From positions 1 to 64,000 of the forward strand of contig JBCCHV010000015.1 of the NCBI GenBank assembly GCA_039028635.1: a stretch of DNA of 64,000 bases, written 5' to 3'. This DNA comes from Acidobacteriota bacterium. GTDB taxonomy: Bacteria; Acidobacteriota; Thermoanaerobaculia; Multivoradales; JBCCEF01. The notes below the pieces were generated by a model that was not told the origin of the DNA, ran no database searches, and was given only the letters and a program-made list of their open reading frames with translations. The stretch's first letter is position 1. Each line of letters starts with the position of its first letter. Shown here one piece after another: positions 1 to 64,000 of the stretch. The position numbers were made by a program, and so were the translations under genes.

Positions 1-21
1 GACCTGAAGCCCTCGAATCTC

Positions 22-44
22 AAACTTTTCCAGCAGCCTGCTAG
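22..44. repeat. Terminal inverted repeat end, right half of a truncated element
   Basis: The sequence reads as the right end of the same inverted-repeat family that begins at 41, ending in CAGCAGCCTG followed by CTAG. It abuts the left end of the next element head to head and shares its CTAG, giving a near-perfect 24-bp palindrome centred on CTAG at 31-54. The body of this first copy lies beyond the window or is lost. Confidence 0.6.
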
Positions 45-228
45 CAGGTTGCTGAAAAACTCATCGGCCACCTGCTTCCGGGCCCGAGAGGGCCCGGCGG
101 CGAAGCCGTGAGTCGGGGTGAGCCCGAAAAATCGCACTTTTTCGGGCGAGGGGGCGCTCAGCCCCCTGAAACAAACAGCTAGCAGCGCTGGAAAAGTCGC
201 GAAGCGGACTTTTTCAGCAGCCTGCTAG
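41..228. repeat. MITE-like inverted-repeat element flanked by CTAG
   Basis: An element of about 180 bp has 18-bp terminal inverted repeats (45-62 and 207-224; consensus CAGGYTGCTGAAAAASTC) and a CTAG on each side (41-44, 225-228). It contains a 10-bp stem at 121-146, a G-run/C-run hairpin at 150-166, and a large terminal hairpin (179-228) that is itself bounded by CTAG. The same order of parts recurs at 17871-18019. The right CTAG supplies the TAG stop codon of the gene at 225-410. It has no coding capacity. It could be a non-autonomous transposable element, a terminator-type repeat, or both. Confidence 0.7.
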
Positions 229-410
229 CCTACCGGGCGCTTGAAGACCATCGCGATGTTGTCGGTGGCGCCGGTCTTGAAGTTCACCGAGGTGATCGAG
301 ACCAGCTCCCAGCCCTCGACGCCGAGGGCGTTGAGCTCCGGGGCTGCTTCCGGATCGAGCCGATAGCGCTCGCTGCGGATGTTGATGATTTTGTATTCCC
401 ACTTCTGCAT
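225..410 (-). CDS. Small DUF4177-like protein
   Basis: This 61-residue cytoplasmic protein has the pattern typical of DUF4177: a beta strand with WEYKIINI at the start, a central GVEGWELVSI, and a final strand ending in MVFKRP. No function is established for the family. The ATG at 410 follows a clear AAGGAG 7 nt upstream. The TAG stop is formed by the CTAG at the edge of the inverted-repeat element, so the last coding bases and the repeat touch. No operon partner is visible. Confidence 0.75.
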   Translation of the reverse strand: MQKWEYKIINIRSERYRLDPEAAPELNALGVEGWELVSITSVNFKTGATDNIAMVFKRPVG

Positions 411-568
411 CGGCCGCTCCTTCCCAAAGTGAGATAGCCACGATTCTATCGCGTGGCCCCGAAACGTCCCCGGGCAAGGAGCCCGCCGGCGAGACCATTC
501 GGCCTGTGGTTCACCGCCACCTATCAGCGCAGCCCGAGGCCTGGACCGTCGCGTGATGTCCTACCGCG

Positions 569-1384
569 TCAGCGCAGGTGAATGAGCAGCGGAACGCCGC
601 GAGGGACGCCCCAGGAGGCGGCGAGGGAGCGGTCTCGCAGGGCGAGCTCGAGGGTTCCGAGGGAGCCCGGCAGGAGGGCCGGTTGGTCCGCGGCGAGGGC
701 GGCGTAGTGGTCGGCCCGAACCTCGGTCCGGTGCCCCTCGACCAGGCTTTCGCAGGCCCGCTGACCGGCCCAGGCGGTGGGAATGTCGCTCACCAGGTTG
801 CCGAAGCGGTCGCAGTGGACGATGTACCCGTGAAGACTGGTCCCGGCGGCGCCGATCTCGCCCTCGTGCCACGGTGCCGGTCGCTCGAGGTGGATCGGAT
901 CGTCGATCTCCGGGCCGAGGGCCGTGAGCGGCTCGCCACCGGCCAGGGCCGCCGCCAGCGGCGCGAAGCGGTCACGACCAGCGAAGGTGCGGCCGGCCGA
1001 GGAAAAGCCGCCTTCGGCGGCGCCATCGAGATAGAGATCGGGACGATCGGCGGCCACCAGGGTGGTCCGGCCGCTACGCGCCAGGACGTCGCTGAGCAGG
1101 CCATTGTCGGGGGCGACGTAGAGTTGCTCGTCGCAGCGCGCCGCCAGCATGCGTCGCGTCGAGCCGACGCCGGGATCGACCACCGCCAGGTGCACGGTGC
1201 CCGCCGGGTACCAGCGGCTGGCGGCGGACAGCATCCAGCTCGCGCCGGCGACGTCGCCCGGTGCGAGCCGGTGGCCGAGGTCGATCTGGCGTGCCGTCGG
1301 TGCCCGCTGCAGCAGGACTCCCTTGACGGCGGCCACGTAGTAGTCGGTTTCGCCGAAGTCGGTCAGCAAGGTGATCGCGGTCAT
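569..1384 (-). CDS. S-adenosyl-L-methionine hydrolase / SAM hydroxide adenosyltransferase family (DUF62)
   Basis: This 271-residue enzyme is of the family that cleaves S-adenosylmethionine with water to adenosine and methionine; halogenases such as fluorinase are relatives. Motifs in order are LLTDFG..DYYV at the N-terminus, VVDPGVG around residue 70, APDNGLLS, TFAGRDRFAP in the middle, and a C-terminal HCDRFGNLVSDI. Full length suggests the N-terminal adenosyl-binding and C-terminal beta-barrel domains are both present. The ATG at 1384 is preceded by TAGGAT with 8 nt between, and no Shine-Dalgarno is seen, so the message may be leaderless. It is divergent from the molybdenum hydroxylase operon. 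Confidence 0.9.
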   Translation of the reverse strand: MTAITLLTDFGETDYYVAAVKGVLLQRAPTARQIDLGHRLAPGDVAGASWMLSAASRWYPAGTVHLAVVDPGVGSTRRMLAARCDEQLYVAPDNGLLSDVLARSGRTTLVAADRPDLYLDGAAEGGFSSAGRTFAGRDRFAPLAAALAGGEPLTALGPEIDDPIHLERPAPWHEGEIGAAGTSLHGYIVHCDRFGNLVSDIPTAWAGQRACESLVEGHRTEVRADHYAALAADQPALLPGSLGTLELALRDRSLAASWGVPRGVPLLIHLR

Positions 1385-1392
1385 CGGATGGC

Positions 1393-1398
1393 ATCCTA
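1393..1398 (-). promoter_or_regulatory. Candidate -10 box (TAGGAT) of a leaderless transcript
   Basis: TAGGAT on the minus strand lies 8 nt before the ATG at 1384, the spacing expected if transcription starts at or next to the A of the start codon. The same arrangement recurs before several other genes in the window. No good -35 is visible. Confidence 0.4.
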
Positions 1399-1554
1399 TC
1401 GAGGGGCGGGCCGTGGCCGAGCTCGCGAGGGGGCCAGGGGTACGGCTCGCCGGAGGATGGATGGCGCCTGTGGAAGAATGGCGGCTGATCAGCGGTCATG
1501 ACCTTGGCCGTGGTGACTTGGGTGCGGTGCCGTGGTGCACCGCCGTGGAGGAGC

Positions 1555-2046
1555 ATGGAGCAGAGTGATCTACGAGCCATCTCGGTGGTCGTCAATGGGG
1601 TGTCCCATCGCTGCCGGGTGGAGCCTCGCCTGCTGCTGAGCGACTTTCTACGCCATCATCTCGGCCTCACCGGAACCCGCGTCGGTTGTGAGCACGGCGT
1701 CTGCGGCGCCTGCACCATCCACCTCGACGGCACCGCCGTGCGCTCCTGCCTGCTGTTCGCGGTCCAGGTCGACGGTCACGAGCTACGCACCGTCGAAGGC
1801 CTGGCCGCCAGCGACGGTACTCTGCACCCCCTGCAGGAGGCCTTTCGCGACACCCATGGCCTGCAGTGCGGTTTCTGCACCGCCGGTTTTCTGATGAGTC
1901 TGTTGCCTTTCGTCGAGGCCCATGAGGATCCCTCGGAAGCCGAGATTCGCGACGCCATGGGCGGAAATCTCTGCCGCTGCACCGGCTACCAGAAGATTGT
2001 CGCGGCGGTGCAGAAGGCGACGCGGCGGGGCGAGGAATCTCCGTGA
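1555..2046 (+). CDS. Molybdenum hydroxylase, [2Fe-2S] small subunit (CoxS/XdhA-type)
   Basis: This is the iron-sulfur subunit of a xanthine dehydrogenase/CO dehydrogenase-family enzyme. It passes electrons from the Mo site of the next gene product to the FAD subunit. The 163-residue protein has the plant-ferredoxin cluster cysteines C45, C50, C53 and C65 (GCEHGVCGAC) and the second cluster C105, C108, C140 and C142 (QCGFCTAGF, NLCRCTGY). The ATG at 1555 has GGAGGA just upstream; an in-frame GTG/ATG start further upstream would add 19 residues foreign to the family. The stop overlaps the next start in GTGA. It is the first gene of a five-gene operon. Confidence 0.95.
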   Translation: MEQSDLRAISVVVNGVSHRCRVEPRLLLSDFLRHHLGLTGTRVGCEHGVCGACTIHLDGTAVRSCLLFAVQVDGHELRTVEGLAASDGTLHPLQEAFRDTHGLQCGFCTAGFLMSLLPFVEAHEDPSEAEIRDAMGGNLCRCTGYQKIVAAVQKATRRGEESP

Positions 2047-4382
2047 GCTCTCGTCTGGTGGGACGCCGTTTGCGGCGCCAGGAAGATTCGCAGCTGCTCA
2101 CCGGTCAGGCGCGCTTCGTCGATGACATCGACCTCCCGGGGATGCTGCACGTGGCCTTTCTGCGCAGCGATTTCGCCCACGGCCATTTGCGCGGGGTCGA
2201 CGTCGAAGCGGCGCGCCAGCGTCCCGGCGTGGTCGCCGTCTACACCGCCGAGTCCTTGGGCGATTACTGGCGTCCGGGACCGTTGCTGGTGCCGCCGCCG
2301 CCGATACCCGGCATCGAGTTCCACGAGCGCACCCAGGTGCCGCTGGCGCGCGACAAAGTGCGCCACGTCGGCGAGCCGGTGGCGGCGGTGGTGGCGGAGA
2401 GTCGCTACCTCGCCGAGGATGCCGTGGCCGACCTCTATCCCGACATCGAGCCCCTGCCGGCGGTGGTCGACCTGGAGGCGGCCCTCGCCTCCGAGGCGCC
2501 ACGGGTGCACGAGGACCTGGCCTCGAACTTGGCGGCACGGGTGCTGCAGGAGAAGGGCGACTTCGACGCCGCTCGCGAGCAGGCGGCGCACCGGGTGAAG
2601 CGGCGCCTGACCTACGACCATGGGATCGCGGCGGCGATGGAGAATCGCGGCATCGTGGCCGACTGGGATCGCCGCGACCAAACCATGCGCCTCTGGGACA
2701 CCACCCAGGCGCCGATTCCGATCCGCAACGGCCTCGCCGCCATGCTCGGCCTGTCGGAGTCCCAGGTGCGGGTGGTGGCGCCCTTCATCGGTGGCGGCTT
2801 CGGTCCCAAGATCATGATGTTCTATCCCGAGGAGGTGCTCCTCCCCTGGATCTCCATGCAGCTCGACCGGCCGGTGAAGTGGATCGAGGACCGGCAGGAG
2901 AACTTCTTCGCCACCACCCACGAGCGCAGCCAGGTGCACGATGCCGAGATGGTGATCGACGGCGACGGCCGCATCCTGGGGGTGAAGGACGTCTTCCTGC
3001 ACGACACCGGGGCCTATGACACCTATGGCCTGACCGTGCCGATCAACAGCCAGTGCACCCTCCTCGGCTGCTATCGCGTGCCGTCCTATCGCAGCGAGTT
3101 CAAATCGGTGTTCACCAACAAGACCCTGGTGACGCCCTACCGCGGGGCCGGCCGGCAACACGGCGTTTTCGTGATGGAGCGGCTGCTCGACCTGGCGGCC
3201 CGCGAGGCGGGCCTCGACGGCCTCGAGATCCGGCGCCGGAATCTCCTCCAGAAGGATGAGTTTCCCTACAACCAGGAGGTCATCTACCAGGACTTCGCGC
3301 CGCTGGTCTACGACAGCGGCGACTACCTCCCGGCACTCGAAAAGGCCGCCGCGATGATCGGCTGGCGGGAGTTTCGGGAGCGCCCCCGGCGGCACGGCGA
3401 CAAGGCCCTCGGCATCGGCCTGGTGACCTATGTCGAAGGCACCGGAATCGGTCCCTACGAAGGTGCCCGGGTGACCATCGAAGCGAGCGGCAAGGTCAAC
3501 CTCGCCACCGGCGTGGGGACTCAAGGGCAAGGCCATTTCACCGCCTTCGCCCAGCTGGTGGCGGAGCAGCTCGGCGTCGGCGTGGAGGATGTGCGGGTGA
3601 CCACCGGCGATACCGCCGCCTTCCACTGGGGGACCGGTACCTTCGCCAGCCGCGGCGCGGTGGTCGCCGGCAACGCCTGCCACGCCGCCGGGCTCGAGGT
3701 GCGTCGCAAGGTGCTGGAGGCGGCGAGCCGGCACTTCGAAGTGGCGCCGGAGGATCTCGAGCTGGTCGATGGCGAGGTGCGGATTCCGGGGGTTCCGGGC
3801 AAGACCATCTCCCTGGGAGCCCTGGCGGTGCAGGCCAACCCGCTGCGCGGTGCCGTCGCCCCGGGCACCGAGCCCGGCCTCGAGGCGACCACCTATTTCG
3901 GTCCCGAGAGCAGTACGACGGCGAGCGGCGTGCACGCCATGGTGGTGGAGGTCGATCTCGCCACCTACGACGTCGACATCCAGCGCTATGTGGTGGTCCA
4001 CGACTGCGGCCGGGTGATCAACCCCCTGATCCTCGAGGGGCAGATTGAGGGCGGCGTGGCCCAGGGCATCGGCAATGCCTTCTATGAGCAACTGATCTAC
4101 GACGACGAAGGGCAGCTCCTCAACGCCTCCCTGATGGATTACCTGTTGCCGACGGCGGACTGTGTGCCGACGATCGAAGGGGCCCATCTCGAGACGCCGT
4201 CACCGCTCAATCCCCTCGGCATCAAGGGAGCCGGCGAAGCCGGCGCGATTCCGGTGGGGGCGCTGTTCGCCCAGGCGGTGGAAGATGCGCTGCGCCACAC
4301 CGGCGTCGAGATCCTTGACATCCCCCTCAGCCCGCATCGCCTGTTCGAGCTCATGCAGCAGCGCCGGGAGTCGCAACCGTGA
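2043..4382 (+). CDS. Molybdenum hydroxylase, molybdopterin-binding large subunit (CoxL/XdhB-type)
   Basis: This 779-residue catalytic subunit binds the molybdopterin cytosine dinucleotide cofactor. The N-terminal a/b-hammerhead region (residues about 10-130) is followed by the two Mo-binding domains with GGGFGPKI near residue 260 and TPYRGAGRQ near 365. Later come TQGQGHFT and a C-terminal GIKGAGEAGAIP containing the expected catalytic Glu. The loop is YRGAGR, not the AYxCSFR of true form I CO dehydrogenase, so this is a form II or other hydroxylase of unknown substrate, probably an N-heterocycle or aldehyde. The GTG start overlaps the small-subunit stop, and the end overlaps the FAD subunit. 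Confidence 0.93.
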   Translation: MSSRLVGRRLRRQEDSQLLTGQARFVDDIDLPGMLHVAFLRSDFAHGHLRGVDVEAARQRPGVVAVYTAESLGDYWRPGPLLVPPPPIPGIEFHERTQVPLARDKVRHVGEPVAAVVAESRYLAEDAVADLYPDIEPLPAVVDLEAALASEAPRVHEDLASNLAARVLQEKGDFDAAREQAAHRVKRRLTYDHGIAAAMENRGIVADWDRRDQTMRLWDTTQAPIPIRNGLAAMLGLSESQVRVVAPFIGGGFGPKIMMFYPEEVLLPWISMQLDRPVKWIEDRQENFFATTHERSQVHDAEMVIDGDGRILGVKDVFLHDTGAYDTYGLTVPINSQCTLLGCYRVPSYRSEFKSVFTNKTLVTPYRGAGRQHGVFVMERLLDLAAREAGLDGLEIRRRNLLQKDEFPYNQEVIYQDFAPLVYDSGDYLPALEKAAAMIGWREFRERPRRHGDKALGIGLVTYVEGTGIGPYEGARVTIEASGKVNLATGVGTQGQGHFTAFAQLVAEQLGVGVEDVRVTTGDTAAFHWGTGTFASRGAVVAGNACHAAGLEVRRKVLEAASRHFEVAPEDLELVDGEVRIPGVPGKTISLGALAVQANPLRGAVAPGTEPGLEATTYFGPESSTTASGVHAMVVEVDLATYDVDIQRYVVVHDCGRVINPLILEGQIEGGVAQGIGNAFYEQLIYDDEGQLLNASLMDYLLPTADCVPTIEGAHLETPSPLNPLGIKGAGEAGAIPVGALFAQAVEDALRHTGVEILDIPLSPHRLFELMQQRRESQP

Positions 4383-5269
4383 AGCCGGCGGCCTTCGACT
4401 ACCGCCGGCCCGCCACCGTCGACGAGGTGGTGGCGCTTCTCGCCGAGCACGGCGACGAAGCCAAGGTTCTCGCCGGCGGACAGAGTCTGGTGCCAGCGAT
4501 GAACTTTCGCCTCGCCCAGCCGCGGATTCTGATCGACCTGCAGGACGTCGCCGGCCTCGATCACCTGGAGGAATCGGCGGGCGCTTTGCGGATTGGGGCG
4601 ATGTGTCGTCAGCGCCAGGTCGAGCGCAGTCCGCTGGTCGCGGAGCGGACGCCACTGCTGGCCGCCGCCATGCCGTCCATCGCCCATCCCCAGATCCGCA
4701 ACCGCGGCACCTTCGGTGGCTCCCTCGCCCACGCCGATCCCGCTTCCGAGCTACCGGCGGTGCTCGCCGCCCTCGGTGGGCGCCTGCGGGTGCGACGGCA
4801 GAGCGCCGAGGAGTGGGTCGCGGTGGACGATTTCTTCGTTTCCCTGTTCACCACCGCCCTGGGCAGCGACGGCCTGCTGCTCGAGGTCGAAGTGCCCTTT
4901 CAGGAGGCCGCTTCGGGATGGGCCTTCGAAGAGTTCTCGCGGCGCCACGGCGACTACGCCCTGGTCGGCGTAGCGGTGGTGCTGGGTTTCGCCGGCGCGC
5001 GCTGTCGCCATGCCCGTATCGCCCTGTTCTCCGTCGGCGAGGGTCCGGTGCGGGCGCGCCGCGCCGAGGAGCTCTTGCAGGCGGGGTCTTGGGAAGACGC
5101 GGACGCCGCCACGGCGACGCTGCAGCGGGCGGCGTCGACGGCGGCGCAGGAAGACATCGAACCGCCGGGAGATATTCACGCCTCTGCCGACTACCGCCGT
5201 CACCTCGCCGAGGTGTTGACCGGCCGAACGCTGCGTCGCGCGGCGGAACGCGCCGGCCGGAGCCTGTGA
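4379..5269 (+). CDS. Molybdenum hydroxylase, FAD-binding medium subunit (CoxM/XdhC-type)
   Basis: This 296-residue subunit takes electrons from the iron-sulfur subunit and passes them to the final acceptor. FAD-binding motifs are AGGQSLVPAMNFRLAQP (near residue 32) and HPQIRNRGTFGGSLAHADP (near 100), followed by the CO dehydrogenase flavoprotein C-terminal domain. The GTG start overlaps the large-subunit stop by 4 nt. The order small-large-medium differs from the classical medium-small-large cox order. A 73-bp gap separates it from the cyclase gene. Confidence 0.93.
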   Translation: MKPAAFDYRRPATVDEVVALLAEHGDEAKVLAGGQSLVPAMNFRLAQPRILIDLQDVAGLDHLEESAGALRIGAMCRQRQVERSPLVAERTPLLAAAMPSIAHPQIRNRGTFGGSLAHADPASELPAVLAALGGRLRVRRQSAEEWVAVDDFFVSLFTTALGSDGLLLEVEVPFQEAASGWAFEEFSRRHGDYALVGVAVVLGFAGARCRHARIALFSVGEGPVRARRAEELLQAGSWEDADAATATLQRAASTAAQEDIEPPGDIHASADYRRHLAEVLTGRTLRRAAERAGRSL

Positions 5270-5342
5270 AGCGCCGCCGGCTCGAGTGCGCGCGTCCGGC
5301 AGGAATGAAACCGACCATCGCAACCCATCTCGAGGAGCTGCC

Positions 5343-6128
5343 ATGAGGCTGATCGACCTTTCCCAACCGCTCAACCAGGATTGCCCCTCCTGGCCCTACT
5401 ATCCACCCTTCGAGGTCAAGTACATCAAGCGCAAGGCGGAGCACGGGGTCAACGCCCAGTACATCCAGACCTCAAATCACATGGGAACCCATCTCGATGC
5501 GCCGCGGCACTTCGTCACCGGCGGCATGACCATCGACGAGATTCCCCTCGATTGGCTCTGCAACACCGGCGTGATCGTCGATCTGCGGGACGAGATGGAC
5601 GAGCTCGCCGCCTATACGCCGGAGATGATCGAAGCGCGCGTCGAGGTGCGGGAAGGGGACATCCTGCTGCTGCACACCGGTTGGCATCGCTACGCCCAGT
5701 TCGGGGCCGAGCCCGATGAAGAGCGCTATATCCACCGTCATCCGGGCGCTCACCCGCGGATGGTCGACTGGCTGCTGGAGAAGAAGATCCGCATCTGGGG
5801 GGTCGACTGTATTTCGACGGATCACCCGATGAACCTGCCTATCGGTCGCTTCCTCGGCAAGGGCATGCACGGCCACTGCGATCGGGTGCGGGCGCAGTGC
5901 GAAGCCAAGTTCGGCAAAGAGGAGATGGCGGAGCTGTTCCCGGACGAGGCCTATCAGCTCACCCACAACGCCCTCTTCCCGCACAACTGCATGCACATCG
6001 AGAATCTCGGTGGCGACATCGATGCCGCCGAGCTGCAGAACCGGCGCCTGACCATCGGTTGCTTCCCCTGGAAGTTCAAGGGCGGTGAGGCGGCCTTCTG
6101 TCGCACCGTCGCGTTTCTCGACGCCTAG
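5343..6128 (+). CDS. Cyclase-family metal-dependent hydrolase (kynurenine formamidase-like)
   Basis: This 261-residue protein of the cyclase family (PF04199) includes bacterial arylformamidases, isatin hydrolases and ring-opening amidohydrolases. It carries the metal-binding signature HMGTHLDAPRHF near residue 47 and later conserved GVDCISTDHP and LFPHNCMHIENL. The ATG at 5343 has GAGGAG about 8 nt upstream, and an upstream in-frame GTG (5286) gives a non-conserved extension. Its place between a molybdenum hydroxylase and an amidase suggests hydrolysis of an oxidised ring or formamide, with the substrate unknown. Confidence 0.88.
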   Translation: MRLIDLSQPLNQDCPSWPYYPPFEVKYIKRKAEHGVNAQYIQTSNHMGTHLDAPRHFVTGGMTIDEIPLDWLCNTGVIVDLRDEMDELAAYTPEMIEARVEVREGDILLLHTGWHRYAQFGAEPDEERYIHRHPGAHPRMVDWLLEKKIRIWGVDCISTDHPMNLPIGRFLGKGMHGHCDRVRAQCEAKFGKEEMAELFPDEAYQLTHNALFPHNCMHIENLGGDIDAAELQNRRLTIGCFPWKFKGGEAAFCRTVAFLDA

Positions 6129-6145
6129 CCTGGAGCTGTCGCGAG

Positions 6146-7546
6146 ATGAGGCAGATCGCCCTGCTGACGGCGGTGGAGATGCGGCGACGGCTGGCGCGGC
6201 GGGAGCTCACCGCCGAGGCCTTGACCGCCGCCTGTCTCGACCGGGTCGAGCGCTTCGATTCCCTGCTGGGGGCGATCTGCACCCCCTCTCCGGACGCCCT
6301 CGAAGAAGCCCGCGAGCTCGACCGCCGGAGCGCGGCGGGGGAGCCCCAGGGCCTCCTCCATGGGCTGCCGGTGGGGATCAAGGACGTCACCGAGACGGCC
6401 GGCCTGCGCACCACCTATGGCTCTCTCCTCTACGCCGATCACGTACCGAAAGAGGATGCCGTGGTGGTCGAGCGCCTGCGCCGCGTCGGGGCCGTCATCC
6501 TGGGCAAGACCAACACCCCGGAGTTCGCCACCGGTGGCAACACCTTCAACGAGGTCTTCGGTCGCACCCGCAACCCGTGGAATCCGGAGCGCAGCGCCGG
6601 GGGCTCGACGGGCGGTGGCGCCGCGGCCTTGGCGAGCGGCATGATCGCCCTCGCCCAGGGCACCGATCTCGGCGGATCGTTGCGCATTCCCGCCGCCTTC
6701 TGCGGCATCGTCGGTCTGCGGCCCTCGCCGGGCCTGGTGCCGACGGTGCCGAGCGATTTTCTGTGGGACAGCTATCAGGTTTCCGGGTTCATGGCGCGGG
6801 ACGCCGAGGACGTCGCCCTGGCCCTCGACGCGGTGGCCGGGCCGAGTCGGCGATCGCCCCTCTGCCAGCCGGTCGCCGGTCGCGCCTTTCTCGAGTCGGT
6901 GCAAGCGGAGGGTAGGCCCCGAGGGCGCTATGCCTACTGTCCGGACATCGCCGGCATCGGAGTCGACGGCGCGGTTCTCGAGGTCTGCGGCCAGGCCGTC
7001 GAGGCGCTGCGCGGCGCCGGCGCCGAGGTGCGCGAGATCGAGCTCGATCTGGCCTTCGCCCGGCAGCCGTTCCTGGCCCTGCGGGGGCTCTGGATGGTGA
7101 CCCAGCAGCTCGGCCGCCTGCACCACCTCGAGCGCTTCGGCGACAACCTGGCCGGCAACGTGCGCGCCGGCCTCGATGTGTCGGCCCGCGATCTCGCCGA
7201 AGCGGAGCGCACGCGCAGCCGTCTCTGGCGGCTCTTCGGGGAGCTCTTCGAGGACTACGACGGCCTGCTCACGCCGACCCTGCCGGTGGCGCCCTTTCCG
7301 GTGGAGGAGAACTATCCCACCACCGTTGGCGGTCGCGAGATGGAGACCTATATCGACTGGGTCGCGCCGACCTTCGTCCTCACCATGACCGGTTTGCCGG
7401 CGGCGTCGGTGCCCGCCGGAGTCGACGACGATGGACTGCCCGTCGGCCTGCAGATCGTCACCCCGCCCCAGGGCGAGGAGGCGGCCCTGGCGGTGGCGCG
7501 CTGGGTGCAGCAGGTGGTGCCGCTGGGGACTCCGCCCTTGGATTGA
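6146..7546 (+). CDS. Amidase signature family enzyme
   Basis: This 466-residue Ser-cisSer-Lys amidase has the catalytic Lys at residue 79 (VGIKDVTETAG), the glycine/serine-rich SAGGSTGGGAAALASG around 153, and GTDLGGSLRIPAAFCG around 175 with the nucleophile and bridging serines. Its length matches general amidases. It is not convincingly GatA because no gatB/gatC are adjacent and it follows a catabolic operon by 17 nt. It is likely to hydrolyse an amide formed by the preceding enzymes. The 26-bp palindrome at 7590-7615 lies just downstream. Confidence 0.9.
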   Translation: MRQIALLTAVEMRRRLARRELTAEALTAACLDRVERFDSLLGAICTPSPDALEEARELDRRSAAGEPQGLLHGLPVGIKDVTETAGLRTTYGSLLYADHVPKEDAVVVERLRRVGAVILGKTNTPEFATGGNTFNEVFGRTRNPWNPERSAGGSTGGGAAALASGMIALAQGTDLGGSLRIPAAFCGIVGLRPSPGLVPTVPSDFLWDSYQVSGFMARDAEDVALALDAVAGPSRRSPLCQPVAGRAFLESVQAEGRPRGRYAYCPDIAGIGVDGAVLEVCGQAVEALRGAGAEVREIELDLAFARQPFLALRGLWMVTQQLGRLHHLERFGDNLAGNVRAGLDVSARDLAEAERTRSRLWRLFGELFEDYDGLLTPTLPVAPFPVEENYPTTVGGREMETYIDWVAPTFVLTMTGLPAASVPAGVDDDGLPVGLQIVTPPQGEEAALAVARWVQQVVPLGTPPLD

Positions 7547-7589
7547 CGGGCGGCCTTCGAGGAGGCCGGGCGACAGCTTCCGGAATCGG

Positions 7590-7615
7590 ACTCTCGCCAC
7601 CGGCGCCGGTGGCGA
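7590..7615. repeat. Perfect 26-bp palindrome after the amidase gene
   Basis: A perfect self-complementary palindrome is built from CTCGCCACCGGC and its complement. It sits 44 nt beyond the amidase stop. It lacks a following T-run, so it may be a cruciform, a protein-binding site or a Rho-assisted 3' end rather than a classical terminator. Confidence 0.5.
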
Positions 7616-7632
7616 GATCGGACTCGCCCGCC

Positions 7633-7796
7633 CTTCTCACGAGCTTTCCGCTGCGCGTCCGTATGTCCCCGAATCTGCTGCGTTCTCCGTCGCTTGCTCT
7701 CCTCGCAGTACGTCGAGTACGGCTGCGTCGTGGCAGCGACGGATGCCTTGCATCTTCAAGAACCTACGGCCTCTCGCCAGGAAACCTCGTGAGAAG
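7633..7796. repeat. 164-bp element with 17-bp terminal inverted repeats
   Basis: The ends CTTCTCACGAGCTTTCC (7633-7649) and GGAAACCTCGTGAGAAG (7780-7796) are inverted repeats with one mismatch. Inside, TCCGTCGCT near 7686 pairs with AGCGACGGA near 7734, and a shorter inverted repeat surrounds GTACGTCGAGTAC. No ORF of note and no clear target duplication are visible. It resembles a small non-autonomous insertion element filling the gap between the catabolic operon and the next operon. Confidence 0.5.
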
Positions 7797-7803
7797 ACCG
7801 GGC

Positions 7804-7809
7804 TAGAAT
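7804..7809 (+). promoter_or_regulatory. Candidate -10 box (TAGAAT) for the DUF2064-Nnr-TsaE operon
   Basis: TAGAAT lies 8 nt before the ATG at 7818. There is no Shine-Dalgarno in between, which fits a leaderless message. It immediately follows the 164-bp inverted-repeat element. Confidence 0.4.
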
Positions 7810-7817
7810 CATCCGCC

Positions 7818-8519
7818 ATGGAAGCTCGATCCCCTGAATCCCCCGGCGCCGAGGCCCCCACTCTGCCGCGCCTGATCCTGTTCACCAAACCGGCGGTGCC
7901 GGGGCGGGTCAAGACCCGCCTGATCGGCGCTCTCGACGCCCGCCAAACGGCGGCCCTGCACCAGGCCTTTCTCGACGACCTGCTGGAGCGCCTCGCCGGC
8001 GGTGCCTTCGAGCTGCGCATCGCCTGGGCGCTCGAAGGAGACGAGGTGGTTCCCGCCTCGCCGGCGCCCGGTGAGCGTCAGGAAGGTGCCGATCTCGGTG
8101 AGCGGTTGTTTCGGGCTCTTTCTCGCGGCGCCGCCGAGGGTCGGCCGGTGGCGGCCATCGGTAGCGACCATCCGGGCCTCGGCCGGGGTGACGTCGAAGC
8201 CGCCTTTGCCGCCCTCGAGTCTGCTGACGTCGCCCTCGGCCCGGTGGCGGACGGTGGCTACTACTTGATCGCCCTGCGGCCGGAGGTGGTCTCGCCGCGG
8301 CTCTTCGGCGACATTCCCTGGAGCACCGGGGAGGTCTTCGCGCTCACCCTGGAGCGCTGCCGTGCCGCCGGCCTGGAGGTCGCGATCCTGCCGCCGGGGA
8401 GCGACGTCGACACGCCGGAAGACCTCGATCGCCTGGTGGCGGCGATCGCCGCCGGCCGCATCGTCGGGCCGCGAATCGAGGCCCTGCTGCAGAGCTGGGG
8501 TCGGGGAGATCGGCGATGA
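7818..8519 (+). CDS. DUF2064/TIGR04282 family glycosyltransferase-like protein
   Basis: This 233-residue nucleotide-diphospho-sugar transferase-fold protein is of the TIGR04282 (DUF2064) group. Visible family features are LILFTKPAVPGRVKTRL near the start, IGSDHPGL near residue 115, ALGPVADGGYYLIAL near 140, and a terminal DVDTPEDL. Members sit beside many different genes, and the acceptor sugar or metabolite is unknown. The ATG at 7818 was chosen because it opens at the conserved N-terminus just after TAGAAT; the open frame extends further upstream without conservation. The stop overlaps nnr by 4 nt. Confidence 0.8.
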   Translation: MEARSPESPGAEAPTLPRLILFTKPAVPGRVKTRLIGALDARQTAALHQAFLDDLLERLAGGAFELRIAWALEGDEVVPASPAPGERQEGADLGERLFRALSRGAAEGRPVAAIGSDHPGLGRGDVEAAFAALESADVALGPVADGGYYLIALRPEVVSPRLFGDIPWSTGEVFALTLERCRAAGLEVAILPPGSDVDTPEDLDRLVAAIAAGRIVGPRIEALLQSWGRGDRR

Positions 8520-10054
8520 AGGTGCTGACTCCCGAGACCATGGCGGCGATCGATCGTCGCGCCATCGAGGAGATCGGCATCCCCGGGCCGGTTCTGATGG
8601 AGAACGCCGCCTTGGGGGTGGTGGACGCGGTGGCGCAGCTCTTTCCCGAGGCCGAATCGGTGGCGATCTTCTGTGGACCGGGCAACAACGGCGGCGATGG
8701 CTTCGCGGTGGGGCGCCATCTCGCCCTGCGCGGCTACCGGGTCGAGCTGTTCCTGTGGTCGGGCCGACGCGGGCCGCAGGGTGATGCACGCCTGCAGCAC
8801 GATATCTGTCGGCGCCAGGGCCTCGAGATCGCCCCCCTCGACGATGCCGCGGCGGTTGCCGCGGCTCTCGAGGAGGCGGCGACGACGGACCTGCTGATCG
8901 ATGCCCTCTTCGGAACCGGCCTCGGGCGGCCCCTCGAGGGGGTGCTCGGAGAGCTGGTCCACGGCCTCAATCATCTGCCGGCACCGCGTTTGGCGGTGGA
9001 TCTTCCGAGCGGTCTCCAGGGCGGCCGCTGGCAGCTCGACGGGCCGGCCGTCGCCGCCGAGGCGACGGTGACCTTCGCTGCCCCCAAGGTGGCCCATGTG
9101 CTGTCACCGGCGGCGGACCGGGTGGGCGAGCTGGTGGTGGCCGACCTCGGCATGCCGCGCTTTCTGCTGGAGGAGGCGCCGGCGGCCCTCGAGCTGCTGC
9201 TGCCGGAGGAGGTGGCGCCCTGGCTGGGACCCCGCCCCAGGGCGGCTCACAAGGGCTCCTTCGGCCACGTGCTGATCGCTGCCGGTGGCCTCGGACGGGG
9301 CGGGGCGGCGGTGCTGGCCGGCCGCGGCGCGGTCGGCGGTGGCGCCGGGCTGGTGACTCTGGCGGTACCGGAGCCGGCCCTGGTGGTGGTCGATGGCGGC
9401 TGCTTGGAGGCGATGGCGGAGCCCTTGCCGGTGGATGGGCGCGGCCGAGTGCCGGTGACCGCCGGAGCGGCGCTGCTCGCCCTCTGCGACGGCAAGGCGG
9501 TGCTCGCCATGGGGCCCGGATTCGCCGCCGACGAAGCCTTGATTCGCGACGTCGCCCTGGCCGCACCGCTGCCCTTGGTGCTCGATGCGGAGGGCCTCAA
9601 CGCCTTCGCCGGGCGCCTCGGCGAGCTGCGCTCGCGGCCCTCCGACAGCACCGTCCTGACGCCCCATCCCGGCGAGCTCGGCCGCCTGCTCGGCATCAGC
9701 TCGTCACAGGTGCAGGCGGATCGGCCCGGGGCGGCCCGCCAAGCCGCCGCCGACAGCGGTGCCGTGGTGGTGCTGAAGGGCCACCAGAGCCTGATCGCCG
9801 ATCCCGCCGGACGCCTCGCCCTGATCGACCGCGGCAATCCCGGCATGGCGACCGGCGGTAGCGGCGATGTGTTGACCGGTCTGCTCGCCGCCCGCTGGGC
9901 TCAAGGAGACCTTTGGCCGGGAGTCTGCTCGGCGGTCTTTCTGCATGCCCTGGCGGGCGATTTGGCGGCGGCCGACACGGGCCAGGAGAGCCTGGCGGCG
10001 GGTGATCTGGTCGCTGCCCTCGGCGCCGCTTTCCGGCAGTTGGAGGCACGCTGA
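8516..10054 (+). CDS. nnr: Bifunctional NAD(P)H-hydrate epimerase / ADP-dependent NAD(P)H-hydrate dehydratase
   Basis: This 512-residue repair enzyme restores damaged, hydrated NAD(P)H. The N-terminal YjeF_N epimerase domain (about 1-215) has NAALGVVDAV and FCGPGNNGGDGFAVGRHL. The C-terminal ribokinase-fold dehydratase (about 225-510) has HKGSFGHVL, TPHPGELGRLLG and the ADP-site signature GNPGMATGGSGDVLTG. The length is normal for the fused form. It overlaps the preceding gene by 4 nt and tsaE by 1 nt; nnr-tsaE adjacency is common in bacteria. Confidence 0.96.
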   Translation: MKVLTPETMAAIDRRAIEEIGIPGPVLMENAALGVVDAVAQLFPEAESVAIFCGPGNNGGDGFAVGRHLALRGYRVELFLWSGRRGPQGDARLQHDICRRQGLEIAPLDDAAAVAAALEEAATTDLLIDALFGTGLGRPLEGVLGELVHGLNHLPAPRLAVDLPSGLQGGRWQLDGPAVAAEATVTFAAPKVAHVLSPAADRVGELVVADLGMPRFLLEEAPAALELLLPEEVAPWLGPRPRAAHKGSFGHVLIAAGGLGRGGAAVLAGRGAVGGGAGLVTLAVPEPALVVVDGGCLEAMAEPLPVDGRGRVPVTAGAALLALCDGKAVLAMGPGFAADEALIRDVALAAPLPLVLDAEGLNAFAGRLGELRSRPSDSTVLTPHPGELGRLLGISSSQVQADRPGAARQAAADSGAVVVLKGHQSLIADPAGRLALIDRGNPGMATGGSGDVLTGLLAARWAQGDLWPGVCSAVFLHALAGDLAAADTGQESLAAGDLVAALGAAFRQLEAR

Positions 10055-10467
10055 TGGAGTGGCTCTGCCAGTCGGAAGAGGAGACTCGGCGGGTCGGCGA
10101 GCTGCTGGCGCCAGAGCTGTCGCCGGCGGGGATCCTCCTGCTGACCGGCGATCTCGGTGCCGGCAAGACGGTGTTGGCTCAGGGAATCGGTCGCGGTCTG
10201 GGTATCGATCCGGCGGAAATTCAGTCCCCCACGTATACTCTCGTTCGCGAGCACCGCGGCAGCCGCGGCGGACTGGTCCATCTCGACCTCTACCGCCTGG
10301 AAGCCGCGGAAGTCGCCGACCTGGGGATCGAAGAGATCCTCGCCGGCCCGGCCGTCAAGGTGGTCGAGTGGCCGGACCGACTCCCATTTCCCGTCTCGGG
10401 AGCTCGGCATCTGATGATTGAGAAACTCGCCCCGACGGCACGGCGCATCGCCAGCGTCACGGAGTAG
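10054..10467 (+). CDS. tsaE: tRNA threonylcarbamoyladenosine biosynthesis ATPase TsaE
   Basis: This 137-residue P-loop protein is needed with TsaB, TsaC and TsaD to make t6A37 in ANN-decoding tRNAs. It has the Walker A GDLGAGKTVLAQG near residue 32, SPTYTLVREH near 58, LVHLDLYRLE near 74, and VVEWPDRLP near 107. The start overlaps the nnr stop by one base (TGATG). TsaB and TsaD are not in the window. Confidence 0.95.
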   Translation: MEWLCQSEEETRRVGELLAPELSPAGILLLTGDLGAGKTVLAQGIGRGLGIDPAEIQSPTYTLVREHRGSRGGLVHLDLYRLEAAEVADLGIEEILAGPAVKVVEWPDRLPFPVSGARHLMIEKLAPTARRIASVTE

Positions 10468-10524
10468 GACGCCGCGAGCCGCCGAGGTCCGCCAGGGGCG
10501 CTGTTCGAAGGAGAATTTTTGACC

Positions 10525-11376
10525 ATGAAGATCAAGAAGGTAGGAGTGCTCGGTTGTGGCCTGATGGGGGCCGGCATCGCCGAGGTGAGCGCCCGTGCCG
10601 GCTACGAGACCATCGTTCGAGAGCTCAGCGAGAACGTCCTCGACAAGGGCCTCGGCCGGATCCACAAGAGCCTCGACAAGGCGGTCTCGAAGGGCCGCCT
10701 CGAAGATGCCGAGCGCGAAGCGACGCTGGCCCGCCTGAGCGGTACCGTCGAGCTCTCCGACCTGGCCGATTGCGATGTCGTGGTCGAGGCCATCGTCGAG
10801 AACCTCGAAGAGAAGAAGAAGACCCTGGCGGCGGTGGATCGTGAGGTCAAAGAGTCGGCGATCGTGGGCAGCAACACCTCGTCCCTCACCATCACCCAGC
10901 TCGCCATGGCGACCCAGCGACCGGACCGGGTGGTGGGGCTCCACTTCTTCAATCCGGTGCCGGTGATGAAGCTCTGCGAGGTGGTGCGGACCCTGCTGAC
11001 TTCGGACGACGCCTACGACGGCGCCTTCGAGTACATCCGCTCCCTGCGCAAGGAGCCGATCGCCTGCAAGGACAACTCGGGATTCATCGTCAACCGGCTG
11101 CTGGTGCCGTATCTGCTCGACGCCATTCGGGCCCTCGAGGAAGGCGTCGGCAGCGTCGAGGACATCGACAAGGGGATGCAGCTCGGTACCGGCTACCCGA
11201 TGGGGCCCTTCACCTTGCTCGACTTCGTCGGTCTCGACACCACTTACTTCATCGCCAACATCATGTTCGAGGAGTACCGCGAGAAGCGGTTCGCGCCGCC
11301 GCCGCTGCTCAAGCAGATGGTGCAGGCGGGGCGCTATGGCCGGAAGAGCGGTCGCGGCTTCTACGACTACGGCTAG
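10525..11376 (+). CDS. hbd: 3-hydroxyacyl-CoA (3-hydroxybutyryl-CoA) dehydrogenase
   Basis: This 283-residue NAD-dependent dehydrogenase interconverts 3-hydroxyacyl-CoA and acetoacetyl-CoA. It has the Rossmann motif GVLGCGLMGAGIAE at the N-terminus, SNTSSLTITQLA near residue 118, GLHFFNPVPVMKLCEVV near 137, NRLLVPYLLDAI, and a C-terminal GRYGRKSGRGFYDYG. AAGGAG at 10509 serves either a TTG at 10519 or the ATG at 10525; the ATG is preferred. It is a single gene with a rho-independent terminator right after it. It may serve fatty acid oxidation or butyrate metabolism; no neighbour decides between these. Confidence 0.93.
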   Translation: MKIKKVGVLGCGLMGAGIAEVSARAGYETIVRELSENVLDKGLGRIHKSLDKAVSKGRLEDAEREATLARLSGTVELSDLADCDVVVEAIVENLEEKKKTLAAVDREVKESAIVGSNTSSLTITQLAMATQRPDRVVGLHFFNPVPVMKLCEVVRTLLTSDDAYDGAFEYIRSLRKEPIACKDNSGFIVNRLLVPYLLDAIRALEEGVGSVEDIDKGMQLGTGYPMGPFTLLDFVGLDTTYFIANIMFEEYREKRFAPPPLLKQMVQAGRYGRKSGRGFYDYG

Positions 11377-11382
11377 GACCGT

Positions 11383-11402
11383 CGCCGGGCGCGGCGTTTT
11401 TT
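11383..11402 (+). terminator. Rho-independent terminator after hbd
   Basis: A 5-bp G+C stem (CGCCG/CGGCG) with a GGCG loop is followed by six T residues, starting 6 nt after the hbd stop. Confidence 0.75.
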
Positions 11403-11419
11403 GCTCTCCGGTGGTAGAA

Positions 11420-11455
11420 TCTCGGGTTCCGGGAGCGGGCTCCCGGAACCCGAGA
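11420..11455 (+). promoter_or_regulatory. Perfect 16-bp hairpin ahead of phoH
   Basis: Two exact 16-bp arms (11420-11435 and 11440-11455) flank a CGGG loop. TAGAAT at 11415-11420 looks like a -10 box, so transcription would begin inside the left arm. No T-run follows, so it is unlikely to be a terminator. It could be a repressor palindrome over the start site or a 5' stabilising hairpin of the phoH operon message. Confidence 0.55.
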
Positions 11456-11487
11456 ATGAACCGACCCTTGAGATTCGACTCCCCATC

Positions 11488-12477
11488 ATGATTCAGGCGA
11501 CGCTCTCCGAAGAGGGCTTGGACGCCGTTTTCGGAACCCGCGACGACAACCTGCGGCGCATCGAGCGAGCCTTCAAGGTTCGGCTGGCGGCGCGCGGAGC
11601 GGCGATTCACATCGATGGCGACCCCGCCGGTGTCACCGCCGTCGAGCATCTGCTGCAGGGACTTTCGACCCTGGCCGAGCGCGGCTACCGGTTGCGCACG
11701 GTGGATGTCCAGACCGCCATTCGGGTGATCGGCGAGGATTCCACCGCCTCGCTGGTGGAGTTCTTCATGCCGGAGGGCGCGATGGCGTCGGTGCGCCGAA
11801 TGGTGGTGCCGCGCAGTCTGCGCCAGCAGCGCTATCTGCAGGCGATGAGCGACCACGACCTGGTGATCACCATCGGTCCCGCCGGTACCGGCAAGACCTA
11901 TCTGGCGGTGGCGATGGCGGCCTCGGCGCTGCTCGAGAAGAAGGTGCGGCGCATCATCCTGGCGCGGCCGGCGGTGGAGGCGGGGGAGAAGCTGGGCTTC
12001 CTGCCCGGCGACCTGGCGGACAAGGTCAATCCCTACCTGCGGCCTCTCTACGATGCCCTCTACGACATCATCGGCTATGACAAGGTCGGCCGCATGCTGG
12101 AGCGCAACGTCATCGAGGTGGCGCCCATCGCCTTCATGCGCGGACGCACCTTGAACGACAGCTTCATCATCCTGGACGAAGCGCAGAACACCACCACCGA
12201 GCAGATGAAGATGTTCTTGACTCGCATCGGCTTCAACTCCAAGGCGGTGATCAACGGCGACGTCACCCAGGTCGACCTGCCGGCTGGGCGTATGTCCGGC
12301 CTGCGCGACGCCGAGCGGGTGCTGAGCGGGATTCCGGGGATCGAGTTCTTCCGCTTCGATCAGCGCGACGTGGTGCGTCACCCGCTGGTTCAGAAAATCG
12401 TCACCGCCTACGACCGTCTCGACCGTGCCGTGGAGGAGGAGCAGGAAGCCGCCGCCGTCGAGCCGGCGCCGGCCTGA
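11488..12477 (+). CDS. phoH: PhoH-family ATPase (YbeZ-type)
   Basis: This 329-residue P-loop protein partners with YbeY in RNA processing in many bacteria. The N-terminal region ends with LFG-like [13 protein letters not shown] and a KH-like part. The PhoH ATPase domain follows with [18 protein letters not shown] (Walker A), [37 protein letters not shown] (Walker B) and GDVTQVDLP. The open frame runs upstream to 11401, but that part includes a terminator T-run and the perfect hairpin, so the ATG at 11488 is preferred although no Shine-Dalgarno is visible; the exact start is uncertain. It heads the operon with the HD, ybeY, corC and era genes. Confidence 0.92.
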
Positions 12478-12563
12478 TCGGACCGATGGCGACCGCCCAA
12501 GATCCCGAGAAAATGCTGCCGCCGCGAGGCGGCCGACCCTCGACGAGGCGAAGGTAGGTCGCG

Positions 12564-14927
12564 GTGACCTCGAAACCTCCGTCAGCGAGCGCCACCACCA
12601 CGACGCGGGCTAGCGGTGCGCGCACCCAGCGGGTCGGCACCGGCCGCGGCCAGCGACCGTCCGGCCTGCGGCGCTGGACCTCGCGCGCCCGCGACGGCTG
12701 GGCGGCGCTCCTCGAGATGCCCGCCGTCTGGGTCGTCCTGACTCTCGCCTTGGGCACCCTCGTGCTGCTACCGGAGGGTTTGTTCTTCAATCCTCGCATC
12801 GCCGCCGGCTCCCTCGCCGGTCGCGACTACGTCGCCCCTCAGGATCTCGAGATCCTCGACTCCCAGGCCACCGAGGAGAAGCGCCTGCGGGCCCAGGAAG
12901 AGGTGCTGCCGGTCTACGACTTCGACCCCCGTCTGCGGGGCGAGGTCGACGCCCAGTTCGGGCGCCTCTTCGCCGAGGGTCGGATCGAAGGCGTCGAGCC
13001 GCCGAGCCGGGAGATCCTCGCCGAGGCCAGCGGCCTCGAGGTCGGGCCGGCGCAGCGCCGGCTGTTGATCGACGAAGGATTCTCGGAGGATCTCGAAGAT
13101 CGGGTGCGGAGTCTGCTGGGAGAGGTGCACCGGCGGAAGGTGGTCAACAACCGCGCCCGGCTGCTCGGCAACACCGCCCGCGGCGTCACCGTGCGCAACC
13201 TCGAGTCGAGTCTCGAAGTCACCGAGCGCAACCTTTTCGAGACCCTCGGCTCCGGCGACGAGCTGCGCGATTTCCTCGCCGCCGAAGTCCGCAACTGGCC
13301 CGGCTTGACGGCCTCCCAGCGGCGCGACCTGGGGGAGCTGCTGGCCGACAATTTGTCGTCCAACCTGGCGAGCAACCGGGTCGAGACGGAGAGCCGCCAG
13401 CGCGCCGCCCGGGAGCAGGTCGAGCCGCTCTTCACGCGCGTGCGCAAGGGCCAGGTGATCGTTCGCAAGGGCGATGCCGTGGACGAATCCCAGGCCGCCG
13501 CCATCGCCAGCTTCTCCGGACGACGCTCGCTGGGCGAGAAGCTGCTGCCGGTCTTCGGCACGGTCTTCCTGCTCACCCTGGCGGCGCTGGTGCTGTGGCT
13601 CGGCATGGGACGCGAGCGGGTGGCGAGCCACAGCCGCAGCCGGGCCTTCGGTGAGGTCCTGCTGACGCTGCTGTTGTCGTTGCTCGGTGCCAAGCTCGCT
13701 TTCGTCGTCGCCGCCGCCCTCGGCAGCTCTATCGAGCGGGCACCCTTCGACTCGATCGAGTCCTATGTCTTCGCCGTGCCCTTCGCCGCCGCCGCCCTGA
13801 TCGCAGGGTTGTTGTTCGGCCGGCCGGTGGCGCTGCTGTCGTCGTTGGTGTTCTCGATCCTGGTCAGTCGTCTCGCCGTCGGCGAGCCCTTGGCGGTGGT
13901 GATCTTCAGCCTGGCGGGCTCCCTGGCGGCGGTCTTCGGTCTCGAGCAGGTGCAGATCAAGCAGCGCCTGATCATGGTGCGGATCGGGCTTCTGGTGGGT
14001 GTGGTCAACGTCGGCGCCGTGCTGTTGCTGCGTGCCCTGTCGGACAGTCCCCTCGGTGCCGCCGATCTCGCCTTCCGGCTGCTCTGTGCCTTCGCCGGCG
14101 GTCTGCTGGTGACGGCGGTGGCGAGCTTCGCCATTCCGATCCTCGAGTCGCTGCTCGGGATCACCACCGATATCAAGCTGATCGAGCTGTCGAACACCAA
14201 CCTGCCGTTGCTCCGGCGCCTGGCCTTCGAGGCCCCGGGGAGCTTCCAGCATTCGCTGATGGTGGCCAATCTCGCCAAGGTCGGTTGCGAGGCCGTCGGC
14301 GCCGATGCCAACCTCGCCTACGCCGCCGGTCTCTACCACGACGTCGGCAAGGTCTTTCGCCCCGAGTACTTCGTCGAGAACCAGCGGCCCGGCCACAACC
14401 GGCACGACAAGCTGGCGCCGTCGATGAGTGCCTTGATCCTGATCAACCACGTCAAGGAAGGGGTCGAGCTGGCCCGCGAGCACCACCTGCCGCAGGTCAT
14501 CATCGACGCCATCGAGCAGCATCACGGCACCCGCCTGATCAAGTTCTTCTTCAACCGTGCCCTCGAGCGCTGCGATCCGACGACGGGATCGGTGCGCGAG
14601 GAGAAGTACCGCTATCCGGGGCCCAAACCTCAGGACAAGGTGATGGGAGTGCTGATGCTGGCGGACGCCGTCGAGGCCGCCAGTCGAACCCTGGTGGATC
14701 CCAGCCCGGCGAAGGTCCGCGGCCTGATCCGGACCCTGATCGAAGACGTCTTGAGCGACGGCCAGCTCGACTGCACCGACCTCACCCTGGCCGATCTGCG
14801 TCAGGTCGCCGAAGCCTTCCAGCGGGTGTTGACCAACATCTTCCATCGCCGCATCGACTACCCGGGCTTCGATTTCAACGCTCCGCCCAAGCGCGAACGC
14901 AAGGCGGCCGAGGTGCGCGCTTCTTGA
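12564..14927 (+). CDS. 7TM-HD family phosphohydrolase (PgpH-like)
   Basis: This 787-residue membrane protein has an N-terminal membrane segment (about 52-72), an extracytoplasmic 7TMR-HDED-type domain (about 90-330), a seven-helix membrane region (about 330-540) and a cytoplasmic HD domain (about 560-760). HD motifs are AGLYHDVGKVFRPEYF, HDKLAPSMS, EHHLPQVIIDAIEQHHGT and ADAVEAASRTL. Homologues such as Listeria PgpH degrade cyclic di-AMP, so that activity is likely but not proven here; no cyclase gene is in the window. The GTG start follows GAAGGTAGG. The stop overlaps the ybeY start. Confidence 0.9.
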   Translation: MTSKPPSASATTTTRASGARTQRVGTGRGQRPSGLRRWTSRARDGWAALLEMPAVWVVLTLALGTLVLLPEGLFFNPRIAAGSLAGRDYVAPQDLEILDSQATEEKRLRAQEEVLPVYDFDPRLRGEVDAQFGRLFAEGRIEGVEPPSREILAEASGLEVGPAQRRLLIDEGFSEDLEDRVRSLLGEVHRRKVVNNRARLLGNTARGVTVRNLESSLEVTERNLFETLGSGDELRDFLAAEVRNWPGLTASQRRDLGELLADNLSSNLASNRVETESRQRAAREQVEPLFTRVRKGQVIVRKGDAVDESQAAAIASFSGRRSLGEKLLPVFGTVFLLTLAALVLWLGMGRERVASHSRSRAFGEVLLTLLLSLLGAKLAFVVAAALGSSIERAPFDSIESYVFAVPFAAAALIAGLLFGRPVALLSSLVFSILVSRLAVGEPLAVVIFSLAGSLAAVFGLEQVQIKQRLIMVRIGLLVGVVNVGAVLLLRALSDSPLGAADLAFRLLCAFAGGLLVTAVASFAIPILESLLGITTDIKLIELSNTNLPLLRRLAFEAPGSFQHSLMVANLAKVGCEAVGADANLAYAAGLYHDVGKVFRPEYFVENQRPGHNRHDKLAPSMSALILINHVKEGVELAREHHLPQVIIDAIEQHHGTRLIKFFFNRALERCDPTTGSVREEKYRYPGPKPQDKVMGVLMLADAVEAASRTLVDPSPAKVRGLIRTLIEDVLSDGQLDCTDLTLADLRQVAEAFQRVLTNIFHRRIDYPGFDFNAPPKRERKAAEVRAS

Positions 14928-15367
14928 GGCCCGATCACGCACTGGACCTGGTGGTCCACAATCCCAACCGCTATCCAGAAATTTCGGTGGCGGAGCTGCG
15001 CCGCTGGCTGAGTCGCCTGGTGGGGGAGGTCGAGCCCGCGGCGGCGAGCCTCGGCGTGAGGTTTTCCGGCGATCGCCTGATGCGGCAGGCCAACCGCCGC
15101 TTTCGCGGCCGCGACAAGACCACCGATGTGCTGTCCTTTCCCGGCGAAGAGACGCCCGAAGGCCGTCATCTGGGAGATATCTTGATTTCGCTGCCGACCG
15201 CCCGGCGTCAGGCCACGGCTCATGGACACTCGATCGCTCGCGAGCTCAGGGTGCTGTTGATCCACGGCCTGCTGCACTGCCAGGGGCACGACCACGAGGC
15301 CGACGACGGCACCATGGAGCGCCTCGAGGCGGCGTTGCGCCGCCGCTGGCTGGAGGCGGCTCCGTGA
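14924..15367 (+). CDS. ybeY: Endoribonuclease YbeY (rRNA maturation factor)
   Basis: This 147-residue zinc-dependent RNase is involved in 16S rRNA 3' processing and ribosome quality control. The signature HGLLHCQGHDH near the C-terminus supplies the three zinc-binding histidines. RGRDKTTDVLSFP in the middle and LGDILISLPTA are also conserved. The start is taken as the TTG at 14924, which overlaps the preceding TGA in TTGA and leaves a family-length protein; a later start would cut the first strand. It is followed by corC with a 4-nt overlap. Confidence 0.93.
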   Translation: MRPDHALDLVVHNPNRYPEISVAELRRWLSRLVGEVEPAAASLGVRFSGDRLMRQANRRFRGRDKTTDVLSFPGEETPEGRHLGDILISLPTARRQATAHGHSIARELRVLLIHGLLHCQGHDHEADDGTMERLEAALRRRWLEAAP

Positions 15368-16623
15368 ATCCGATGCTGGTGCTGGCGGCGGTCGCGGCGG
15401 CCTTGCTGGTGGTTGCCGCCTCGGCGGTCTCGGCGCTCCTCGAGCGCAGCGGTCCGGTTCGCCTTCGCCTGTGGGCGGAGGAGGCCGAAGGCCGACTGCT
15501 GCGCCTCCACGGCCAGCGCGAACGCTTCAATGCCTTTCGCATGGTGCTCAGCCTGCTCGCCAAGGTCGCCCCGCTGGTGTTGATGGCGGCCCTCGTCGCC
15601 CTCGGCCTCGTCGCCGGCCATGGTCAGGACGACGTAGTGCTGGTGGCGGCGGCCTTGACCCTGCTCTGGCTCACCCTCTCGGAGCTGCTCAACCGGCTGC
15701 TGGTGGACCGCTTCGCGGAGACCGCCCTGCGGCGCGCCACCTTGCTCTACCGGGCCCTTTACTGGCTGGGCTGGCCGCTGGTGCTGATGGTCGCACCCTG
15801 GTTGCCGGAGAGCACTGCCAATGGCGGCGACGAAGACGAAGACGATGCTTCGAGCGAGGAGATCGAGGCCTTCATCGATTTCGGCAAGCGCGAGGGCATT
15901 CTCGAGCCCGAAGAAGAGAAGATGGTGTGGGGCATCGTCGACCTGGGGGAGACCCAGGTGAAGAGCGTGATGACGCCTCGCATCGACATCACCTGCTCGC
16001 CGGCCGATGCCGATCTCGGGGAGCTCGCCGAGCTCTTCCTGTCCTCCGGCCACTCGCGGATTCCGCTGTACGAAGACTCGATCGACCAAATCGTCGGGAT
16101 CCTCCATCTGCGCGATGCGCTGCGCGGGCTGCGCGCTGAACAGGCGGTGACGCCGAGTAGCTTGGCCAAGGCGCCCTTCATCATCCCCGAGACCAAACGC
16201 CTCGACGAGCTCCTCAAGGAAATGCAGGCGGAGGCCCAACAGGTGGCCATCGTGGTCGACGAGTACGGCGGCACCGCGGGATTGGTGACGGTGGAGGATC
16301 TCCTCGAAGAGATCGTCGGCGAGATCTCCGACGAGCACGAGGTGGAAGAGCCGGAGAACGAGATCCTCGCCGACGGTAGCTGGCGGCTGGACGGCCGCAC
16401 CCATGTCGAGGAGCTCGCCGAGCTGCTCGATCGCGAGATCGAGGAGGGACCCTTCGAGACCCTCGGAGGATTGATTCTGTCGGCCCTCGGCGCGGTGCCG
16501 GAACAGGGCCAAGAGCTGGTGGCACAGGGGCTGCGACTGACCGTCGAGGCGGTCGAGAACCGCCGGATTCAGACGGTGCGAGTCGAGCCGGTGGACGACG
16601 AAGAGGAAGCGGAAGATGACTGA
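15364..16623 (+). CDS. Hemolysin-family CNNM/CBS-pair membrane protein (CorC/HlyC-like)
   Basis: This 419-residue protein has a short N-terminal membrane domain of DUF21 type (about 1-150), a tandem CBS pair (about 190-330, with MTPRIDITCSP and VAIVVDEYGGTAGLVTVEDLLEEIVGEI), and a C-terminal CorC_HlyC domain (about 335-415). The family is linked to magnesium or cobalt homeostasis and, by synteny, to the ybeY-era operon. The GTG start overlaps ybeY by 4 nt; the end overlaps era by 8 nt. The acidic stretch around residue 155 (NGGDEDEDDASSEE) is a local peculiarity. Confidence 0.9.
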   Translation: MNPMLVLAAVAAALLVVAASAVSALLERSGPVRLRLWAEEAEGRLLRLHGQRERFNAFRMVLSLLAKVAPLVLMAALVALGLVAGHGQDDVVLVAAALTLLWLTLSELLNRLLVDRFAETALRRATLLYRALYWLGWPLVLMVAPWLPESTANGGDEDEDDASSEEIEAFIDFGKREGILEPEEEKMVWGIVDLGETQVKSVMTPRIDITCSPADADLGELAELFLSSGHSRIPLYEDSIDQIVGILHLRDALRGLRAEQAVTPSSLAKAPFIIPETKRLDELLKEMQAEAQQVAIVVDEYGGTAGLVTVEDLLEEIVGEISDEHEVEEPENEILADGSWRLDGRTHVEELAELLDREIEEGPFETLGGLILSALGAVPEQGQELVAQGLRLTVEAVENRRIQTVRVEPVDDEEEAEDD

Positions 16624-17527
16624 GGGCGTCAAGAAAGCGGGGACGGTAGCGTTGGTGGGGCGGCCCAACGCCGGCAAGTCGACGCTGATGAATCAACTCA
16701 TTCGGGAGAAGGTGGCGATCGTTTCGGACAAGCCTCAGACGACGCGCCATCGCCTGGTCGGGATCCTCAACGACGAGCGCGGTCAGATCGTGTTTCACGA
16801 CACGCCCGGCGTGCACAAGCCGCTGCACCGCATGAATCGTCAGATGGTGAGCGTTGCCATGGATGCCCTCAACGGCGCCGACATCGTCTGCCTGCTGGTC
16901 GATGCCAGCACCTCCCACGGCTCCGGCGAGCAGCAGCTCCTGGAGACGGTGCTGCGGGCCGAAAGCCCCAAGCTGGTGATCCTCAACAAGATCGATCTGG
17001 TCAACAAGGGGCGCCTGTTGCCGCGCATGGAGCTCTATGCCGAGGCCGGCGACTTCCAGGAGATCGTTCCGATCAGCGCCCTCACCGGCGATGGCCGGGA
17101 GGTGCTGCTCGATCTGCTGTTCGACCTGCTACCGCCTGGCGAGCCGCTCTACGATCCCGAGCTCTTGACGGTCCATCCGGACCGCTTCCTGGTGGCCGAG
17201 CGCATCCGCGAAAAGGTCCTCGAGCACACCCGCGACGAGCTGCCCTTCACCACCGCGGTCTTGCTCGATGCCTGGCAAGAGGAGGGCGCCGGCCTGGTGC
17301 GGATCTTCGCCTCCATTCTGGTCGAGAGGCCAGGGCAGAAAAAGATCCTGATCGGTCGCCAGGGCAGCATGATCAAAAAGGTCGGTACCGCCGCCCGCAA
17401 AGACCTCGAAGAGCTCCTCGGGCGGCGGGTCTACCTCGACCTCCAGGTCAAGCACGAGCCCGACTGGCGCGAAAACCGCCGCATCCTCGGCGACCTAGAG
17501 CGCGACCTTTGGGCCGACCTGGGTTAG
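16616..17527 (+). CDS. era: Ribosome assembly GTPase Era
   Basis: This 303-residue GTPase assists 30S subunit maturation. G motifs are GRPNAGKSTLMNQLI (G1), the TTRH switch I, DTPGVHKP (G3), NKIDLV (G4) and SAL (G5). The C-terminal KH domain contains KKILIGRQGSMIKKVGT. It overlaps corC by 8 nt and ends the operon that begins with phoH. The hairpin array begins directly downstream. Confidence 0.97.
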   Translation: MTEGVKKAGTVALVGRPNAGKSTLMNQLIREKVAIVSDKPQTTRHRLVGILNDERGQIVFHDTPGVHKPLHRMNRQMVSVAMDALNGADIVCLLVDASTSHGSGEQQLLETVLRAESPKLVILNKIDLVNKGRLLPRMELYAEAGDFQEIVPISALTGDGREVLLDLLFDLLPPGEPLYDPELLTVHPDRFLVAERIREKVLEHTRDELPFTTAVLLDAWQEEGAGLVRIFASILVERPGQKKILIGRQGSMIKKVGTAARKDLEELLGRRVYLDLQVKHEPDWRENRRILGDLERDLWADLG

Positions 17528-17530
17528 GGA

Positions 17531-17961
17531 TTCAGGGGGCCGCCGGCGGGAGCCTTGAGCGCAAGGCGGCGCCTTCGGCGCCGAGGACGGGCTGCCCTGG
17601 ATAGGGGTGAAGGCGCGCGACATGCGCGCGCGCCCGCGGAAGGCCTTTAGCCCAAGAATGCCTCAAGAAATCGAAGCCGTCTGCTACCCAGCAGTCGGCT
17701 CCCGAGCCCGATGAGGGCGAGGCGGCGCCTTTGGCGCCGAGGTCGGGGCCGCCCTGGATGGGGGTGAAGGCGCTCGACAGTCGCGCAATCGTGCGGTGGC
17801 CCTTGAGCGCAAGAACGCCTCAAGAGAGCGAAGCCGTCTGCTATCAAGCAGACGGCTCTCAAGCCCGATGAGGGCGAGGCGGCGCCTTTGGCGCCGAGGA
17901 TGGGGGTGAAGCCGCACGACATGTGCGTGCGGCCGAGGGGGGCGCCTTTAGCCCCCCTGAA
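17531..17961. repeat. Tandem array of about 157-bp hairpin-rich units
   Basis: This stretch has no credible gene. Two full units (about 17559-17713 and 17714-17870) and part of a third (17871 onward) repeat with a period of 156-157 bp, each opening with GGCGGCGCCTT(T/C)GGCGCCGAG. Each unit contains GGGGTGAAG followed by a hairpin around CGACA (clear in units 1 and 3, degenerate in unit 2). Units 1 and 2 also have a second hairpin with arms based on AGCCGTCTGC. Stem sequences differ between units but mostly stay paired. The array is bracketed by TTCAGGGGGC at its start and GCCCCCCTGAA at its end. It may be transcribed as structured RNA or may be a palindromic DNA repeat. Confidence 0.7.
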
Positions 17962-17968
17962 ACAGACA

Positions 17969-18019
17969 GCCAGCAGGCGCTGAGCAAGTCGCCGCACGAC
18001 TTGCTCAGCCGCCTGCTAG
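17969..18019. repeat. Hairpin end of the CTAG inverted-repeat family
   Basis: AGCAGGCGCTGAGCAAGTCG pairs with CGACTTGCTCAGCCGCCTGCT around a short loop, and CTAG follows at 18016-18019. It is the counterpart of 179-228, with a different stem tip that remains paired. The CTA of CTAG is the complement of the TAG stop of the gene at 18016-18198, so the element sits on that gene's stop codon. Confidence 0.65.
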
Positions 18020-18198
18020 CAGTGCAGGCAGCGGATTTCCTGGAAGATCTGCTCCTGGTCTCCATCCGCCATTGCGAAATCGATCAGGGCTCGGATCGCC
18101 TTGCCGGTGTCCGGCAGGCCGTGTTCTTCGACCATCTTCTCGAGCCAGTCGACCTGGCCCAGGTGGAGTTCGATCTCGACGGTCTGCTTGGCACTCAT
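18016..18198 (-). CDS. Small conserved-looking protein with C-terminal CxxC
   Basis: This 60-residue protein is of unknown function. The N-terminal strand (KQTVEIELHL) is followed by two helices (VDWLEKMVEEHGL, KAIRALIDFAMAD), a layout like ribbon-helix-helix proteins, and it ends in IRCLHC with a CxxC. The ATG at 18198 has AAGGAG with good spacing, and the codon use looks genuine. The TAG stop is provided by the repeat element. No toxin-like neighbour is present, so an antitoxin role is not supported. Confidence 0.65.
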   Translation of the reverse strand: MSAKQTVEIELHLGQVDWLEKMVEEHGLPDTGKAIRALIDFAMADGDQEQIFQEIRCLHC

Positions 18199-18395
18199 GG
18201 CATATCTCCTTGGGGTTCTGATCCCTCGATTCTAAGTTTCAAAGTGCGTCGAAAGACGCGGCTCAAGACCTTCTAATCTGGCGATTATTCGATTGCCGCA
18301 TGAATCTCGCTTTCCTTCGTTAGAGGGGAGTGTCTTCCTTTTCCGGGGCCACGGCAAGAGGAGATTGAGATGATCGAAGCGCGATCGCAGATTTT

Positions 18396-19790
18396 TTGGC
18401 AGATACCGGGTCCGGGGACCGCCGCGTGCTGCTAGCCGATCCCACTGCCAAGGTGATTCGCGGTGCGACCTCGAAGTGGCCGGCCACCGCCCGGCGTCGC
18501 GGGCTCCAGGGATCTGGCGCAGGGGCTTCGACGGCGGTCATCGTTGGCGGTGGACCGGCCGGCTTGCTCGCGGCTCTCGCCCTCGAGGGCCGCTTCGAGC
18601 GCCGCATCGTGATCGAGCGGGGACAGCCGTCCTGCGCCGCAGAGGCGCCGGCGTTGCTGTTCGCGGGCTGTATGGCGCCGCTCGAAGATCTCTGTCCCGG
18701 TCTGCCGGCGGAGCTGGTCGCTGCCGGTGCGGTGCCTTTCGATGCCAGCGGTGACTTCCGCTGGACTCAGCGAGGCCGAACGGCCGGTGGCTATCGCACG
18801 GGCATCGAGGTCTTGGCGGTGAGCCGGCGGCTGCTGTCGCAGGTTCTGCGTCGGCGACTGGACGGGCAGCCGGCGGTGGAGTTCCATCGCGGCTCCGAGG
18901 TCGTCGGCCTCGACCTGGATGACTGCCGAGACTGTATTCGCGGCGTCTTCCTGCGCCCTCTGGACAGCTACGGGGCGCGCAATAGCGGCAGCGACGAGAC
19001 CTGGATCGGTGCCGATCTGGTGGTCGATGCTGGCGGTCACCGTGGGCAGTCGCCGGAGTGGTTGCGGCACCTCGGTTTGCCGATGCCCGAGGAGAGAGTC
19101 CTCGGGCGGCAGATCGCCGTGACCATTCAGGTGTTCCGCTGGCGCCGGCCGGAGCAGGCTCCCTCGGCGGCGTTGTTGGTCGATGCCCCGGGAGGCTCGT
19201 CGGCCCTCTATCCGATCGAGGAGGGGCGATGGGTCGCCATGGTCGGGGCGCGCTCGGGCTTCGATTCGCGCTTCGACCCCGGCCTCGCCATCGAGCAGGG
19301 GGCGTTGGCTCAGTCCTTACGTCATGGCGAGGCGTTGGGCGCGGCGAGATCCTGGCGCAGCGTTCGGCCGTCGAGGTTGGACTTCGGGGGCGGCATGGGC
19401 CGCGCCGCCAGCGGCCCCGCTGGATTCGTGGCACTGGGAGCTTCACTGGCGGCCTTCGATCCCCTGTTCGATCCCGGTTTCAGCGTTTCCGTCGCCACCG
19501 CGCTGGCTCTGCGCCGGCACACCGGAGAGGACTACCGGCTGCTCCGGCCGGCCCGCTGGTGGCGGCGAGCGCAGCCGGCGATTCGTCGCGCCACTCGCGC
19601 TGCCGCCATCCGCGATCTCGATCCAGCCGAGGGGCAGGGGCAACGGCTGCTGCGCCGAGCCCTCGCTCAGGCGGTGCGCCGGCCGGCCTTGGGGGCGCGG
19701 GTCTTCCGGGTCTGGCAGCTGGTCGATCGGCCCGCGGGACTGCTCCTACCGGCACTCTACGGCTCCCTCTTGGAGGCCGCTCGCGGCTGA
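18396..19790 (+). CDS. FAD-dependent oxidoreductase (monooxygenase/epoxidase-like)
   Basis: This flavoprotein of up to 464 residues has the dinucleotide-binding motif VIVGGGPAGLLAALALEG near residue 50 and a second FAD motif (GFVALGASLAAFDPLFDPG) near residue 345. Between them is DLVVDAGGHRG, typical of the group that includes squalene-epoxidase-like and tryptophan-halogenase-like proteins. The substrate is unknown. The start is uncertain: the TTG at 18396 is the longest option, with in-frame GTGs at 18426 and 18453, and the flavin motif suggests the true N-terminus is later. A well-placed AAGAGGAG drives an ATG at 18370 in another frame, opening a 22-codon ORF that ends inside this gene at 18438. 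It converges on glnS. Confidence 0.75.
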   Translation: MADTGSGDRRVLLADPTAKVIRGATSKWPATARRRGLQGSGAGASTAVIVGGGPAGLLAALALEGRFERRIVIERGQPSCAAEAPALLFAGCMAPLEDLCPGLPAELVAAGAVPFDASGDFRWTQRGRTAGGYRTGIEVLAVSRRLLSQVLRRRLDGQPAVEFHRGSEVVGLDLDDCRDCIRGVFLRPLDSYGARNSGSDETWIGADLVVDAGGHRGQSPEWLRHLGLPMPEERVLGRQIAVTIQVFRWRRPEQAPSAALLVDAPGGSSALYPIEEGRWVAMVGARSGFDSRFDPGLAIEQGALAQSLRHGEALGAARSWRSVRPSRLDFGGGMGRAASGPAGFVALGASLAAFDPLFDPGFSVSVATALALRRHTGEDYRLLRPARWWRRAQPAIRRATRAAAIRDLDPAEGQGQRLLRRALAQAVRRPALGARVFRVWQLVDRPAGLLLPALYGSLLEAARG

Positions 19791-19829
19791 CCGCGCGGGC
19801 TCTGGGCCTCGGCCGTCGGCGTTAAGGCC

Positions 19830-22118
19830 CTATGGCCGGCTCAAGGACTCGGTGAGCAGCTCACGGACCAGGCCGGGATTGGCGGCGCCCTTGGTCGCTT
19901 GCATCACCTGGCCGACGAAGAAACCGAACAGCGCCTGCTTGCCGCCGCGGAAGGCTTCGACCTCCGCCGGGCGGCCTGCCAAGATCTCGGCGACGACCTC
20001 GGCGAGGGCCTCGCGATCGTCGATCTGGGCCAGTCCCTCGCGGGCCACGATCTCCGCCGGCCGACCCTTCCCGGCGACTACCGCCGCGAAGACCTGCTTG
20101 GCGGCACGGCCGGTGATGGTGCCCTTTTCCAGCATCGCCACGATCTCACCGACGTCGCGACCATCGAGAGAGGAGTCGCTCTCCTTGACCGCTGCCAGAG
20201 CCTCGTTGATCACCCAGTTGGCGACCGGCTGAGGGAAGTTCGCCACCGCCAGGGCATCGGCGAACAGGCGCGCCGCGCTCGGCTCCGCGACCAGCACCTC
20301 GGCGCTGGCGGTGGCGAGGCCGTGCTGCTCTCGGTAGGCGGTGATCGCCGCCTGCTCGGCTGCTGTCCAGGTCTTCTCGCTAGCCGCTGCGGCCGGTGCC
20401 GGAAACGGCTTCTTCGGACGGGACTTCGCCTTGGCCGGCGCCTGCCCCTTGGCCTTGGCCCAGGAGTCGCGCAGCGGCACGATGCGGTTGAACACCGGGG
20501 CACCGGGCCGGCTGCTCTCCGGCTCGAGATAGAAGTAACCGTGGCGCTCGAACTGAAAGCGATCGCCGGCCGCGGCGGTGGCCAGGCTGGGCTCGATGCG
20601 AGCCGCGCTCACGATCTCGAGGGAGTCGGGGTTGAGGTGCTGCTTGAAGTCGACCCCGCCGCTGCCCGGCTGCTCGACCTTGAACAGGCGGTCGTAGACC
20701 CGGATCTCGGCCGGAAGGGAGTGGGGCGCCGACACCCAGTGGATGGTGCCCCGCACCTTGCGACCGTCCGGTGCCGTGCCGCCGCGGCTGGCGGGATCGT
20801 AGGAGCAGCGCAGCTCGATCACCTCGCCGCTGTCGGGATCTTTGATGACTTCGTCGCAGCGCACCAGATAGGCGTAGCGCAGTCGCACTTCCCGTCCCGG
20901 GGCGAGGCGGTGAAACCCCTTGGGAGGATCCTCGGCGAAGTCCGCCCGCTCGATGAAGAGCTGGCGCGAGAAGGGCACCGGCCGGCTGCCTTCGGCGGCG
21001 ACATCGTGGGGAAAGGACGGGGCGTCGAGCTCGTCGACCTCGCCTTCCGGGAAGTTGGTGATCACCACTTTGAGCGGATCGAGGACCGCCATCACTCGCG
21101 GTGCCGTGGGGTTGAGGTCGTCGCGGATGGCGTGCTCGAGCTGGGCGACGTCGACCACACTGTTGCTCTTGGCGACGCCGATGCGGTCGCAGAAGGCGCG
21201 AATCGCCGACGCCGTGTAGCCGCGGCGCCGGTAGCCCGAGAGGGTCGGCATGCGGGGGTCGTCCCAGCCCGAGACATGGCCGTCCTGGACGAGCTGCAGC
21301 AGCTTGCGCTTGCTGAGCACGGTGTAGTTCATGAACAGGCGGGCGAACTCGATCTGCACCGGGCGGTAGCGGGTGCGGCTGTGGTCGAGCACCCAATCGT
21401 AGATATCGCGGTTGTTTTCGAACTCGAGGGTGCAGAGGGAGTGGGTGATGCCCTCCTGCTCATCGGAAAGGCAGTGAGCGAAGTCGTACATCGGGTAGAT
21501 GCACCACTCGGAGCCGGTGCGGTAGTGGTGGTGATGGCGGATGCGGTAGAGGAGCGGGTCGCGCATCTTCATGTTGGCCGCCGCCATGTCGATCTTGGCT
21601 CGCAACGTGTAAGTGCCGTCGGCGAACTCGCCGGCGCGCATGCGGGCGAAGAGATCGAGGTTCTCGGCGATCGGGCGATCGCGGTCCGGGCTCGGCCGGC
21701 CGGGCTCGGTGACGGTGCCGCGGTAGTCGCGGATCTCGTCCTCGGAGAGACCGTCGACGTAGGCGAGGCCCGCCTCGATCAGGTGGACCGCGTGCCGGTA
21801 GAGGAGCTCGAAGTAGTCCGAGGCGAAGAACAGCTTGTCGTGCCAGTCGAAGCCCAGCCAGCGGATGTCGCGCTGGATCGACTCGACGTACTCGGGATCT
21901 TCAGTACTGGGATTGGTGTCGTCGAACCGCAGGTGGCAGACGGCTCCCGGGAACTCCTCGGCGATGCCGAAATTGAGGCAGATCGACTTGGCGTGGCCGA
22001 TGTGGAGGTAGCCGTTCGGCTCCGGTGGAAAGCGAGTGACGACCCGGCCGTCGTTCTTGTCGGCGGCGAGGTCGCTGGTGATGCCGGAGCGGATGAAATC
22101 GAGTGGGCGGTCAGTCAC
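19830..22118 (-). CDS. glnS: Glutaminyl-tRNA synthetase with C-terminal YqeY/GatB domain
   Basis: This 762-residue enzyme charges tRNA-Gln. The catalytic domain has the class I HIGH motif in [17 protein letters not shown] (near residue 40), RFDDTNP near 84, and LSKRKL (KMSKS equivalent) near 269, followed by the anticodon-binding barrels to about residue 560. After a lysine/alanine-rich linker, residues about 600-755 form a helical YqeY/GatB-type tail ([29 protein letters not shown]). The same appended domain is known in Deinococcus GlnRS, where it aids tRNA binding. The GTG start has AGGAG upstream. Confidence 0.95.
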
Positions 22119-22164
22119 GGAGGTCTCCTGGTTGCAGCAACGGACCGCTTACCCTATAGCAAAG

Positions 22165-22194
22165 CTCCGGAGCCGGCCAACGCCGACTCCGGAG
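22165..22194 (-). terminator. Hairpin between the DUF418 gene and glnS
   Basis: A 13-bp stem with one mismatch (CTCCGGAGCCGGC/GCCGACTCCGGAG) lies 8 nt beyond the DUF418 stop on the minus strand. The T-run after it is weak (CTTTGCT), so it may be a Rho-assisted or bifunctional terminator. A TATAGG box for glnS follows. Confidence 0.5.
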
Positions 22195-22201
22195 GGCTCC
22201 T

Positions 22202-23479
22202 TCAGCGCCGCATTGGTTGCAGCTTGCCGTAGGTCATGGAGCGCCACAGCCACTCCACGGGTCCGAAACGGAAGCGGCCGAGCCACCAGTGGCTGAACAG
22301 GATCTGAAGGCCGAACATGACGAAGGTCAACCCCAGGCCGACGACCGTCGGCACGCGCCCGTAGAGGGCGCCGCCGTAGCTGTAGGAGAGGGTCGTGAAG
22401 ACCAGCGAATGGCTGAGATAGTTGGTCAGGGCCATGCGACCGACCGGTATCAGAGGCGACAGGAGCTTCGCTCCACGGGGCGTCTGGACCGCCAAGACCA
22501 CCGCGAAGATGTAGAAGAAGCACATCACCGGGCTACCGAGGCCGAGGCCGACGACGGAGGCCATGTTCCACCAGGACGGCTCCATCGGCGAGCCCTGCAT
22601 GCCGGCGAAGACGAACAACCCGTTGGTCAGGACGCCGACCACCAGGAGGGGCCAGATCCAACGTCGGACCATGGGCAGAAACTCCTCCGGTCGGCGAAAG
22701 AAGCCGATTTTTCCGAACAGTAAGCCGAGAAGGAACATCGCGAGCACGCTGGGTGCGGCGACCAGCGCGATGAGGTACTGGAACGAAGTCTCCTTGGCGC
22801 GGGCCAGGAACACCTCACCGACGGTGCCTTGGGAGTAGGCCGCCTGGGAGCTGGCGATGGCCTCGTCCATCGAGCGCTGACGCTCGGCGTTCTGCTCGGC
22901 GATCTGTTCTGCCATCTCCGGAATTCCGGCGACGGCTACCTGGATGATGCCGCCGACGAGCTGCAGCACCGGAAAGATCAAGAGCAGCACGACGGCCCAG
23001 ATCTTGAGCGTCTTCGGCTTGCAGTTGCGGAATGCGATCAGCAGAAAGCCGAGCATCGAGTAGAGGAAGAGGATGTCCCCGAACCACAGCAGGTAGCCGT
23101 GGCAGAGGGCGATGAGCAGGAGGAAGAACATGCGGCGGGCAAAGAAGCCACCGATCTTGCGGCCCTTGGCCTCGGCCCGCTCCATCTGGATCGCCAGGCC
23201 CATGCCGAAGAGAAAAGAGAACAGGGTGTAGAACTTGCCCTGGGCGAAGAACTGGATGATCACCCGGGCCACCACGTTGGACGGGCCGTCCCACCAGTGC
23301 GAGTTGGTGAACATGGTGGCGAAGGGCGCGAAGAAGAGCGCCATGTTGACCATCAAGATGCCGAGGATCGCCAGGCCGCGCAGCATGTCGAGGACCTCGA
23401 TCCTCTCCGGGCTGCTGACCGGGCTGAGCTTTTCCGGAACGGTCGGGTTCTCGCCGACCGGTAGTGTCGCTTCAGACAT
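22202..23479 (-). CDS. DUF418 family membrane protein (YeiB-like)
   Basis: This 425-residue polytopic membrane protein has about nine hydrophobic segments. The N-terminal motif RIEVLDMLRGLAILGILMVN and the C-terminal DUF418 block (PVGRMALTNYLSHS, FSHWWLGRFRFGPVEWLWRS) are typical of the YeiB/DUF418 family, related to heparan-alpha-glucosaminide acyltransferases. The transported or modified substrate is unknown. The ATG at 23479 has GGAGGG about 6 nt upstream. The gene is divergent from the small membrane protein gene at 23732 across a 252-bp gap in which I see no further feature. Confidence 0.88.
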   Translation of the reverse strand: MSEATLPVGENPTVPEKLSPVSSPERIEVLDMLRGLAILGILMVNMALFFAPFATMFTNSHWWDGPSNVVARVIIQFFAQGKFYTLFSFLFGMGLAIQMERAEAKGRKIGGFFARRMFFLLLIALCHGYLLWFGDILFLYSMLGFLLIAFRNCKPKTLKIWAVVLLLIFPVLQLVGGIIQVAVAGIPEMAEQIAEQNAERQRSMDEAIASSQAAYSQGTVGEVFLARAKETSFQYLIALVAAPSVLAMFLLGLLFGKIGFFRRPEEFLPMVRRWIWPLLVVGVLTNGLFVFAGMQGSPMEPSWWNMASVVGLGLGSPVMCFFYIFAVVLAVQTPRGAKLLSPLIPVGRMALTNYLSHSLVFTTLSYSYGGALYGRVPTVVGLGLTFVMFGLQILFSHWWLGRFRFGPVEWLWRSMTYGKLQPMRR

Positions 23480-23731
23480 TCGGGTCCCTCCCCATTGTGG
23501 ATCCGCCGCGGACGCCAGCGGTCGGAAGTTGTTACGCAGACGAAGCGGCGAGGTTCGGGGTCGCGGCGGTCGCGCCTCGCGCCGGCCCCGCGGGCCCTCG
23601 CCTTGGACGTCTGTCTTCCGAGGTTGCGAGGTCGATCACGGCCATGCCATAGGATGGGCCCATCCTGACATGAACGGCCCTGCGGGGCACCGGACGGTCG
23701 GCGTCGCCGGCCGAGGAAGGGGAAGAACGCG

Positions 23732-24190
23732 ATGCTTCGAGCGACCGCCGCCGTCGTCGCCGGCTACATCACCATGGTGGTCTGGGTGATGGTGACCCTG
23801 ACCATCGCCTGGGTGGCGGTGGGTCCCAGCTTCGCTTTCCAGGATGGCACGGTCAACGTCACCGCCGGCTGGTTGGCAATCAACCTGCCCCTGGGATTGG
23901 TGGGAGCCATCTTCGGCGGCTTCATCACCGCCTGGGTGGGCCGTTCCTGGGGGCCGGTCAAGGCTCTGATGGTGGTGATCGTGGTGGTCAGCGTGCTCTC
24001 GATGTTGGTGCAGGGCAGCAAGCCGGAGGTCCCGGCGGATCTCGATCTGAGCTCCCTCGAGGCCGCCAGCTATGCCCAGCAGCCGGGGTGGTACGCGGTC
24101 GTCGTGGCGCTGGTCGGGGTGGTCGGGGTCTACCTCGGTGGCGGGCTGCGCCTACGTCCCGGCAAGGCCAGCGAGGTCACTCCCGAGTGA
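23732..24190 (+). CDS. Small four-helix membrane protein of unknown function
   Basis: This 152-residue protein has hydrophobic segments near residues 5-30, 46-66, 72-93 and 122-140, separated by short polar loops, and a basic C-terminus. I recognise no family motif. The ATG at 23732 has a purine-rich GAGGAAGGGGAAG upstream. Its last 14 nt overlap the convergent serine hydrolase gene, leaving no terminator between them. Confidence 0.7.
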   Translation: MLRATAAVVAGYITMVVWVMVTLTIAWVAVGPSFAFQDGTVNVTAGWLAINLPLGLVGAIFGGFITAWVGRSWGPVKALMVVIVVVSVLSMLVQGSKPEVPADLDLSSLEAASYAQQPGWYAVVVALVGVVGVYLGGGLRLRPGKASEVTPE

Positions 24191-25385
24191 GGTGCTCGAG
24201 GACCTCACGCACCGCATCCTGACCCCGAGGAGCGCCGGAGTTGGTGGCCACCACCGCCACCAGATCGCGCTCCGGCAGAACCCGGACAGCGGCGAGAAAG
24301 GCCGTGTTGCTTCCGGCGTGGGCCAAGGTACGGTGGCCCTTGGAGTCCCGCTTGACGCCCCATCCGAGAGCGTATTCCTGGTTTCGGGAGTCCTCGTGCA
24401 GGCGCGCGAAGGTGGTCTTGGCGAGCAGAGTGCCCTCGCCGCGGGCACCCCTCAGGTGGAACGTCCCCCAGGTGAGAAAGTCGAGAATCGTGGCGTGCAC
24501 CGTGCCCGCCGGGCCGAGGACCGGCGGGTTGTCGGCGAACGGCCCGGGGCCGACCGGCAAGGGAATGCCGAAGAGCTCGCGGTGCCCCCAGGGTTGGTCG
24601 ACGGCGCCCACCGTTCCTGGCGGGCCGAACCCCGCCGAGGTCATGCCGAGGGGGGCGAACAGGCGCTCTTGGAGGAGCTCCTCCCACGGTCGGCCGGTGA
24701 TCGCCTCGGCGACGGCCCCGGCGATGATGTAGCCCTCGTTGGAGTACTCCATGCGGCGGCCCGGAGGGTGCTTCGGAGGGATGGCCAGGATGTTGGTCAG
24801 AGCTTCCCGGCGCTGCTCGTCGAGGGGGCCGGTGAGGCCTCGCAGCATCGCCATCTGCTGGCGGTCCGGGCGTCGATCGTCGCCGAGGCCGGAACGGTGG
24901 AGGAGGAGTTGCTCGACGGTGACCTCGCGGTAGGCCGGAGCGAAGCCGGCGGCGAGGTCCGGGAAGACCTCGCCGAGGGTGGAGCTCCAGGCCAGGTCGC
25001 CGGCCTCGACCGACAGCGCCAGCAGGGTGGCGGTCATCGCCTTGGTGCAGGAACCGAGGTGAAAGCGGTCGTCGAGCTCGATGGCCTGATGGCTGCCCGC
25101 CCGGCGCACCCCCACGGCGCCGGCTGCGAGGGGGCCGTCGGAGCGACCGAAGGCGGCCGCCAGCGCCGGCAGAGCGTGGCGCTGGCGCACCTCTTCGAGA
25201 TAGCCATCGAGGGAGTCGAGGCCGAGAGGCAGGGCCATGGCCTCGGCCGGCGGCGGGCGACGCTCGGAAGCGGGATCACCGATGCGCTCGACGGTGCGCT
25301 GCCAGCCGTAAGCGCCGACCACCACGACGGCGACGGCGAGGCCGGCACAGCCGGTCAGGCAACCGAAGATCCGTCCCTTGTTCAA
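24177..25385 (-). CDS. Serine hydrolase of the beta-lactamase class C / DD-peptidase fold
   Basis: This 402-residue protein has an N-terminal membrane anchor (residues about 5-25, CLTGCAGLAVAVVVVGAYGW). Active-site motifs are SCTKAM (SxxK) near residue 110, YSNEGY (YxN) near 220, and HAGSN (HxG in place of KTG) near 360. Such enzymes include esterases, D-aminopeptidases and beta-lactamases, and the sequence does not decide between them. The start is a TTG with AGGAG about 9 nt upstream. It is probably exported and held at the membrane. Confidence 0.88.
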   Translation of the reverse strand: MNKGRIFGCLTGCAGLAVAVVVVGAYGWQRTVERIGDPASERRPPPAEAMALPLGLDSLDGYLEEVRQRHALPALAAAFGRSDGPLAAGAVGVRRAGSHQAIELDDRFHLGSCTKAMTATLLALSVEAGDLAWSSTLGEVFPDLAAGFAPAYREVTVEQLLLHRSGLGDDRRPDRQQMAMLRGLTGPLDEQRREALTNILAIPPKHPPGRRMEYSNEGYIIAGAVAEAITGRPWEELLQERLFAPLGMTSAGFGPPGTVGAVDQPWGHRELFGIPLPVGPGPFADNPPVLGPAGTVHATILDFLTWGTFHLRGARGEGTLLAKTTFARLHEDSRNQEYALGWGVKRDSKGHRTLAHAGSNTAFLAAVRVLPERDLVAVVATNSGAPRGQDAVREVLEHLTRE

Positions 25386-25458
25386 CCCTCGATCTCCTGG
25401 GCTGGTTGCGGAGTCGCTCGCGATGCGGGCATTCAGCGCCCGGTGCTCGATGCCGGCG

Positions 25459-27306
25459 TCACGTCGCCGCGCCGAGGAGGTCGTCGAGGGTGCGCTGGGA
25501 CACGGCGTGATAGCCCGGACGGGCCTGTTGGTAGATCGCGTTGGCGCGCTGGCGACCTTCCGGGCTGGCGATCAGGGCGCGGTAGAGAGGGACCAGGAAC
25601 TTGCGCCGCCCGACGGTGGTGAGGAACTCCTCGAGGGCCTCGTCGACGGCGCCGTAGCCGGCCCCGACGGCGCGCTCGAACCAGAGGGCCGCGATCTCCG
25701 AGTTGCCGGTCGAGGTGAGGTCGAAGCGCCGGTCGAGCTCGGCGAAGCGCTCCGCCGGCAAGTCCTCCGGCAGGGCGCGCAGGAAGCGCAGCCACTCGTG
25801 GGCGGTCCAGCCCTCCGGGTCGAGCTCGCCGCCGGCCAGCCAGGCCTCCCCCTGGGCGTCGACGGCCGCGAAACGCTCCGAGGTGGGGACCTGCAGACTG
25901 GCGGGAATGCCGGCACCGAAGATCCACTCGCGCACTCCCAGGCTCTCGAGCTCTGCAGCTGGTATCAGGTACTGCTCGAGGTCGGCGAGGAAGACTTCGG
26001 TGGTGACCGGCCGAAAGGCGTGACGATCGAAGTAAGCCCGCAGAAACTCGTCCCAGGCTTCGCGGCCCACCGACTGCTCGAGGTAGCGCAGCAGGAAACG
26101 GCCCTTCTCATAGGCGATGTTGGTCATCCCGTCGTCCGGATCACGGCCTGCGAGGTCGAGGCGAAGATGGGTGTCCGCCGCGTCGCTGCCGAGGTCTTCG
26201 ACCTCCGCCTCGAGATCCTGGTAACCGAGGGAAACCAGCATGTCCGACACTTCGGGGCCCTCGATGGCCTCCATCAGACGGCCTTCGAAATAGGTGGTGA
26301 AGCCCTCATTGAGCCAAAAGTCGTTCCACGAGGCATTGGTGGCGAGGTTGCCGGACCATGAGTGGGCGAGCTCGTGGGCGATCAGCGACACCAGCGAGCG
26401 ATCGCCGGCCAGAATGGTGGGGGTGGCGAAGGTCAGGCGGGGATTCTCCATTCCGCCGAAGGGGAAGCTGGGCGGCAGGACGAGAATGTCGTATCGGCCC
26501 CAGCGATAGGGGCCATAGAGGGCCTCGGCGCTCTCCATCATGCGCGGCGTATCGGCGAACTCCCAGGCCGCGGCTGCCAGGGTCTGGGGCTCGGCATAGA
26601 CGCCATTGCGCTCGTCGAGGGCCTCGAAGGCGAGGTCTCCGACCGCCAGGGCGAGGAGGTAGGACGGGATCGCCTGCGGCATCTCGAACTCGTAGATCCC
26701 TTCGGCGTTGCGCTCGACCGGATTCTCGGCGCTCATCAGGGCGAGGAGCTGGGGTGGCACCTGGAGCCGCGCCTCGTAGGTCATGCGAACCGCCGGTGTG
26801 TCCTGGCAGGGGACCCAGGTGCGGGCCAGGATGGCCTGCGACTGGGTGAACAAGAAGGGGTGCTCGCCGCCGGCCGTCTGGCGCGGCTCGAGCCACTGCA
26901 CGGCCGCCGCCTCGGGCGAGGTCTGGTAGTCGACGTGAATGCGCTCCGTGGACGGTGGCAGGCCGACGGTGAGGGCCTGTCCGAGGGTGCCGATCTCGTC
27001 GCCGAGGGTGAAGCTCAGGGGATTGCCGGCGTCGTCTTCGACGGCCTCGATGGTGAGGTCGCGGGTATCCAGGACGACCTCCGCGGCCTGGTGTCCGGGA
27101 GTCAGCGAGAGGGAGGCGCGTCCCTTCAGCCGGCGAGCCTCGAAGTCGACCTCGAGATCGAGGGCGAGATGCTCGACGGCGACTTCGTCCGGGCGCGAGA
27201 AAGAGTGCAGGGTGGTGTCCTCGGGGACTTCGGTGATCACCTCCGCGGGGGCACAGCCGAAGGCGAAGAGTCCGAGAGAAAGGAGCGCAATCGATGTCTT
27301 GAACAT
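25459..27306 (-). CDS. M1 family metallopeptidase, leukotriene A4 hydrolase-like lipoprotein
   Basis: This 615-residue exported aminopeptidase has a lipoprotein signal with Cys18 (LFAFGC). The exopeptidase motif FGGMENP is at 283-289, and the zinc site H311, H315 and E334 fits HExxHx18E. A C-terminal helical domain as in leukotriene A4 hydrolase follows. It probably trims N-terminal residues from peptides in the periplasm. The ATG at 27306 has GGAGG upstream. It lies downstream of the isoprenoid operon with a 123-bp gap and is likely a separate unit. Confidence 0.93.
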   Translation of the reverse strand: MFKTSIALLSLGLFAFGCAPAEVITEVPEDTTLHSFSRPDEVAVEHLALDLEVDFEARRLKGRASLSLTPGHQAAEVVLDTRDLTIEAVEDDAGNPLSFTLGDEIGTLGQALTVGLPPSTERIHVDYQTSPEAAAVQWLEPRQTAGGEHPFLFTQSQAILARTWVPCQDTPAVRMTYEARLQVPPQLLALMSAENPVERNAEGIYEFEMPQAIPSYLLALAVGDLAFEALDERNGVYAEPQTLAAAAWEFADTPRMMESAEALYGPYRWGRYDILVLPPSFPFGGMENPRLTFATPTILAGDRSLVSLIAHELAHSWSGNLATNASWNDFWLNEGFTTYFEGRLMEAIEGPEVSDMLVSLGYQDLEAEVEDLGSDAADTHLRLDLAGRDPDDGMTNIAYEKGRFLLRYLEQSVGREAWDEFLRAYFDRHAFRPVTTEVFLADLEQYLIPAAELESLGVREWIFGAGIPASLQVPTSERFAAVDAQGEAWLAGGELDPEGWTAHEWLRFLRALPEDLPAERFAELDRRFDLTSTGNSEIAALWFERAVGAGYGAVDEALEEFLTTVGRRKFLVPLYRALIASPEGRQRANAIYQQARPGYHAVSQRTLDDLLGAAT

Positions 27307-27429
27307 GGGGTCATCCTCCGACTCGGACCGACGGCTTCGGCGTCGTCCGAAGTTTGGGCGCGATCGGGGTTTGGTCCCGATCCAGCGGAATCCTACTAGG
27401 CGATCGAGGTTGGCGGGGCAGAGGCGCGA

Positions 27430-28365
27430 TCAGGAGCTGAGGGCGGCCGGCACTTCGACCGCCGGACGCTCGGCACCGATCGCCTCTTCCATCGCGGCGA
27501 CGATGGCGAAGACCTCTTCACGGGTCAGCTTGGCGCCAGCACCGCGCGCCTCGACCCGGTCGAGAGTGGCCCAGGCGAGGCGCACCGGCAGCGCCGTGAA
27601 CGCCACCAGGCCGTGCTCGGCGCCGGACCGCTGCAGAGTCTGGACGTACTCCGTGGCTGCCACCAAGTCCTGCCGCGCCCGCTCGAAGACCTGCTCGAGC
27701 TGCACACCCGGGGGGAGAAAGCGTCGCCCCTCGACGGCATCGTCGGCGGCGTCCTTGAGGATGTTGGTCAGCTGGAGGCCTTCGCCGAAGGACCGGGCGC
27801 GGGCGGCGAGGGCCGGCCCGGCGGCGGTGAGGGCGGATCGGTCGAGCAGGAAGAGGTCGGTCAACAGCTCGCCGACGATGCCGGCGACGATGTAGCAGTA
27901 CTCCACCAGATCGTCCATGTCGCGCAGCTCGAGGTCGCCCACGTCGTTGGCGCGCTGGACGAAGTCGGCCATTCCGCGAGTGGTCCGCCGGGTGTGGTGG
28001 CCGATGATGCGGCGGGCTTGCGGCGAAAGCTCGAGGAAGGCGTCGAGCACCGCCGGCACCTCGGCGACGAGCTCGAGGTAGCCGGCGTGGGCGCTGGGTA
28101 GCTCGCGGCGCCACTCCTGGGCCAGCCGGCGCGCCAGGCCGGCGTCCGGAGCGGCGAGTAGCTGGTCGAACTCGGCGAGGGCCGAGCGCCGGCGTTCGCG
28201 GGTCCAGACGGCGGCGTCTTCGAAGGTGTCGGCGATGCGGAACAGCAGGTAGGCGATGGTGACTTCGCGGCGCGTCGGTTCCGGCAGCAGGGGAATCGAC
28301 AGCGCGAAGGTGCGGCTGGTTTTTTCCAGCAGGAGATCGAGATCGGGTAGGGAGGTCACCGGCAC
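27430..28365 (-). CDS. Squalene/phytoene synthase family protein
   Basis: This 311-residue prenyl head-to-head synthase joins two farnesyl or geranylgeranyl diphosphates. The first Asp-rich site is RIADTFEDA near residue 43 and the second is NILKDAADDAVEGRRFLP near 200; YCYIVAGIVGELLTDLF near 150 is also conserved. The layout is closer to squalene synthase than to carotenoid synthases, but the product cannot be assigned from sequence alone. It is the last gene of the leftward isoprenoid operon, 31 nt after the isopentenyl phosphate kinase gene. The intervening gap holds one arm of the CTAG repeat family. The start is a GTG. Confidence 0.9.
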   Translation of the reverse strand: MPVTSLPDLDLLLEKTSRTFALSIPLLPEPTRREVTIAYLLFRIADTFEDAAVWTRERRRSALAEFDQLLAAPDAGLARRLAQEWRRELPSAHAGYLELVAEVPAVLDAFLELSPQARRIIGHHTRRTTRGMADFVQRANDVGDLELRDMDDLVEYCYIVAGIVGELLTDLFLLDRSALTAAGPALAARARSFGEGLQLTNILKDAADDAVEGRRFLPPGVQLEQVFERARQDLVAATEYVQTLQRSGAEHGLVAFTALPVRLAWATLDRVEARGAGAKLTREEVFAIVAAMEEAIGAERPAVEVPAALSS

Positions 28366-28377
28366 CGCAGGGTATCA

Positions 28378-28400
28378 GACTTTTTTCAGCAACCTGCTAG
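28378..28400. repeat. Single arm of the CTAG inverted-repeat family on a stop codon
   Basis: GACTTTTTTCAGCAACCTG followed by CTAG matches the right arm of the element at 41-228. The CTA at 28397-28399 is the complement of the TAG stop of the isopentenyl phosphate kinase gene. No second arm or internal hairpin is present, so this is either a minimal copy or a remnant. Confidence 0.6.
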
Positions 28401-29245
28401 CTCAAGTCGAGGGCCGGGATGCGGGTGCCGGGGATGGGCTCGCCGCGCAGGGCGCGGGTCAGGTGACCGGCGACGCGGCCGTCGAAGATGAGCGACTCGA
28501 CCCCCCGGCGGGCGAGCTCGAAGGCGGAGCGCACGCGGTGTTCCATGCCGCCGGTGACGTCGGTACCGGAGGCCCCGGCGAGGGAGGACGGCAGGGTTCC
28601 CGGGGTGAGCTCCGGCAGGAGCCGGTCGGCGTGGTCGAGGACGCCCGCGGTCTCGCCCAACCAGAGGGCCCGAACCGGCGTCTTTCCCCAGCGCGGCAGG
28701 GTGGTGGCGAGGGCCATGAAGATGGTCTCGGTGGAGCAGATGGCGATGCCTTGACGGCGGTCGAGGACGACGTCGCCGTAGACCGTCGGCAGGAGCCCAT
28801 GGTCGAGGCTGTGCACCAGCGGCTCGGTGAAGACTTCGACCACGGAGCGTTCTTCGCACACCATGAAGCTCGACGGGGCGAGGGAGAAGGGATGGGCCCC
28901 GGCGGTCTCGAGGGCGCCGACCACCCGGCGATGGAGGGCGGCGGCCAAGCCCTGGGTCTCGGAGACACCGCTCCTCTGCTCGTCCCGGCGGAGGCCGTCA
29001 CGCAGACCGTGGCGGTGCGCCGCGACATGACCGAAGGAGCCGCTGCCGTGGCCCAGGACGACGTGGGCAGGTCTTTCCGAAAGGGCTGCGGCGAGCTCTT
29101 CGGCGAGGCCGGCGATGACCTCCGGGCGGGCGGTCTCGGCCTGCCCCTTGTCGGTGATCAGGCTGCCTCCCAGCTTGACGAAGATCACTTCCTCGTCGAG
29201 ACCGGCGGGGTGGCCCGGGAGGGGGGCTGGCGAAGCGTCCGTCAC
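28397..29245 (-). CDS. ipk: Isopentenyl phosphate kinase (IPK)
   Basis: This 282-residue amino acid kinase-fold enzyme phosphorylates isopentenyl phosphate to IPP. The N-terminal FVKLGGSLITDK carries Lys24, and GHGSGSFGH (65-73) ends in His73. That residue aligns with the His of the GAFGH motif in Methanocaldococcus IPK, which distinguishes IPK from other amino acid kinases. TVYGDVVLDRRQGIAICSTE and GTDVTGGMEHRVRSAFEL are further family blocks. The GTG start overlaps the decarboxylase stop by 4 nt. IPK is typical of archaea and is known in a few Chloroflexi and in plants. Its TAG stop lies in a repeat arm. Confidence 0.9.
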   Translation of the reverse strand: MTDASPAPLPGHPAGLDEEVIFVKLGGSLITDKGQAETARPEVIAGLAEELAAALSERPAHVVLGHGSGSFGHVAAHRHGLRDGLRRDEQRSGVSETQGLAAALHRRVVGALETAGAHPFSLAPSSFMVCEERSVVEVFTEPLVHSLDHGLLPTVYGDVVLDRRQGIAICSTETIFMALATTLPRWGKTPVRALWLGETAGVLDHADRLLPELTPGTLPSSLAGASGTDVTGGMEHRVRSAFELARRGVESLIFDGRVAGHLTRALRGEPIPGTRIPALDLS

Positions 29246-30258
29246 AGCAGGTGGTCCTGGTTGAACCGGGGGCCCGATCCACAGTGGTCGCGCAGCACGT
29301 TTCGAACCCCCGGCAGGGCCTCGAGCCGGGCGTCGGCTTCCTCGTCATGGCCCGGCGGACAGAGCACGTGGACGTTGGCTCCGGCGTCCATGGTGGCGTA
29401 GACCGGCAGGCCGGCATCGTGCCGCAGATTACGCACCGCCGCCAGCACTTCGAGGGTCGCCGGCGTCCAATAGAAGATCGCCGGGCGCGACGACATGGCG
29501 ATCAGGTGGAGCTCGATGGCCTCCTCTTCGATCACCGGCCCGAGGCGCTCGATGTCGCGTTCGCGCAGGCCGCGGCGGACCTCTTCGAGGCGCCGCGGCA
29601 GCTCCGTCAGTCGGCGCGCGAAGTGCGGGCTGCTATGGCAGGCCCGGTGACCGTCGAGGGAAGACACCGCCTTCGGACCGGTTTCGACGATCGCCACCAG
29701 GTCGTGCAGCGGCCAGTGGTCGGAGGGCAGGATCTGCTCGGCCCAGGGATCGTCTTCCGGCGCCGCGGGCCCTGGCCACTCGACGAAGCCGCCTTCGAGG
29801 GAGCGGGAGGCCGAGCCGGAGCCGCTGGCGCGAGCCAGCAGGGAGAGCTGGTGCGTTTCCGCCTCGCGACCCAGGGCGCGAACCGTCGCCAGGGTGAGGG
29901 CGGCGAAGCCGGAGGCCGAAGAAGCGATGCCGGCGGCACTCGGAAAGCTGTTGCGGGTGGCGACCCGCAGGCGGCCGCGGCGGTCGGCCCAGCGGCGCAG
30001 CCGTTCGAGGTGCTGGACGGCGCGCTCGGCGAAGGCGGCGCTCGCCGGCCGGCTCTGGCCGTGATCGTCCACCAGCCAGACCTCGTCGGCGCCGGGATGG
30101 TCCTCGTCGAAGCACACGGTGGTGGTCGAGCGGCAGCGCTCGAGGGTCATCGACAAGGAGCGATTGCTGGGCAGAACCCGCTCGAGATCGCGGGCACCCC
30201 AATACTTGATCAAGGCGATGTTCGAGGGCGCGCTGGCGGTGGCCCGGCCGGTGGTCAT
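29242..30258 (-). CDS. Mevalonate phosphate or diphosphate decarboxylase (GHMP family)
   Basis: This 338-residue member of the diphosphomevalonate decarboxylase family makes either isopentenyl phosphate or IPP. It has APSNIALIKYWGARD (11-24), LPSNRSLSMTL (29-39), the phosphate loop FPSAAGIASSASG (105-117), SGSGSASRSLEGGF with Arg152, and the catalytic Asp291 in MDAGANVHVL. Residue 22 is Ala where yeast diphosphomevalonate decarboxylase has Lys (KYWGK), and the usual DAGPN is DAGAN. With an isopentenyl phosphate kinase next door and no phosphomevalonate kinase, mevalonate 5-phosphate is a plausible substrate. The ATG at 30258 overlaps the kinase stop by 4 nt. Confidence 0.88.
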   Translation of the reverse strand: MTTGRATASAPSNIALIKYWGARDLERVLPSNRSLSMTLERCRSTTTVCFDEDHPGADEVWLVDDHGQSRPASAAFAERAVQHLERLRRWADRRGRLRVATRNSFPSAAGIASSASGFAALTLATVRALGREAETHQLSLLARASGSGSASRSLEGGFVEWPGPAAPEDDPWAEQILPSDHWPLHDLVAIVETGPKAVSSLDGHRACHSSPHFARRLTELPRRLEEVRRGLRERDIERLGPVIEEEAIELHLIAMSSRPAIFYWTPATLEVLAAVRNLRHDAGLPVYATMDAGANVHVLCPPGHDEEADARLEALPGVRNVLRDHCGSGPRFNQDHLL

Positions 30259-31367
30259 GGAGCGATCTCCTGGCGCTGCACTTCGAGGCCCGGCGCCCCC
30301 AGGGCGACCGGGTAGGGAGTGAGGTGAGACAGACCGTCCCAGCCGGCGAGGCGGGCTGGATCGGGGTGATAGACCAGCAAACAGCCGGCGGCGGTGCCGC
30401 TGAGGGCACCGGCACCGGAGATCTTGGCGGCGCCGCCTTGGGCCTCGATCGCTCGCACCAGGGCGCGCACCGGTGCCGGCACCACCCCGAGCTCTTCGAG
30501 GGCGCGCTGGCAGGCGGTGATCAGCTGGCAAAGGAGGGCGCCGTCCTCGCTGTTGCTGGCGAGCTCTCGGCGCAACCCCTCGGTGGCCTCCCGAATGATC
30601 TCGAAGACTCGATGGCTGGCTTGCGGAGCGGCGGCGACGTGCTCGCGCACCGCCGCCACGACGGTGCCGGTGGATTCCGCCGGGGCGCCGGTCTGGAAGA
30701 TCCGCAGGTGCTCGAGAGCCGGCGAGCGCAGCTCACAGGCAGCCCGGCGGCCCTCCGCCGGCTCGGTCCACAGGATGCCACCGTGAATCACCGTGGCGCC
30801 ATCGATTCCCGAGGGAGTGCCGTGCTGGCGCCGTTCGACCTCGAGGGCGATGCGCTCGATCTCCGCCAGCCCCGCGGGGGCGCTGCGCAGCGCCAGGTAG
30901 CCGGCGACCAAGGCGACGGCGGCGGCGGCGGAGCTGCCGAAGCCGGCACCCACCGGCAGGCGAGTCTCGACTCGAGCGGAGATCGACGGGCCGTGGCTCT
31001 CGCCCAGGAAAGCCGCCGCCTCGCCGAGGGCGATGCGCGCCAGGTGTCCGGCGCTGTCCTGCTGCGGGCTGACGAAAGGGGTGCGCCGGGGGGCCGAAAA
31101 CCAGCTTTCCCAACGCTCCCGGGCGGCCTGCGTGTAGGCGACGATCTCCTGCCAGGGAACGCGCGAGTCGACGGTCAAGGCCGGCACCGCGAGGTGGACC
31201 CGCTCCGGTCGTTCCGGCTCGGGGCCGCGCAGGGCGGCCGTCAGACGCAGATCGATGGCGGCTACCAGCGCAGGGTAGCCGTAGACCGCGGCATGCTCGC
31301 CCATCAGGATGAGTTTCCCGGGGACGGACGCCGTCGCGCGCCAGGCCGCCGGAGTGGTCTCCGGCAT
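30255..31367 (-). CDS. mvk: Mevalonate kinase (GHMP family)
   Basis: This 370-residue kinase phosphorylates mevalonate to mevalonate 5-phosphate. Motifs are PGKLILMGEHAAVYGYP at the N-terminus, the ATP loop LPVGAGFGSSAAAAVAL near residue 135, HGTPSGIDGATVIHGGILW near 178, and the C-terminal KISGAGALSGTAAGCLLVY. The HGxPSGxD block supports mevalonate over phosphomevalonate kinase. No second GHMP kinase that could act on mevalonate phosphate is found in the operon. The start is ATG at 31367, 23 nt after the HMG-CoA reductase stop. Confidence 0.9.
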   Translation of the reverse strand: MPETTPAAWRATASVPGKLILMGEHAAVYGYPALVAAIDLRLTAALRGPEPERPERVHLAVPALTVDSRVPWQEIVAYTQAARERWESWFSAPRRTPFVSPQQDSAGHLARIALGEAAAFLGESHGPSISARVETRLPVGAGFGSSAAAAVALVAGYLALRSAPAGLAEIERIALEVERRQHGTPSGIDGATVIHGGILWTEPAEGRRAACELRSPALEHLRIFQTGAPAESTGTVVAAVREHVAAAPQASHRVFEIIREATEGLRRELASNSEDGALLCQLITACQRALEELGVVPAPVRALVRAIEAQGGAAKISGAGALSGTAAGCLLVYHPDPARLAGWDGLSHLTPYPVALGAPGLEVQRQEIAP

Positions 31368-31390
31368 GACTCGAGGCTCTCGTGGCGCCG

Positions 31391-32659
31391 TCAGCGAGCG
31401 CCTTCTTCGCCCCGGCCGAGGCGCTCGTGGGCGCGGGCCAGGTCCTGGGACGTGAAAGCCGCCATCAGCGACAGCTCGCCGGCGAGAACGGCCCCGGCGA
31501 GAATCTCCGCCAGGCGACCGGCGGCGGTGCCGGGGCGCTCCGCATCGGCCTCGACGCCGAGCAGCGCCAGGCCTTCACTCTGAGTCGCCAATGGCGTGCC
31601 GCCGCCGACGGCGCCGAGGGGCAGGTCGGGCATGTAGACCGAGGCGTAGACCGCCTCCGGCCCGCGCGGCTCGATGCAGGTCACCCCCAGGGAGCCTTCG
31701 ACGACATGGGCCGGATCCTGGCCGGTGGCGAGGAAGAAGGCCGCGATGACGTTGGCGTAGTGGGCGTTGAAGCCCTTCGAAGCGGCGGCGATGGAGCCCA
31801 GCAGATTCTTGCGATACTGCGCCTCCACCAGATCGCGGGCGGTGGTCTTGAGATAACGCTTGAGCACCGGCCCTTCGATCACCACCTCGGCGAACAGGCG
31901 CCGTCCCCGCCCTTCGAGGAAGTTGATGCCGGCGGGCTTCTTGTCGACGCAGACATTGCCGGACAGGGCGATGCACTCGACTCCGGTGCCGGGCTCGATG
32001 AGCTCGCGGACGACCCGGTCGCAGGCGATGGTGGCCATGTTCATGCCCATGGCGTCGCCGGTGTCGAAGCGGAAGCGCAAGAAGACCGAGGTGCCGAAAT
32101 AGGAGGGTCGGATGTCGAGCAGTCGCAGGAAGCGGCTGGTGCCTTCGGTGAAGGTGCGAATCTCTTCCTCGTGCTCCTCGACCCAGGCGACGAACTCGCG
32201 GCTCTGGTCGATGCCGGAGGTGCGGAAGGCGGGGGCCCGGGTCATGCCGACATGGTCGACCCGCACGGTGGCGCCGCCGGCCTCTCGGATGGCGGCGCAG
32301 CCGCGGTTGGTGCTCGCCACCAGGGCGGCCTCGGTGGTCGCCAGGGGAGCGAAGACATCGCCGTCGACGTGCTCACCCTTGAGCCGCAGCGGGCCGATCA
32401 CGCCGACCGGGATCTGGGCCGCTCCGATGAAGTTCTCGCAGTTGCGTCGCGCCGCGCGCTCGGCATCGAGGCTGTAGCGACCGAGGTGCTCGAGGGAGGC
32501 ACCGGTCAGGCGACTCAGGGCTTCGCGACGGAGGCGCGCCTCTTCGTCGGCGGACAGCCCCTCGGGCATTTGGTGGAAACGACGCTGGCCCCGCGCCAGC
32601 TCATCCGCGAGATCATCAGTGATTTCTTGCATTCGCGCTGTCGCCTGGGTCTTGTTCAT
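31391..32659 (-). CDS. hmgA: Hydroxymethylglutaryl-CoA reductase, class I-like
   Basis: This 422-residue soluble enzyme reduces HMG-CoA to mevalonate. ENFIGAAQIPVGVIGPL near residue 75, ATTEAALVASTNRG near 107, GDAMGMNM (cofactor site) near 208, SGNVCVDKKPAGINFLEGRG near 235 and ATGQDPAHVVEGS near 300 follow the class I (archaeal/eukaryotic) pattern rather than bacterial class II. There is no membrane domain. It is placed between the IPP isomerase and mevalonate kinase genes with a 4-nt overlap on the isomerase side. HMG-CoA synthase is not in the window. Confidence 0.94.
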   Translation of the reverse strand: MNKTQATARMQEITDDLADELARGQRRFHQMPEGLSADEEARLRREALSRLTGASLEHLGRYSLDAERAARRNCENFIGAAQIPVGVIGPLRLKGEHVDGDVFAPLATTEAALVASTNRGCAAIREAGGATVRVDHVGMTRAPAFRTSGIDQSREFVAWVEEHEEEIRTFTEGTSRFLRLLDIRPSYFGTSVFLRFRFDTGDAMGMNMATIACDRVVRELIEPGTGVECIALSGNVCVDKKPAGINFLEGRGRRLFAEVVIEGPVLKRYLKTTARDLVEAQYRKNLLGSIAAASKGFNAHYANVIAAFFLATGQDPAHVVEGSLGVTCIEPRGPEAVYASVYMPDLPLGAVGGGTPLATQSEGLALLGVEADAERPGTAAGRLAEILAGAVLAGELSLMAAFTSQDLARAHERLGRGEEGAR

Positions 32660-33690
32660 GACTCGGACCTCTTGGTAATCCTGACCTGACGGAGCTCGGC
32701 GATCTTCTGGGCACCTACGCAGAACATCGCGATCTCGAGCTCCCGGAGAGTGCGCTCGATCATTTCAATGACTTTTTCTGGCGACTCCATGGCCGCCGCG
32801 AGGAAGGGATATGCCATGCCTGCCAGGTCCGCGCCGAGGGCGAGGGCCTTTGCGATATCGATGCCGTTGCGCAGACCGCCGCTGCCGATCACGGTGGCCC
32901 CGGGCACCCGCTGGCAGGCGAGAATCGACTGCGGCGTGCTCAGCCCCCAGTCGCCGAAGAGCTGGCCGAGGTCGAGATCGTCGGCCCGCGCCGCTTCGAT
33001 GCGGGCCCAACTGGTCCCGCCAACGCCGGCGGTGTCGAGGATTCGGACACCGCGGGCCACCAGCTTGCGGGCGAGGTCCTCGGAAATTCCGCTGCCCACT
33101 TCTTTCGCGATCACCGGCACCTCGAGCTCCCGGGCGACCGCTTCGACCTTGTCGAGGAGGCCCCGGAAGTTGCACTGGCCCTCGGGCTGAATCGCTTCCT
33201 GCAGCGGGTTGAGATGCAGCACCAGGGCGTCGGCGGCGATCATCTCCACCGCCTGACGACATTCGTCGATGCCGAAGCCGTAGTTGAGCTGAACGGCGCC
33301 GAGGTTGGCCAGCAGGGGCACGCTGGGAGCCGCCTCGCGGACCAGGAAGCTGGCGCTGGTGGCGGGCTCCTCGAGGGCCTTGCGCTGCGAGCCCACGCCG
33401 ACCGCGATCTGGCAGCGCTCGGCGGCGATGGCGAGATTGTGGTTGATCTTCGAAGCCACCTCGGTGCCGCCGGTCATGCAGGAGATCAGCAGCGGTGCCC
33501 GCAGCTTCTTGCCGAGGAAGGTCACCGAGGTGTCGATGGCGGCGAGGTCGAGCTCCGGCAGGGCGGCGTGCTCGAGAACGTAGTCCTCGAAGAAGGAGTG
33601 GCGCTCCTGCATGCGCTCCTCGAGGGCGAGGCGGATGTGATCCGCCTTGCGGTCCTCGGTGGCGGCGCTGGAGGGGGCTCGGTGGCTCAT
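32656..33690 (-). CDS. fni: Type 2 isopentenyl-diphosphate delta-isomerase (FMN-dependent)
   Basis: This 344-residue TIM-barrel flavoenzyme interconverts IPP and DMAPP. Family blocks are RKADHIRLAL, LLISCMTGG, AVGVGSQRKAL, LHLNPLQEAIQPEGQ, VIAKEVGSGIS, GVGGTSWARIE and GSGGLRNGIDIAKALALGA. Type 2 isomerases usually accompany mevalonate pathways, in agreement with the operon. The start overlaps the polyprenyl synthase stop by 4 nt, and its end overlaps hmgA. Confidence 0.95.
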   Translation of the reverse strand: MSHRAPSSAATEDRKADHIRLALEERMQERHSFFEDYVLEHAALPELDLAAIDTSVTFLGKKLRAPLLISCMTGGTEVASKINHNLAIAAERCQIAVGVGSQRKALEEPATSASFLVREAAPSVPLLANLGAVQLNYGFGIDECRQAVEMIAADALVLHLNPLQEAIQPEGQCNFRGLLDKVEAVARELEVPVIAKEVGSGISEDLARKLVARGVRILDTAGVGGTSWARIEAARADDLDLGQLFGDWGLSTPQSILACQRVPGATVIGSGGLRNGIDIAKALALGADLAGMAYPFLAAAMESPEKVIEMIERTLRELEIAMFCVGAQKIAELRQVRITKRSES

Positions 33691-34805
33691 CGCTCACGCT
33701 CCGCCATGCGGTCGACGAGGCCCGCGAAGAAGGCGTTCTCGGGGCCGCCAAAGGCCATCCCGGCGAGCACTCGGCGCGCCTCGTCGAGGCGTTCGGCGAT
33801 CATCGAGCGCACCTGCTCGAGGGCGCCGCTACGGCGAATGATGGCGAGCACTGCCTCGACCTCGTCTGCGGCCAGGTCGGGACGCCCCAGAGCGCGCCGA
33901 ACACGCTCCCCTTCGGCGTCATCGACCGCCTCCAGGGTGTGGTGGATGAGATAGGTGTACTTGCCCTCGGCGAGGTCCGAGCCGACCGGCTTGCCGACGG
34001 TCTCGGGATCGCCGAACAGGCCGAGGACATCGTCCTGTAGCTGAAAGGCCTCGCCCACCGCTTGGCCGTAGCCGGAGAGGGTGGTGACGACATCATCGCC
34101 GGCGCCGGCGAGCAGGGCGCCGAGCTGCATCGGCCGCTCTACCGAGTAGCGGCCGGACTTGAGGCGCAGCACGTCGAGGAGGTCTTTCTCACTGGCCGTG
34201 CGCCGCACCGCCAGCAGCATTTCGAGGTACTGGCCTCCGATCACCTCGCGGCACATCTCGCCGAAGCAGCGGTCGAGGTCGCCGGCGCGGCGCGCCGCGG
34301 CCGGGTGGAGGAGAGACTCGGAGAAGCGTTCCACGGCCCAACTGTGAGCCAGGTCGCCGAGGAGGATGGCGGCGGCGCGGCCGAACTCGGCCGAATCACC
34401 GGACCACTCCTGGCTGCGGTGGAGCTCGGCGTAGCGCACGTGGGGTGTCGGCTGGCCGCGGCGCAGCGCCGAATGGTCCATCAAATCGTCGTGGATCAGC
34501 AGGTAGGCGTGGAGCAGCTCGGTCGCCATCGCCGCCGGGAGGACGGCGCTGCGATCACTTCCGCCACAGGCCCGAAAGGTGAAATAGACCAGGGCCGGTC
34601 GCAGGCGTTTGCCGCCGGCGAGGACGAGATCGGCGACGGTGTCGGCGAGGTCTCCGGCTTCCGGCAGCTCGATCCGGGCCTGCTGCCGGCGTGCGCCGAG
34701 CCAGGCGTTCATCTCGGCTTCCAGCAATTCGCGGAAACCTGCTAGGAGCTCGGAGAAGCCGCTCACGCCGGCCTCCGTTGCTCCACGAGGAGCCATCGTA
34801 GACAA
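33687..34805 (-). CDS. Polyprenyl (farnesyl/geranylgeranyl-type) diphosphate synthase
   Basis: This 372-residue trans-prenyltransferase condenses DMAPP with IPP units. The first Asp-rich motif is LLIHDDLMDHSALRRG near residue 107 and the second is FQLQDDVLGLFGD near 252; GGKRLRPALVY near 63 is conserved. Chain length cannot be fixed from sequence, but farnesyl or geranylgeranyl diphosphate would feed the squalene/phytoene synthase at the other end of the operon. The start is TTG at 34805, supported by AAGGGAG with 8-nt spacing; an ATG three codons later is possible. It is the first gene of the seven-gene operon. Confidence 0.92.
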   Translation of the reverse strand: MSTMAPRGATEAGVSGFSELLAGFRELLEAEMNAWLGARRQQARIELPEAGDLADTVADLVLAGGKRLRPALVYFTFRACGGSDRSAVLPAAMATELLHAYLLIHDDLMDHSALRRGQPTPHVRYAELHRSQEWSGDSAEFGRAAAILLGDLAHSWAVERFSESLLHPAAARRAGDLDRCFGEMCREVIGGQYLEMLLAVRRTASEKDLLDVLRLKSGRYSVERPMQLGALLAGAGDDVVTTLSGYGQAVGEAFQLQDDVLGLFGDPETVGKPVGSDLAEGKYTYLIHHTLEAVDDAEGERVRRALGRPDLAADEVEAVLAIIRRSGALEQVRSMIAERLDEARRVLAGMAFGGPENAFFAGLVDRMAERER

Positions 34806-35250
34806 GAAGGTTGCTCCCTTCGTCGCACTGCTACTCTGAATCGCGTCGGCGCATCGCCGCGCGAGTGAAAACTCCCGTCTCGACGTAACGCCGAGGGAAG
34901 TGGTGTCAGCCCAAGCTACGGGCTGAGAATCGCCGCTGTTTCAGGAAAGCGGTGTCTTCGAGCGGGGGAGCTGCTGGTGGGTGCGGCCGGTGTGGTGGGG
35001 ATTCGACACCCGAACCGCCAAGAGGGGACGGTGGAGAGCGATTCTCGACACCGTCTGGAACAGCTTGACCTTCTGAAATCTCTGCAGGAGTCTGTCCGCC
35101 ATGGCGACGGCCGGCTGCAAGAACTCCGGCAGCCGGGTCAAGACAAAGGTCTTGGCGAAATTGCGGGCGAACAGAATCACGGCTATTAGAGAGCGGGTGC
35201 TGGCTTTCGAAAAGCAATCCCGATCGGCGCGAGTGTAGCACAGGAAGCTC
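34806..35250. other. Intergenic region, no confident gene
   Basis: This gap of about 450 bp lies between the divergent isoprenoid operon and rimO. A 79-codon open frame on the minus strand (34941-35180, GTG start) encodes a basic peptide beginning MILFARNFAKTFV. It has no recognisable motif or good ribosome site and may be chance or a gene remnant. The half nearest 34806 must hold the promoter of the isoprenoid operon; I cannot point to clear boxes. Confidence 0.4.
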
Positions 35251-35259
35251 TGCTACACT
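35251..35259 (+). promoter_or_regulatory. Extended -10 promoter (TGCTACACT) for rimO
   Basis: TG-C-TACACT fits an extended -10 element and ends 9 nt before the ATG at 35269, predicting a leaderless or near-leaderless rimO message. No -35 is evident. Confidence 0.5.
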
Positions 35260-35268
35260 CCGCGCGCT

Positions 35269-36654
35269 ATGAGCGACGCCGAACGCCGCCCCCGCGTGGG
35301 CATGATCAGTTTGGGCTGCCCCAAGAACTTGGTGGACAGCGAGGTGATGCTCGGTGAGCTCAGCAAGGCCGGCTATGAAGTGGTCGCCGACGCGGAACAG
35401 GCCGAAACCGTCATCGTCAACACCTGCGGCTTCATCGAAGAGGCCAAGCAGGAGAGCGTCGAGGCCATCCTCGAGATGGCCGAAGCCAAGAAAGACGGTG
35501 CGACCCAACGCCTCCTGGTGGCCGGCTGCATGGTCAATCGCTACGGCGAGGAGCTGTCGAGCTCGGTGCCCGAGATCGATGGCTTCATCAGCCTCGACCA
35601 GATCCGCGAGGTCGGCCGGGTGGTTCAGATCGGCGGTGCAGCACCGCCGCCAACGCCCTCCCATCAGGTTTTCGACCACACCGCGCCGCGTCTGCTCACC
35701 ACCCGCGGCTATGCCTATCTGAAGGTCGCCGAGGGCTGCAACAACCCTTGTACCTTTTGCGCCATCCCGTCGTGGCGTGGACGCTTTCGCAGCCGCACCA
35801 TCGAGAGCCTGGTGAGTGAAGCCCGGCAGCTCGAGGAGGGCGGCCTGAGCGAGCTCTGCTTGATCGCCCAGGACACCACTCGCTACGGCGAGGATCTCGA
35901 TCTCGGGCGCCATGGCCTGGCACGGCTGGTCGAGGCCCTGCTGGCCGAGACCAGCATTCCCTGGATCCGCTTCCTCTACGCCTATCCGACGACCCTCGAT
36001 GTCGAGCTCCTCAAGCTGATGGGAAGTGAGCCGCGCTTCGCTTCCTATGTCGACATGCCGCTGCAGCACAGCCATCCCGAGATCCTCCGCGCCATGCGGC
36101 GTGGCGGCTCGGCTCGGCGCTACCTGCGGCAGCTCGAGAAGGCTCGGGAGCTGGCCCCGGACATCTTCCTGCGCACCACCTTCATCGTCGGCTTTCCGGG
36201 AGAGACGGAAGCGCACTTCGAAGATCTGGTGGATTTCGTTCGGGAAGCGCGCTTCGATCATCTGGGAGCCTTCGCCTACAGCCCAGAGCCGGGAACGCCC
36301 TCGGCGGAGCTCGGCGGGCGGGTGCCCGGCCAGGTGGCGCGCCGTCGCTACGAGCGACTGCTCGAGGCGCAGCAGCCCATCGCCCTCGAAAGCCGGCGGC
36401 GCCTGGTCGGCCGGCGTCTCGAGGTGCTGGTCGAGGGCGTCCACGAGGAGACCGACCACCTGCTGGTCGGGCGACACCACGGGCAGGCGCCGGAGATCGA
36501 TGGCCGAGTGCTGATCAACGATGGCTTGGCCGCTGCCGGTCGCCTGGTGGAAGTCGAGATCTCGGAGGCTTTCGCCGACGATCTGGTGGGGCACATCGTC
36601 GGACCGGTCGGGGTCGAGGGAATCGAGCTCGCCGGAGCGGTTTCCATTGCCTGA
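35269..36654 (+). CDS. rimO: Ribosomal protein S12 methylthiotransferase RimO
   Basis: This 461-residue radical SAM enzyme methylthiolates the conserved Asp of ribosomal protein S12. The N-terminal UPF0004 domain has ISLGCPKNLVDSE and NTCGFIEEAKQES with cluster cysteines. The radical SAM core has EGCNNPCTFCAIP (CxxxCxxC). MPLQHSHPEILRAMRR and FIVGFPGETEAHFEDL follow, and a C-terminal TRAM domain starts around residue 380. GCPKNLVDSE points to RimO rather than MiaB. The ATG directly follows an extended -10 box. ribF lies 34 nt downstream. Confidence 0.96.
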   Translation: MSDAERRPRVGMISLGCPKNLVDSEVMLGELSKAGYEVVADAEQAETVIVNTCGFIEEAKQESVEAILEMAEAKKDGATQRLLVAGCMVNRYGEELSSSVPEIDGFISLDQIREVGRVVQIGGAAPPPTPSHQVFDHTAPRLLTTRGYAYLKVAEGCNNPCTFCAIPSWRGRFRSRTIESLVSEARQLEEGGLSELCLIAQDTTRYGEDLDLGRHGLARLVEALLAETSIPWIRFLYAYPTTLDVELLKLMGSEPRFASYVDMPLQHSHPEILRAMRRGGSARRYLRQLEKARELAPDIFLRTTFIVGFPGETEAHFEDLVDFVREARFDHLGAFAYSPEPGTPSAELGGRVPGQVARRRYERLLEAQQPIALESRRRLVGRRLEVLVEGVHEETDHLLVGRHHGQAPEIDGRVLINDGLAAAGRLVEVEISEAFADDLVGHIVGPVGVEGIELAGAVSIA

Positions 36655-36677
36655 CCGCAGTCTGCGGTCGATCCGTT

Positions 36678-36683
36678 AGAGTC
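36678..36683 (+). promoter_or_regulatory. Candidate -10 box (TAGAGT) for ribF
   Basis: TAGAGT ends 5 nt before the ribF ATG at 36689. The spacing is a little short, so it is weaker than the other leaderless-type examples in this window. Confidence 0.3.
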
Positions 36684-36688
36684 CGAAC

Positions 36689-37660
36689 ATGCCGGTCGTC
36701 GTCGACGCCTTCCACGCCACCGATCTGCCCACCGGAGGGGTGGCCGCGATCGGCAACTTCGACGGCGTCCACCGCGGCCACCAGGCCCTCCTCGAGCGCG
36801 TCACGGCGCGCACCCGGGGCACCTCCCGGCCGGCCCTGGTGGTGACCTTCGAGCCGCATCCGCTGAGCGTCCTGCGCCCGGAGCGAGCGCTCCAGCGCCT
36901 GACCTCACGGGATCAGAAGGCCCGCCTCCTCGAGGCCGCCGGTATCGAGTTCGTCCTGATGGTGTCCTTCACCCGCGAGTTCTCCCAGACGCCGGCGCGG
37001 CGCTTCGTCGAGGAGTTCCTGCACGGTCGCCTGGGCCTCGAAGAGATCTATGTCGGGGCCGGCTTCGTCTTCGGCCACGAGCGCGACGGCAACCTCGAGC
37101 TGCTGCAGTCGCTGGGGGCGGAGCTCGGCTTCAGCGCCCACGGCGTCGAAAAGGTGGCCCAGGGCGGCGAGCGCATCTCGAGCACCCGGTTGCGCGCCGC
37201 CATCGCCGAGGGCCGAGTCGCCGATGCCCGGGAGATGCTCGGGCGCGCTTACGAGGTCACCGGCCAGGTGGTGCGGGGAGACCGCATGGGGCAGCGCCTC
37301 GGCTGGCCGACCGCCAACCTGGCGCCGGAGAGCGAGATCCTGCCGGCGGATGGGGTCTATGCCACCCGCATCCATCTGCCGAGCTATCCGGCGACCTTCG
37401 ACAGCGTCACCAACATCGGAACCCGACCGACCGTTTACGAGAACTATCAGCGGGTCCTGGAGAGCCACATTCTCGGCTTCGACAACGACGTCTATGGTGA
37501 GTCGGTGGAGGTGCAGTTCTTCCAGCGGCTGCGCGAGGAGCGGATCTTTCCGACCATCATGGATCTCTCGGCTCAGATCGGACGTGATGTCGAGACGACG
37601 CGAGAATTTTTCGCCGCCCTTCGCAGGTTAGAAGGGGAGCAGGAGGGCGGTGCCGGATGA
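36689..37660 (+). CDS. ribF: Bifunctional riboflavin kinase / FAD synthetase RibF
   Basis: This 323-residue protein makes FMN and then FAD. The N-terminal FAD synthetase (nucleotidyltransferase) half has AIGNFDGVHRGHQALL near residue 20 and GGERISSTRLRAAI near 155. The C-terminal riboflavin kinase half has GRAYEVTGQVVRGDRMGQRLGWPTANL near 185 and a TNIGTRPTVYEN block near 245. It follows rimO closely. The FAD it makes would serve the several flavoenzymes in this window. Confidence 0.96.
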   Translation: MPVVVDAFHATDLPTGGVAAIGNFDGVHRGHQALLERVTARTRGTSRPALVVTFEPHPLSVLRPERALQRLTSRDQKARLLEAAGIEFVLMVSFTREFSQTPARRFVEEFLHGRLGLEEIYVGAGFVFGHERDGNLELLQSLGAELGFSAHGVEKVAQGGERISSTRLRAAIAEGRVADAREMLGRAYEVTGQVVRGDRMGQRLGWPTANLAPESEILPADGVYATRIHLPSYPATFDSVTNIGTRPTVYENYQRVLESHILGFDNDVYGESVEVQFFQRLREERIFPTIMDLSAQIGRDVETTREFFAALRRLEGEQEGGAG

Positions 37661-37783
37661 CGGCCCGACAGCCCGTCGACGACGGGCGGCCTTCCATCGG
37701 CAGATTATCGAGAAACCCGAATTTCTTCGTTTCTTCCGCTCGCGCCTAGGCCGCGAGCCCATCCAATTGGTAAAGGACCCCCC

Positions 37784-38119
37784 ATGGCTTCAGACAAGAT
37801 CCTCACCGTCGATCAAGAGAACTTCCAATCCTCCGTCCTGAGCTCGGACGTGCCCGTGCTGGTGGACTTCTGGGCCGAGTGGTGTGGTCCTTGTCGCATG
37901 GTGGCGCCGCACCTCGACGCCCTCGCCGACGAGATGGACGGCAAGGTTCGCATCGCCAAGCTCAACATCGACCAGAATCAGGAGCTGGCGGTGCAGTTCC
38001 AGGTGCAGAGCATTCCGACCTTCATCCTCTTCAAGGATGGCCAGATCGCCGATCGCATGATGGGCGCGATGCCCAAGTCGGCCTTCGAGTCCTTCCTCGA
38101 TCGCAACCTGAGCGCCTGA
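37784..38119 (+). CDS. trxA: Thioredoxin
   Basis: This 111-residue thioredoxin has the active site WCGPC (Cys34 and Cys37) in [16 protein letters not shown] and the cis-Pro loop SIPTFILF near residue 78. The length and the absence of a signal peptide indicate a cytoplasmic reductant. The ATG follows a 123-bp gap after ribF. A hairpin at 38150-38189 lies just downstream. Confidence 0.96.
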
Positions 38120-38149
38120 CCGACGACGGACGAGGTCCGTCGACTTCAG

Positions 38150-38189
38150 CGGCCGAGACCCGAGCCCGCGGTGGGCGAGGGCTCGGCCG
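38150..38189. terminator. Hairpin between convergent thioredoxin and DUF4126 genes
   Basis: CGGCCGAG and CTCGGCCG form an 8-bp stem that can extend through the neighbouring G+C bases, and TTT follows on the plus side. The position between two convergent stops suggests a shared, possibly bidirectional terminator. Confidence 0.45.
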
Positions 38190-38222
38190 TTTGGCGTTTC
38201 GAGGCGGGAGCGGCGGTCGCCG

Positions 38223-38792
38223 TCAGGCGGTCTGGCCCTTCGGCGGGCGGGCGAAGAGGAAGCGCCGACCGACGAACAGCATCAGCCCCAGGACCACCAG
38301 GAAGGCGACCACCGGGACGGCCAGGGCGAGGACCGAGAGGCCGGCCGAGGCGGCGACCTCGCTGGTCGAGACCAGAGGGTTCCCGAAGCCCGCCGTGGTG
38401 AGGGTGGAGAGCTGGCGAGTGCTGGTGGTCAAACCCTGGACCACGGTCGCCGCGCTGCCGCCGGCCACCGCGGCCAGCGTCCACTGCAGGAATGGATCGA
38501 GGTCGGTGACCACCGAGGCCGTCAGCACGACGCCGGCCACCACCGCGCTGGGGCTGGCCAGCAGATCGAGGGCATTGTCCAGCCAGGGCACGTAGTAGGC
38601 CAGGACCTCGAGCACGGTGGCGACTCCGAAGGCGATCAGGGCCGGCGTCGACCCCATCCAGTCGAAGCCCTCGGCGAGATTCAGGTGCCCCGTGCGCTGC
38701 GCCAATCCGACGATCAGGAAAGGGACGAAGATGCGAAAGCCGGCGGCGGCGCTCAATCCGGTGCCGATCAGAATGCTCAGAACGATCTCCAT
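38223..38792 (-). CDS. DUF4126 family membrane protein
   Basis: This 189-residue membrane protein begins MEIVLSILIGTGLSAAAGFRIFVPFL and has about five hydrophobic segments. The N-terminal glycine/alanine-rich block, GSTPALIAFGVATVLEVLAYYVPWLDNALD and ASPSAVVAGV match the DUF4126 family, whose role is unknown. The ATG at 38792 is preceded by GAGGAGGAAC. It is convergent with thioredoxin and divergent from the beta-propeller gene. Confidence 0.85.
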   Translation of the reverse strand: MEIVLSILIGTGLSAAAGFRIFVPFLIVGLAQRTGHLNLAEGFDWMGSTPALIAFGVATVLEVLAYYVPWLDNALDLLASPSAVVAGVVLTASVVTDLDPFLQWTLAAVAGGSAATVVQGLTTSTRQLSTLTTAGFGNPLVSTSEVAASAGLSVLALAVPVVAFLVVLGLMLFVGRRFLFARPPKGQTA

Positions 38793-38938
38793 GGCGGTTC
38801 CTCCTCTTCTCCTTGTACGTCCTCAGGATACGAAATATTCCGCGACTCGGGTGGGTCGACTGCATCCAGCGGCTGGCCGTTGGCGAAATCGCTGGTGACC
38901 GAATCAGGTGCCACCGCGTGCACTCCCTTTCAGAACCG

Positions 38939-40294
38939 ATGAGGAAATCCATGGGTCGATCCACTCTCTGCGCTGTTCTGCTCGTTCTCTCTGCCTCACA
39001 GGTCGCCGCCGACTGGAGCCGCTTTCGCGGCCCCGACGGCTCCGGATCGGTGTCCGGTCCGGCGGTGCCCTCGGAGTGGTCCCTCGAGAACAATTTGAAG
39101 TGGCGAACGGCCTTGGTCGGCAAAGGCCTGTCGTCGCCGATCGTGCATGGGGAGCGGGTCTTCGTGACCGCCTACACCGGCTACGGCATGGATCGGCGGA
39201 AGCCGGGGGAGGTGGCCGACCTGGTCCGCCACCTGCTCGCCTTCGACCGCGCCACCGGCGAGGAGGTTTGGCGGGCTTCGGTGAAGACACCCGGTGGGGA
39301 AGATCCCTACGAGGGCTTCTTGACCCAGCACGGATATGCCAGCAGTACCCCGGTGACCGATGGCGAGCGGGTCTATGCCCTGCTCGGCAGGTCGGGACTC
39401 TACGCCTTCGATTGGGAGGGCAAAGAGCTGTGGCGCCAGGAGGTCGGGACGAAGTCCGATCCCGCCCGCTGGGGCAGTGCCGCCAGCCCGATCCTGGTCG
39501 GCGACGTGCTGGTGGTCAATGCCGGAATCCTGGGGCACCACGTTCTCGGCCTCGACAAGCGCACCGGGCGTCAGCTCTGGGCGCTGGAGAACCCGGCCTT
39601 CACCAACTCCTGGGCGACGCCGGCGGTCTACCGCGGGAGCGAAGGAACCCAGGTGCTGCTGCACTTTCCCTTCAAGGTCATTGCCCTCGAGCCGCAGACC
39701 GGGAAAGTTCTCTGGTCCGCCCGCACGCCGCTCGACGATTCCGCGGTGCCGAGCATCGTGATTCGCGATGACGTCGCCTTCCTGATGGGGAGTCGGGCCG
39801 GTCACGGCATGGCGGTTCGCCTTGGGGGCAGCGGCGATGTCTCCGGCACCCATGTTCTCTGGCAGCGCAAGTTGCGCGCCGGAATCACCACGCCGGTGAT
39901 CGTCGACGATGCCATCTATTGGGCCTCGAACGGCATTTTCATGGCCCATGACCTGGCGACCGGCGAGCCCATCTTTCGCGCTCGACTGCCGCGCATCGGC
40001 GCTCCGACGGGGCGCTTTCCGAATGTCGACTACTCCTCGCCGATCGTGGTCGCGGGCAAGATCATCCAACTCACGCGAAGCGGTGAGAGCTATGTCATCG
40101 AGCCCGGCAAAGAGCTTCGTTTGGCCGGCCACAATGCTGCCTTCGAGGGCGATGAGACGGCCTTCAGCGCAACCCCGGCGGCCAGCGGTGGGGAGCTGTT
40201 CTTGCGCTCCGAGGGCTTTCTGTACTGCATCGCCGCGGCGTCGGAACCGGGCGGCGACGATCCGCCTCAGCCCGCGAATCAAGCCAGTCGCTGA
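38939..40294 (+). CDS. Exported PQQ-like beta-propeller repeat protein
   Basis: This 451-residue protein has a cleavable signal peptide (MRKSMGRSTLCAVLLVLSAS, cleavage near the A-A-D-W that follows) and then WSRFRGPDGSG, a block common at the start of planctomycete and acidobacterial PQQ-like propellers. Repeats with GxxLWRxxVGT, TGKVLWSARTPL and similar blade motifs run to the C-terminus. No PQQ-binding dehydrogenase active site is evident, so a scaffold or binding role is more likely than catalysis. The ATG at 38939 is chosen for the signal peptide; the open frame continues upstream without one. Confidence 0.82.
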   Translation: MRKSMGRSTLCAVLLVLSASQVAADWSRFRGPDGSGSVSGPAVPSEWSLENNLKWRTALVGKGLSSPIVHGERVFVTAYTGYGMDRRKPGEVADLVRHLLAFDRATGEEVWRASVKTPGGEDPYEGFLTQHGYASSTPVTDGERVYALLGRSGLYAFDWEGKELWRQEVGTKSDPARWGSAASPILVGDVLVVNAGILGHHVLGLDKRTGRQLWALENPAFTNSWATPAVYRGSEGTQVLLHFPFKVIALEPQTGKVLWSARTPLDDSAVPSIVIRDDVAFLMGSRAGHGMAVRLGGSGDVSGTHVLWQRKLRAGITTPVIVDDAIYWASNGIFMAHDLATGEPIFRARLPRIGAPTGRFPNVDYSSPIVVAGKIIQLTRSGESYVIEPGKELRLAGHNAAFEGDETAFSATPAASGGELFLRSEGFLYCIAAASEPGGDDPPQPANQASR

Positions 40295-40309
40295 ACCACG
40301 GCTGGCCAC

Positions 40310-41647
40310 CTACTGTTCGAAACGCAACTCCGGGTTGTCGCGCGACTGGCGCAGGTAGAGGTGGACGCGACGCACTAGCTGCGGTGAGACCAGGTCGACT
40401 TCCGCCGCCTGGCGGAAGTAGCTCAGGGCGATCCTCGCCTCGCGGTGGATTTGGCGGTCCTGGAAGATCGGGAGCATCTCGCGGGCGAGCCGTCGAAGGT
40501 CGGCCTCCCGCCCCTGCTGGGCATAGATCGAGGCGAGGTCGAGGGACACCAAGGCGGCGTCGTAGACGATCTCCTGGTCGAGAAAGCCGCGTCGAGCCTC
40601 GAGCAGCCGTCCTTCGGCTTCGTCGAGCTGGCCCAGGCCGCGGAGGATCTTGCCTTCGACCCACAGGCGCCGGCGCTGAGTCCAGGCGTCCGGGAATTGT
40701 TCGTAGAGGGGCCTCGCCTCGCGCAGCACGGCTCGCGCCTCGAGGTGCTTCTCGAGGTCGCTGAGATAGTCGGCGAGGTTGTGGCGGGCGCACAGCCGCA
40801 GGCGCGGCTCACGGGCGGCATCGAGGTACTCGACCGCTTCGCGCAGCACCTCGGTGGCCTTTTCGGGGGCGCCGATGGCGCGATGGAGGGAGGCTTTCGA
40901 GATCAGGGCGCGGCCGGCGCGGTGGGTCTCGTCCGCCGACCGGTAACGGCGAATGGCCCGCTGTAGCAGATGGGTGGCTTCGTCGAAGCGGCGCTGGTCC
41001 TTGCGCAAGGTGGCCGTCAACTCCAGGATGCGGGCCTTCTCGAGGGGGTCACCGGTGCCGAAGCGCAGGGCCTCGTCGGCCTGGACGAGGAGAGCTTCGG
41101 CGGCCTCCAGGTCCGAGCGCATGCGCAGGCTGTTGGCGAGATAGGCCAGACCGCGGGCGCGCAAGTCCTCCTTGAGGGCGAGCTCCTGCGAGTCACCCTC
41201 GAGGACCTCGATCACCTGCAGCCCCAAGCGGGCGAGAATTTCGGCCCGCACCGGGTCGTCGAAGCTGCGAGCGCGGGAGCGGTCGAGGAGCAGCTCGGCC
41301 AGCGGCCAGCTGCGCAGCCGCGGGTCCTGCTCGATGGAGCGCCGGCGTTCGGCAGCCGGTTGCAGCAGCAACTCGGCGAGCAGCACCGGCGCTTCGGCCT
41401 CTTCGCGGCTCAGGCTCAAGCCCGCTTGCTGGGCCCTTTCCACCACCCGGTCCAGGATGCCCTGATAGCTGGCCGTCGGCCAGGCGATCACCCGTGCCAG
41501 GGGACCATCCTCCTGGTCGATCAGCCGCTTCATTTCGCCGCGACAGCGCTCGCAGTCGAGCAGGTGTTTCAGGCACTGGCGCTGTAGCTTGCTCTCGATC
41601 CGGTCGAGCAGGGAGCCTAGGGTCGTGCGGTTGGGATGGAGCTTCAC
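40310..41647 (-). CDS. TPR protein with N-terminal HxxxCxxC (zinc anti-sigma-like) motif
   Basis: This 445-residue protein has His28-x3-Cys32-x2-Cys35 (HLLDCERC), the pattern of zinc-binding anti-sigma domains, then roughly eight TPR-like helical pairs from residue 140 to 430. There is no membrane segment. It is a paralogue of the protein at 43953-45293: the three metal-ligand residues are at identical positions, and the C-termini align (YDAALVSLDLASIYAQQGR against FDAALVALDLALVLNRQGR). The GTG start overlaps the stop of the mini-sigma-like gene in GTGA, so the two are translationally coupled and probably interact. Its role is not established. Confidence 0.8.
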   Translation of the reverse strand: MKLHPNRTTLGSLLDRIESKLQRQCLKHLLDCERCRGEMKRLIDQEDGPLARVIAWPTASYQGILDRVVERAQQAGLSLSREEAEAPVLLAELLLQPAAERRRSIEQDPRLRSWPLAELLLDRSRARSFDDPVRAEILARLGLQVIEVLEGDSQELALKEDLRARGLAYLANSLRMRSDLEAAEALLVQADEALRFGTGDPLEKARILELTATLRKDQRRFDEATHLLQRAIRRYRSADETHRAGRALISKASLHRAIGAPEKATEVLREAVEYLDAAREPRLRLCARHNLADYLSDLEKHLEARAVLREARPLYEQFPDAWTQRRRLWVEGKILRGLGQLDEAEGRLLEARRGFLDQEIVYDAALVSLDLASIYAQQGREADLRRLAREMLPIFQDRQIHREARIALSYFRQAAEVDLVSPQLVRRVHLYLRQSRDNPELRFEQ

Positions 41648-41853
41648 GGCCGGCTCTCCCGCAGCACTTTCTGGGTGACCATTTCGAGGATCCAGGCCTC
41701 GGGGCTCTCGATGTCGCGATGCTTGCGAGCGTAGATCGCGAGCACGTCTTCGACGATGCGGCCGGCCTGCTGCGGTGGGACTTCGTGACGCAGGAACAAG
41801 AGCTCGAGGGCCGGGGAAAGGCGGTCGAAGATCTCTTCCAGATATTCCGGCAT
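41644..41853 (-). CDS. Sigma-70 region 2-like mini-protein
   Basis: This 69-residue protein reads like region 2 of an ECF sigma factor without region 4: LEEIFDRLSPALELLFLRHEVPP, then GRIVEDVLAIYARKHRDIESPEAWILEMVTQKV. The VxPxxAxxIVxDV and SPEAWIL segments correspond to the core-binding helices and the region 2.3-2.4 boundary. A full ECF factor is about 170-190 residues. It is coupled by a 4-nt overlap to the HxxxCxxC-TPR gene, the order expected for a sigma/anti-sigma pair. It may bind RNA polymerase core or only the TPR protein. TATACT at 41891-41896 (minus strand) is a possible -10 box. Confidence 0.6.
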   Translation of the reverse strand: MPEYLEEIFDRLSPALELLFLRHEVPPQQAGRIVEDVLAIYARKHRDIESPEAWILEMVTQKVLRESRP

Positions 41854-41915
41854 GCGCTCGATACTCGGTTCAAATAATTAATTTCTGGAGAGTATACCTC
41901 ATTTCGACACGCGAG

Positions 41916-41959
41916 GGCGCCGGCGTCATCGCGAATTCGGTGACGATCACGCCGGCGCC
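41916..41959 (-). terminator. Strong hairpin between the exported-peptide gene and the mini-sigma gene
   Basis: Exact 11-bp arms GGCGCCGGCGT and ACGCCGGCGCC enclose a 22-nt loop, a few bases after the stop of the exported small protein. There is no T-run. It could terminate or attenuate transcription so that the small protein is made in excess over the mini-sigma and TPR proteins, or could stabilise the mRNA 3' end. Confidence 0.5.
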
Positions 41960-41966
41960 GAGGGCC

Positions 41967-42206
41967 TCAGAATTCCTCGTCTTCGATCGCTCGCAGGCCG
42001 TTGGGGTCCATGTCGGAGCCGGCTTCGTTGCCTTCCTCCGGCGGCGGAGCCTCGCTGCCGACGACGCGCTCGATGACGCTGAAGATCCTATTCCAAAGGC
42101 TCTCACGCTCCGCTTCTTGGGCGCCAAAGGCGGCGCCGGAGAGGGCGAGGCCGAGGATCAAGGTCCAGGCGATGAGGGGGCGAGGGTGGGTTTTCTGTCG
42201 ACGCAT
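41967..42206 (-). CDS. Small exported acidic protein, module 1
   Basis: This 79-residue protein has a signal peptide (basic start, then AWTLILGLALSGAAFGA, cleavage after the last Ala). The mature part is about 50 residues: an amphipathic stretch with LWNRIFSVIERVV, a Pro/Glu/Gly-rich segment, then DMDPNG and an acidic end EDEEF. The ATG at 42206 has GGAGG at good spacing. The protein at 43477-43767 has the same plan. Both sit upstream of an HxxxCxxC-TPR gene. It may be a secreted signal, a surface peptide or a periplasmic ligand; I know of no described function. Confidence 0.7.
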   Translation of the reverse strand: MRRQKTHPRPLIAWTLILGLALSGAAFGAQEAERESLWNRIFSVIERVVGSEAPPPEEGNEAGSDMDPNGLRAIEDEEF

Positions 42207-42299
42207 GGTGCCTCCGTTGGTGGATTGGCGGATGTTGCCCTGGCTGGGCTACGGTTCGCTAATCAAGAGGTGATTCCAGGAATGATATTCGGGACAAAA

Positions 42300-42310
42300 A
42301 ATTATCGAAA
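42300..42310 (-). promoter_or_regulatory. Shared motif TTTCGATAATT upstream of module 1
   Basis: TTTCGATAATT on the minus strand lies in an AT-rich patch about 94 nt before the exported-peptide gene at 42206. The identical 11-mer occurs on the plus strand at 43333-43343 before the paralogous peptide gene. In such a G+C-rich genome this is a good candidate for a shared operator or promoter element. Confidence 0.5.
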
Positions 42311-42330
42311 TAAGAAATTTTCAAACTAAC

Positions 42331-42352
42331 CCCCAGCTCCTTCGGAGCGGGG
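42331..42352. repeat. Short G+C hairpin upstream of the bacilliredoxin gene
   Basis: CCCCAGCTCC-TTC-GGAGCGGGG can fold with a short loop. It separates the AT-rich control region of module 1 from the bacilliredoxin gene, so it could act as a terminator or insulator between divergent units. Confidence 0.35.
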
Positions 42353-42457
42353 TGGCCTGAGCGCTTCCTTGGCATAGAATTGGAATCCCCACGGGCGTTG
42401 CCCGGTTGCGTATTCCCGCAGAGTCCGAGACCTATCTTTCCGAGGAGGAGTGAAGCA

Positions 42458-42889
42458 ATGCCCTACAGCCCACTGCTGGTCAAGCCGATGCGCGAGGAGC
42501 TCACGGCGATCGGCGTCGCCGAGCTGCGCAGCGCCGAGGAGGTCGATCAATTCATGAGCCAGAAGACCGGCTCCAGCCTGCTGGTGGTCAATTCCGTCTG
42601 CGGTTGTGCCGCCGGCATGGCGCGTCCGGGGGTTCGCCTGGCGCTGGAAGCGGGACCGGCGCCGGCCCGTGTCGGCTCGGTATTCGCCGGCCAGGATGTC
42701 GAAGCGACGGCGCGGGCGCGGGCGTATTTTCCGGAGATTCCTCCGAGCAGCCCGTGCATGGCGATCTTCCACGATGGTGAGCTGGTGTTCTTTCTCCCAC
42801 GGCATCGCATCGAAGGGCGATCGGCGCAGGAAGTGGCCCAGGATCTGGTGGCGGCGTTGCAGGAGAACGCTTCGCCGGCGACCGCCTGA
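42458..42889 (+). CDS. BrxA/BrxB-family bacilliredoxin
   Basis: This 143-residue protein is of the YphP/BrxA family, thiol-disulfide proteins that remove bacillithiol from S-thiolated proteins in Firmicutes. The active site is Cys48-Gly-Cys50 in VVNSVCGCAAGMARP, followed by SVFAGQDVEATARAR and PSSPCMAIF. Bacillithiol users outside Firmicutes include some Deinococcus and Acidobacteria, so the partner thiol is uncertain. The ATG at 42458 has GAGGAGGAG about 8 nt upstream. It is followed by the small Sm-like gene after 5 nt, between the two divergent TPR modules. Confidence 0.9.
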   Translation: MPYSPLLVKPMREELTAIGVAELRSAEEVDQFMSQKTGSSLLVVNSVCGCAAGMARPGVRLALEAGPAPARVGSVFAGQDVEATARARAYFPEIPPSSPCMAIFHDGELVFFLPRHRIEGRSAQEVAQDLVAALQENASPATA

Positions 42890-42894
42890 GCGCG

Positions 42895-43167
42895 ATGGGT
42901 ACCTTCCATCAGAACAAGCACGCCCTCCACGGCATCACGGTGGTGGTCGAGACGGCCGGCGGAGAGACCTTCGTCGGCCGTTGTGACGACATCACCGAGG
43001 AGCAGGTGATCCTGCGCGATGTCGATGTCCATCGACCCGAAGAGGGCGGGCCTACGAAAGCGGAGTACCTCTCCCGGGCAGCACGCTTCGGGGTTTGGAA
43101 GAAGCACGACCGCCTGGTGTTGCCGCGGCAGAAGGTCGAAGCGATCGCGCGTCTCGGCGAATTCTGA
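42895..43167 (+). CDS. Small protein with Sm-like strand pattern
   Basis: This 90-residue protein has no named family that I recognise. HGITVVVETAGGETFVGRC followed by CDDITEEQVILRD and a final LVLPRQKVEAIARL follows the Sm1-Sm2 pattern (G-x2-F-x-G, then an acidic turn, then a hydrophobic strand), comparable to Hfq at 63438. This is only pattern likeness. It is 5 nt after the bacilliredoxin gene and probably cotranscribed. It could be a nucleic-acid- or metabolite-binding barrel. Confidence 0.6.
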   Translation: MGTFHQNKHALHGITVVVETAGGETFVGRCDDITEEQVILRDVDVHRPEEGGPTKAEYLSRAARFGVWKKHDRLVLPRQKVEAIARLGEF

Positions 43168-43305
43168 CCTTTTCGGGGCCTGCGCGCCCTTTTCGCGCCG
43201 TCTGCCGCCTCGAATCGGCCCCTCGACGGCCTCCGCGAAGTACCGAAAAGATAAGTATTGACAGTCTTTTTCGGCTCACTCCCGGGTGAGTCGAAAGGGG
43301 TTCCT

Positions 43306-43333
43306 TTGATCGCGCTTATTTACGTGTTAATAT
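43306..43333 (+). promoter_or_regulatory. Candidate sigma-70-type promoter for module 2
   Basis: TTGATC and TAATAT with a 16-nt spacer make a plausible -35/-10 pair, giving a leader of about 135 nt before the exported-peptide gene. The shared TTTCGATAATT motif overlaps the end of the -10 box, as a repressor or activator site might. Confidence 0.4.
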
Positions 43334-43343
43334 TTCGATAATT
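43333..43343 (+). promoter_or_regulatory. Shared motif TTTCGATAATT upstream of module 2
   Basis: This is an identical copy of the 11-mer found on the opposite strand at 42300-42310. It lies 134 nt before the peptide gene start and touches the proposed -10 box. Confidence 0.5.
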
Positions 43344-43476
43344 CGCTGGATCAGGGCGCTCTGGAGGGTTGACTGTCCCCCTGACGGGGTGGCCGACTCA
43401 CAGAACTAGTGGAGGAGGGATTCTCGGCTCCCGCGGTGGGAGACCCCGGTCCCTTGGAAAACTAGGAGGCGAGACA

Positions 43477-43767
43477 ATGACCCGTTTTTCGAGAATTCGC
43501 CGCGTCGCGATCCTTCTGTCGGTGGCTCTGATGATGCTGCCGGCAGGCACCCTGTGGGCTGGCCCGTGGGATTCGGCCGAAGGCGAGACGACATTCTTCC
43601 AACAGTGGTACCAGCAGCTCGTCGAGTGGGCCGAGAAGGTCGAGAGCATGTGGGGCGGGAACGAGGGGGGTGGCTTCGATCCCTTCGGTATTTCCGCCGC
43701 GGCACACAGCGGTGAGGGCGAGGAGCCGACCTCGAACTTCGAGTTCGGAAGCGCCGAAGAGGAGTGA
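43477..43767 (+). CDS. Small exported acidic protein, module 2
   Basis: This 96-residue protein has a signal peptide (FSRIRRVAILLSVALMM, cleavage near TLWAG). The mature part has an aromatic amphipathic helix (FFQQWYQQLVEWAEKVESMW), a glycine run, FDPFG, and an acidic end SAEEE. The plan matches the protein at 41967-42206: signal peptide, Trp-containing helix, D-P-x-G, acidic tail. AGGAGG lies 7 nt before the ATG at 43477. A 185-bp gap leads to the TPR gene. Its function is unknown; a secreted or surface peptide is inferred. Confidence 0.7.
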   Translation: MTRFSRIRRVAILLSVALMMLPAGTLWAGPWDSAEGETTFFQQWYQQLVEWAEKVESMWGGNEGGGFDPFGISAAAHSGEGEEPTSNFEFGSAEEE

Positions 43768-43862
43768 TCATCGGCGTATCGAAAGGTGATTTCGGCGATT
43801 TCCGTTGTCCCCTTTTCAGACGCTGATGAAACTACCGTATTAGGGAGCTCGCGAGGCACACC

Positions 43863-43960
43863 ATGGGGTACTTCACCGGACGCCTTCGGATCCCCTTGAA
43901 ATATAGTGATTTTGACTATTTCGAGGTCCCATGAGGGTACTCCCCGAAGCCGATGAATAA
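43863..43960 (+). other. Two chained mini-ORFs leading into the module 2 TPR gene
   Basis: ATG at 43863 opens a 23-codon frame ending with TGA at 43932-43934. That stop overlaps ATG at 43931, which opens a 9-codon frame ending at 43960, past the TPR start at 43953. The TPR gene has no good ribosome site of its own, so translational coupling through these frames is possible. In module 1 the same coupling position is held by the mini-sigma gene. Chance cannot be excluded. Confidence 0.3.
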
Positions 43961-45293
43961 CCACTTGACAGCCGCTGAGATCCGTCGCTTCCTGGCGGCC
44001 GAGACCGCTCTCCAGAATCGCGCCGCGGCACTCCATCTCTTGGAGTGTGAGCAGTGTCGCAAGGCGGCCGTCGAGGCCCTTGGCGCGGGCGGCGGAGAGC
44101 GGTCCGTGCTCGCCAAAGTTCTGCCCTACGGGCGCGCCGTCGAGAAACCGGCGGCGCCCGTCGGCGGCGACCTCAAGTCGCGGCTGCATGTCGCTTTCCA
44201 GGAGGTGCAGGGAAGCTCGCCGCTGCTCGACGATCTCCTCGCCTACTCCTGCGACTGCTGGCCGATGCTGATTCGCAATCAGGCCAAGTATCAGAACCTG
44301 GGTTTCGCCCAGCGCTTGATCCAGGAGGGCCTGGAAGAGGGCTACGGTGAGCTGCGGCGGGCCTTGGCTCTCGCTGAGGCCGGCCTCCAGGTGCTCGGCA
44401 CCCTCGAGTCCCGGCACTACGGGGAGGTGCTCCTCGCCGAGACCCGAGGACGCGGGCTGAGTGTGCTCGGCAACTGTCACCGCCTGCGTGGCGAATTTCA
44501 GCAAGCGGAAGGTTGCTTCGCGCAGGCCGGCGAGCTGCTGAGCCAGGCGGCGGATCCGATCGAGGAGGGCAACTTCCTCTACCTGCGGGCGATTCTCGAC
44601 AAGGATCGCGGGAACCTCGATGTCGCCCTGGCGGGCTTCGAACAGGCGGTGCAGCTCTTCGAGGAGGCCGGCGACGAGCTCAAGGTGGCACGCGTTCTGA
44701 CCTCGATCGGCAATCTGCACCTCGATCGCGCCTGTCCGGAGGACGCGCTGGCGCCGCTTCTCGAGTCGCTGGCCCGCTCCGACGAAGGGGCCGATCCTCG
44801 CGCCGTCCTCTATTCGCGCGCCAACCTGGCGATTTGCTTCGCCGATCTCGGCGAGTTCGCCGAGGCGCGCAACCTCTTCGAGCAGTGCCGCGAAGGCTTC
44901 TCGCGGTTCGCGGACAGCTACACCGTCATCCGCGCCTGCTGGCTGGAAGGCGTCATCGCCTCCGGCTTCGGCGAGGTCGAGATGGCGGAATCCCGTCTCA
45001 AGGAGGCCTTCGAGGCCTACCAGCAGGAAGAGAAGCTCTTCGATGCCGCCCTCGTCGCCCTCGATCTGGCCCTGGTTCTCAATCGCCAGGGGCGCTTTTC
45101 GGAGGTCCGCGACCTGGCGCGACAGTCGCTGGCTGCCCTGGTGCCGGCTGGCGTCTTCAAGGAAGCGGCGACGGCTCTCGCCTTCTTCCACCAGGCGGCC
45201 CACCAGGAAAAAGTCTCGGAAGAGGTCATTCGCGGCGTCGCCCGCTTCCTGCGGCTGGCCAAGACCGACCCCTCGCTCTCGATCCGCACCTGA
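43953..45293 (+). CDS. TPR protein with N-terminal HxxxCxxC motif, module 2
   Basis: This 446-residue cytoplasmic protein has His28, Cys32 and Cys35 (HLLECEQC) at the same positions as the paralogue at 40310-41647. TPR-like helical repeats run from about residue 140 to 430 (GNCHRLRGEFQQAEGCFAQAG, LTSIGNLHLDRACPEDALAPL). The C-terminal block FDAALVALDLALVLNRQGR and the final FLRLAKTDPSL also match the paralogue. No mini-sigma gene precedes it. It probably senses or titrates a partner through the zinc-like motif; no function is known. Confidence 0.78.
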   Translation: MNNHLTAAEIRRFLAAETALQNRAAALHLLECEQCRKAAVEALGAGGGERSVLAKVLPYGRAVEKPAAPVGGDLKSRLHVAFQEVQGSSPLLDDLLAYSCDCWPMLIRNQAKYQNLGFAQRLIQEGLEEGYGELRRALALAEAGLQVLGTLESRHYGEVLLAETRGRGLSVLGNCHRLRGEFQQAEGCFAQAGELLSQAADPIEEGNFLYLRAILDKDRGNLDVALAGFEQAVQLFEEAGDELKVARVLTSIGNLHLDRACPEDALAPLLESLARSDEGADPRAVLYSRANLAICFADLGEFAEARNLFEQCREGFSRFADSYTVIRACWLEGVIASGFGEVEMAESRLKEAFEAYQQEEKLFDAALVALDLALVLNRQGRFSEVRDLARQSLAALVPAGVFKEAATALAFFHQAAHQEKVSEEVIRGVARFLRLAKTDPSLSIRT

Positions 45294-45312
45294 GCCGGTC
45301 GGCGGACTGCCG

Positions 45313-45948
45313 TTACTCCCACTCGGCGGCGGGGCAGGCCTTCTCGAGGTCTGCGATGGCGGTGCCGTAGCTCTCCAGGAATTGGCGCGGGTTCTGGTGG
45401 TCCCGGCCCTGTAGGGCGGGCCCCACGAACACGTCGCAGAAGAAGGGCACCGGCAGCAGGCTGCCTTTGGGCAGGGCTTTGCCCAGGCCGTGGAGGAAGA
45501 TCGGGATCACCGGCACCTCGGGGCGGCGCTCGGCGAGCCTGCCCAGCCCACTCTTGAACTCTGCCATGCGCTCCGGCTCGCCGCGGGTGCCTTCCGGAAA
45601 CAGGATCAGTAGCTCGTTGCGATCGAGGGCGTCCTCGAGAGCGGCGAGGGGATCGCCGCTGCGGCTTCCTCGGCGCTCGATCGGCAGGATCCCGAGGAGG
45701 TGACGGGAAAACCACGCCAGCAAGGGATTGCTCAGGAAATAGTCGGCGGCGGCGACCGGCCGGATGCGGCCGGCGAGGCGCTGAGGGAGCAGCGACAGGA
45801 GCACGGCGGTGTCGAGATGGCTGTTGTGATTCGCCGCCAGGATCGCCGGGCCGGAGGTCGGCAGGCGCTCGCGATGGCGGACGTTGAGGCCGAGGACGAT
45901 CAGCACCACCGGGCGCAGGACGAGAGCGACGAAGAGGTGCTTGAGCAC
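45313..45948 (-). CDS. 1-acyl-sn-glycerol-3-phosphate acyltransferase family (PlsC-like)
   Basis: This 211-residue acyltransferase has NHNSHLDT with His41 and Asp46 (HX4D) and the substrate motif FPEGTR at 117-122. The N-terminal hydrophobic stretch (VALVLRPVVLIVLGLNV) suggests membrane association. The expected reaction is acylation of lysophosphatidate or a related alcohol. The start is a GTG. It follows the CDP-diglyceride synthase gene by 24 nt and forms a three-gene lipid operon with the two genes upstream. Confidence 0.9.
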   Translation of the reverse strand: MLKHLFVALVLRPVVLIVLGLNVRHRERLPTSGPAILAANHNSHLDTAVLLSLLPQRLAGRIRPVAAADYFLSNPLLAWFSRHLLGILPIERRGSRSGDPLAALEDALDRNELLILFPEGTRGEPERMAEFKSGLGRLAERRPEVPVIPIFLHGLGKALPKGSLLPVPFFCDVFVGPALQGRDHQNPRQFLESYGTAIADLEKACPAAEWE

Positions 45949-45972
45949 GGGAGTTGGGTCCGAGGGCGCGGC

Positions 45973-46911
45973 CTAGTAGTAGAGGTAGTAGACGAAGTGG
46001 AAGAACAGCGGGGCGGTGTAGGTCAAGCTGTCGATGCGATCGAGGATGCCGCCGTGGCCGGGAATCAGGGAGCCCGAGTCCTTGAGCCGAAGGTCGCGCT
46101 TGAGGGCCGAGATGACGACGTCGCCGAGGAAGCCGCCGAGACCGATGATCAAGCCCGCGGCGAGGGCATCGCGCGGCACCAGGGGAGTGAGGTAGGGAGC
46201 CGCCAGGTAGGCCACGAGAACGGTCGTCGCAACGCCGCCGAGGAGCCCTTCCAAGGTCTTGCCGGGGCTCACCGAGGGCAGCGCCGGCCGGCGTCCGAAG
46301 AGGCGGCCCCAAAGGAACTGGGCGACATCGTTGAACTGGGTCAGGAAGACCAGAAAGAGCAGCAGGCCGGGGCCGCCGCCGGCGGGATTGCCGCGGGCCG
46401 GCAGCACCAGCAAATAGGCGATGTGGCTGAGGCTGAAGACGGTGGTCATCATGCCCCAGTGGAGGATGCCGGCGGCCCGCAGGAAGCCACGGGTCTCGCC
46501 GATCAGCACCATGCGAGTCGGGATCAGCAGGAACATGTAGACCGGCACGAAGATGATGAACATGCCGTACCAGGCGCGCGCGATCCAGAAGAACTGAAAG
46601 GGGATCGACAGGTAGGCCCAGAACAGCACCCGGCGGTCCGCCCGGCGGGTGGGCACCAGGGAAAGGAACTCCTTCAGGGCGAGAAAGGAGACGAAGGCGA
46701 AGAACACCAGGGTGACGGTGCGATTGGCCACCAGGGCGAGGGCGAAGACCACCGCCATGATCCACCAGCTCTTGATTCGTAGGCGCACCTCGTTCAAGGC
46801 CAGATTGGGCTTCAGCCGGCCGAGCACGACGACGATCAGCGAGGCGACGACCAGCAGGGCGAAGATCCCGCCCAGGCTGATCAGCACGGCGCGAGGTAGG
46901 TCGAGGGTCAT
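45973..46911 (-). CDS. cdsA: Phosphatidate cytidylyltransferase (CdsA family)
   Basis: This 312-residue integral membrane protein has about eight hydrophobic segments. The C-terminal signature (SALKRDLRLKDSGSLIPGHG then GILDRIDS) matches the CdsA pattern. It makes CDP-diacylglycerol from phosphatidate and CTP. SPGKTLEGLLGG near residue 210 is also typical. The start overlaps the CDP-alcohol phosphatidyltransferase stop by 4 nt. Given the unusual partner upstream it may be an accessory paralogue like E. coli YnbB rather than the only CdsA. Confidence 0.93.
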   Translation of the reverse strand: MTLDLPRAVLISLGGIFALLVVASLIVVVLGRLKPNLALNEVRLRIKSWWIMAVVFALALVANRTVTLVFFAFVSFLALKEFLSLVPTRRADRRVLFWAYLSIPFQFFWIARAWYGMFIIFVPVYMFLLIPTRMVLIGETRGFLRAAGILHWGMMTTVFSLSHIAYLLVLPARGNPAGGGPGLLLFLVFLTQFNDVAQFLWGRLFGRRPALPSVSPGKTLEGLLGGVATTVLVAYLAAPYLTPLVPRDALAAGLIIGLGGFLGDVVISALKRDLRLKDSGSLIPGHGGILDRIDSLTYTAPLFFHFVYYLYY

Positions 46912-47513
46912 GGCGCCGCTCGCAAGGCGCCCTGCACGCGGCGCAGGATGGTGATCGCCAGCAGGGCGAGGACAGCACCCTGCACCCAGAGGAGCCAGGG
47001 GTGTGGCGCCAGGCCGAGGCCGAGAAGCAGGCCGACGAGGCCGAAAACGAGGGCTCGGTCGCTCTTGCCCATCGGGCCGTCGTAGCGCCGTTCGGCGCCG
47101 ACGGCGAGGGCCGCCAATCCGGCGACCTCGGTGATCGCGGCCGCCAGCGCCGTGAGCACCGCCAGTCGCGGCTCGAAGCCGGGGACCAGGGCGAGGGGAA
47201 GGTAGAGGGTGCTGTCCGAGAGGACGTCGCCGAGCTCGTTGAGGAGGGCGCCGAGGGGGCTGCGCAAGTCGTGCTCACGGGCCAGCATGCCGTCGGCGGC
47301 GTTGAGCGCCATGCGCAGCAGGAGGAGGGCCGGCAGCGCCAGCAACAGGCCCTTCGAGGTCGGGCGCAGGGTGATGGCGATACCCCAGAGGAGCGACAAG
47401 AGAAGAGCGCCGACGGTGATCTGGTTGGGGCTGACGCCGAGCCTGGCGAGCCCCCGCACCAAAGGCCGCAGGAGCCGCTGAAAGGCTGGCTTCAGATCGT
47501 ACACGCTCGCCAT
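46908..47513 (-). CDS. CDP-alcohol phosphatidyltransferase family protein, variant motif
   Basis: This 201-residue membrane enzyme is of the family that moves a phosphatidyl group from CDP-diacylglycerol to an alcohol. The catalytic block NAADGMLAREHDLRSPLGAL followed by LNELGD keeps the spacing D-x2-D-G-x2-A-R-x8-G-x3-D-x3-D, but the first and third Asp are Asn71 and Asn92; Asp74 and Asp96 remain. From memory the YnbA-like branch has the same change. The ATG at 47513 has AAAGGGG 8 nt upstream and is preferred to the GTG at 47522. It is first in the operon with cdsA and the acyltransferase. Confidence 0.85.
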   Translation of the reverse strand: MASVYDLKPAFQRLLRPLVRGLARLGVSPNQITVGALLLSLLWGIAITLRPTSKGLLLALPALLLLRMALNAADGMLAREHDLRSPLGALLNELGDVLSDSTLYLPLALVPGFEPRLAVLTALAAAITEVAGLAALAVGAERRYDGPMGKSDRALVFGLVGLLLGLGLAPHPWLLWVQGAVLALLAITILRRVQGALRAAP

Positions 47514-47601
47514 CGAATGCACCCCTTTCCCGATTCGCCGACGATACTATGCCGCCGACGAAGGAGTGGGTTTTCGGCGGCGCGACGGAGGAGATCGAGC
47601 G

Positions 47602-48003
47602 ATGAGCCAGGTGGCAGGGAGCAAGAGTCTGACGGCCGGGGGTTTGATGGCGGCTTTGGCGGTGGCCGGTGGCGCTTTCGGGGCCCATGGCCTCGAGGAG
47701 CGCCTGGAGCCGGCGGCCCTGGAGCTCTGGAACACGGCCTTCCATTACCTGATGGTGAGCGCCCTCGGGACTTTGGCCGGCGGCGTGATGGCGCGCCTCG
47801 GTCTGGCGACGGCGTGGGGGAGCGCCTGTCTCGCCGGCGGCGGCCTGATCTTCGCGGGCACCGTCGCAGCCCTCGCCCTGGGCGGACCGCGCTGGCTGGG
47901 CGCCATCACGCCGATCGGCGGGACGGGGCTGATCATCGGCTTTCTCGGCCTCGCCTGGGCCGGCTGGCGGGGCCGGTCTCGGATCAGTCCGCCGGCGAGC
48001 TGA
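47602..48003 (+). CDS. DUF423 family membrane protein
   Basis: This 133-residue protein has four hydrophobic helices. LAVAGGAFGAHGLEERL near residue 20, WNTAFHYLMVSALG near 50, AGGGLIFAGTVAALAL near 82 and the final ITPIGGTGLIIGFLGLA are hallmarks of DUF423 (YgdD-like). The family has no known function. The ATG at 47602 has GGAGGAG upstream; the open frame extends further without conservation. It is divergent from the lipid operon. Confidence 0.88.
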   Translation: MSQVAGSKSLTAGGLMAALAVAGGAFGAHGLEERLEPAALELWNTAFHYLMVSALGTLAGGVMARLGLATAWGSACLAGGGLIFAGTVAALALGGPRWLGAITPIGGTGLIIGFLGLAWAGWRGRSRISPPAS

Positions 48004-48141
48004 TTTCGCCATTGCCCCGGCGGGGGCCTTTGGCTACCATGGGCGCGTTTCCGTCCGAAGCTCTCGGACAACCATCATCGCAGCCTTCTCCGGCATCTGC
48101 CGGGCTTCGGTACCTGATTTTCCTCGAGGGAGGTCTCCGCC

Positions 48142-49773
48142 ATGTCGAACGCCATCTTTCAGACGCCGCCGCCGCGCAACGAGCCGGTCCGAAGCTACGC
48201 CCCGGGCTCTCCGGAACGGGCTTCCTTGAAGGCCCGGGTCGGCGAGATGCGGGGCGAGAAAATCGAGATTCCGCTGATCATCGGCGGCCAAGAGGTGCGC
48301 AGCGGCGATACCGTCGAGGCGGTCTGTCCGCATGATCACGGTCACGTCCTGGCGACCGTTCACCAGGCGGCGCCGGAGCACGTGGCGCAGGCCGTCGAAG
48401 CGGCCGGTGAAGCCTGGCGGGAATGGTCCGAAATGCCCTGGGAAGGGCGCGCCGCGGTCCTCCTCAAGGCGGCCGATCTGCTCGCCGGTCCTTGGCGCGA
48501 CACCCTCAACGGCGCCACCATGCTCAATCAGTCGAAGACCGCCCACCAGGCGGAGATCGACTCGGCCTGCGAGCTGATCGATTTCTGGCGCTTCAACGCC
48601 GCCTTCATGCGCCAGATCTACACCGAGCAGCCGGCCTCCTCGCCGGGCATGTGGAACCGCCTCGAGCATCGACCCCTGGAGGGCTTCGTGTTCGCCGTGA
48701 CGCCCTTCAACTTCACCGCTATCGGCGGCAACTTGCCGACGGCGCCGGCGCTGATGGGCAACGCCGTGCTGTGGAAGCCGGCGACCACCGCGGTGGTCTC
48801 GAACTACTACATCATGCGCCTCCTCGAGGAGGCCGGTCTGCCGCCTGGCGTGATCAACTTCCTGCCCGGTCGCGGGCGCGCCGTCGGCGATCCGGTGATG
48901 GCTCGGCCGGAGATGTCGGGAGTTCACTTCACCGGCTCGACGGCGGTCTTCCAGTCGATGTGGAAGACCATCGGCGACAACGTCGCCAGCTACCGCTCGT
49001 ACCCTCGTCTGGTCGGCGAGACCGGCGGCAAGGACTTCGTCTTCGCCCATCCCTCGGCGGACGTCGAGAGCCTCGCCGTGGCGCTCGTCCGCGGCGCCTT
49101 CGAGTTTCAGGGGCAGAAGTGCTCGGCGGCTTCCCGGGCCTTCGTTCCGCGCTCCCTGTGGCCGCGCCTGGAGGCTCGGCTGGCGGACCTCGTCGGTCAG
49201 ATCTCGGTCGGCTCGCCGCTCGACTTCCGCAACTTCATGGGGGCGGTCATCGACGCTTCCGCCTACCGCGACATCATGGGCTATATCGACTACGCCAAGG
49301 ATGCGCCGGAGGCCGACGTCATCCTCGGTGGCAACGGCGACGACTCGCAGGGCTACTTCATCGAGCCGACGGTGGTGGTCGCTCGGGATCCCTCCTTCAA
49401 GCTGATGTGCGAGGAGATCTTCGGCCCGGTGTTGACGATCTACGTTTACGAGGACGACGACATCGAGCAGGCCCTGCGCGACTGCGATCAGGGCAGCCCC
49501 TACGCCCTCACCGGTGCCATCTTCGCGCGCGATCGGCGGGTCATCCAGCGGCTGGCGGCGGCCCTGCGTCACGCCGCCGGCAACTTCTACATCAACGACA
49601 AGCCGACCGGTGCAGTGGTCGGCCAGCAGCCCTTCGGCGGCGGCCGCGCTTCGGGCACCAACGACAAGGCGGGCTCGATGCTCAACCTGCTGCGCTGGGT
49701 CTCGCAGCGCACCATCAAGGAGACCTTCGTACCGGCGACTGACTTCCGCTATCCCTTTATGGCGGAGGAGTAG
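48142..49773 (+). CDS. pruA: L-glutamate gamma-semialdehyde (1-pyrroline-5-carboxylate) dehydrogenase
   Basis: This 543-residue aldehyde dehydrogenase oxidises glutamate semialdehyde to glutamate in proline and arginine breakdown. AVTPFNFTAIGGNL (near 192), HFTGSTAVFQ (near 260), GETGGKDFVF with the catalytic Glu (near 292), FQGQKCSAASRAF with the nucleophilic Cys (near 325) and EEIFGPVLTIYVY (near 423) follow the mono-functional PruA/RocA type. A proline dehydrogenase gene is not adjacent. The end overlaps the convergent EamA gene by 17 nt. Confidence 0.94.
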   Translation: MSNAIFQTPPPRNEPVRSYAPGSPERASLKARVGEMRGEKIEIPLIIGGQEVRSGDTVEAVCPHDHGHVLATVHQAAPEHVAQAVEAAGEAWREWSEMPWEGRAAVLLKAADLLAGPWRDTLNGATMLNQSKTAHQAEIDSACELIDFWRFNAAFMRQIYTEQPASSPGMWNRLEHRPLEGFVFAVTPFNFTAIGGNLPTAPALMGNAVLWKPATTAVVSNYYIMRLLEEAGLPPGVINFLPGRGRAVGDPVMARPEMSGVHFTGSTAVFQSMWKTIGDNVASYRSYPRLVGETGGKDFVFAHPSADVESLAVALVRGAFEFQGQKCSAASRAFVPRSLWPRLEARLADLVGQISVGSPLDFRNFMGAVIDASAYRDIMGYIDYAKDAPEADVILGGNGDDSQGYFIEPTVVVARDPSFKLMCEEIFGPVLTIYVYEDDDIEQALRDCDQGSPYALTGAIFARDRRVIQRLAAALRHAAGNFYINDKPTGAVVGQQPFGGGRASGTNDKAGSMLNLLRWVSQRTIKETFVPATDFRYPFMAEE

Positions 49774-50701
49774 AAGGGCGCCGGGGGAGGACCGTCGCCA
49801 CCGCCAGGCCGGCGAGGGCGAGGCCTCCTCCCAGCCATTCCAGGGGCAGGATGCGGAAGGTGAAGACGGCCGGCAGAAGGCTCGCCAGGGCGGCCTTCGA
49901 GAGCAGCGTCATCGGCGGATTGAGAAACACCGTCAGGCCCACCGTGGAGGCCGGCAGGGAGCGCAGCAGGTAGGTCCAGAGGGCGAATCCCAGAACCGTG
50001 GCGAGCAGCGACAGGTAGAGGACGGCGGCCCAGCCGGTGCTGTCGAGGGCGACCATCTCGGGCAGCCCCTTGAACGGCGCGATGGCCAGCAGGGGGAGGG
50101 TGCCGAGGCTGATCGGCAGGTAGGTCAGCAACAGCGGTGAGACCTCTCGGGTCAGCGGTTTGCAGATCACTGAGTAGATCGACCAGGACAGCGGTGCCAG
50201 AGCGGTGACGGCGACCATCAGACCGTAGTTGCCGCCGGTCGGGTGGGCGGCGGCGATGGTCGCCATGCCGAGCAAGGAGAGGGCCAGGCCGGCGAGCTTC
50301 TGCGGCGTCTTGCTCTCGCCGAGGAAGATCACCGACAAGACCAGGATGAAGAGCGGCGCCAGGGCGGTGGTGATCGAGGCGATGGGGGCGGCGACGCCAT
50401 GCTCCTGGCCGAGAAACAGGCAGAGGTTGTAGATCGGCACCACCAACAGGCCGCAAAGGGCTAGCCGAAAGCCGTGACGGCGCAGCAGAGCGATCGATTC
50501 GCGGGGCCGAAACCCGAAGCAGTAGAGCGAGCACACCAGGCCCGACGGCAGGGCGCGGGCGACGGTCAAACCGACGGCGTCGAAGCGCGCCGCCGACAGC
50601 TCGGCGCCGAGCAGGTAGCCGATGGCGATGAAGGTATTGCTCCAGATGGCGAACAGGCCGAGGGCGATGACGATCGCGGCCCAACCCGGCAGGGTCTTCA
50701 C
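49757..50701 (-). CDS. EamA/DMT superfamily transporter
   Basis: This 314-residue protein has about ten membrane helices in two EamA halves (about 15-145 and 160-295). VPIYNLCLFLGQEHG, TALAPLFILVLSVIFLGES and FALWTYLLRSLPASTVGL are typical of drug/metabolite exporters. The substrate is unknown. The GTG start lies 10 nt after the stop of the second EamA gene upstream, so the two are probably cotranscribed. The two proteins are clearly different in sequence and could work alone or as a pair. Confidence 0.88.
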   Translation of the reverse strand: MKTLPGWAAIVIALGLFAIWSNTFIAIGYLLGAELSAARFDAVGLTVARALPSGLVCSLYCFGFRPRESIALLRRHGFRLALCGLLVVPIYNLCLFLGQEHGVAAPIASITTALAPLFILVLSVIFLGESKTPQKLAGLALSLLGMATIAAAHPTGGNYGLMVAVTALAPLSWSIYSVICKPLTREVSPLLLTYLPISLGTLPLLAIAPFKGLPEMVALDSTGWAAVLYLSLLATVLGFALWTYLLRSLPASTVGLTVFLNPPMTLLSKAALASLLPAVFTFRILPLEWLGGGLALAGLAVATVLPRRPSTPPP

Positions 50702-50711
50702 GAGTCCGCCT

Positions 50712-51614
50712 TCACGACTTCACCTTCAGGGCGGGTTTCTCGACCGCGCCGCCGAGGGAAATCCAGCCGATGCCGGCAATCACCGTCGCCACCCCCAGCC
50801 ACTGCACGGCGGCGAGCTGCTCGGCGAAGAGCAAACGCCCCCAGAGGACCGTCAAGAGCGGTTGGAGGAGCAGGAGAATCGAGGTCTCGAGGGCCGGCAG
50901 GCGCGGCAGGGCGCGCGAGATCAGGAGCCAGCCGACGCACTGCGAGACCAGCGCGAAGGTCACCAGCCAGCCGTGGCTCGGCCAGCTCGGCACGAGCTCG
51001 AGGCCGCCGTCGGCGAAGCCGATCAGCAGGCTGGTGACGGCGGCGGCGAAGGTGGCTTCGAAGAGCGGTCCGACGGCCGGTGCGGCGCGGCGGTTCGAGC
51101 GTCGGAAAAGCAGCAGGAAGGCGGCATAGGTGACGCCCGTGAGAATGCCGTAGACGACCCCGGACCAGGGGTCCGAGCCGTAAGCGCGGCGATCCCCGAG
51201 GCCCGAGATCAGGACGACGCCGCCGAGCACCAGAGGCAGGGCGATGAGAGCGCGGCGGGCCGGTCGTTCGCCGAGCAGCCACCAGGCGGCGAGGGCGACG
51301 AAGACGACCTGGGTGTTGCCGAGGACGGTGGCGAGGCCGGCGCCGATCTGGGCGATGGCGCGGTGCCAAAAGGCGAAGTCGATGCCGAGGAAAACGCCGG
51401 CGAGGAGGGCGAGGGCGCGCTCGCGGCGGCTGCGCTGGTCGTCGCGACGGCGTCGCCAGGCGAGCAGGCCGAGGACCGGCAGGGCGTAGGCGACGCGGAA
51501 GAAGGCGGTGGTGGAGAAGGACTCGTCGGCCAACCGCACGAAGATGGCGGAGAAGGAGATGCCGACCACGCCGACGACGGCGAGCAGGCGAAGGCGAGGC
51601 GGGGGAGCGACCAT
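50712..51614 (-). CDS. EamA/DMT superfamily transporter
   Basis: This 300-residue protein has ten predicted membrane helices. LLAVVGVVGISFSAIFVRLAD opens the first EamA repeat, and a second repeat begins near residue 155. ALLAGVFLGIDFAFWHRAI and FALVSQCVGWLLISRALPRL are family blocks. The substrate is unknown. The ATG at 51614 is preferred because TACAGT, a likely -10 box, lies 10 nt upstream and would overlap the alternative GTG at 51626. It is divergent from the acyl-CoA mutase gene. Confidence 0.87.
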   Translation of the reverse strand: MVAPPPRLRLLAVVGVVGISFSAIFVRLADESFSTTAFFRVAYALPVLGLLAWRRRRDDQRSRRERALALLAGVFLGIDFAFWHRAIAQIGAGLATVLGNTQVVFVALAAWWLLGERPARRALIALPLVLGGVVLISGLGDRRAYGSDPWSGVVYGILTGVTYAAFLLLFRRSNRRAAPAVGPLFEATFAAAVTSLLIGFADGGLELVPSWPSHGWLVTFALVSQCVGWLLISRALPRLPALETSILLLLQPLLTVLWGRLLFAEQLAAVQWLGVATVIAGIGWISLGGAVEKPALKVKS

Positions 51615-51624
51615 GGCGCCGCGC

Positions 51625-51630
51625 ACTGTA
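51625..51630 (-). promoter_or_regulatory. Candidate -10 box (TACAGT) for the EamA pair
   Basis: TACAGT on the minus strand ends 10 nt before the ATG at 51614, again fitting a leaderless-type start with no Shine-Dalgarno. Confidence 0.35.
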
Positions 51631-51677
51631 GCGCGTTTTCGACGGCCCTGCGAAGCTTTCGGCCGGCGCCCTTCGGC

Positions 51678-51683
51678 TATACT
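51678..51683 (+). promoter_or_regulatory. Candidate -10 box (TATACT) for the acyl-CoA mutase gene
   Basis: GGCTATACTGG contains a good -10 hexamer about 92 nt before the ATG at 51776. The gene also has its own Shine-Dalgarno (AAAGGAG), so this message would carry a normal leader. Confidence 0.4.
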
Positions 51684-51775
51684 GGAAAAGAGAAAAACCT
51701 CGCCTTCGGCGGGCGGAGCGGGCCTCCTGAGGGGAGTGCCGTCGGCCGAGCGAAGGGGTGCGAAAGGAGCCTGCG

Positions 51776-53527
<1,752 letters not shown>

Positions 53528-53606
53528 GGCCCGCGCCAGCCCCTGGCAGGACCTTGCGAATTCCCGCTTTCGCTTGGGAAATAGGGTATTTACGTCCGCC
53601 GACCTC

Positions 53607-53615
53607 TGCTACAAT
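53607..53615 (+). promoter_or_regulatory. Extended -10 promoter (TGCTACAAT) for the B12 subunit gene
   Basis: TG-C-TACAAT is nearly identical to the box before rimO and ends 8 nt before the ATG at 53624. The small mutase subunit may therefore be transcribed separately, and without a leader, from inside the operon. Confidence 0.5.
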
Positions 53616-53623
53616 CCCCGGCC

Positions 53624-54016
53624 ATGAGTGAGCGAAAGCACCGTATCCTGATCGCCAAGCCGGGCCTCGATGGCCATGACCGGGGAGCCAAGGTGGTGGC
53701 GCGGGCCTTGCGCGACGCCGGCTACGAGGTGATCTACAGCGGCTTGCGGCAGACTCCGGAGCAGATCGCCACCGCCGCCCTGCAAGAGGACGTCGACGGC
53801 GTCGGGCTGTCGATTCTCTCCGGTGCCCACAATGCTCTGCTGCCGGAGGTGGTGCGGCTGCTGCGCGGTGAAGGTGCCGACGACATGCTGGTTTTTGCGG
53901 GCGGGATTATCCCCGACAAGGACATCGCCGGCCTCAAGGAGGCGGGCATCGACGAGATCTTTCTACCGGGGACGCCGACCGGCAAGATCGTCGAATATTT
54001 GAGAGCCCGGCTCTAG
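53624..54016 (+). CDS. Cobalamin-binding subunit of the acyl-CoA mutase
   Basis: This 130-residue B12-binding domain has the base-off motif [10 protein letters not shown] with the cobalt-ligating His near residue 16. [21 protein letters not shown] and [13 protein letters not shown] follow as in methylmalonyl-CoA mutase C-termini. It completes the mutase encoded 97 nt upstream. Neither a MeaB-type chaperone nor an epimerase gene is nearby. It has its own likely promoter. Confidence 0.94.
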
Positions 54017-54074
54017 GCTCGCCTCCCCGCGGGGACGGCCTCGAGCCCAGGATGGCGCCGGGACGGAGGGTGTG

Positions 54075-55130
54075 ATGAGCAAGAAGATTTTGCTGGCCGA
54101 CGACAGTGTCACGATCCAGAAGGTCATCGAGCTGACCTTCATGGACGAAGACTACGAGGTGACGGCCGTCAGCAACGGGGACGAGGCCCTGAGTCGTCTC
54201 GACGAGATGACGCCGGACATCGTGATCGCCGATGTCCACATGCCGGGTGCCAATGGTCTGGAGGTCTGCCGGCAGTCGAAAGCGAAGCTTCCCGAGGTTC
54301 CGGTGTTGCTGCTGGTCGGTACCTTCGAGGCCTTCGACGACAGCGAAGCCCAGGAGGCCGGAGCCGATTCCCATCTCAAGAAGCCCTTCGATTCGCAGGA
54401 GCTGCTGCACGTCGTCGGCGAAATGCTCGCCGGTGGCGGCGAGGCCGTCGAAACGACGGAAGAGGCGGTGACCGAAGAGGACGCCGCTCCGCCGGTCGAG
54501 GCGGTGACCGCCGAGGCGACGGGCCAGGTCGAAGAGCCGGCGCCGGATCCTCAGGCCCAGGAAGAGGTCGCCGTCGACGATCAGAGCGAGGATGTCTTCG
54601 CCCTGCCCAGCGAGGCGGCGACGCCGGCAGCGGATTGGGGCTTCGGTTCGGAGGCACAGCCCTTCTCCCTCGGCGGGGAGGAGGACCCCTGGGCGGCGAG
54701 CGGCGAGACCCAGGTGCAGCCGCCGGTGAACGAAGCGACCGAGGTCGAGGCCGAGGCGAGCGCCGAGCCGCCGGCGGCCATCGAGGAGCCGGTCGCTGAC
54801 GAGCCAGCCGCCGGGGAGCCTGCCGCCGAGGAGCCGGCCATCGAGGTCACCCCGGTCGAGTCGGCGGTCGTCGAGGAACCGGCCGAAGAGGCCGCAGATG
54901 TCGCCGCCGAAACGGTCTTCGCGGCACCCGCCGTCGAGGAGCCGGAGGTCGCGGCCACGGCCGGTGATGCCGGCAGTCTTTCCGATGCCGATGTCGACCG
55001 GATCGCGCGGCGGGTGGCCGAGCTGGTCGGCGACCGCATGGCCCGTGAGGTCGCCTGGGAGGTCATTCCCGATCTCGCCGAGGTCGTGATCAAGGACCGC
55101 CTGCGCGAGCTCGAAGGCCAGCTCGACTGA
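54075..55130 (+). CDS. Response regulator with Pro/Glu/Ala-rich linker and C-terminal helical domain
   Basis: This 351-residue protein has a receiver domain at residues 1-120: acidic LADDS near 9, phospho-Asp in VIADVHMPGANG near 54, and LKKPF near 104. Residues about 125-295 form an acidic low-complexity linker with repeats such as EEPAIEV and EPAAEEPA. The last 50 residues (LSDADVDRIARRVAELVGD, then WEVIPDLAEVVIKDRLREL) form conserved-looking helices and not a DNA-binding output domain. No histidine kinase is adjacent. Similar regulators occur in Acidobacteria and delta-proteobacteria; the output is unknown. Confidence 0.85.
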   Translation: MSKKILLADDSVTIQKVIELTFMDEDYEVTAVSNGDEALSRLDEMTPDIVIADVHMPGANGLEVCRQSKAKLPEVPVLLLVGTFEAFDDSEAQEAGADSHLKKPFDSQELLHVVGEMLAGGGEAVETTEEAVTEEDAAPPVEAVTAEATGQVEEPAPDPQAQEEVAVDDQSEDVFALPSEAATPAADWGFGSEAQPFSLGGEEDPWAASGETQVQPPVNEATEVEAEASAEPPAAIEEPVADEPAAGEPAAEEPAIEVTPVESAVVEEPAEEAADVAAETVFAAPAVEEPEVAATAGDAGSLSDADVDRIARRVAELVGDRMAREVAWEVIPDLAEVVIKDRLRELEGQLD

Positions 55131-55300
55131 GCTGACGGTTCCCGCCGCTCGGTACGACCGCGGGTGGGGTGCCGTCCTCGGTACCCGGGCCCGCGGCGAT
55201 CCGTTCGCGACCGCCTGCCGGACTCCGCTCCGTGATCTGTGCCCGGAGCACTCCATTGCAAGCCTCCCTCCGTATCGAAGCCTGAAAGGATGACTGTCCC

Positions 55301-57940
55301 GTGACCACGGCGAGCCCGCAACCGATGGACAAGCGATTCGATCCCGCCAGCTACGAGCGGCGCTGGCAGCGCTATTGGGCCGAGCAAGGAGTCTTCGAGG
55401 TGCCGGTGCCGTCCGAGCGGCCCGGCTACTGCATCATGATTCCGCCCCCCAATGTGACCGGCAAGCTGCATATGGGACATGCCCTGCAGTCGACGCTGCA
55501 GGACCTGTTGACCCGTTGGATGCGGATGAAGGGTCGCAACGCCCTGTGGCTGCCGGGGACCGACCACGCCGGCATCGCCACCCAACTGATGGTCGAGCGC
55601 CAGCTCGCCGAGGAAGGCGTGAAGCGTGAGGAGCTCGGCCGCGAGGCCTTCCTCGAGCGCATGTGGGAATGGAAGGCCGAGTATCACGACAACATCCGGC
55701 GGCAGCTCGAGATCCTGGGGGCGAGCTGCGACTGGAGCCGGGAGCGTTTCACCCTCGACGAGGGGCTGTCGCAGGCGGTCGGCGAGGCCTTCGTGCGCCT
55801 CTACGAGGAGGGCCTGATCACCCGCGGCGAGTACATGGTCAACTGGTCGCCGGTGCTCGATACGGCGATCTCGGACCTCGAGGTCGAAATGAAGACCGTC
55901 GAGGGCAAGCTCTACCACATCGCCTACCCGGTGGCCGGTGGCGACGAGCGCATCGTGGTGGCGACGACCCGTCCCGAGACCATGCTCGGCGACAGCGGCG
56001 TTGCGATGCATCCGGAGGACGAACGCTATGCCCACCTCCGCGGGCAGAGCGTCGACCTGCCGCTGGTCGGCCGGATCATTCCCTTCATCGAAGACGAGCT
56101 GGTCGACCGCGACTTCGGCACCGGCTTGGTGAAGGTGACGCCGGCCCACGATCCCAACGATTTCGAAATGGGGCAGCGCCACGGCCTCGAGCAGATTCAG
56201 GTCATCGACCGGCGCGGCCGGATGACCGCGGCGGCCGGCGAGGACTTCGCCGGCCTCGACCGCTTCGAGGCGCGCGCCCGGGTGGTGGCGGCTCTCGAGG
56301 CCGAAGGCCTGCTGGTCAAGGTCGAAAAGCACCTCCACAACGTCGGCCACAGTCAGCGCAGCGGTGAGCCCATCGAGCCGCTGATCTCGACGCAGTGGTT
56401 TTGTGACGTGTCGTCGATGGCGGCGCGCGCCCTGGTGGCGGTCGACGGCGGCGACATCGAGCTGGTGCCGGCGACCTGGGGCAAGACCTGGAGCCACTGG
56501 CTCGAGAACATCCGGCCGTGGTGCATCTCGCGTCAGCTGTGGTGGGGCCATCGGGTGCCGGCCTGGTACGACGGCGAGGGCCGCTGCTTCGTGGCGCGCA
56601 GCCGGGAAGAAGCCGAGGAGCAGGCCGGAACCAGCGAGCTGGAGCAGGATCCGGATGTCTTGGATACCTGGTTTTCGTCCGGCCTGTGGCCGATGTCGAC
56701 CCTCGGCTGGCCCGAGGAGACGGCCGATCTCGAGACCTTCTATCCCACCGATGTGCTGGTCACCGGCTTCGACATCCTGTTCTTCTGGGTCGCCCGCATG
56801 GCGATGTTCGGTCTGCACTTCACCGACCAAGTGCCCTTCCGCCAGGTGCACCTCACCGGATTGGTGCGCGATGCCGAGGGCGTCAAGATGTCGAAGACCA
56901 AGGGCAACGTCCTCGATCCCGCCGAGCTGGTCGAGGACTACGGCGCCGACGCCCTACGCTTCACCCTGGCGATTCTCGACACGCCCGGCAACGACATTCC
57001 CCTCGACCTCGAGCGCATGGCCGGTTACCGCGCCTTCGGCAACAAGATCTGGAACGCCACCCGCTTCGTGCTGACGCGGGTCGAAGGAGCGCGACTGCGG
57101 GACGACTTTTCCGGTGACGACCTGGCGGCGCCGGAGCGCTGGATCCTGTCGCGCCTGGCGGAGGCGTCCGAGGTGGTCAATGGCAAGCTCGAGATCTTCC
57201 GCTTCGACGAAGCCTGCCATCGCCTCTACCACTTCTTCTGGGGTGAGCTGTGCGACTGGTACATCGAGCTCTGCAAGCCGTCCTTCTTCGGCGAAGCGGT
57301 GCGGCCAGCGGTGGGCGACGTCCTGCTGACAGTGCTCGATCGCAGTCTGCGATTGCTCCACCCGGTGATGCCACACCTCACCGAGGAGCTCTGGCACCGC
57401 CTGCCGGGACACCAGGAGGTGCACCCGGTCTCCCTCGCCCTGGCGCCCTATCCCGAAGGCCGGCCCGACTGGCGCGATGTCGAGACCGAAGCCCGCATGG
57501 ATTCCCTGATGGAGATCGTCACCCGCCTGCGCACCCTGCGGGCCGATCAGCCGAAGGACGGCGTACGCGCTTACCTGAGCTGCGACGACGCGGCGCTGGA
57601 GGAGTTCTTGAGCGCCCAGGCACCGCTGGTGCGCTCTCTGGCGCGGGTCGACGAGGTGGTTCTGGGAACGCCCCCGGAGGGCGCCGTCGGCGATCGGGTG
57701 GCCGGAGCCCAGGTGGCGTTGGAGATTCCGGAGCGCACCCTCGGGGACGACGAGCGCGAGCGCCTGGGTCGGGAGCTGGCCAAGCTCGAAGGCGAGATCG
57801 CCGGCGCCGAGAAGCGTCTCTCCAACGAGCAGTTCCTGGCCAAGGCACCACCCGCGGTGGTCGCCGGGAACCGTCAGCGCTTGGCCGAGCTGTGCGAGCG
57901 CCGCGATCAGATCTCCGCCACTTTGGGGAGCGAGGGATGA
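55301..57940 (+). CDS. valS: Valyl-tRNA synthetase
   Basis: This 879-residue class I synthetase charges tRNA-Val. It has [16 protein letters not shown] (HIGH equivalent) near residue 47, the editing domain with [13 protein letters not shown] near 225, [17 protein letters not shown] near 407, [14 protein letters not shown] (KMSKS) near 527, the anticodon-binding domain, and a C-terminal coiled coil ([20 protein letters not shown]). The GTG at 55301 has AAGGA 10 nt upstream; an ATG at 55325 is an alternative. birA follows 19 nt later. Confidence 0.97.
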
Positions 57941-57959
57941 ATCGACGCGGGGCTCGGGA

Positions 57960-58745
57960 ATGAGCTCGCAGGTCGATCTGGCGGCCTTCGAGGCGGCCTT
58001 CGCGGCGCAGGCCGGCTTACCCAGCTGGGTGATCCTGCCGCGTCTCGATTCGACCCAGCGGCTGGCCCGCCGCATCGTCGACGAGTATCACCAGGAGTGC
58101 AGCGAGCCCCCCGCGATGCTGATCTCGGCCCTCGAGCAGACCGGCGGCCGGGGCCGTCGAGGCAACCGCTGGGAGAGTCCGGCGGGGGGTGGAGTCTATG
58201 TCACCTTGGTGCTGTCGCCGGTTTCTCGGCAGGCTCTGCCGTTGCTGCCCATGGTGGTGGGAACGGCCCTCTGCCGGAGTCTCGCCGAGTGGTGCGGTGA
58301 CGAGCCCTGTCGCCTCAAATGGCCCAACGATCTCTTTTGGCGCGGTGCCAAGCTGGGGGGAATCTTGATCGAGAGCAAGGTCGGTGACGACGGTCCCTCG
58401 GCTCTGATTGGCTTCGGCGTCAACTATCTCGCTCCGGCAGGGCTGCCGGCGGCGGCCTTGAGCCAGCTCGGCGCTGCCGTCCCGCCGCTCCCTCGAGTCG
58501 CTGGAAAGCTGGCGGCGGATGTCTGGCGGGCGGTTTCGCAGCCCCTCGATGGGGCCACCGTGAGCGCCGACTACGTTCAGCATTCCCTGCACCGGAAAGG
58601 TGACGAAATTGCCTGGCGTCACGGCGAAGACAGCGGAACCGGGCGTTTCCTGGGATTCGACGAGCGCGGTTTCCTGCGTCTCGAAGACTCGACCACCGGC
58701 CAGGAACGGGCGTTGGCCGCTGCCGAGGTCACGGAGCCGTCATGA
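57960..58745 (+). CDS. birA: Biotin--[acetyl-CoA carboxylase] ligase BirA, without repressor domain
   Basis: This 261-residue enzyme attaches biotin to carrier proteins. The substrate site GGRGRRGNRWESP is near residue 61 and CRLKWPNDLFWRGAKLGGILIE near 118, followed by the small C-terminal SH3-like domain (GTGRFLGFDERGFLRL). There is no N-terminal helix-turn-helix, so it is a group I ligase that does not regulate biotin genes. The stop overlaps coaX by 4 nt; the birA-coaX pairing is common. Confidence 0.94.
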   Translation: MSSQVDLAAFEAAFAAQAGLPSWVILPRLDSTQRLARRIVDEYHQECSEPPAMLISALEQTGGRGRRGNRWESPAGGGVYVTLVLSPVSRQALPLLPMVVGTALCRSLAEWCGDEPCRLKWPNDLFWRGAKLGGILIESKVGDDGPSALIGFGVNYLAPAGLPAAALSQLGAAVPPLPRVAGKLAADVWRAVSQPLDGATVSADYVQHSLHRKGDEIAWRHGEDSGTGRFLGFDERGFLRLEDSTTGQERALAAAEVTEPS

Positions 58746-59533
58746 ACCCTGCCGCCAAGCGCCCCCTCATTCTGGTCGATGTCGGCAATACCAACACCGT
58801 CTTCGGCATCGATCGTGGCGAAGACCTGCTCGAGAGCTTTCGTCTCTCCACCGACACGGAGCGCACGGCGGACGAGTACGGCGCGCTGTTGCTCCCGCTG
58901 TTCGATCGCTTCGGAGTCGATCCTGGCGATGCCGAGGCGGTGGTGGTGTCGTCGGTGGTGCCACCGCTCCAGCCGACCCTCGATCGGCTGGCGCGACGCT
59001 TCTTCGGTCAGGAGCCGCTGTTCGTCGAGCCGGGGGTGAAGACCGGCTTGCCGATTCGCTACGACAATCCCGCCGAGGTCGGGGCCGATCGCATCGTCAA
59101 TGCGGTGGCCGCTCGCGAGCTCTACGGCTCGCCGGTGGTGGTGGTGGACTTCGGAACCGCCACCACCTTCGACGTCATCAATCAGGCCGGCGAGTACACC
59201 GGCGGCATCATCACGCCGGGGATCTCGATCTCGGCCGAGGCTCTCTTCGCCCAGGCTTCGCGCCTCTATCGGGTCGACGTCCGGCGGCCGGACCAACTGG
59301 TGGGACGAACCACCGCCGGCGCCATGCAGTCCGGCATTTACTACGGCTACATCGGCCTCGTCGACGGCATTCTCGAGCGCCTTCTGCGGGAGGTCCCGGG
59401 ACCGCCCAAGATCGTCGCCACCGGCGGGCAGGCGGAGCTCATTGCCGGCGGCTCGCGCTACATCGAAACGGTGGATCAGCGCCTCACGTTGCTCGGCCTG
59501 CAGCAGATCTACGCGCGCAATCGGGAAAGCTGA
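58742..59533 (+). CDS. coaX: Type III pantothenate kinase
   Basis: This 263-residue ASKHA-fold kinase carries out the first step of coenzyme A synthesis. It has ILVDVGNTNTVFGI at the N-terminus, VEPGVKTGLPIRYDNPAEVGADRI near residue 98, VVVDFGTATTFDVI near 132 and GRTTAGAMQSGIYYGYIGLVDGI near 185. It overlaps birA by 4 nt and the next gene by 1 nt. CoA supply links loosely with the acyl-CoA mutase and mevalonate genes nearby. Confidence 0.95.
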   Translation: MNPAAKRPLILVDVGNTNTVFGIDRGEDLLESFRLSTDTERTADEYGALLLPLFDRFGVDPGDAEAVVVSSVVPPLQPTLDRLARRFFGQEPLFVEPGVKTGLPIRYDNPAEVGADRIVNAVAARELYGSPVVVVDFGTATTFDVINQAGEYTGGIITPGISISAEALFAQASRLYRVDVRRPDQLVGRTTAGAMQSGIYYGYIGLVDGILERLLREVPGPPKIVATGGQAELIAGGSRYIETVDQRLTLLGLQQIYARNRES

Positions 59534-60189
59534 TGGGCGCGGAAGATCACGCCTACTTCCAGGCGGTCGAGGAAGTCTTCGTTCGTCTACGCGGAGCGCC
59601 GCTGCTGCTGTCGCCGAAGGACTGGATGGTGGCGCGTGAATGGCATCGCCGGGGGATTCCCCTCAGCGTGGTCGAGAACGCCCTCGAAGAGCTGTTCTCG
59701 CGGCGCCGTGATCGCGGCGCCCGGGGCCGGGTCCAGAGCCTCGGCTACTGCGCCCCGGCGGTCGAGTCGGCCTGGGAGGAAATCGAGGAGCTGCAGGCAC
59801 CGGGGCGCCGGGAAACGGCGTCCCCGAGCTTCGATGTCGAGCTTCGTCTGGCGGCCCTGGCGGCGGCGCTGCCGGCAGATCTGGCGGCCTGGCGTCACCG
59901 CTTGCTCCCCCTGCAGGGGGAGGCCGAGATCGTCGAGGCGCGCCTCGCCGAGCTCGATGTCGAGCTCGATGCGGAGCTCCTCGACGCCCTGTCGGCGAGC
60001 CAGCGGCAGGAGGTCGAGGTGCAGATCGCCGGCAGCTTCGAATCCCTCGCCCAGCGCCTGCCGAAGGGCGAGCTGGAGGAAGCCCGGCGGCGACTGACCT
60101 CGCGCTGGATCCGGCGCCAGCGAGGAGTCCCGGTGCTCTCTCTGTTCGCTCCCGAGGCGGAGTCGGCGGCCGAAGTTTCCAAACCTTAA
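59533..60189 (+). CDS. Conserved-looking hypothetical protein downstream of coaX
   Basis: This 218-residue, mostly helical, charged protein has no signal peptide or membrane segment. PKDWMVAREWHRRGIPLSVVENALEELFSRR near residue 28 is the most distinctive block. The middle has a paired helical region with SPSFDVELRLAALAAALP. I recognise no family. The start ATG overlaps the coaX stop by one base (TGATG), so it is translationally coupled to coaX. Confidence 0.7.
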   Translation: MGAEDHAYFQAVEEVFVRLRGAPLLLSPKDWMVAREWHRRGIPLSVVENALEELFSRRRDRGARGRVQSLGYCAPAVESAWEEIEELQAPGRRETASPSFDVELRLAALAAALPADLAAWRHRLLPLQGEAEIVEARLAELDVELDAELLDALSASQRQEVEVQIAGSFESLAQRLPKGELEEARRRLTSRWIRRQRGVPVLSLFAPEAESAAEVSKP

Positions 60190-60238
60190 GCTCACATAGC
60201 GCAAGGTCCGAGCCGGGCAATTCCGTCTTCCGGACGGG

Positions 60239-62482
60239 ATGCGCTATCTCGACCGTCTACCCGCCGTACCGATGCTGGTCGCCCTGTGGAGCGGCGTTGC
60301 CGCCGGGGCGGCGGCGTCCGCTCTCCCGGTGCCTGGGATTTGCGCCCTCGCCGCTCTCAGCCTGGCCCTCGACGGCCGCGCTCGGTGCTGGCTTTTTGCG
60401 CTGGCCTGCGGTCTCTTGCTGGGGGTCTTCGAGGGCGAGCGCCGGCAGGCTTTGCAGGTGGCGGCGGCTCGGCCGGTGCCGGTGGAGGTGACCGGCCGTT
60501 TGGTCGGTCCGTGGCAACCGCGTGGCGACGGGCGGGGCTGCTGGCTGGAGATCGAGAGCCTGCGCCGGGGCGACCGCCTGTGGTCCGGGAGCGGGCGTCT
60601 GGCGCTGACCGTCTACGGCGCCGGTGACTTGCCGCTGGCCGGTAGTCGGGTGCGGGCGCTGGCTCATCTGCGCCAGCCGGCGACCTTCCTCAACGGTCGG
60701 TCGCCGCGACGACCGCAACCACGGCTGGTGATCAAGGCCGCCGCCCTGCTGCAGGAGCTGGCGCCGCCGGCCCTCTGGGAAGTCGCCGCGGCTGGTGGGC
60801 GACAGCGCTTCGAGGCCCTCTTCGATCGCTATCCGGGCTCGCCCGGCGTCGCCCTGGCGCGCGCCCTGCTGCTCGGCGAGGCCTACGCCCTGCCGTTGCC
60901 CTGGCGCCAGGCCCTGACCCGCCTCGGTCTGGCCCATTTGATGGCCGTTTCGGGGCTCCATCTGGGAATCGTCGCCGGCCTGGCGGCAGCGATCTGCTTA
61001 CCGTTGCCGCGCTCTCTGCGCAGCCTTCTGGTCGTCGCCCTGTGCTTGGCCTTCGGTGCGGTGGTCGGTCCTCGGCCTTCCCTGATGCGCGCCCTCGGCA
61101 TGGTCTTGATGGCCTGCGGCGCCCGCTGGCTGCGCCGACCGGCGGTCAGCGGCAACGCCCTCGCTTGGGTGGCGGTGGCTCTGATCGTCGACCGCCCCTC
61201 TTTGATCGAGCAGGTGGGCTTTCAGCTCACCGTCTTGGCGACGGCGGGGATGGTGATCTTGGCACCGGTCTTGGCGAGCCAGGGTGCCTCGGCCCTGCGC
61301 CGCGCCTTGGCGGCGAGTGTGGCGGCGCAGGTTGCGACCTGGCCGGTGACCCTGCCGACCTTCGGTCTGATCCATCCGGCGGCACCGCTGCTCAATCTGA
61401 TCGCCGTCCCTTGGACCGCCATCACCCTGGCGACCAGCCTCCTTTGGAGCCTCATCGGGGGGCCCGGCGGCACCGCCCTGCTCGATGTGCTCGCCTGGCC
61501 TTTCGCTCTACCCTCCGGTATCGGCCCGCAGCCTTGGCAGGGGCTACCGGTGGCGATTCCCGCCATCTGGGCCGTCGTCCTCGCGGCGGTTGCTTGCTGG
61601 GTTTGGCGCCGGCCGCGGCGGCTGCTGTGGCTGCTGCCGCTGCTCCTTCAGGGGGGGCCTGGAGCGGCCTTCGATGGACCCGTCTCGGTGACCCTCCTCG
61701 ACGTCGGTCAAGGCGACGCGGTTCTACTGCAGGACGGCCCGCGGGCGGTCTTGGTGGACGCCCCCGGCTGGCCGGACGGCGATTTCGGTGGCCGGGTGCT
61801 GGTGCCGGCCTTGGCGCGGCTCGGAGTTCATCGCCTCGAGGCGGTGGTGCTGAGCCATCCGGATCTCGATCATTGCGGTGGCTTGGCCGACCTGCTGGCC
61901 TACCTGCCGGTGCGAGAGGTCTGGGTCGGGGAGGAGTGGAGCGGAGATCCCTGCGCTGATCGCTTGCGATCGCTGGCCGGTGGGCGCTGGCGACTGATCG
62001 CTCCAGGGAGGCCGCCGCCGGCGGTCGGTCGTTGGCGCCTGGCGGCGCTGGTCGGTGGACGGGGGGCCGCCGTCGACCCTGCCGCGGCGGCATCCGGGCG
62101 CCAGCGGAACGATCGCTCGCTGGTGATGGTGGCGCTGGCCGAAGGGCGCTGCCTGCTGTTGACGGGGGATATCGGTCGTCGCGCCGAGGCGCGGCTCCTG
62201 AAGGGCGACGACGACCTGGCTTGCGACCGGTTGAAGGTCGCCCATCACGGCTCGCGGAGCTCTTCGGGCCAGCCCTGGCTGGCGCGGACCGGACCGCGTT
62301 GGGCCCTGGTCTCGGCGGGGGTCGGAAACTCCTACGGTCATCCCTCGCCGGCCACCCTGGAGCGCTTCCGCCAGCGCCGTATCGCCACCCTGAGCACCCA
62401 CCGCGATGGCCGCATCACGTTGTTTTGGCGCGCCGATGGAGCGGTCCAGGTGGCGGTGCCGTTTTCGCCGCGGGGCGATTGA
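60239..62482 (+). CDS. comEC: DNA internalization protein ComEC/Rec2
   Basis: This 747-residue membrane channel takes up single-stranded DNA during natural transformation. An N-terminal membrane segment and OB-like DUF4131 region (about 50-180) lead into the competence membrane domain with ALLLGEAYALPLPWRQALTR and HLMAVSGLHLGIVAGL. The C-terminal metallo-beta-lactamase domain (about 480-740) has LLDVGQGDAVLLQ, SHPDLDHCGG and KVAHHGSRSSS. All three usual parts are present and the length is normal. No comEA is in the window. Confidence 0.95.
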   Translation: MRYLDRLPAVPMLVALWSGVAAGAAASALPVPGICALAALSLALDGRARCWLFALACGLLLGVFEGERRQALQVAAARPVPVEVTGRLVGPWQPRGDGRGCWLEIESLRRGDRLWSGSGRLALTVYGAGDLPLAGSRVRALAHLRQPATFLNGRSPRRPQPRLVIKAAALLQELAPPALWEVAAAGGRQRFEALFDRYPGSPGVALARALLLGEAYALPLPWRQALTRLGLAHLMAVSGLHLGIVAGLAAAICLPLPRSLRSLLVVALCLAFGAVVGPRPSLMRALGMVLMACGARWLRRPAVSGNALAWVAVALIVDRPSLIEQVGFQLTVLATAGMVILAPVLASQGASALRRALAASVAAQVATWPVTLPTFGLIHPAAPLLNLIAVPWTAITLATSLLWSLIGGPGGTALLDVLAWPFALPSGIGPQPWQGLPVAIPAIWAVVLAAVACWVWRRPRRLLWLLPLLLQGGPGAAFDGPVSVTLLDVGQGDAVLLQDGPRAVLVDAPGWPDGDFGGRVLVPALARLGVHRLEAVVLSHPDLDHCGGLADLLAYLPVREVWVGEEWSGDPCADRLRSLAGGRWRLIAPGRPPPAVGRWRLAALVGGRGAAVDPAAAASGRQRNDRSLVMVALAEGRCLLLTGDIGRRAEARLLKGDDDLACDRLKVAHHGSRSSSGQPWLARTGPRWALVSAGVGNSYGHPSPATLERFRQRRIATLSTHRDGRITLFWRADGAVQVAVPFSPRGD

Positions 62483-62493
62483 GCCACTCGCAG

Positions 62494-62499
62494 TAGACT
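62494..62499 (+). promoter_or_regulatory. Candidate -10 box (TAGACT) for miaA-hfq
   Basis: TAGACT ends 7 nt before the miaA ATG at 62507, another leaderless-type arrangement. Confidence 0.4.
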
Positions 62500-62506
62500 C
62501 TTCGCC

Positions 62507-63457
62507 ATGAGGCCCGTCGTCGCCATCGTGGGTCCGACCGCCGTCGGCAAGACCTCCCTCGCCCTGCGGCTGGCCGAGGAGATCGAGCTCGAGATCATCA
62601 ATGCCGATGCCCTGCAGGTCTATCGCAGTCTCGACCTCGGGACCGCCAAGTCGACCCCCGAGGAGCAGGCCCGGGTGCGCCACCATCTGGTCGACATCCT
62701 GGCGCCGACGGAAACCTACTCGGCCGGCGAGTTCGCTCGCCGGGCTCGGCTGGCGATCTCCGACATCCATCGGCGCGGTCGTTGGGGGGCGGTGGTCGGG
62801 GGGAGCGGCCTCTACGTGAGGGCTCTTCTCGAGGGCATCAGCCCGGTTCCTCCGGGCGATCCCGAAGTGCGCCGGCGATTGCGTGAGCGCTTGCAAGAGC
62901 AAGGTTTGCCGAAGCTCTACGAGGAGTTGCGAGAGAGCGATCCGGCGACCGCCGCGAAGCTCGCTCCGGGGGACACTCAGAGGGTCTTGAGGGCCCTCGA
63001 GGTGGGGCTCGTCAGCGGGCGTCCTCTCTCTCGCTGGATCGCGAGCCAACCCTTTGGAGAATCGCGGCTTCCGGCCGTTCGGCTCGGATTGACGCTACCG
63101 CGAAATATCCTGTACGATCGCATCTTCGAACGGGTCGCTCGGATGGTCGACGGTGGCTGGGTAGAGGAGGTTGTAGGGTTGCTGGAACGGGGATTTTCCC
63201 CAGAGAGCCCAGCCTTTCAAGCCATCGGTTATCGCCAATTGGCCCGACATGTCCAGGGGGAGTGGTCGCTGGACACCGCGATTCGAGAGACGGTGACTGC
63301 CACCCGGCGGTTCGCGAAGCGGCAGCTTACCTGGTTCCGAAAGGAGGCGGACATCCTGTGGTGGGATGCTCGCGACCTCGAGGGGCAGATTTCTAACATC
63401 CTGAAACACCTTCGGTGCCGCGGATTCGGGAGACTCGATGGCCAAGCACAACATTAA
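62507..63457 (+). CDS. miaA: tRNA dimethylallyltransferase MiaA
   Basis: This 316-residue enzyme transfers the dimethylallyl group from DMAPP to A37 of tRNAs reading UNN codons. It has the Walker A VGPTAVGKTSLALRLAEE at the N-terminus, INADALQVYRSLDLGTAKST near 36, VVGGSGLYVRALLEGI near 97 and TRRFAKRQLTWFRKEADI near 267. The DMAPP it uses would come from the isoprenoid operon at 27-35 kb. It overlaps hfq by 20 nt, the classical miaA-hfq order. Confidence 0.96.
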   Translation: MRPVVAIVGPTAVGKTSLALRLAEEIELEIINADALQVYRSLDLGTAKSTPEEQARVRHHLVDILAPTETYSAGEFARRARLAISDIHRRGRWGAVVGGSGLYVRALLEGISPVPPGDPEVRRRLRERLQEQGLPKLYEELRESDPATAAKLAPGDTQRVLRALEVGLVSGRPLSRWIASQPFGESRLPAVRLGLTLPRNILYDRIFERVARMVDGGWVEEVVGLLERGFSPESPAFQAIGYRQLARHVQGEWSLDTAIRETVTATRRFAKRQLTWFRKEADILWWDARDLEGQISNILKHLRCRGFGRLDGQAQH

Positions 63458-63653
63458 TATCCAAGATGGATTTCTTTTTCAGAATCTCAAAGAAGGTCAC
63501 CTGATGGAGGTGAGCTTGACCACCGGCAAGGATCTGGTGGGACGCCTCAAGCGGTTCGATCGCTTCGCCGTGGTCCTCGAGACCTCCAACGAGGAGGTCC
63601 TGGTCTACAAGCATGCTATTGCGACCATCTCCATCGGTGGCACCGAGGGCTGA
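63438..63653 (+). CDS. hfq: RNA chaperone Hfq
   Basis: This 71-residue Sm-like protein pairs small RNAs with mRNAs. NIQDGFLFQNLKEG replaces the usual QDPFLNxLRxE, Sm1 is VSLTTGKDLVGRLKRFDRFAVVL, and Sm2 contains the near-invariant VYKHAIATI. The acidic C-terminal tail of enterobacterial Hfq is absent. The start lies within the miaA end. Its presence implies a small-RNA network in this organism. Confidence 0.93.
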   Translation: MAKHNINIQDGFLFQNLKEGHLMEVSLTTGKDLVGRLKRFDRFAVVLETSNEEVLVYKHAIATISIGGTEG

Positions 63654-64000
63654 TCGAGTCCGGCGTTTTCTCGCGGCGAGCTCGTTTTGGGCGCTGATGC
63701 CCCTGGCCTTGGCCTGTGGCTCGGCGGGCACCTCGGCGCCGCCGACGCCGATCGTGGAGAAGGAGCCGATGGCTGCCGTCCCGGCGGCGGATCGGCCCTT
63801 CGTCGTCGACCCCCTCGATGGCTATGAGCTGCTGGTCGACGAGGACCGCAAGGGACGTCTGCGCTCCCTCTTCGCCCAGCTCGAGGCGGGGGCTCCGGGC
63901 GCAGCGCTGGTGAGTGCTGCCGATGAGTTCCTGGCAGTCGACGACACCTTCCATCCCGCCCGGGTGCTGGCGGCTCAGGGGGAGCTGGCCGCGGGGAACC
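63637..64000 (+). CDS. Putative lipoprotein, 5' part only
   Basis: The frame is open from a GTG at 63637, overlapping hfq by 17 nt, to the window edge. It begins with a basic stretch (ADRVRRF), a hydrophobic core (LAASSFWALMPLALAC) and a lipobox LALAC followed by Gly-Ser, then a Pro/Thr linker and a helical region with GRLRSLFAQLEAG and FHPARVLAAQGEL that resembles the beginning of a TPR-type domain. An ATG at 63697 would remove most of the signal peptide, so the GTG is preferred. The gene is cut by the window end. Confidence 0.6.
   Translation, partial: MAPRADRVRRFLAASSFWALMPLALACGSAGTSAPPTPIVEKEPMAAVPAADRPFVVDPLDGYELLVDEDRKGRLRSLFAQLEAGAPGAALVSAADEFLAVDDTFHPARVLAAQGELAAGN

Follow-up and report, generated by a model that had tools for sequence, protein, structure and literature searches.

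Small DPxG proteins paired with TPR regulators as a probable peptide signaling system in Thermoanaerobaculia-type Acidobacteriota

Introduction

What purpose might be served by two divergent gene modules, each of which couples a small protein carrying a signal peptide to a TPR protein with an HxxxCxxC head? The question arises from a 64,000-nucleotide window of an Acidobacteriota genome (contig JBCCHV010000015.1, positions 1 to 64,000), in which an earlier note, made from the letters alone, had seen perhaps a peptide signaling or surface-stress system composed of a secreted peptide, an anti-sigma-like TPR sensor, and a truncated sigma factor. The literature describes intracellular peptide-TPR signaling, RRNPP, as a family of the Firmicutes/Bacillota. 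If Acidobacteriota had an expanded system of comparable kind, it would be a candidate for a family of peptide pheromones in a Gram-negative phylum, and would tie peptide sensing to sigma factors.

Results

Two conserved modules in the window

All five ORFs assigned to the two modules are present, and codon usage favors their frames. Together with their surroundings, they are arranged as follows.

41647-40310, minus strand: TPR1, 445 aa, GTG start; predicted head of the ZAS zinc anti-sigma type (H4, H28xxxC32xxC35), with a TPR superhelix
41853-41644, minus strand: mini-sigma, 69 aa, a fragment of an ECF sigma limited to the first part of region 2; region 4 absent
42206-41967, minus strand: ex1, 79-aa putative exported peptide precursor; predicted signal peptide, Trp helix (LWNRIFSVIERVV), single motif EAGSDMDPNG
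42300-42311, minus strand: ATTTCGATAATT element of module 1, ~95 bp upstream of ex1
42458-42889, plus strand: bacilliredoxin-type gene between the modules (PF06491, Pfam 179.8 bits); 75% identity in L068
42895-43167, plus strand: gene of a 90-aa protein between the modules; 67% identity in L068
43332-43343, plus strand: ATTTCGATAATT element of module 2, ~135 bp upstream of ex2
43477-43767, plus strand: ex2, 96-aa precursor, export predicted; variant motif GGGFDPFG
43953-45293, plus strand: TPR2, 446 aa, predicted ZAS-TPR regulator and paralogue of TPR1

In module 2, ex2 directly adjoins TPR2, 186 bp upstream of it; in module 1, the mini-sigma gene stands between ex1 and TPR1 and overlaps the latter by 4 nt. 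TPR1 and TPR2 share 30% identity and have His28, Cys32, and Cys35 at the same positions, just as first noticed.

The gene arrangement recurs in another species of the same genus (L068), where the five genes and the two intervening ones keep their order and orientation. Identity to the L068 orthologues amounts to 73% for TPR1, 74% for mini-sigma, and 55% for TPR2, and comparison of the two genomes gives a pN/pS of 0.31 for TPR1, 0.35 for mini-sigma, 0.52 for TPR2, 0.56 for ex2, and 0.76 for ex1. The TPR genes and mini-sigma are thus under purifying selection (0.31 to 0.52). The ex1 orthologue has two motif copies, EAGPDMDPDG, and the module 2 motif is a variant in both species (GFDPFG in the window, GLDPFL in L068). 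Though syntenic, the bacilliredoxin-type gene and the 90-aa gene, whose product matches no Pfam family over cut-off, probably lie outside the system. The 10-base core TTTCGATAAT of the ATTTCGATAATT element occurs only 3 times in 6.28 Mb yet is not conserved in the sister species, and we therefore keep this shared promoter element as a mere lead.

DPxG ORFs accompany every TPR gene of the family

The two modules turned out to be far from alone, as the genome contains ~22 TPR/peptide loci and the class many more. Following up the suggestion that homologues of the TPR protein might recurrently lie beside a small-protein ORF, we found a DPxG ORF within 700 bp of 23/23 TPR-family genes in the genome (E <= 2e-8), a count in which two TPR genes share a single precursor and the partner of TPR2 has the variant motif. 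Across several genomes, 46 exported DPxG ORFs were predicted in 284 kb near TPR genes, compared with 1 in 384 kb elsewhere. A profile search (A1, E <= 1e-40) of 297 genomes of the phylum recovered the family in this class only. TPR distance and motif distance are weakly correlated (Mantel r 0.22, p 0.0016, n=42), for which shared ancestry alone may be the source.

One precursor/TPR pair sits within a prophage-like element, adjoining its repressor; viral contigs, scanned with both the prophage TPR and the A6 family, yielded no relatives. The genome also encodes one OppA-type oligopeptide-binding protein.

Precursors bear the mark of pheromone precursors

Most of the small proteins carry, near the C terminus, one to nine copies of a conserved motif, x-G-x-x-[MIL]-D-P-[ND]-G. 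The signal peptide, Trp helix, and D-P-x-G that the earlier note saw shared by the window proteins are real and were found again in dozens of sister loci. Its acidic tail did not hold up as a defining feature and was rejected, since most sister precursors lack one and many stop with the DPxG itself or shortly beyond it. At 79 and 96 aa, the window precursors fall within the 10 to 100 aa of the RRNPPA criterion; sister precursors reach 192 aa.

Copies within one precursor are near-identical as protein, with silent changes close to saturation: the repeat cores show pN 0.078 and pS 0.54, as opposed to a pN of 0.58 in the spacers. Repeat agreement is 0.68 within a precursor and 0.27 between precursors (permutation p <= 2e-4). 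Such copies, alike within and different between precursors despite near-saturated silent sites, present the signature of a pheromone precursor.

The small proteins might instead serve a structural role or be secreted as effectors, with metal-binding and envelope proteins as examples, and simply be controlled by the neighboring sigma factor or TPR regulator. An amphipathic Trp-containing helix is common among them, DxDPxG-like segments can resemble metal-binding loops, and regulators often adjoin their target. However, likeness of copies within a precursor combined with divergence between paralogous precursors would be unexpected for a common structural motif, and at the loci read, no further gene was seen to recur with the precursor/TPR pair. 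We consider this explanation quite improbable.

An unlikely but more substantial prospect is that each DPxG protein has its target, the TPR protein, in the very cell that made it and acts there prior to export or with no export at all, either as a co-factor or to report that export has failed; the system would then sense the state of Sec or the envelope, not other cells. Precursor and receptor genes are indeed close in every case, and all five XRE-TPR loci of the genome (5/5) carry leaderless micro-ORFs of the form MW[ED]WILELLGLG...GADP[ND]G, which suggests that part of the system may act intracellularly or use another exporter. A genome-wide search with the micro-ORF profile found no copies in this genome beyond the XRE-TPR loci, and its two strong matches in a second genome both adjoin XRE-TPR genes. 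Against an intracellular ligand, most precursors have a clear signal peptide when scored simply for hydrophobicity (a charged start followed by a hydrophobic core), and motif repeats with variable spacers fit proteolytic release better.

The TPR proteins combine a putative anti-sigma head with a Rap-like superhelix

TPR1 and TPR2 exceed the Pfam TPR_12 cut-off of 30.1 bits (43.1 and 60.1 bits, respectively), and as TPR proteins of 445 and 446 aa, both lie within the 250 to 500 aa of an RRNPPA receptor. In a Foldseek search, the AF2 model of TPR1 (pLDDT 89.9) matched LGN and peptide-bound Rap proteins, a likeness that in sequence and fold alike is of a general TPR kind. Individual Arg, Asn, and Trp residues hardly vary in the family; concave positions as a whole are not more conserved than outer ones (p = 0.19). 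No RRNPP-specific model of Pfam or NCBIfam matched: Pfam returned general TPR models only, and the NCBIfam matches stayed far under cut-off.

These poor NCBIfam scores also bear on whether the loci make RiPP- or bacteriocin-like modified peptides, with the TPR protein as regulator or immunity protein. While the precursors do have the architecture of a leader plus repeated core, and the TPR proteins show weak similarity to those of the FxSxx and HaaT RiPP systems, no modification enzyme or dedicated transporter recurs at the loci read, and we regard such an origin as very improbable.

Among aligned members, H4 of the head motif is present in 85% and H28, C32, and C35 in 95%. The head profile matches PDB entries 3hug (E 3.4e-7), which we take to be RslA (the PDB lists it as a probable conserved membrane protein), ChrR 2q1z (E 9e-5), and DdvA 8rlz (E 3e-4), and it aligns to ChrR residues 6-42. 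Judged by these profile matches, the head of TPR1 and TPR2 is predicted to be a ChrR-like ZAS zinc anti-sigma domain, even though Pfam zf-HC2 is matched by only 3/41 members. HTH heads occur in paralogues only; the window proteins have the predicted ZAS head, not an HTH or the three-helix bundle of Rap.

The mini-sigma is under purifying selection but lies outside the core system

The description of the 69-residue protein as sigma region 2-like was borne out, as hhalign aligns it over 61 region 2 columns with full-length ECF sigmas encoded at sister loci (probability 98.6, E 5.5e-16). It stops short of the end of region 2 that reads the promoter, and region 4 is missing altogether, so that it does not combine ECF regions 2 and 4; a working sigma factor is for this reason disfavored. 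A pseudogene remnant was likewise rejected, given its pN/pS and the similar stubs at several other loci (L094, L096, L100, and L122). In L097, L115, L128, L131, and L133, a full-length ECF sigma gene overlaps the TPR gene; in the window, the sigma gene is present only in truncated form. Instead of the truncated form, other sister loci encode an XRE regulator, an ECF sigma of full length, or a TPR protein with an HTH fused to it. As most sister loci lack a truncated sigma, it is not part of the core system, contrary to the combination first proposed.

Could the loci be decayed sigma/anti-sigma operons with no present signaling role? The truncated sigma of the window and its absence from module 2 would agree with decay. 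Purifying selection on mini-sigma and the TPR genes and the strong constraint on repeat cores speak against it, and we give this idea very little credence.

Discussion

The reading that best accommodates these results, with a probability of about 60%, is RRNPP-like peptide-to-TPR signaling with a sigma/anti-sigma switch as output in Thermoanaerobaculia-type Acidobacteriota. Of the original proposal, peptide signaling through an anti-sigma-like TPR sensor has gained from the 23/23 association, the selection on repeats, the ChrR-like head, and the sigma overlaps of sister loci, while the truncated sigma has dropped out of the core; nothing was found in favor of a surface-stress system.

Each module would comprise a peptide signal and its receptor. 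The small protein, as its signal peptide suggests, would be exported via Sec. Each G-x-x-[MIL]-D-P-[ND]-G segment at its C terminus would be excised as a mature oligopeptide, which might return to the cytoplasm, for instance by an oligopeptide importer, and dock in the groove on the concave side of the TPR protein encoded next to it. In the probably ancestral form, an ECF sigma gene would overlap the gene of the TPR protein, itself a ZAS anti-sigma factor, so that the sigma factor would be set free or retained when the peptide binds. In module 1, the sigma would have been cut down to a region-2 stub, probably kept to partner the ZAS head and not to work as a sigma factor; module 2 would have lost it; and in paralogues, output may run through an XRE or AraC-type HTH. 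With peptide/receptor pairs and a sigma/anti-sigma output, such a system would work like RRNPP (Rap-Phr, PlcR-PapR).

The roughly two dozen pairs of a small, usually exported protein and a TPR regulator with the look of a receptor for its peptide suggest an undescribed many-channel chemical language akin to Bacillus quorum sensing. Its fullest form, to which we give slightly less than even odds, would be a separate peptide language in a Gram-negative phylum, with as many as two dozen DPxG pheromone/TPR pairs per genome that are orthogonal to one another, mostly sigma/anti-sigma switches, including at least one arbitrium-like prophage pair beside a repressor, and with related lineages of the class using other motifs in the same architecture. 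Short candidate peptides, such as AGSDMDPNG, HGPRIDPNG, and AGSGMDPDG, are ready for synthesis, and the within-precursor selection signal suggests a purely computational route to pheromone candidates.

Of the known systems, LGN/Pins and kinesin light chain are among the best PDB matches in fold and sequence and share superhelical peptide-binding TPRs, but they are eukaryotic scaffolds without a regulatory head, and the likeness is one of the repeat only. With ECF sigma factors, the mini-sigma has region 2 in common, as it aligns there with the sister-locus sigmas, but not the promoter-reading end of that region or region 4. ZAS factors (ChrR, RsrA, RslA, and RsiW) share the H...HxxxCxxC head and, in sister loci, the overlap with an ECF sigma gene; here, however, a TPR superhelix makes up the sensor part, and a putatively exported repeat peptide is encoded alongside.

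Among the closest are also the RRNPPA systems of Bacillota and their phages (Rap-Phr, NprR-NprX, PlcR-PapR, Rgg-SHP, and AimR-AimP). The DPxG/TPR pairs closely match the published RRNPP criteria (PMC10075063), and the repeated DPxG precursors closely match tandem pheromone repeats (PMC11343458). In RRNPPA systems and here alike, a small propeptide, here with predicted export, is encoded beside the gene of a TPR receptor of 250 to 500 aa; some propeptides hold repeated pheromone copies; and there are many paralogous pairs per genome. Shared as well are a Rap-like fold, HTH-headed and split HTH+TPR paralogues, and one pair adjacent to its repressor in a prophage-like element. Since head domain and family models mismatch, we do not class the system as an RRNPP member: what sets it apart is its home in Acidobacteriota, a main head of predicted ZAS anti-sigma type with an ECF sigma, and the conserved DPxG motif.

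Small, probably exported proteins accompany a family of TPR genes

The two modules described in the earlier note, comprising ex1 (79 aa), the mini-sigma (69 aa) and TPR1 (445 aa) on the minus strand and ex2 (96 aa) and TPR2 (446 aa) on the plus strand, are both real but belong to a larger family: a search with TPR2 recovered 23 members in the window's own genome (E <= 2e-8). A small exported protein recurs in the flanks of these genes, in this genome as in others of the order, and starts with a segment like a signal peptide, has a short amphipathic helix with Trp, and carries at least one copy of a peptide motif with the consensus x-G-[PSGA]-x-[MIL]-D-P-[ND]-G (111 copies, 56 precursors). The suspected association of small ORFs with TPR homologues was borne out, in that each of the genome's 23 TPR genes had a peptide ORF no more than 700 bp from the TPR match; this count takes in the variant GFDPFG of TPR2's partner, one precursor common to two TPR genes and, at the five loci with an XRE-type HTH and TPR (XRE-TPR), a leaderless micro-ORF. 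With all loci read, motif-bearing exported ORFs numbered 46 in 284 kb around TPR genes versus one in 384 kb elsewhere, and that single ORF belongs to L086, a prophage-like XRE-TPR locus. Under a strict rule, 44 of the 67 TPR genes scanned across genomes had such an ORF.

At L113 (3162-8001, plus strand), at least three family TPR genes stand in tandem behind a single precursor (motif TGACIDPNG), and L072 (1007-2146, plus strand) carries a tandem of three closely similar precursors, with three GSSLDP[SND]G-type copies apiece. At L129 and L130, where the TPR domain is fused to an AraC-type HTH, no DPxG precursor was found nearby.

Among 297 genomes of the phylum, the TPR family turned up only in the window's class (A1 family profile, E <= 1e-40). 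Loci came from named assemblies labelled Thermoanaerobaculum, Thermoanaerobaculia, Holophagales and Acidobacteria, plus one Deltaproteobacteria assembly; the class of the window is deduced from these relatives. Other families of the class have the same set of sigma factor, TPR protein with zinc anti-sigma (ZAS) head and small exported protein, with other peptide endings, for example RI[AG]PP[TI]G-type repeats (L199, four copies) or GxIV-type ends (L147, L148, L151, L154). In one such family (L198, L199, L206, L207, L211), the small exported protein, with its different motif, lies downstream of a sigma and ZAS-TPR operon.

The two modules in the window

All five ORFs lie where the earlier note had placed them, in frames backed by codon usage, and sequence comparison confirmed the same positions for His28, Cys32 and Cys35 in TPR1 and TPR2. 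The mini-sigma and TPR1 genes share 4 nt (GTGA), an overlap typical of translational coupling. Synteny with a same-genus sister genome (L068) extends over the entire block, in which a bacilliredoxin-type gene and a gene for a 90-aa product separate the modules, and the ratio of nonsynonymous to synonymous divergence (pN/pS) is below 1 in all five proteins (mini-sigma, 0.35). The 10-base TTTCGATAAT occurs three times in the 6.28-Mb genome and is not kept in the sister genome.

Occurrences of the TTTCGATAAT element
Window 42300-42311, minus strand, precedes ex1
Window 43332-43343, plus strand, precedes ex2
L222:1501-1510, reverse orientation, precedes a gene resembling a secreted subtilisin-type protease

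Selection on the peptide

Two or more motif copies are present in 31 precursors, the maximum being nine (HGPR[IV]DPNG, L091). Agreement of the five residues before the Asp is 0.68 within a precursor versus 0.27 between precursors (permutation p <= 2e-4); when only precursors from a single genome are compared, the between-precursor value is 0.26. Core codons of the motif copies show a pS of 0.54 and a pN of 0.078; for the four codons after each copy, the values are 0.52 and 0.58. Since silent sites are near saturation, recent duplication is unlikely to have caused the core identity. A core constant inside a precursor and free between precursors is the pattern expected if mature peptides carry the specificity. 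TPR distance correlates weakly with motif distance (Mantel r 0.22, p 0.0016), which shared ancestry may explain in part.

Leaderless micro-ORFs and a prophage-like locus

Each of the genome's five XRE-TPR loci has a leaderless micro-ORF (26 to 34 codons) that converges towards the TPR gene and whose product has the sequence MW[ED]WILELLGLG ... GADP[ND]G-stop, exactly or nearly. A genome-wide profile search is an independent test of this association: it returned exactly five micro-ORFs in the window's genome, the same five, and two strong matches in the sister genome, both adjoining XRE and TPR ORFs. Over the seven, pN/pS is 0.40. L086 is part of a prophage-like element, which also encodes an integrase of the serine type, the annealing protein Erf and a repressor of phage type.

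Features of L086 (G000:C7:43000-55000)
6151-6615, minus strand, XRE
5056-6147, minus strand, TPR
4958-5059, plus strand, micro-ORF
1911-2147, minus strand, further DPxG-repeat ORF nearby
2223-2456, plus strand, further DPxG-repeat ORF nearby

The apparent immunity region holds the repressor, the TPR gene and the DPxG peptide ORFs, and the integrase and Erf genes are on the same stretch. This layout recalls arbitrium (AimR-AimP), in arrangement only.

The proposed TPR receptor and its outputs

With an AlphaFold2 model of the TPR protein (pLDDT 89.9, 41-row alignment), Foldseek ranked LGN complexes first, followed by Rap proteins solved with pheromones (4gyo, 4i9c, 8rsv, 8rtc) and MalT; the model of an HTH-headed paralogue (pLDDT 84.3) also reached Rap and, weakly, PlcR-PapR. 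By TPR numbering, R165, N172, R175, R246, H289, N290, R326 and W329 are near-invariant or strongly conserved on the concave side; as a set, concave positions showed no significant excess of conservation over outer positions. In a profile search of the PDB, the head (H4, H28xxxC32xxC35) matched 3hug (which we take to be RslA), ChrR and DdvA, and these matches identify it as a ZAS-type anti-sigma domain.

What precedes or joins the TPR varies. At sister loci L097, L115, L128, L131 and L133, the TPR gene is immediately preceded by a full-length ECF sigma gene, with an overlap of 4 to 19 nt; a region-2 stub alone overlaps the TPR gene in the window, L068, L094, L096 and L100, and a similar stub at L122 ends 5 nt ahead of it. 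An XRE-type protein precedes the TPR gene at L082 and L092, and the HTH is fused to the TPR as XRE-type in L099, L104 and L106 and AraC-type in L130. These variants beside one TPR type point to one sensor with several outputs, as in RRNPP, the Bacillota peptide/TPR-receptor family; module 1 is a degenerate sigma form. Three XRE-TPR loci (L194, 3315-3794; L195, 1411-1938; L196, 1267-1812; all minus strand) have in common a divergent neighbour family (YYQLLWESGL..PGDLPGHLKPERIQ...), which may be a target of regulation.

Relation to known peptide-receptor systems

The analysis established gene pairing, motif, selection, domain identity and predicted fold; we infer export, cleavage, uptake and binding of the peptide and control of a sigma or HTH. 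The papers searched gave no description of such a peptide-TPR system in Acidobacteriota. Operational criteria for RRNPP include propeptide size, a TPR receptor, gene adjacency and Sec secretion (PMC10075063). The present pairs agree with RRNPP in size, TPR and adjacency, and their precursors are likely Sec-secreted, whereas the RRNPP head domain and family models do not fit these TPR proteins; for this last reason, the DPxG/TPR system is RRNPP-like rather than a member of RRNPP.
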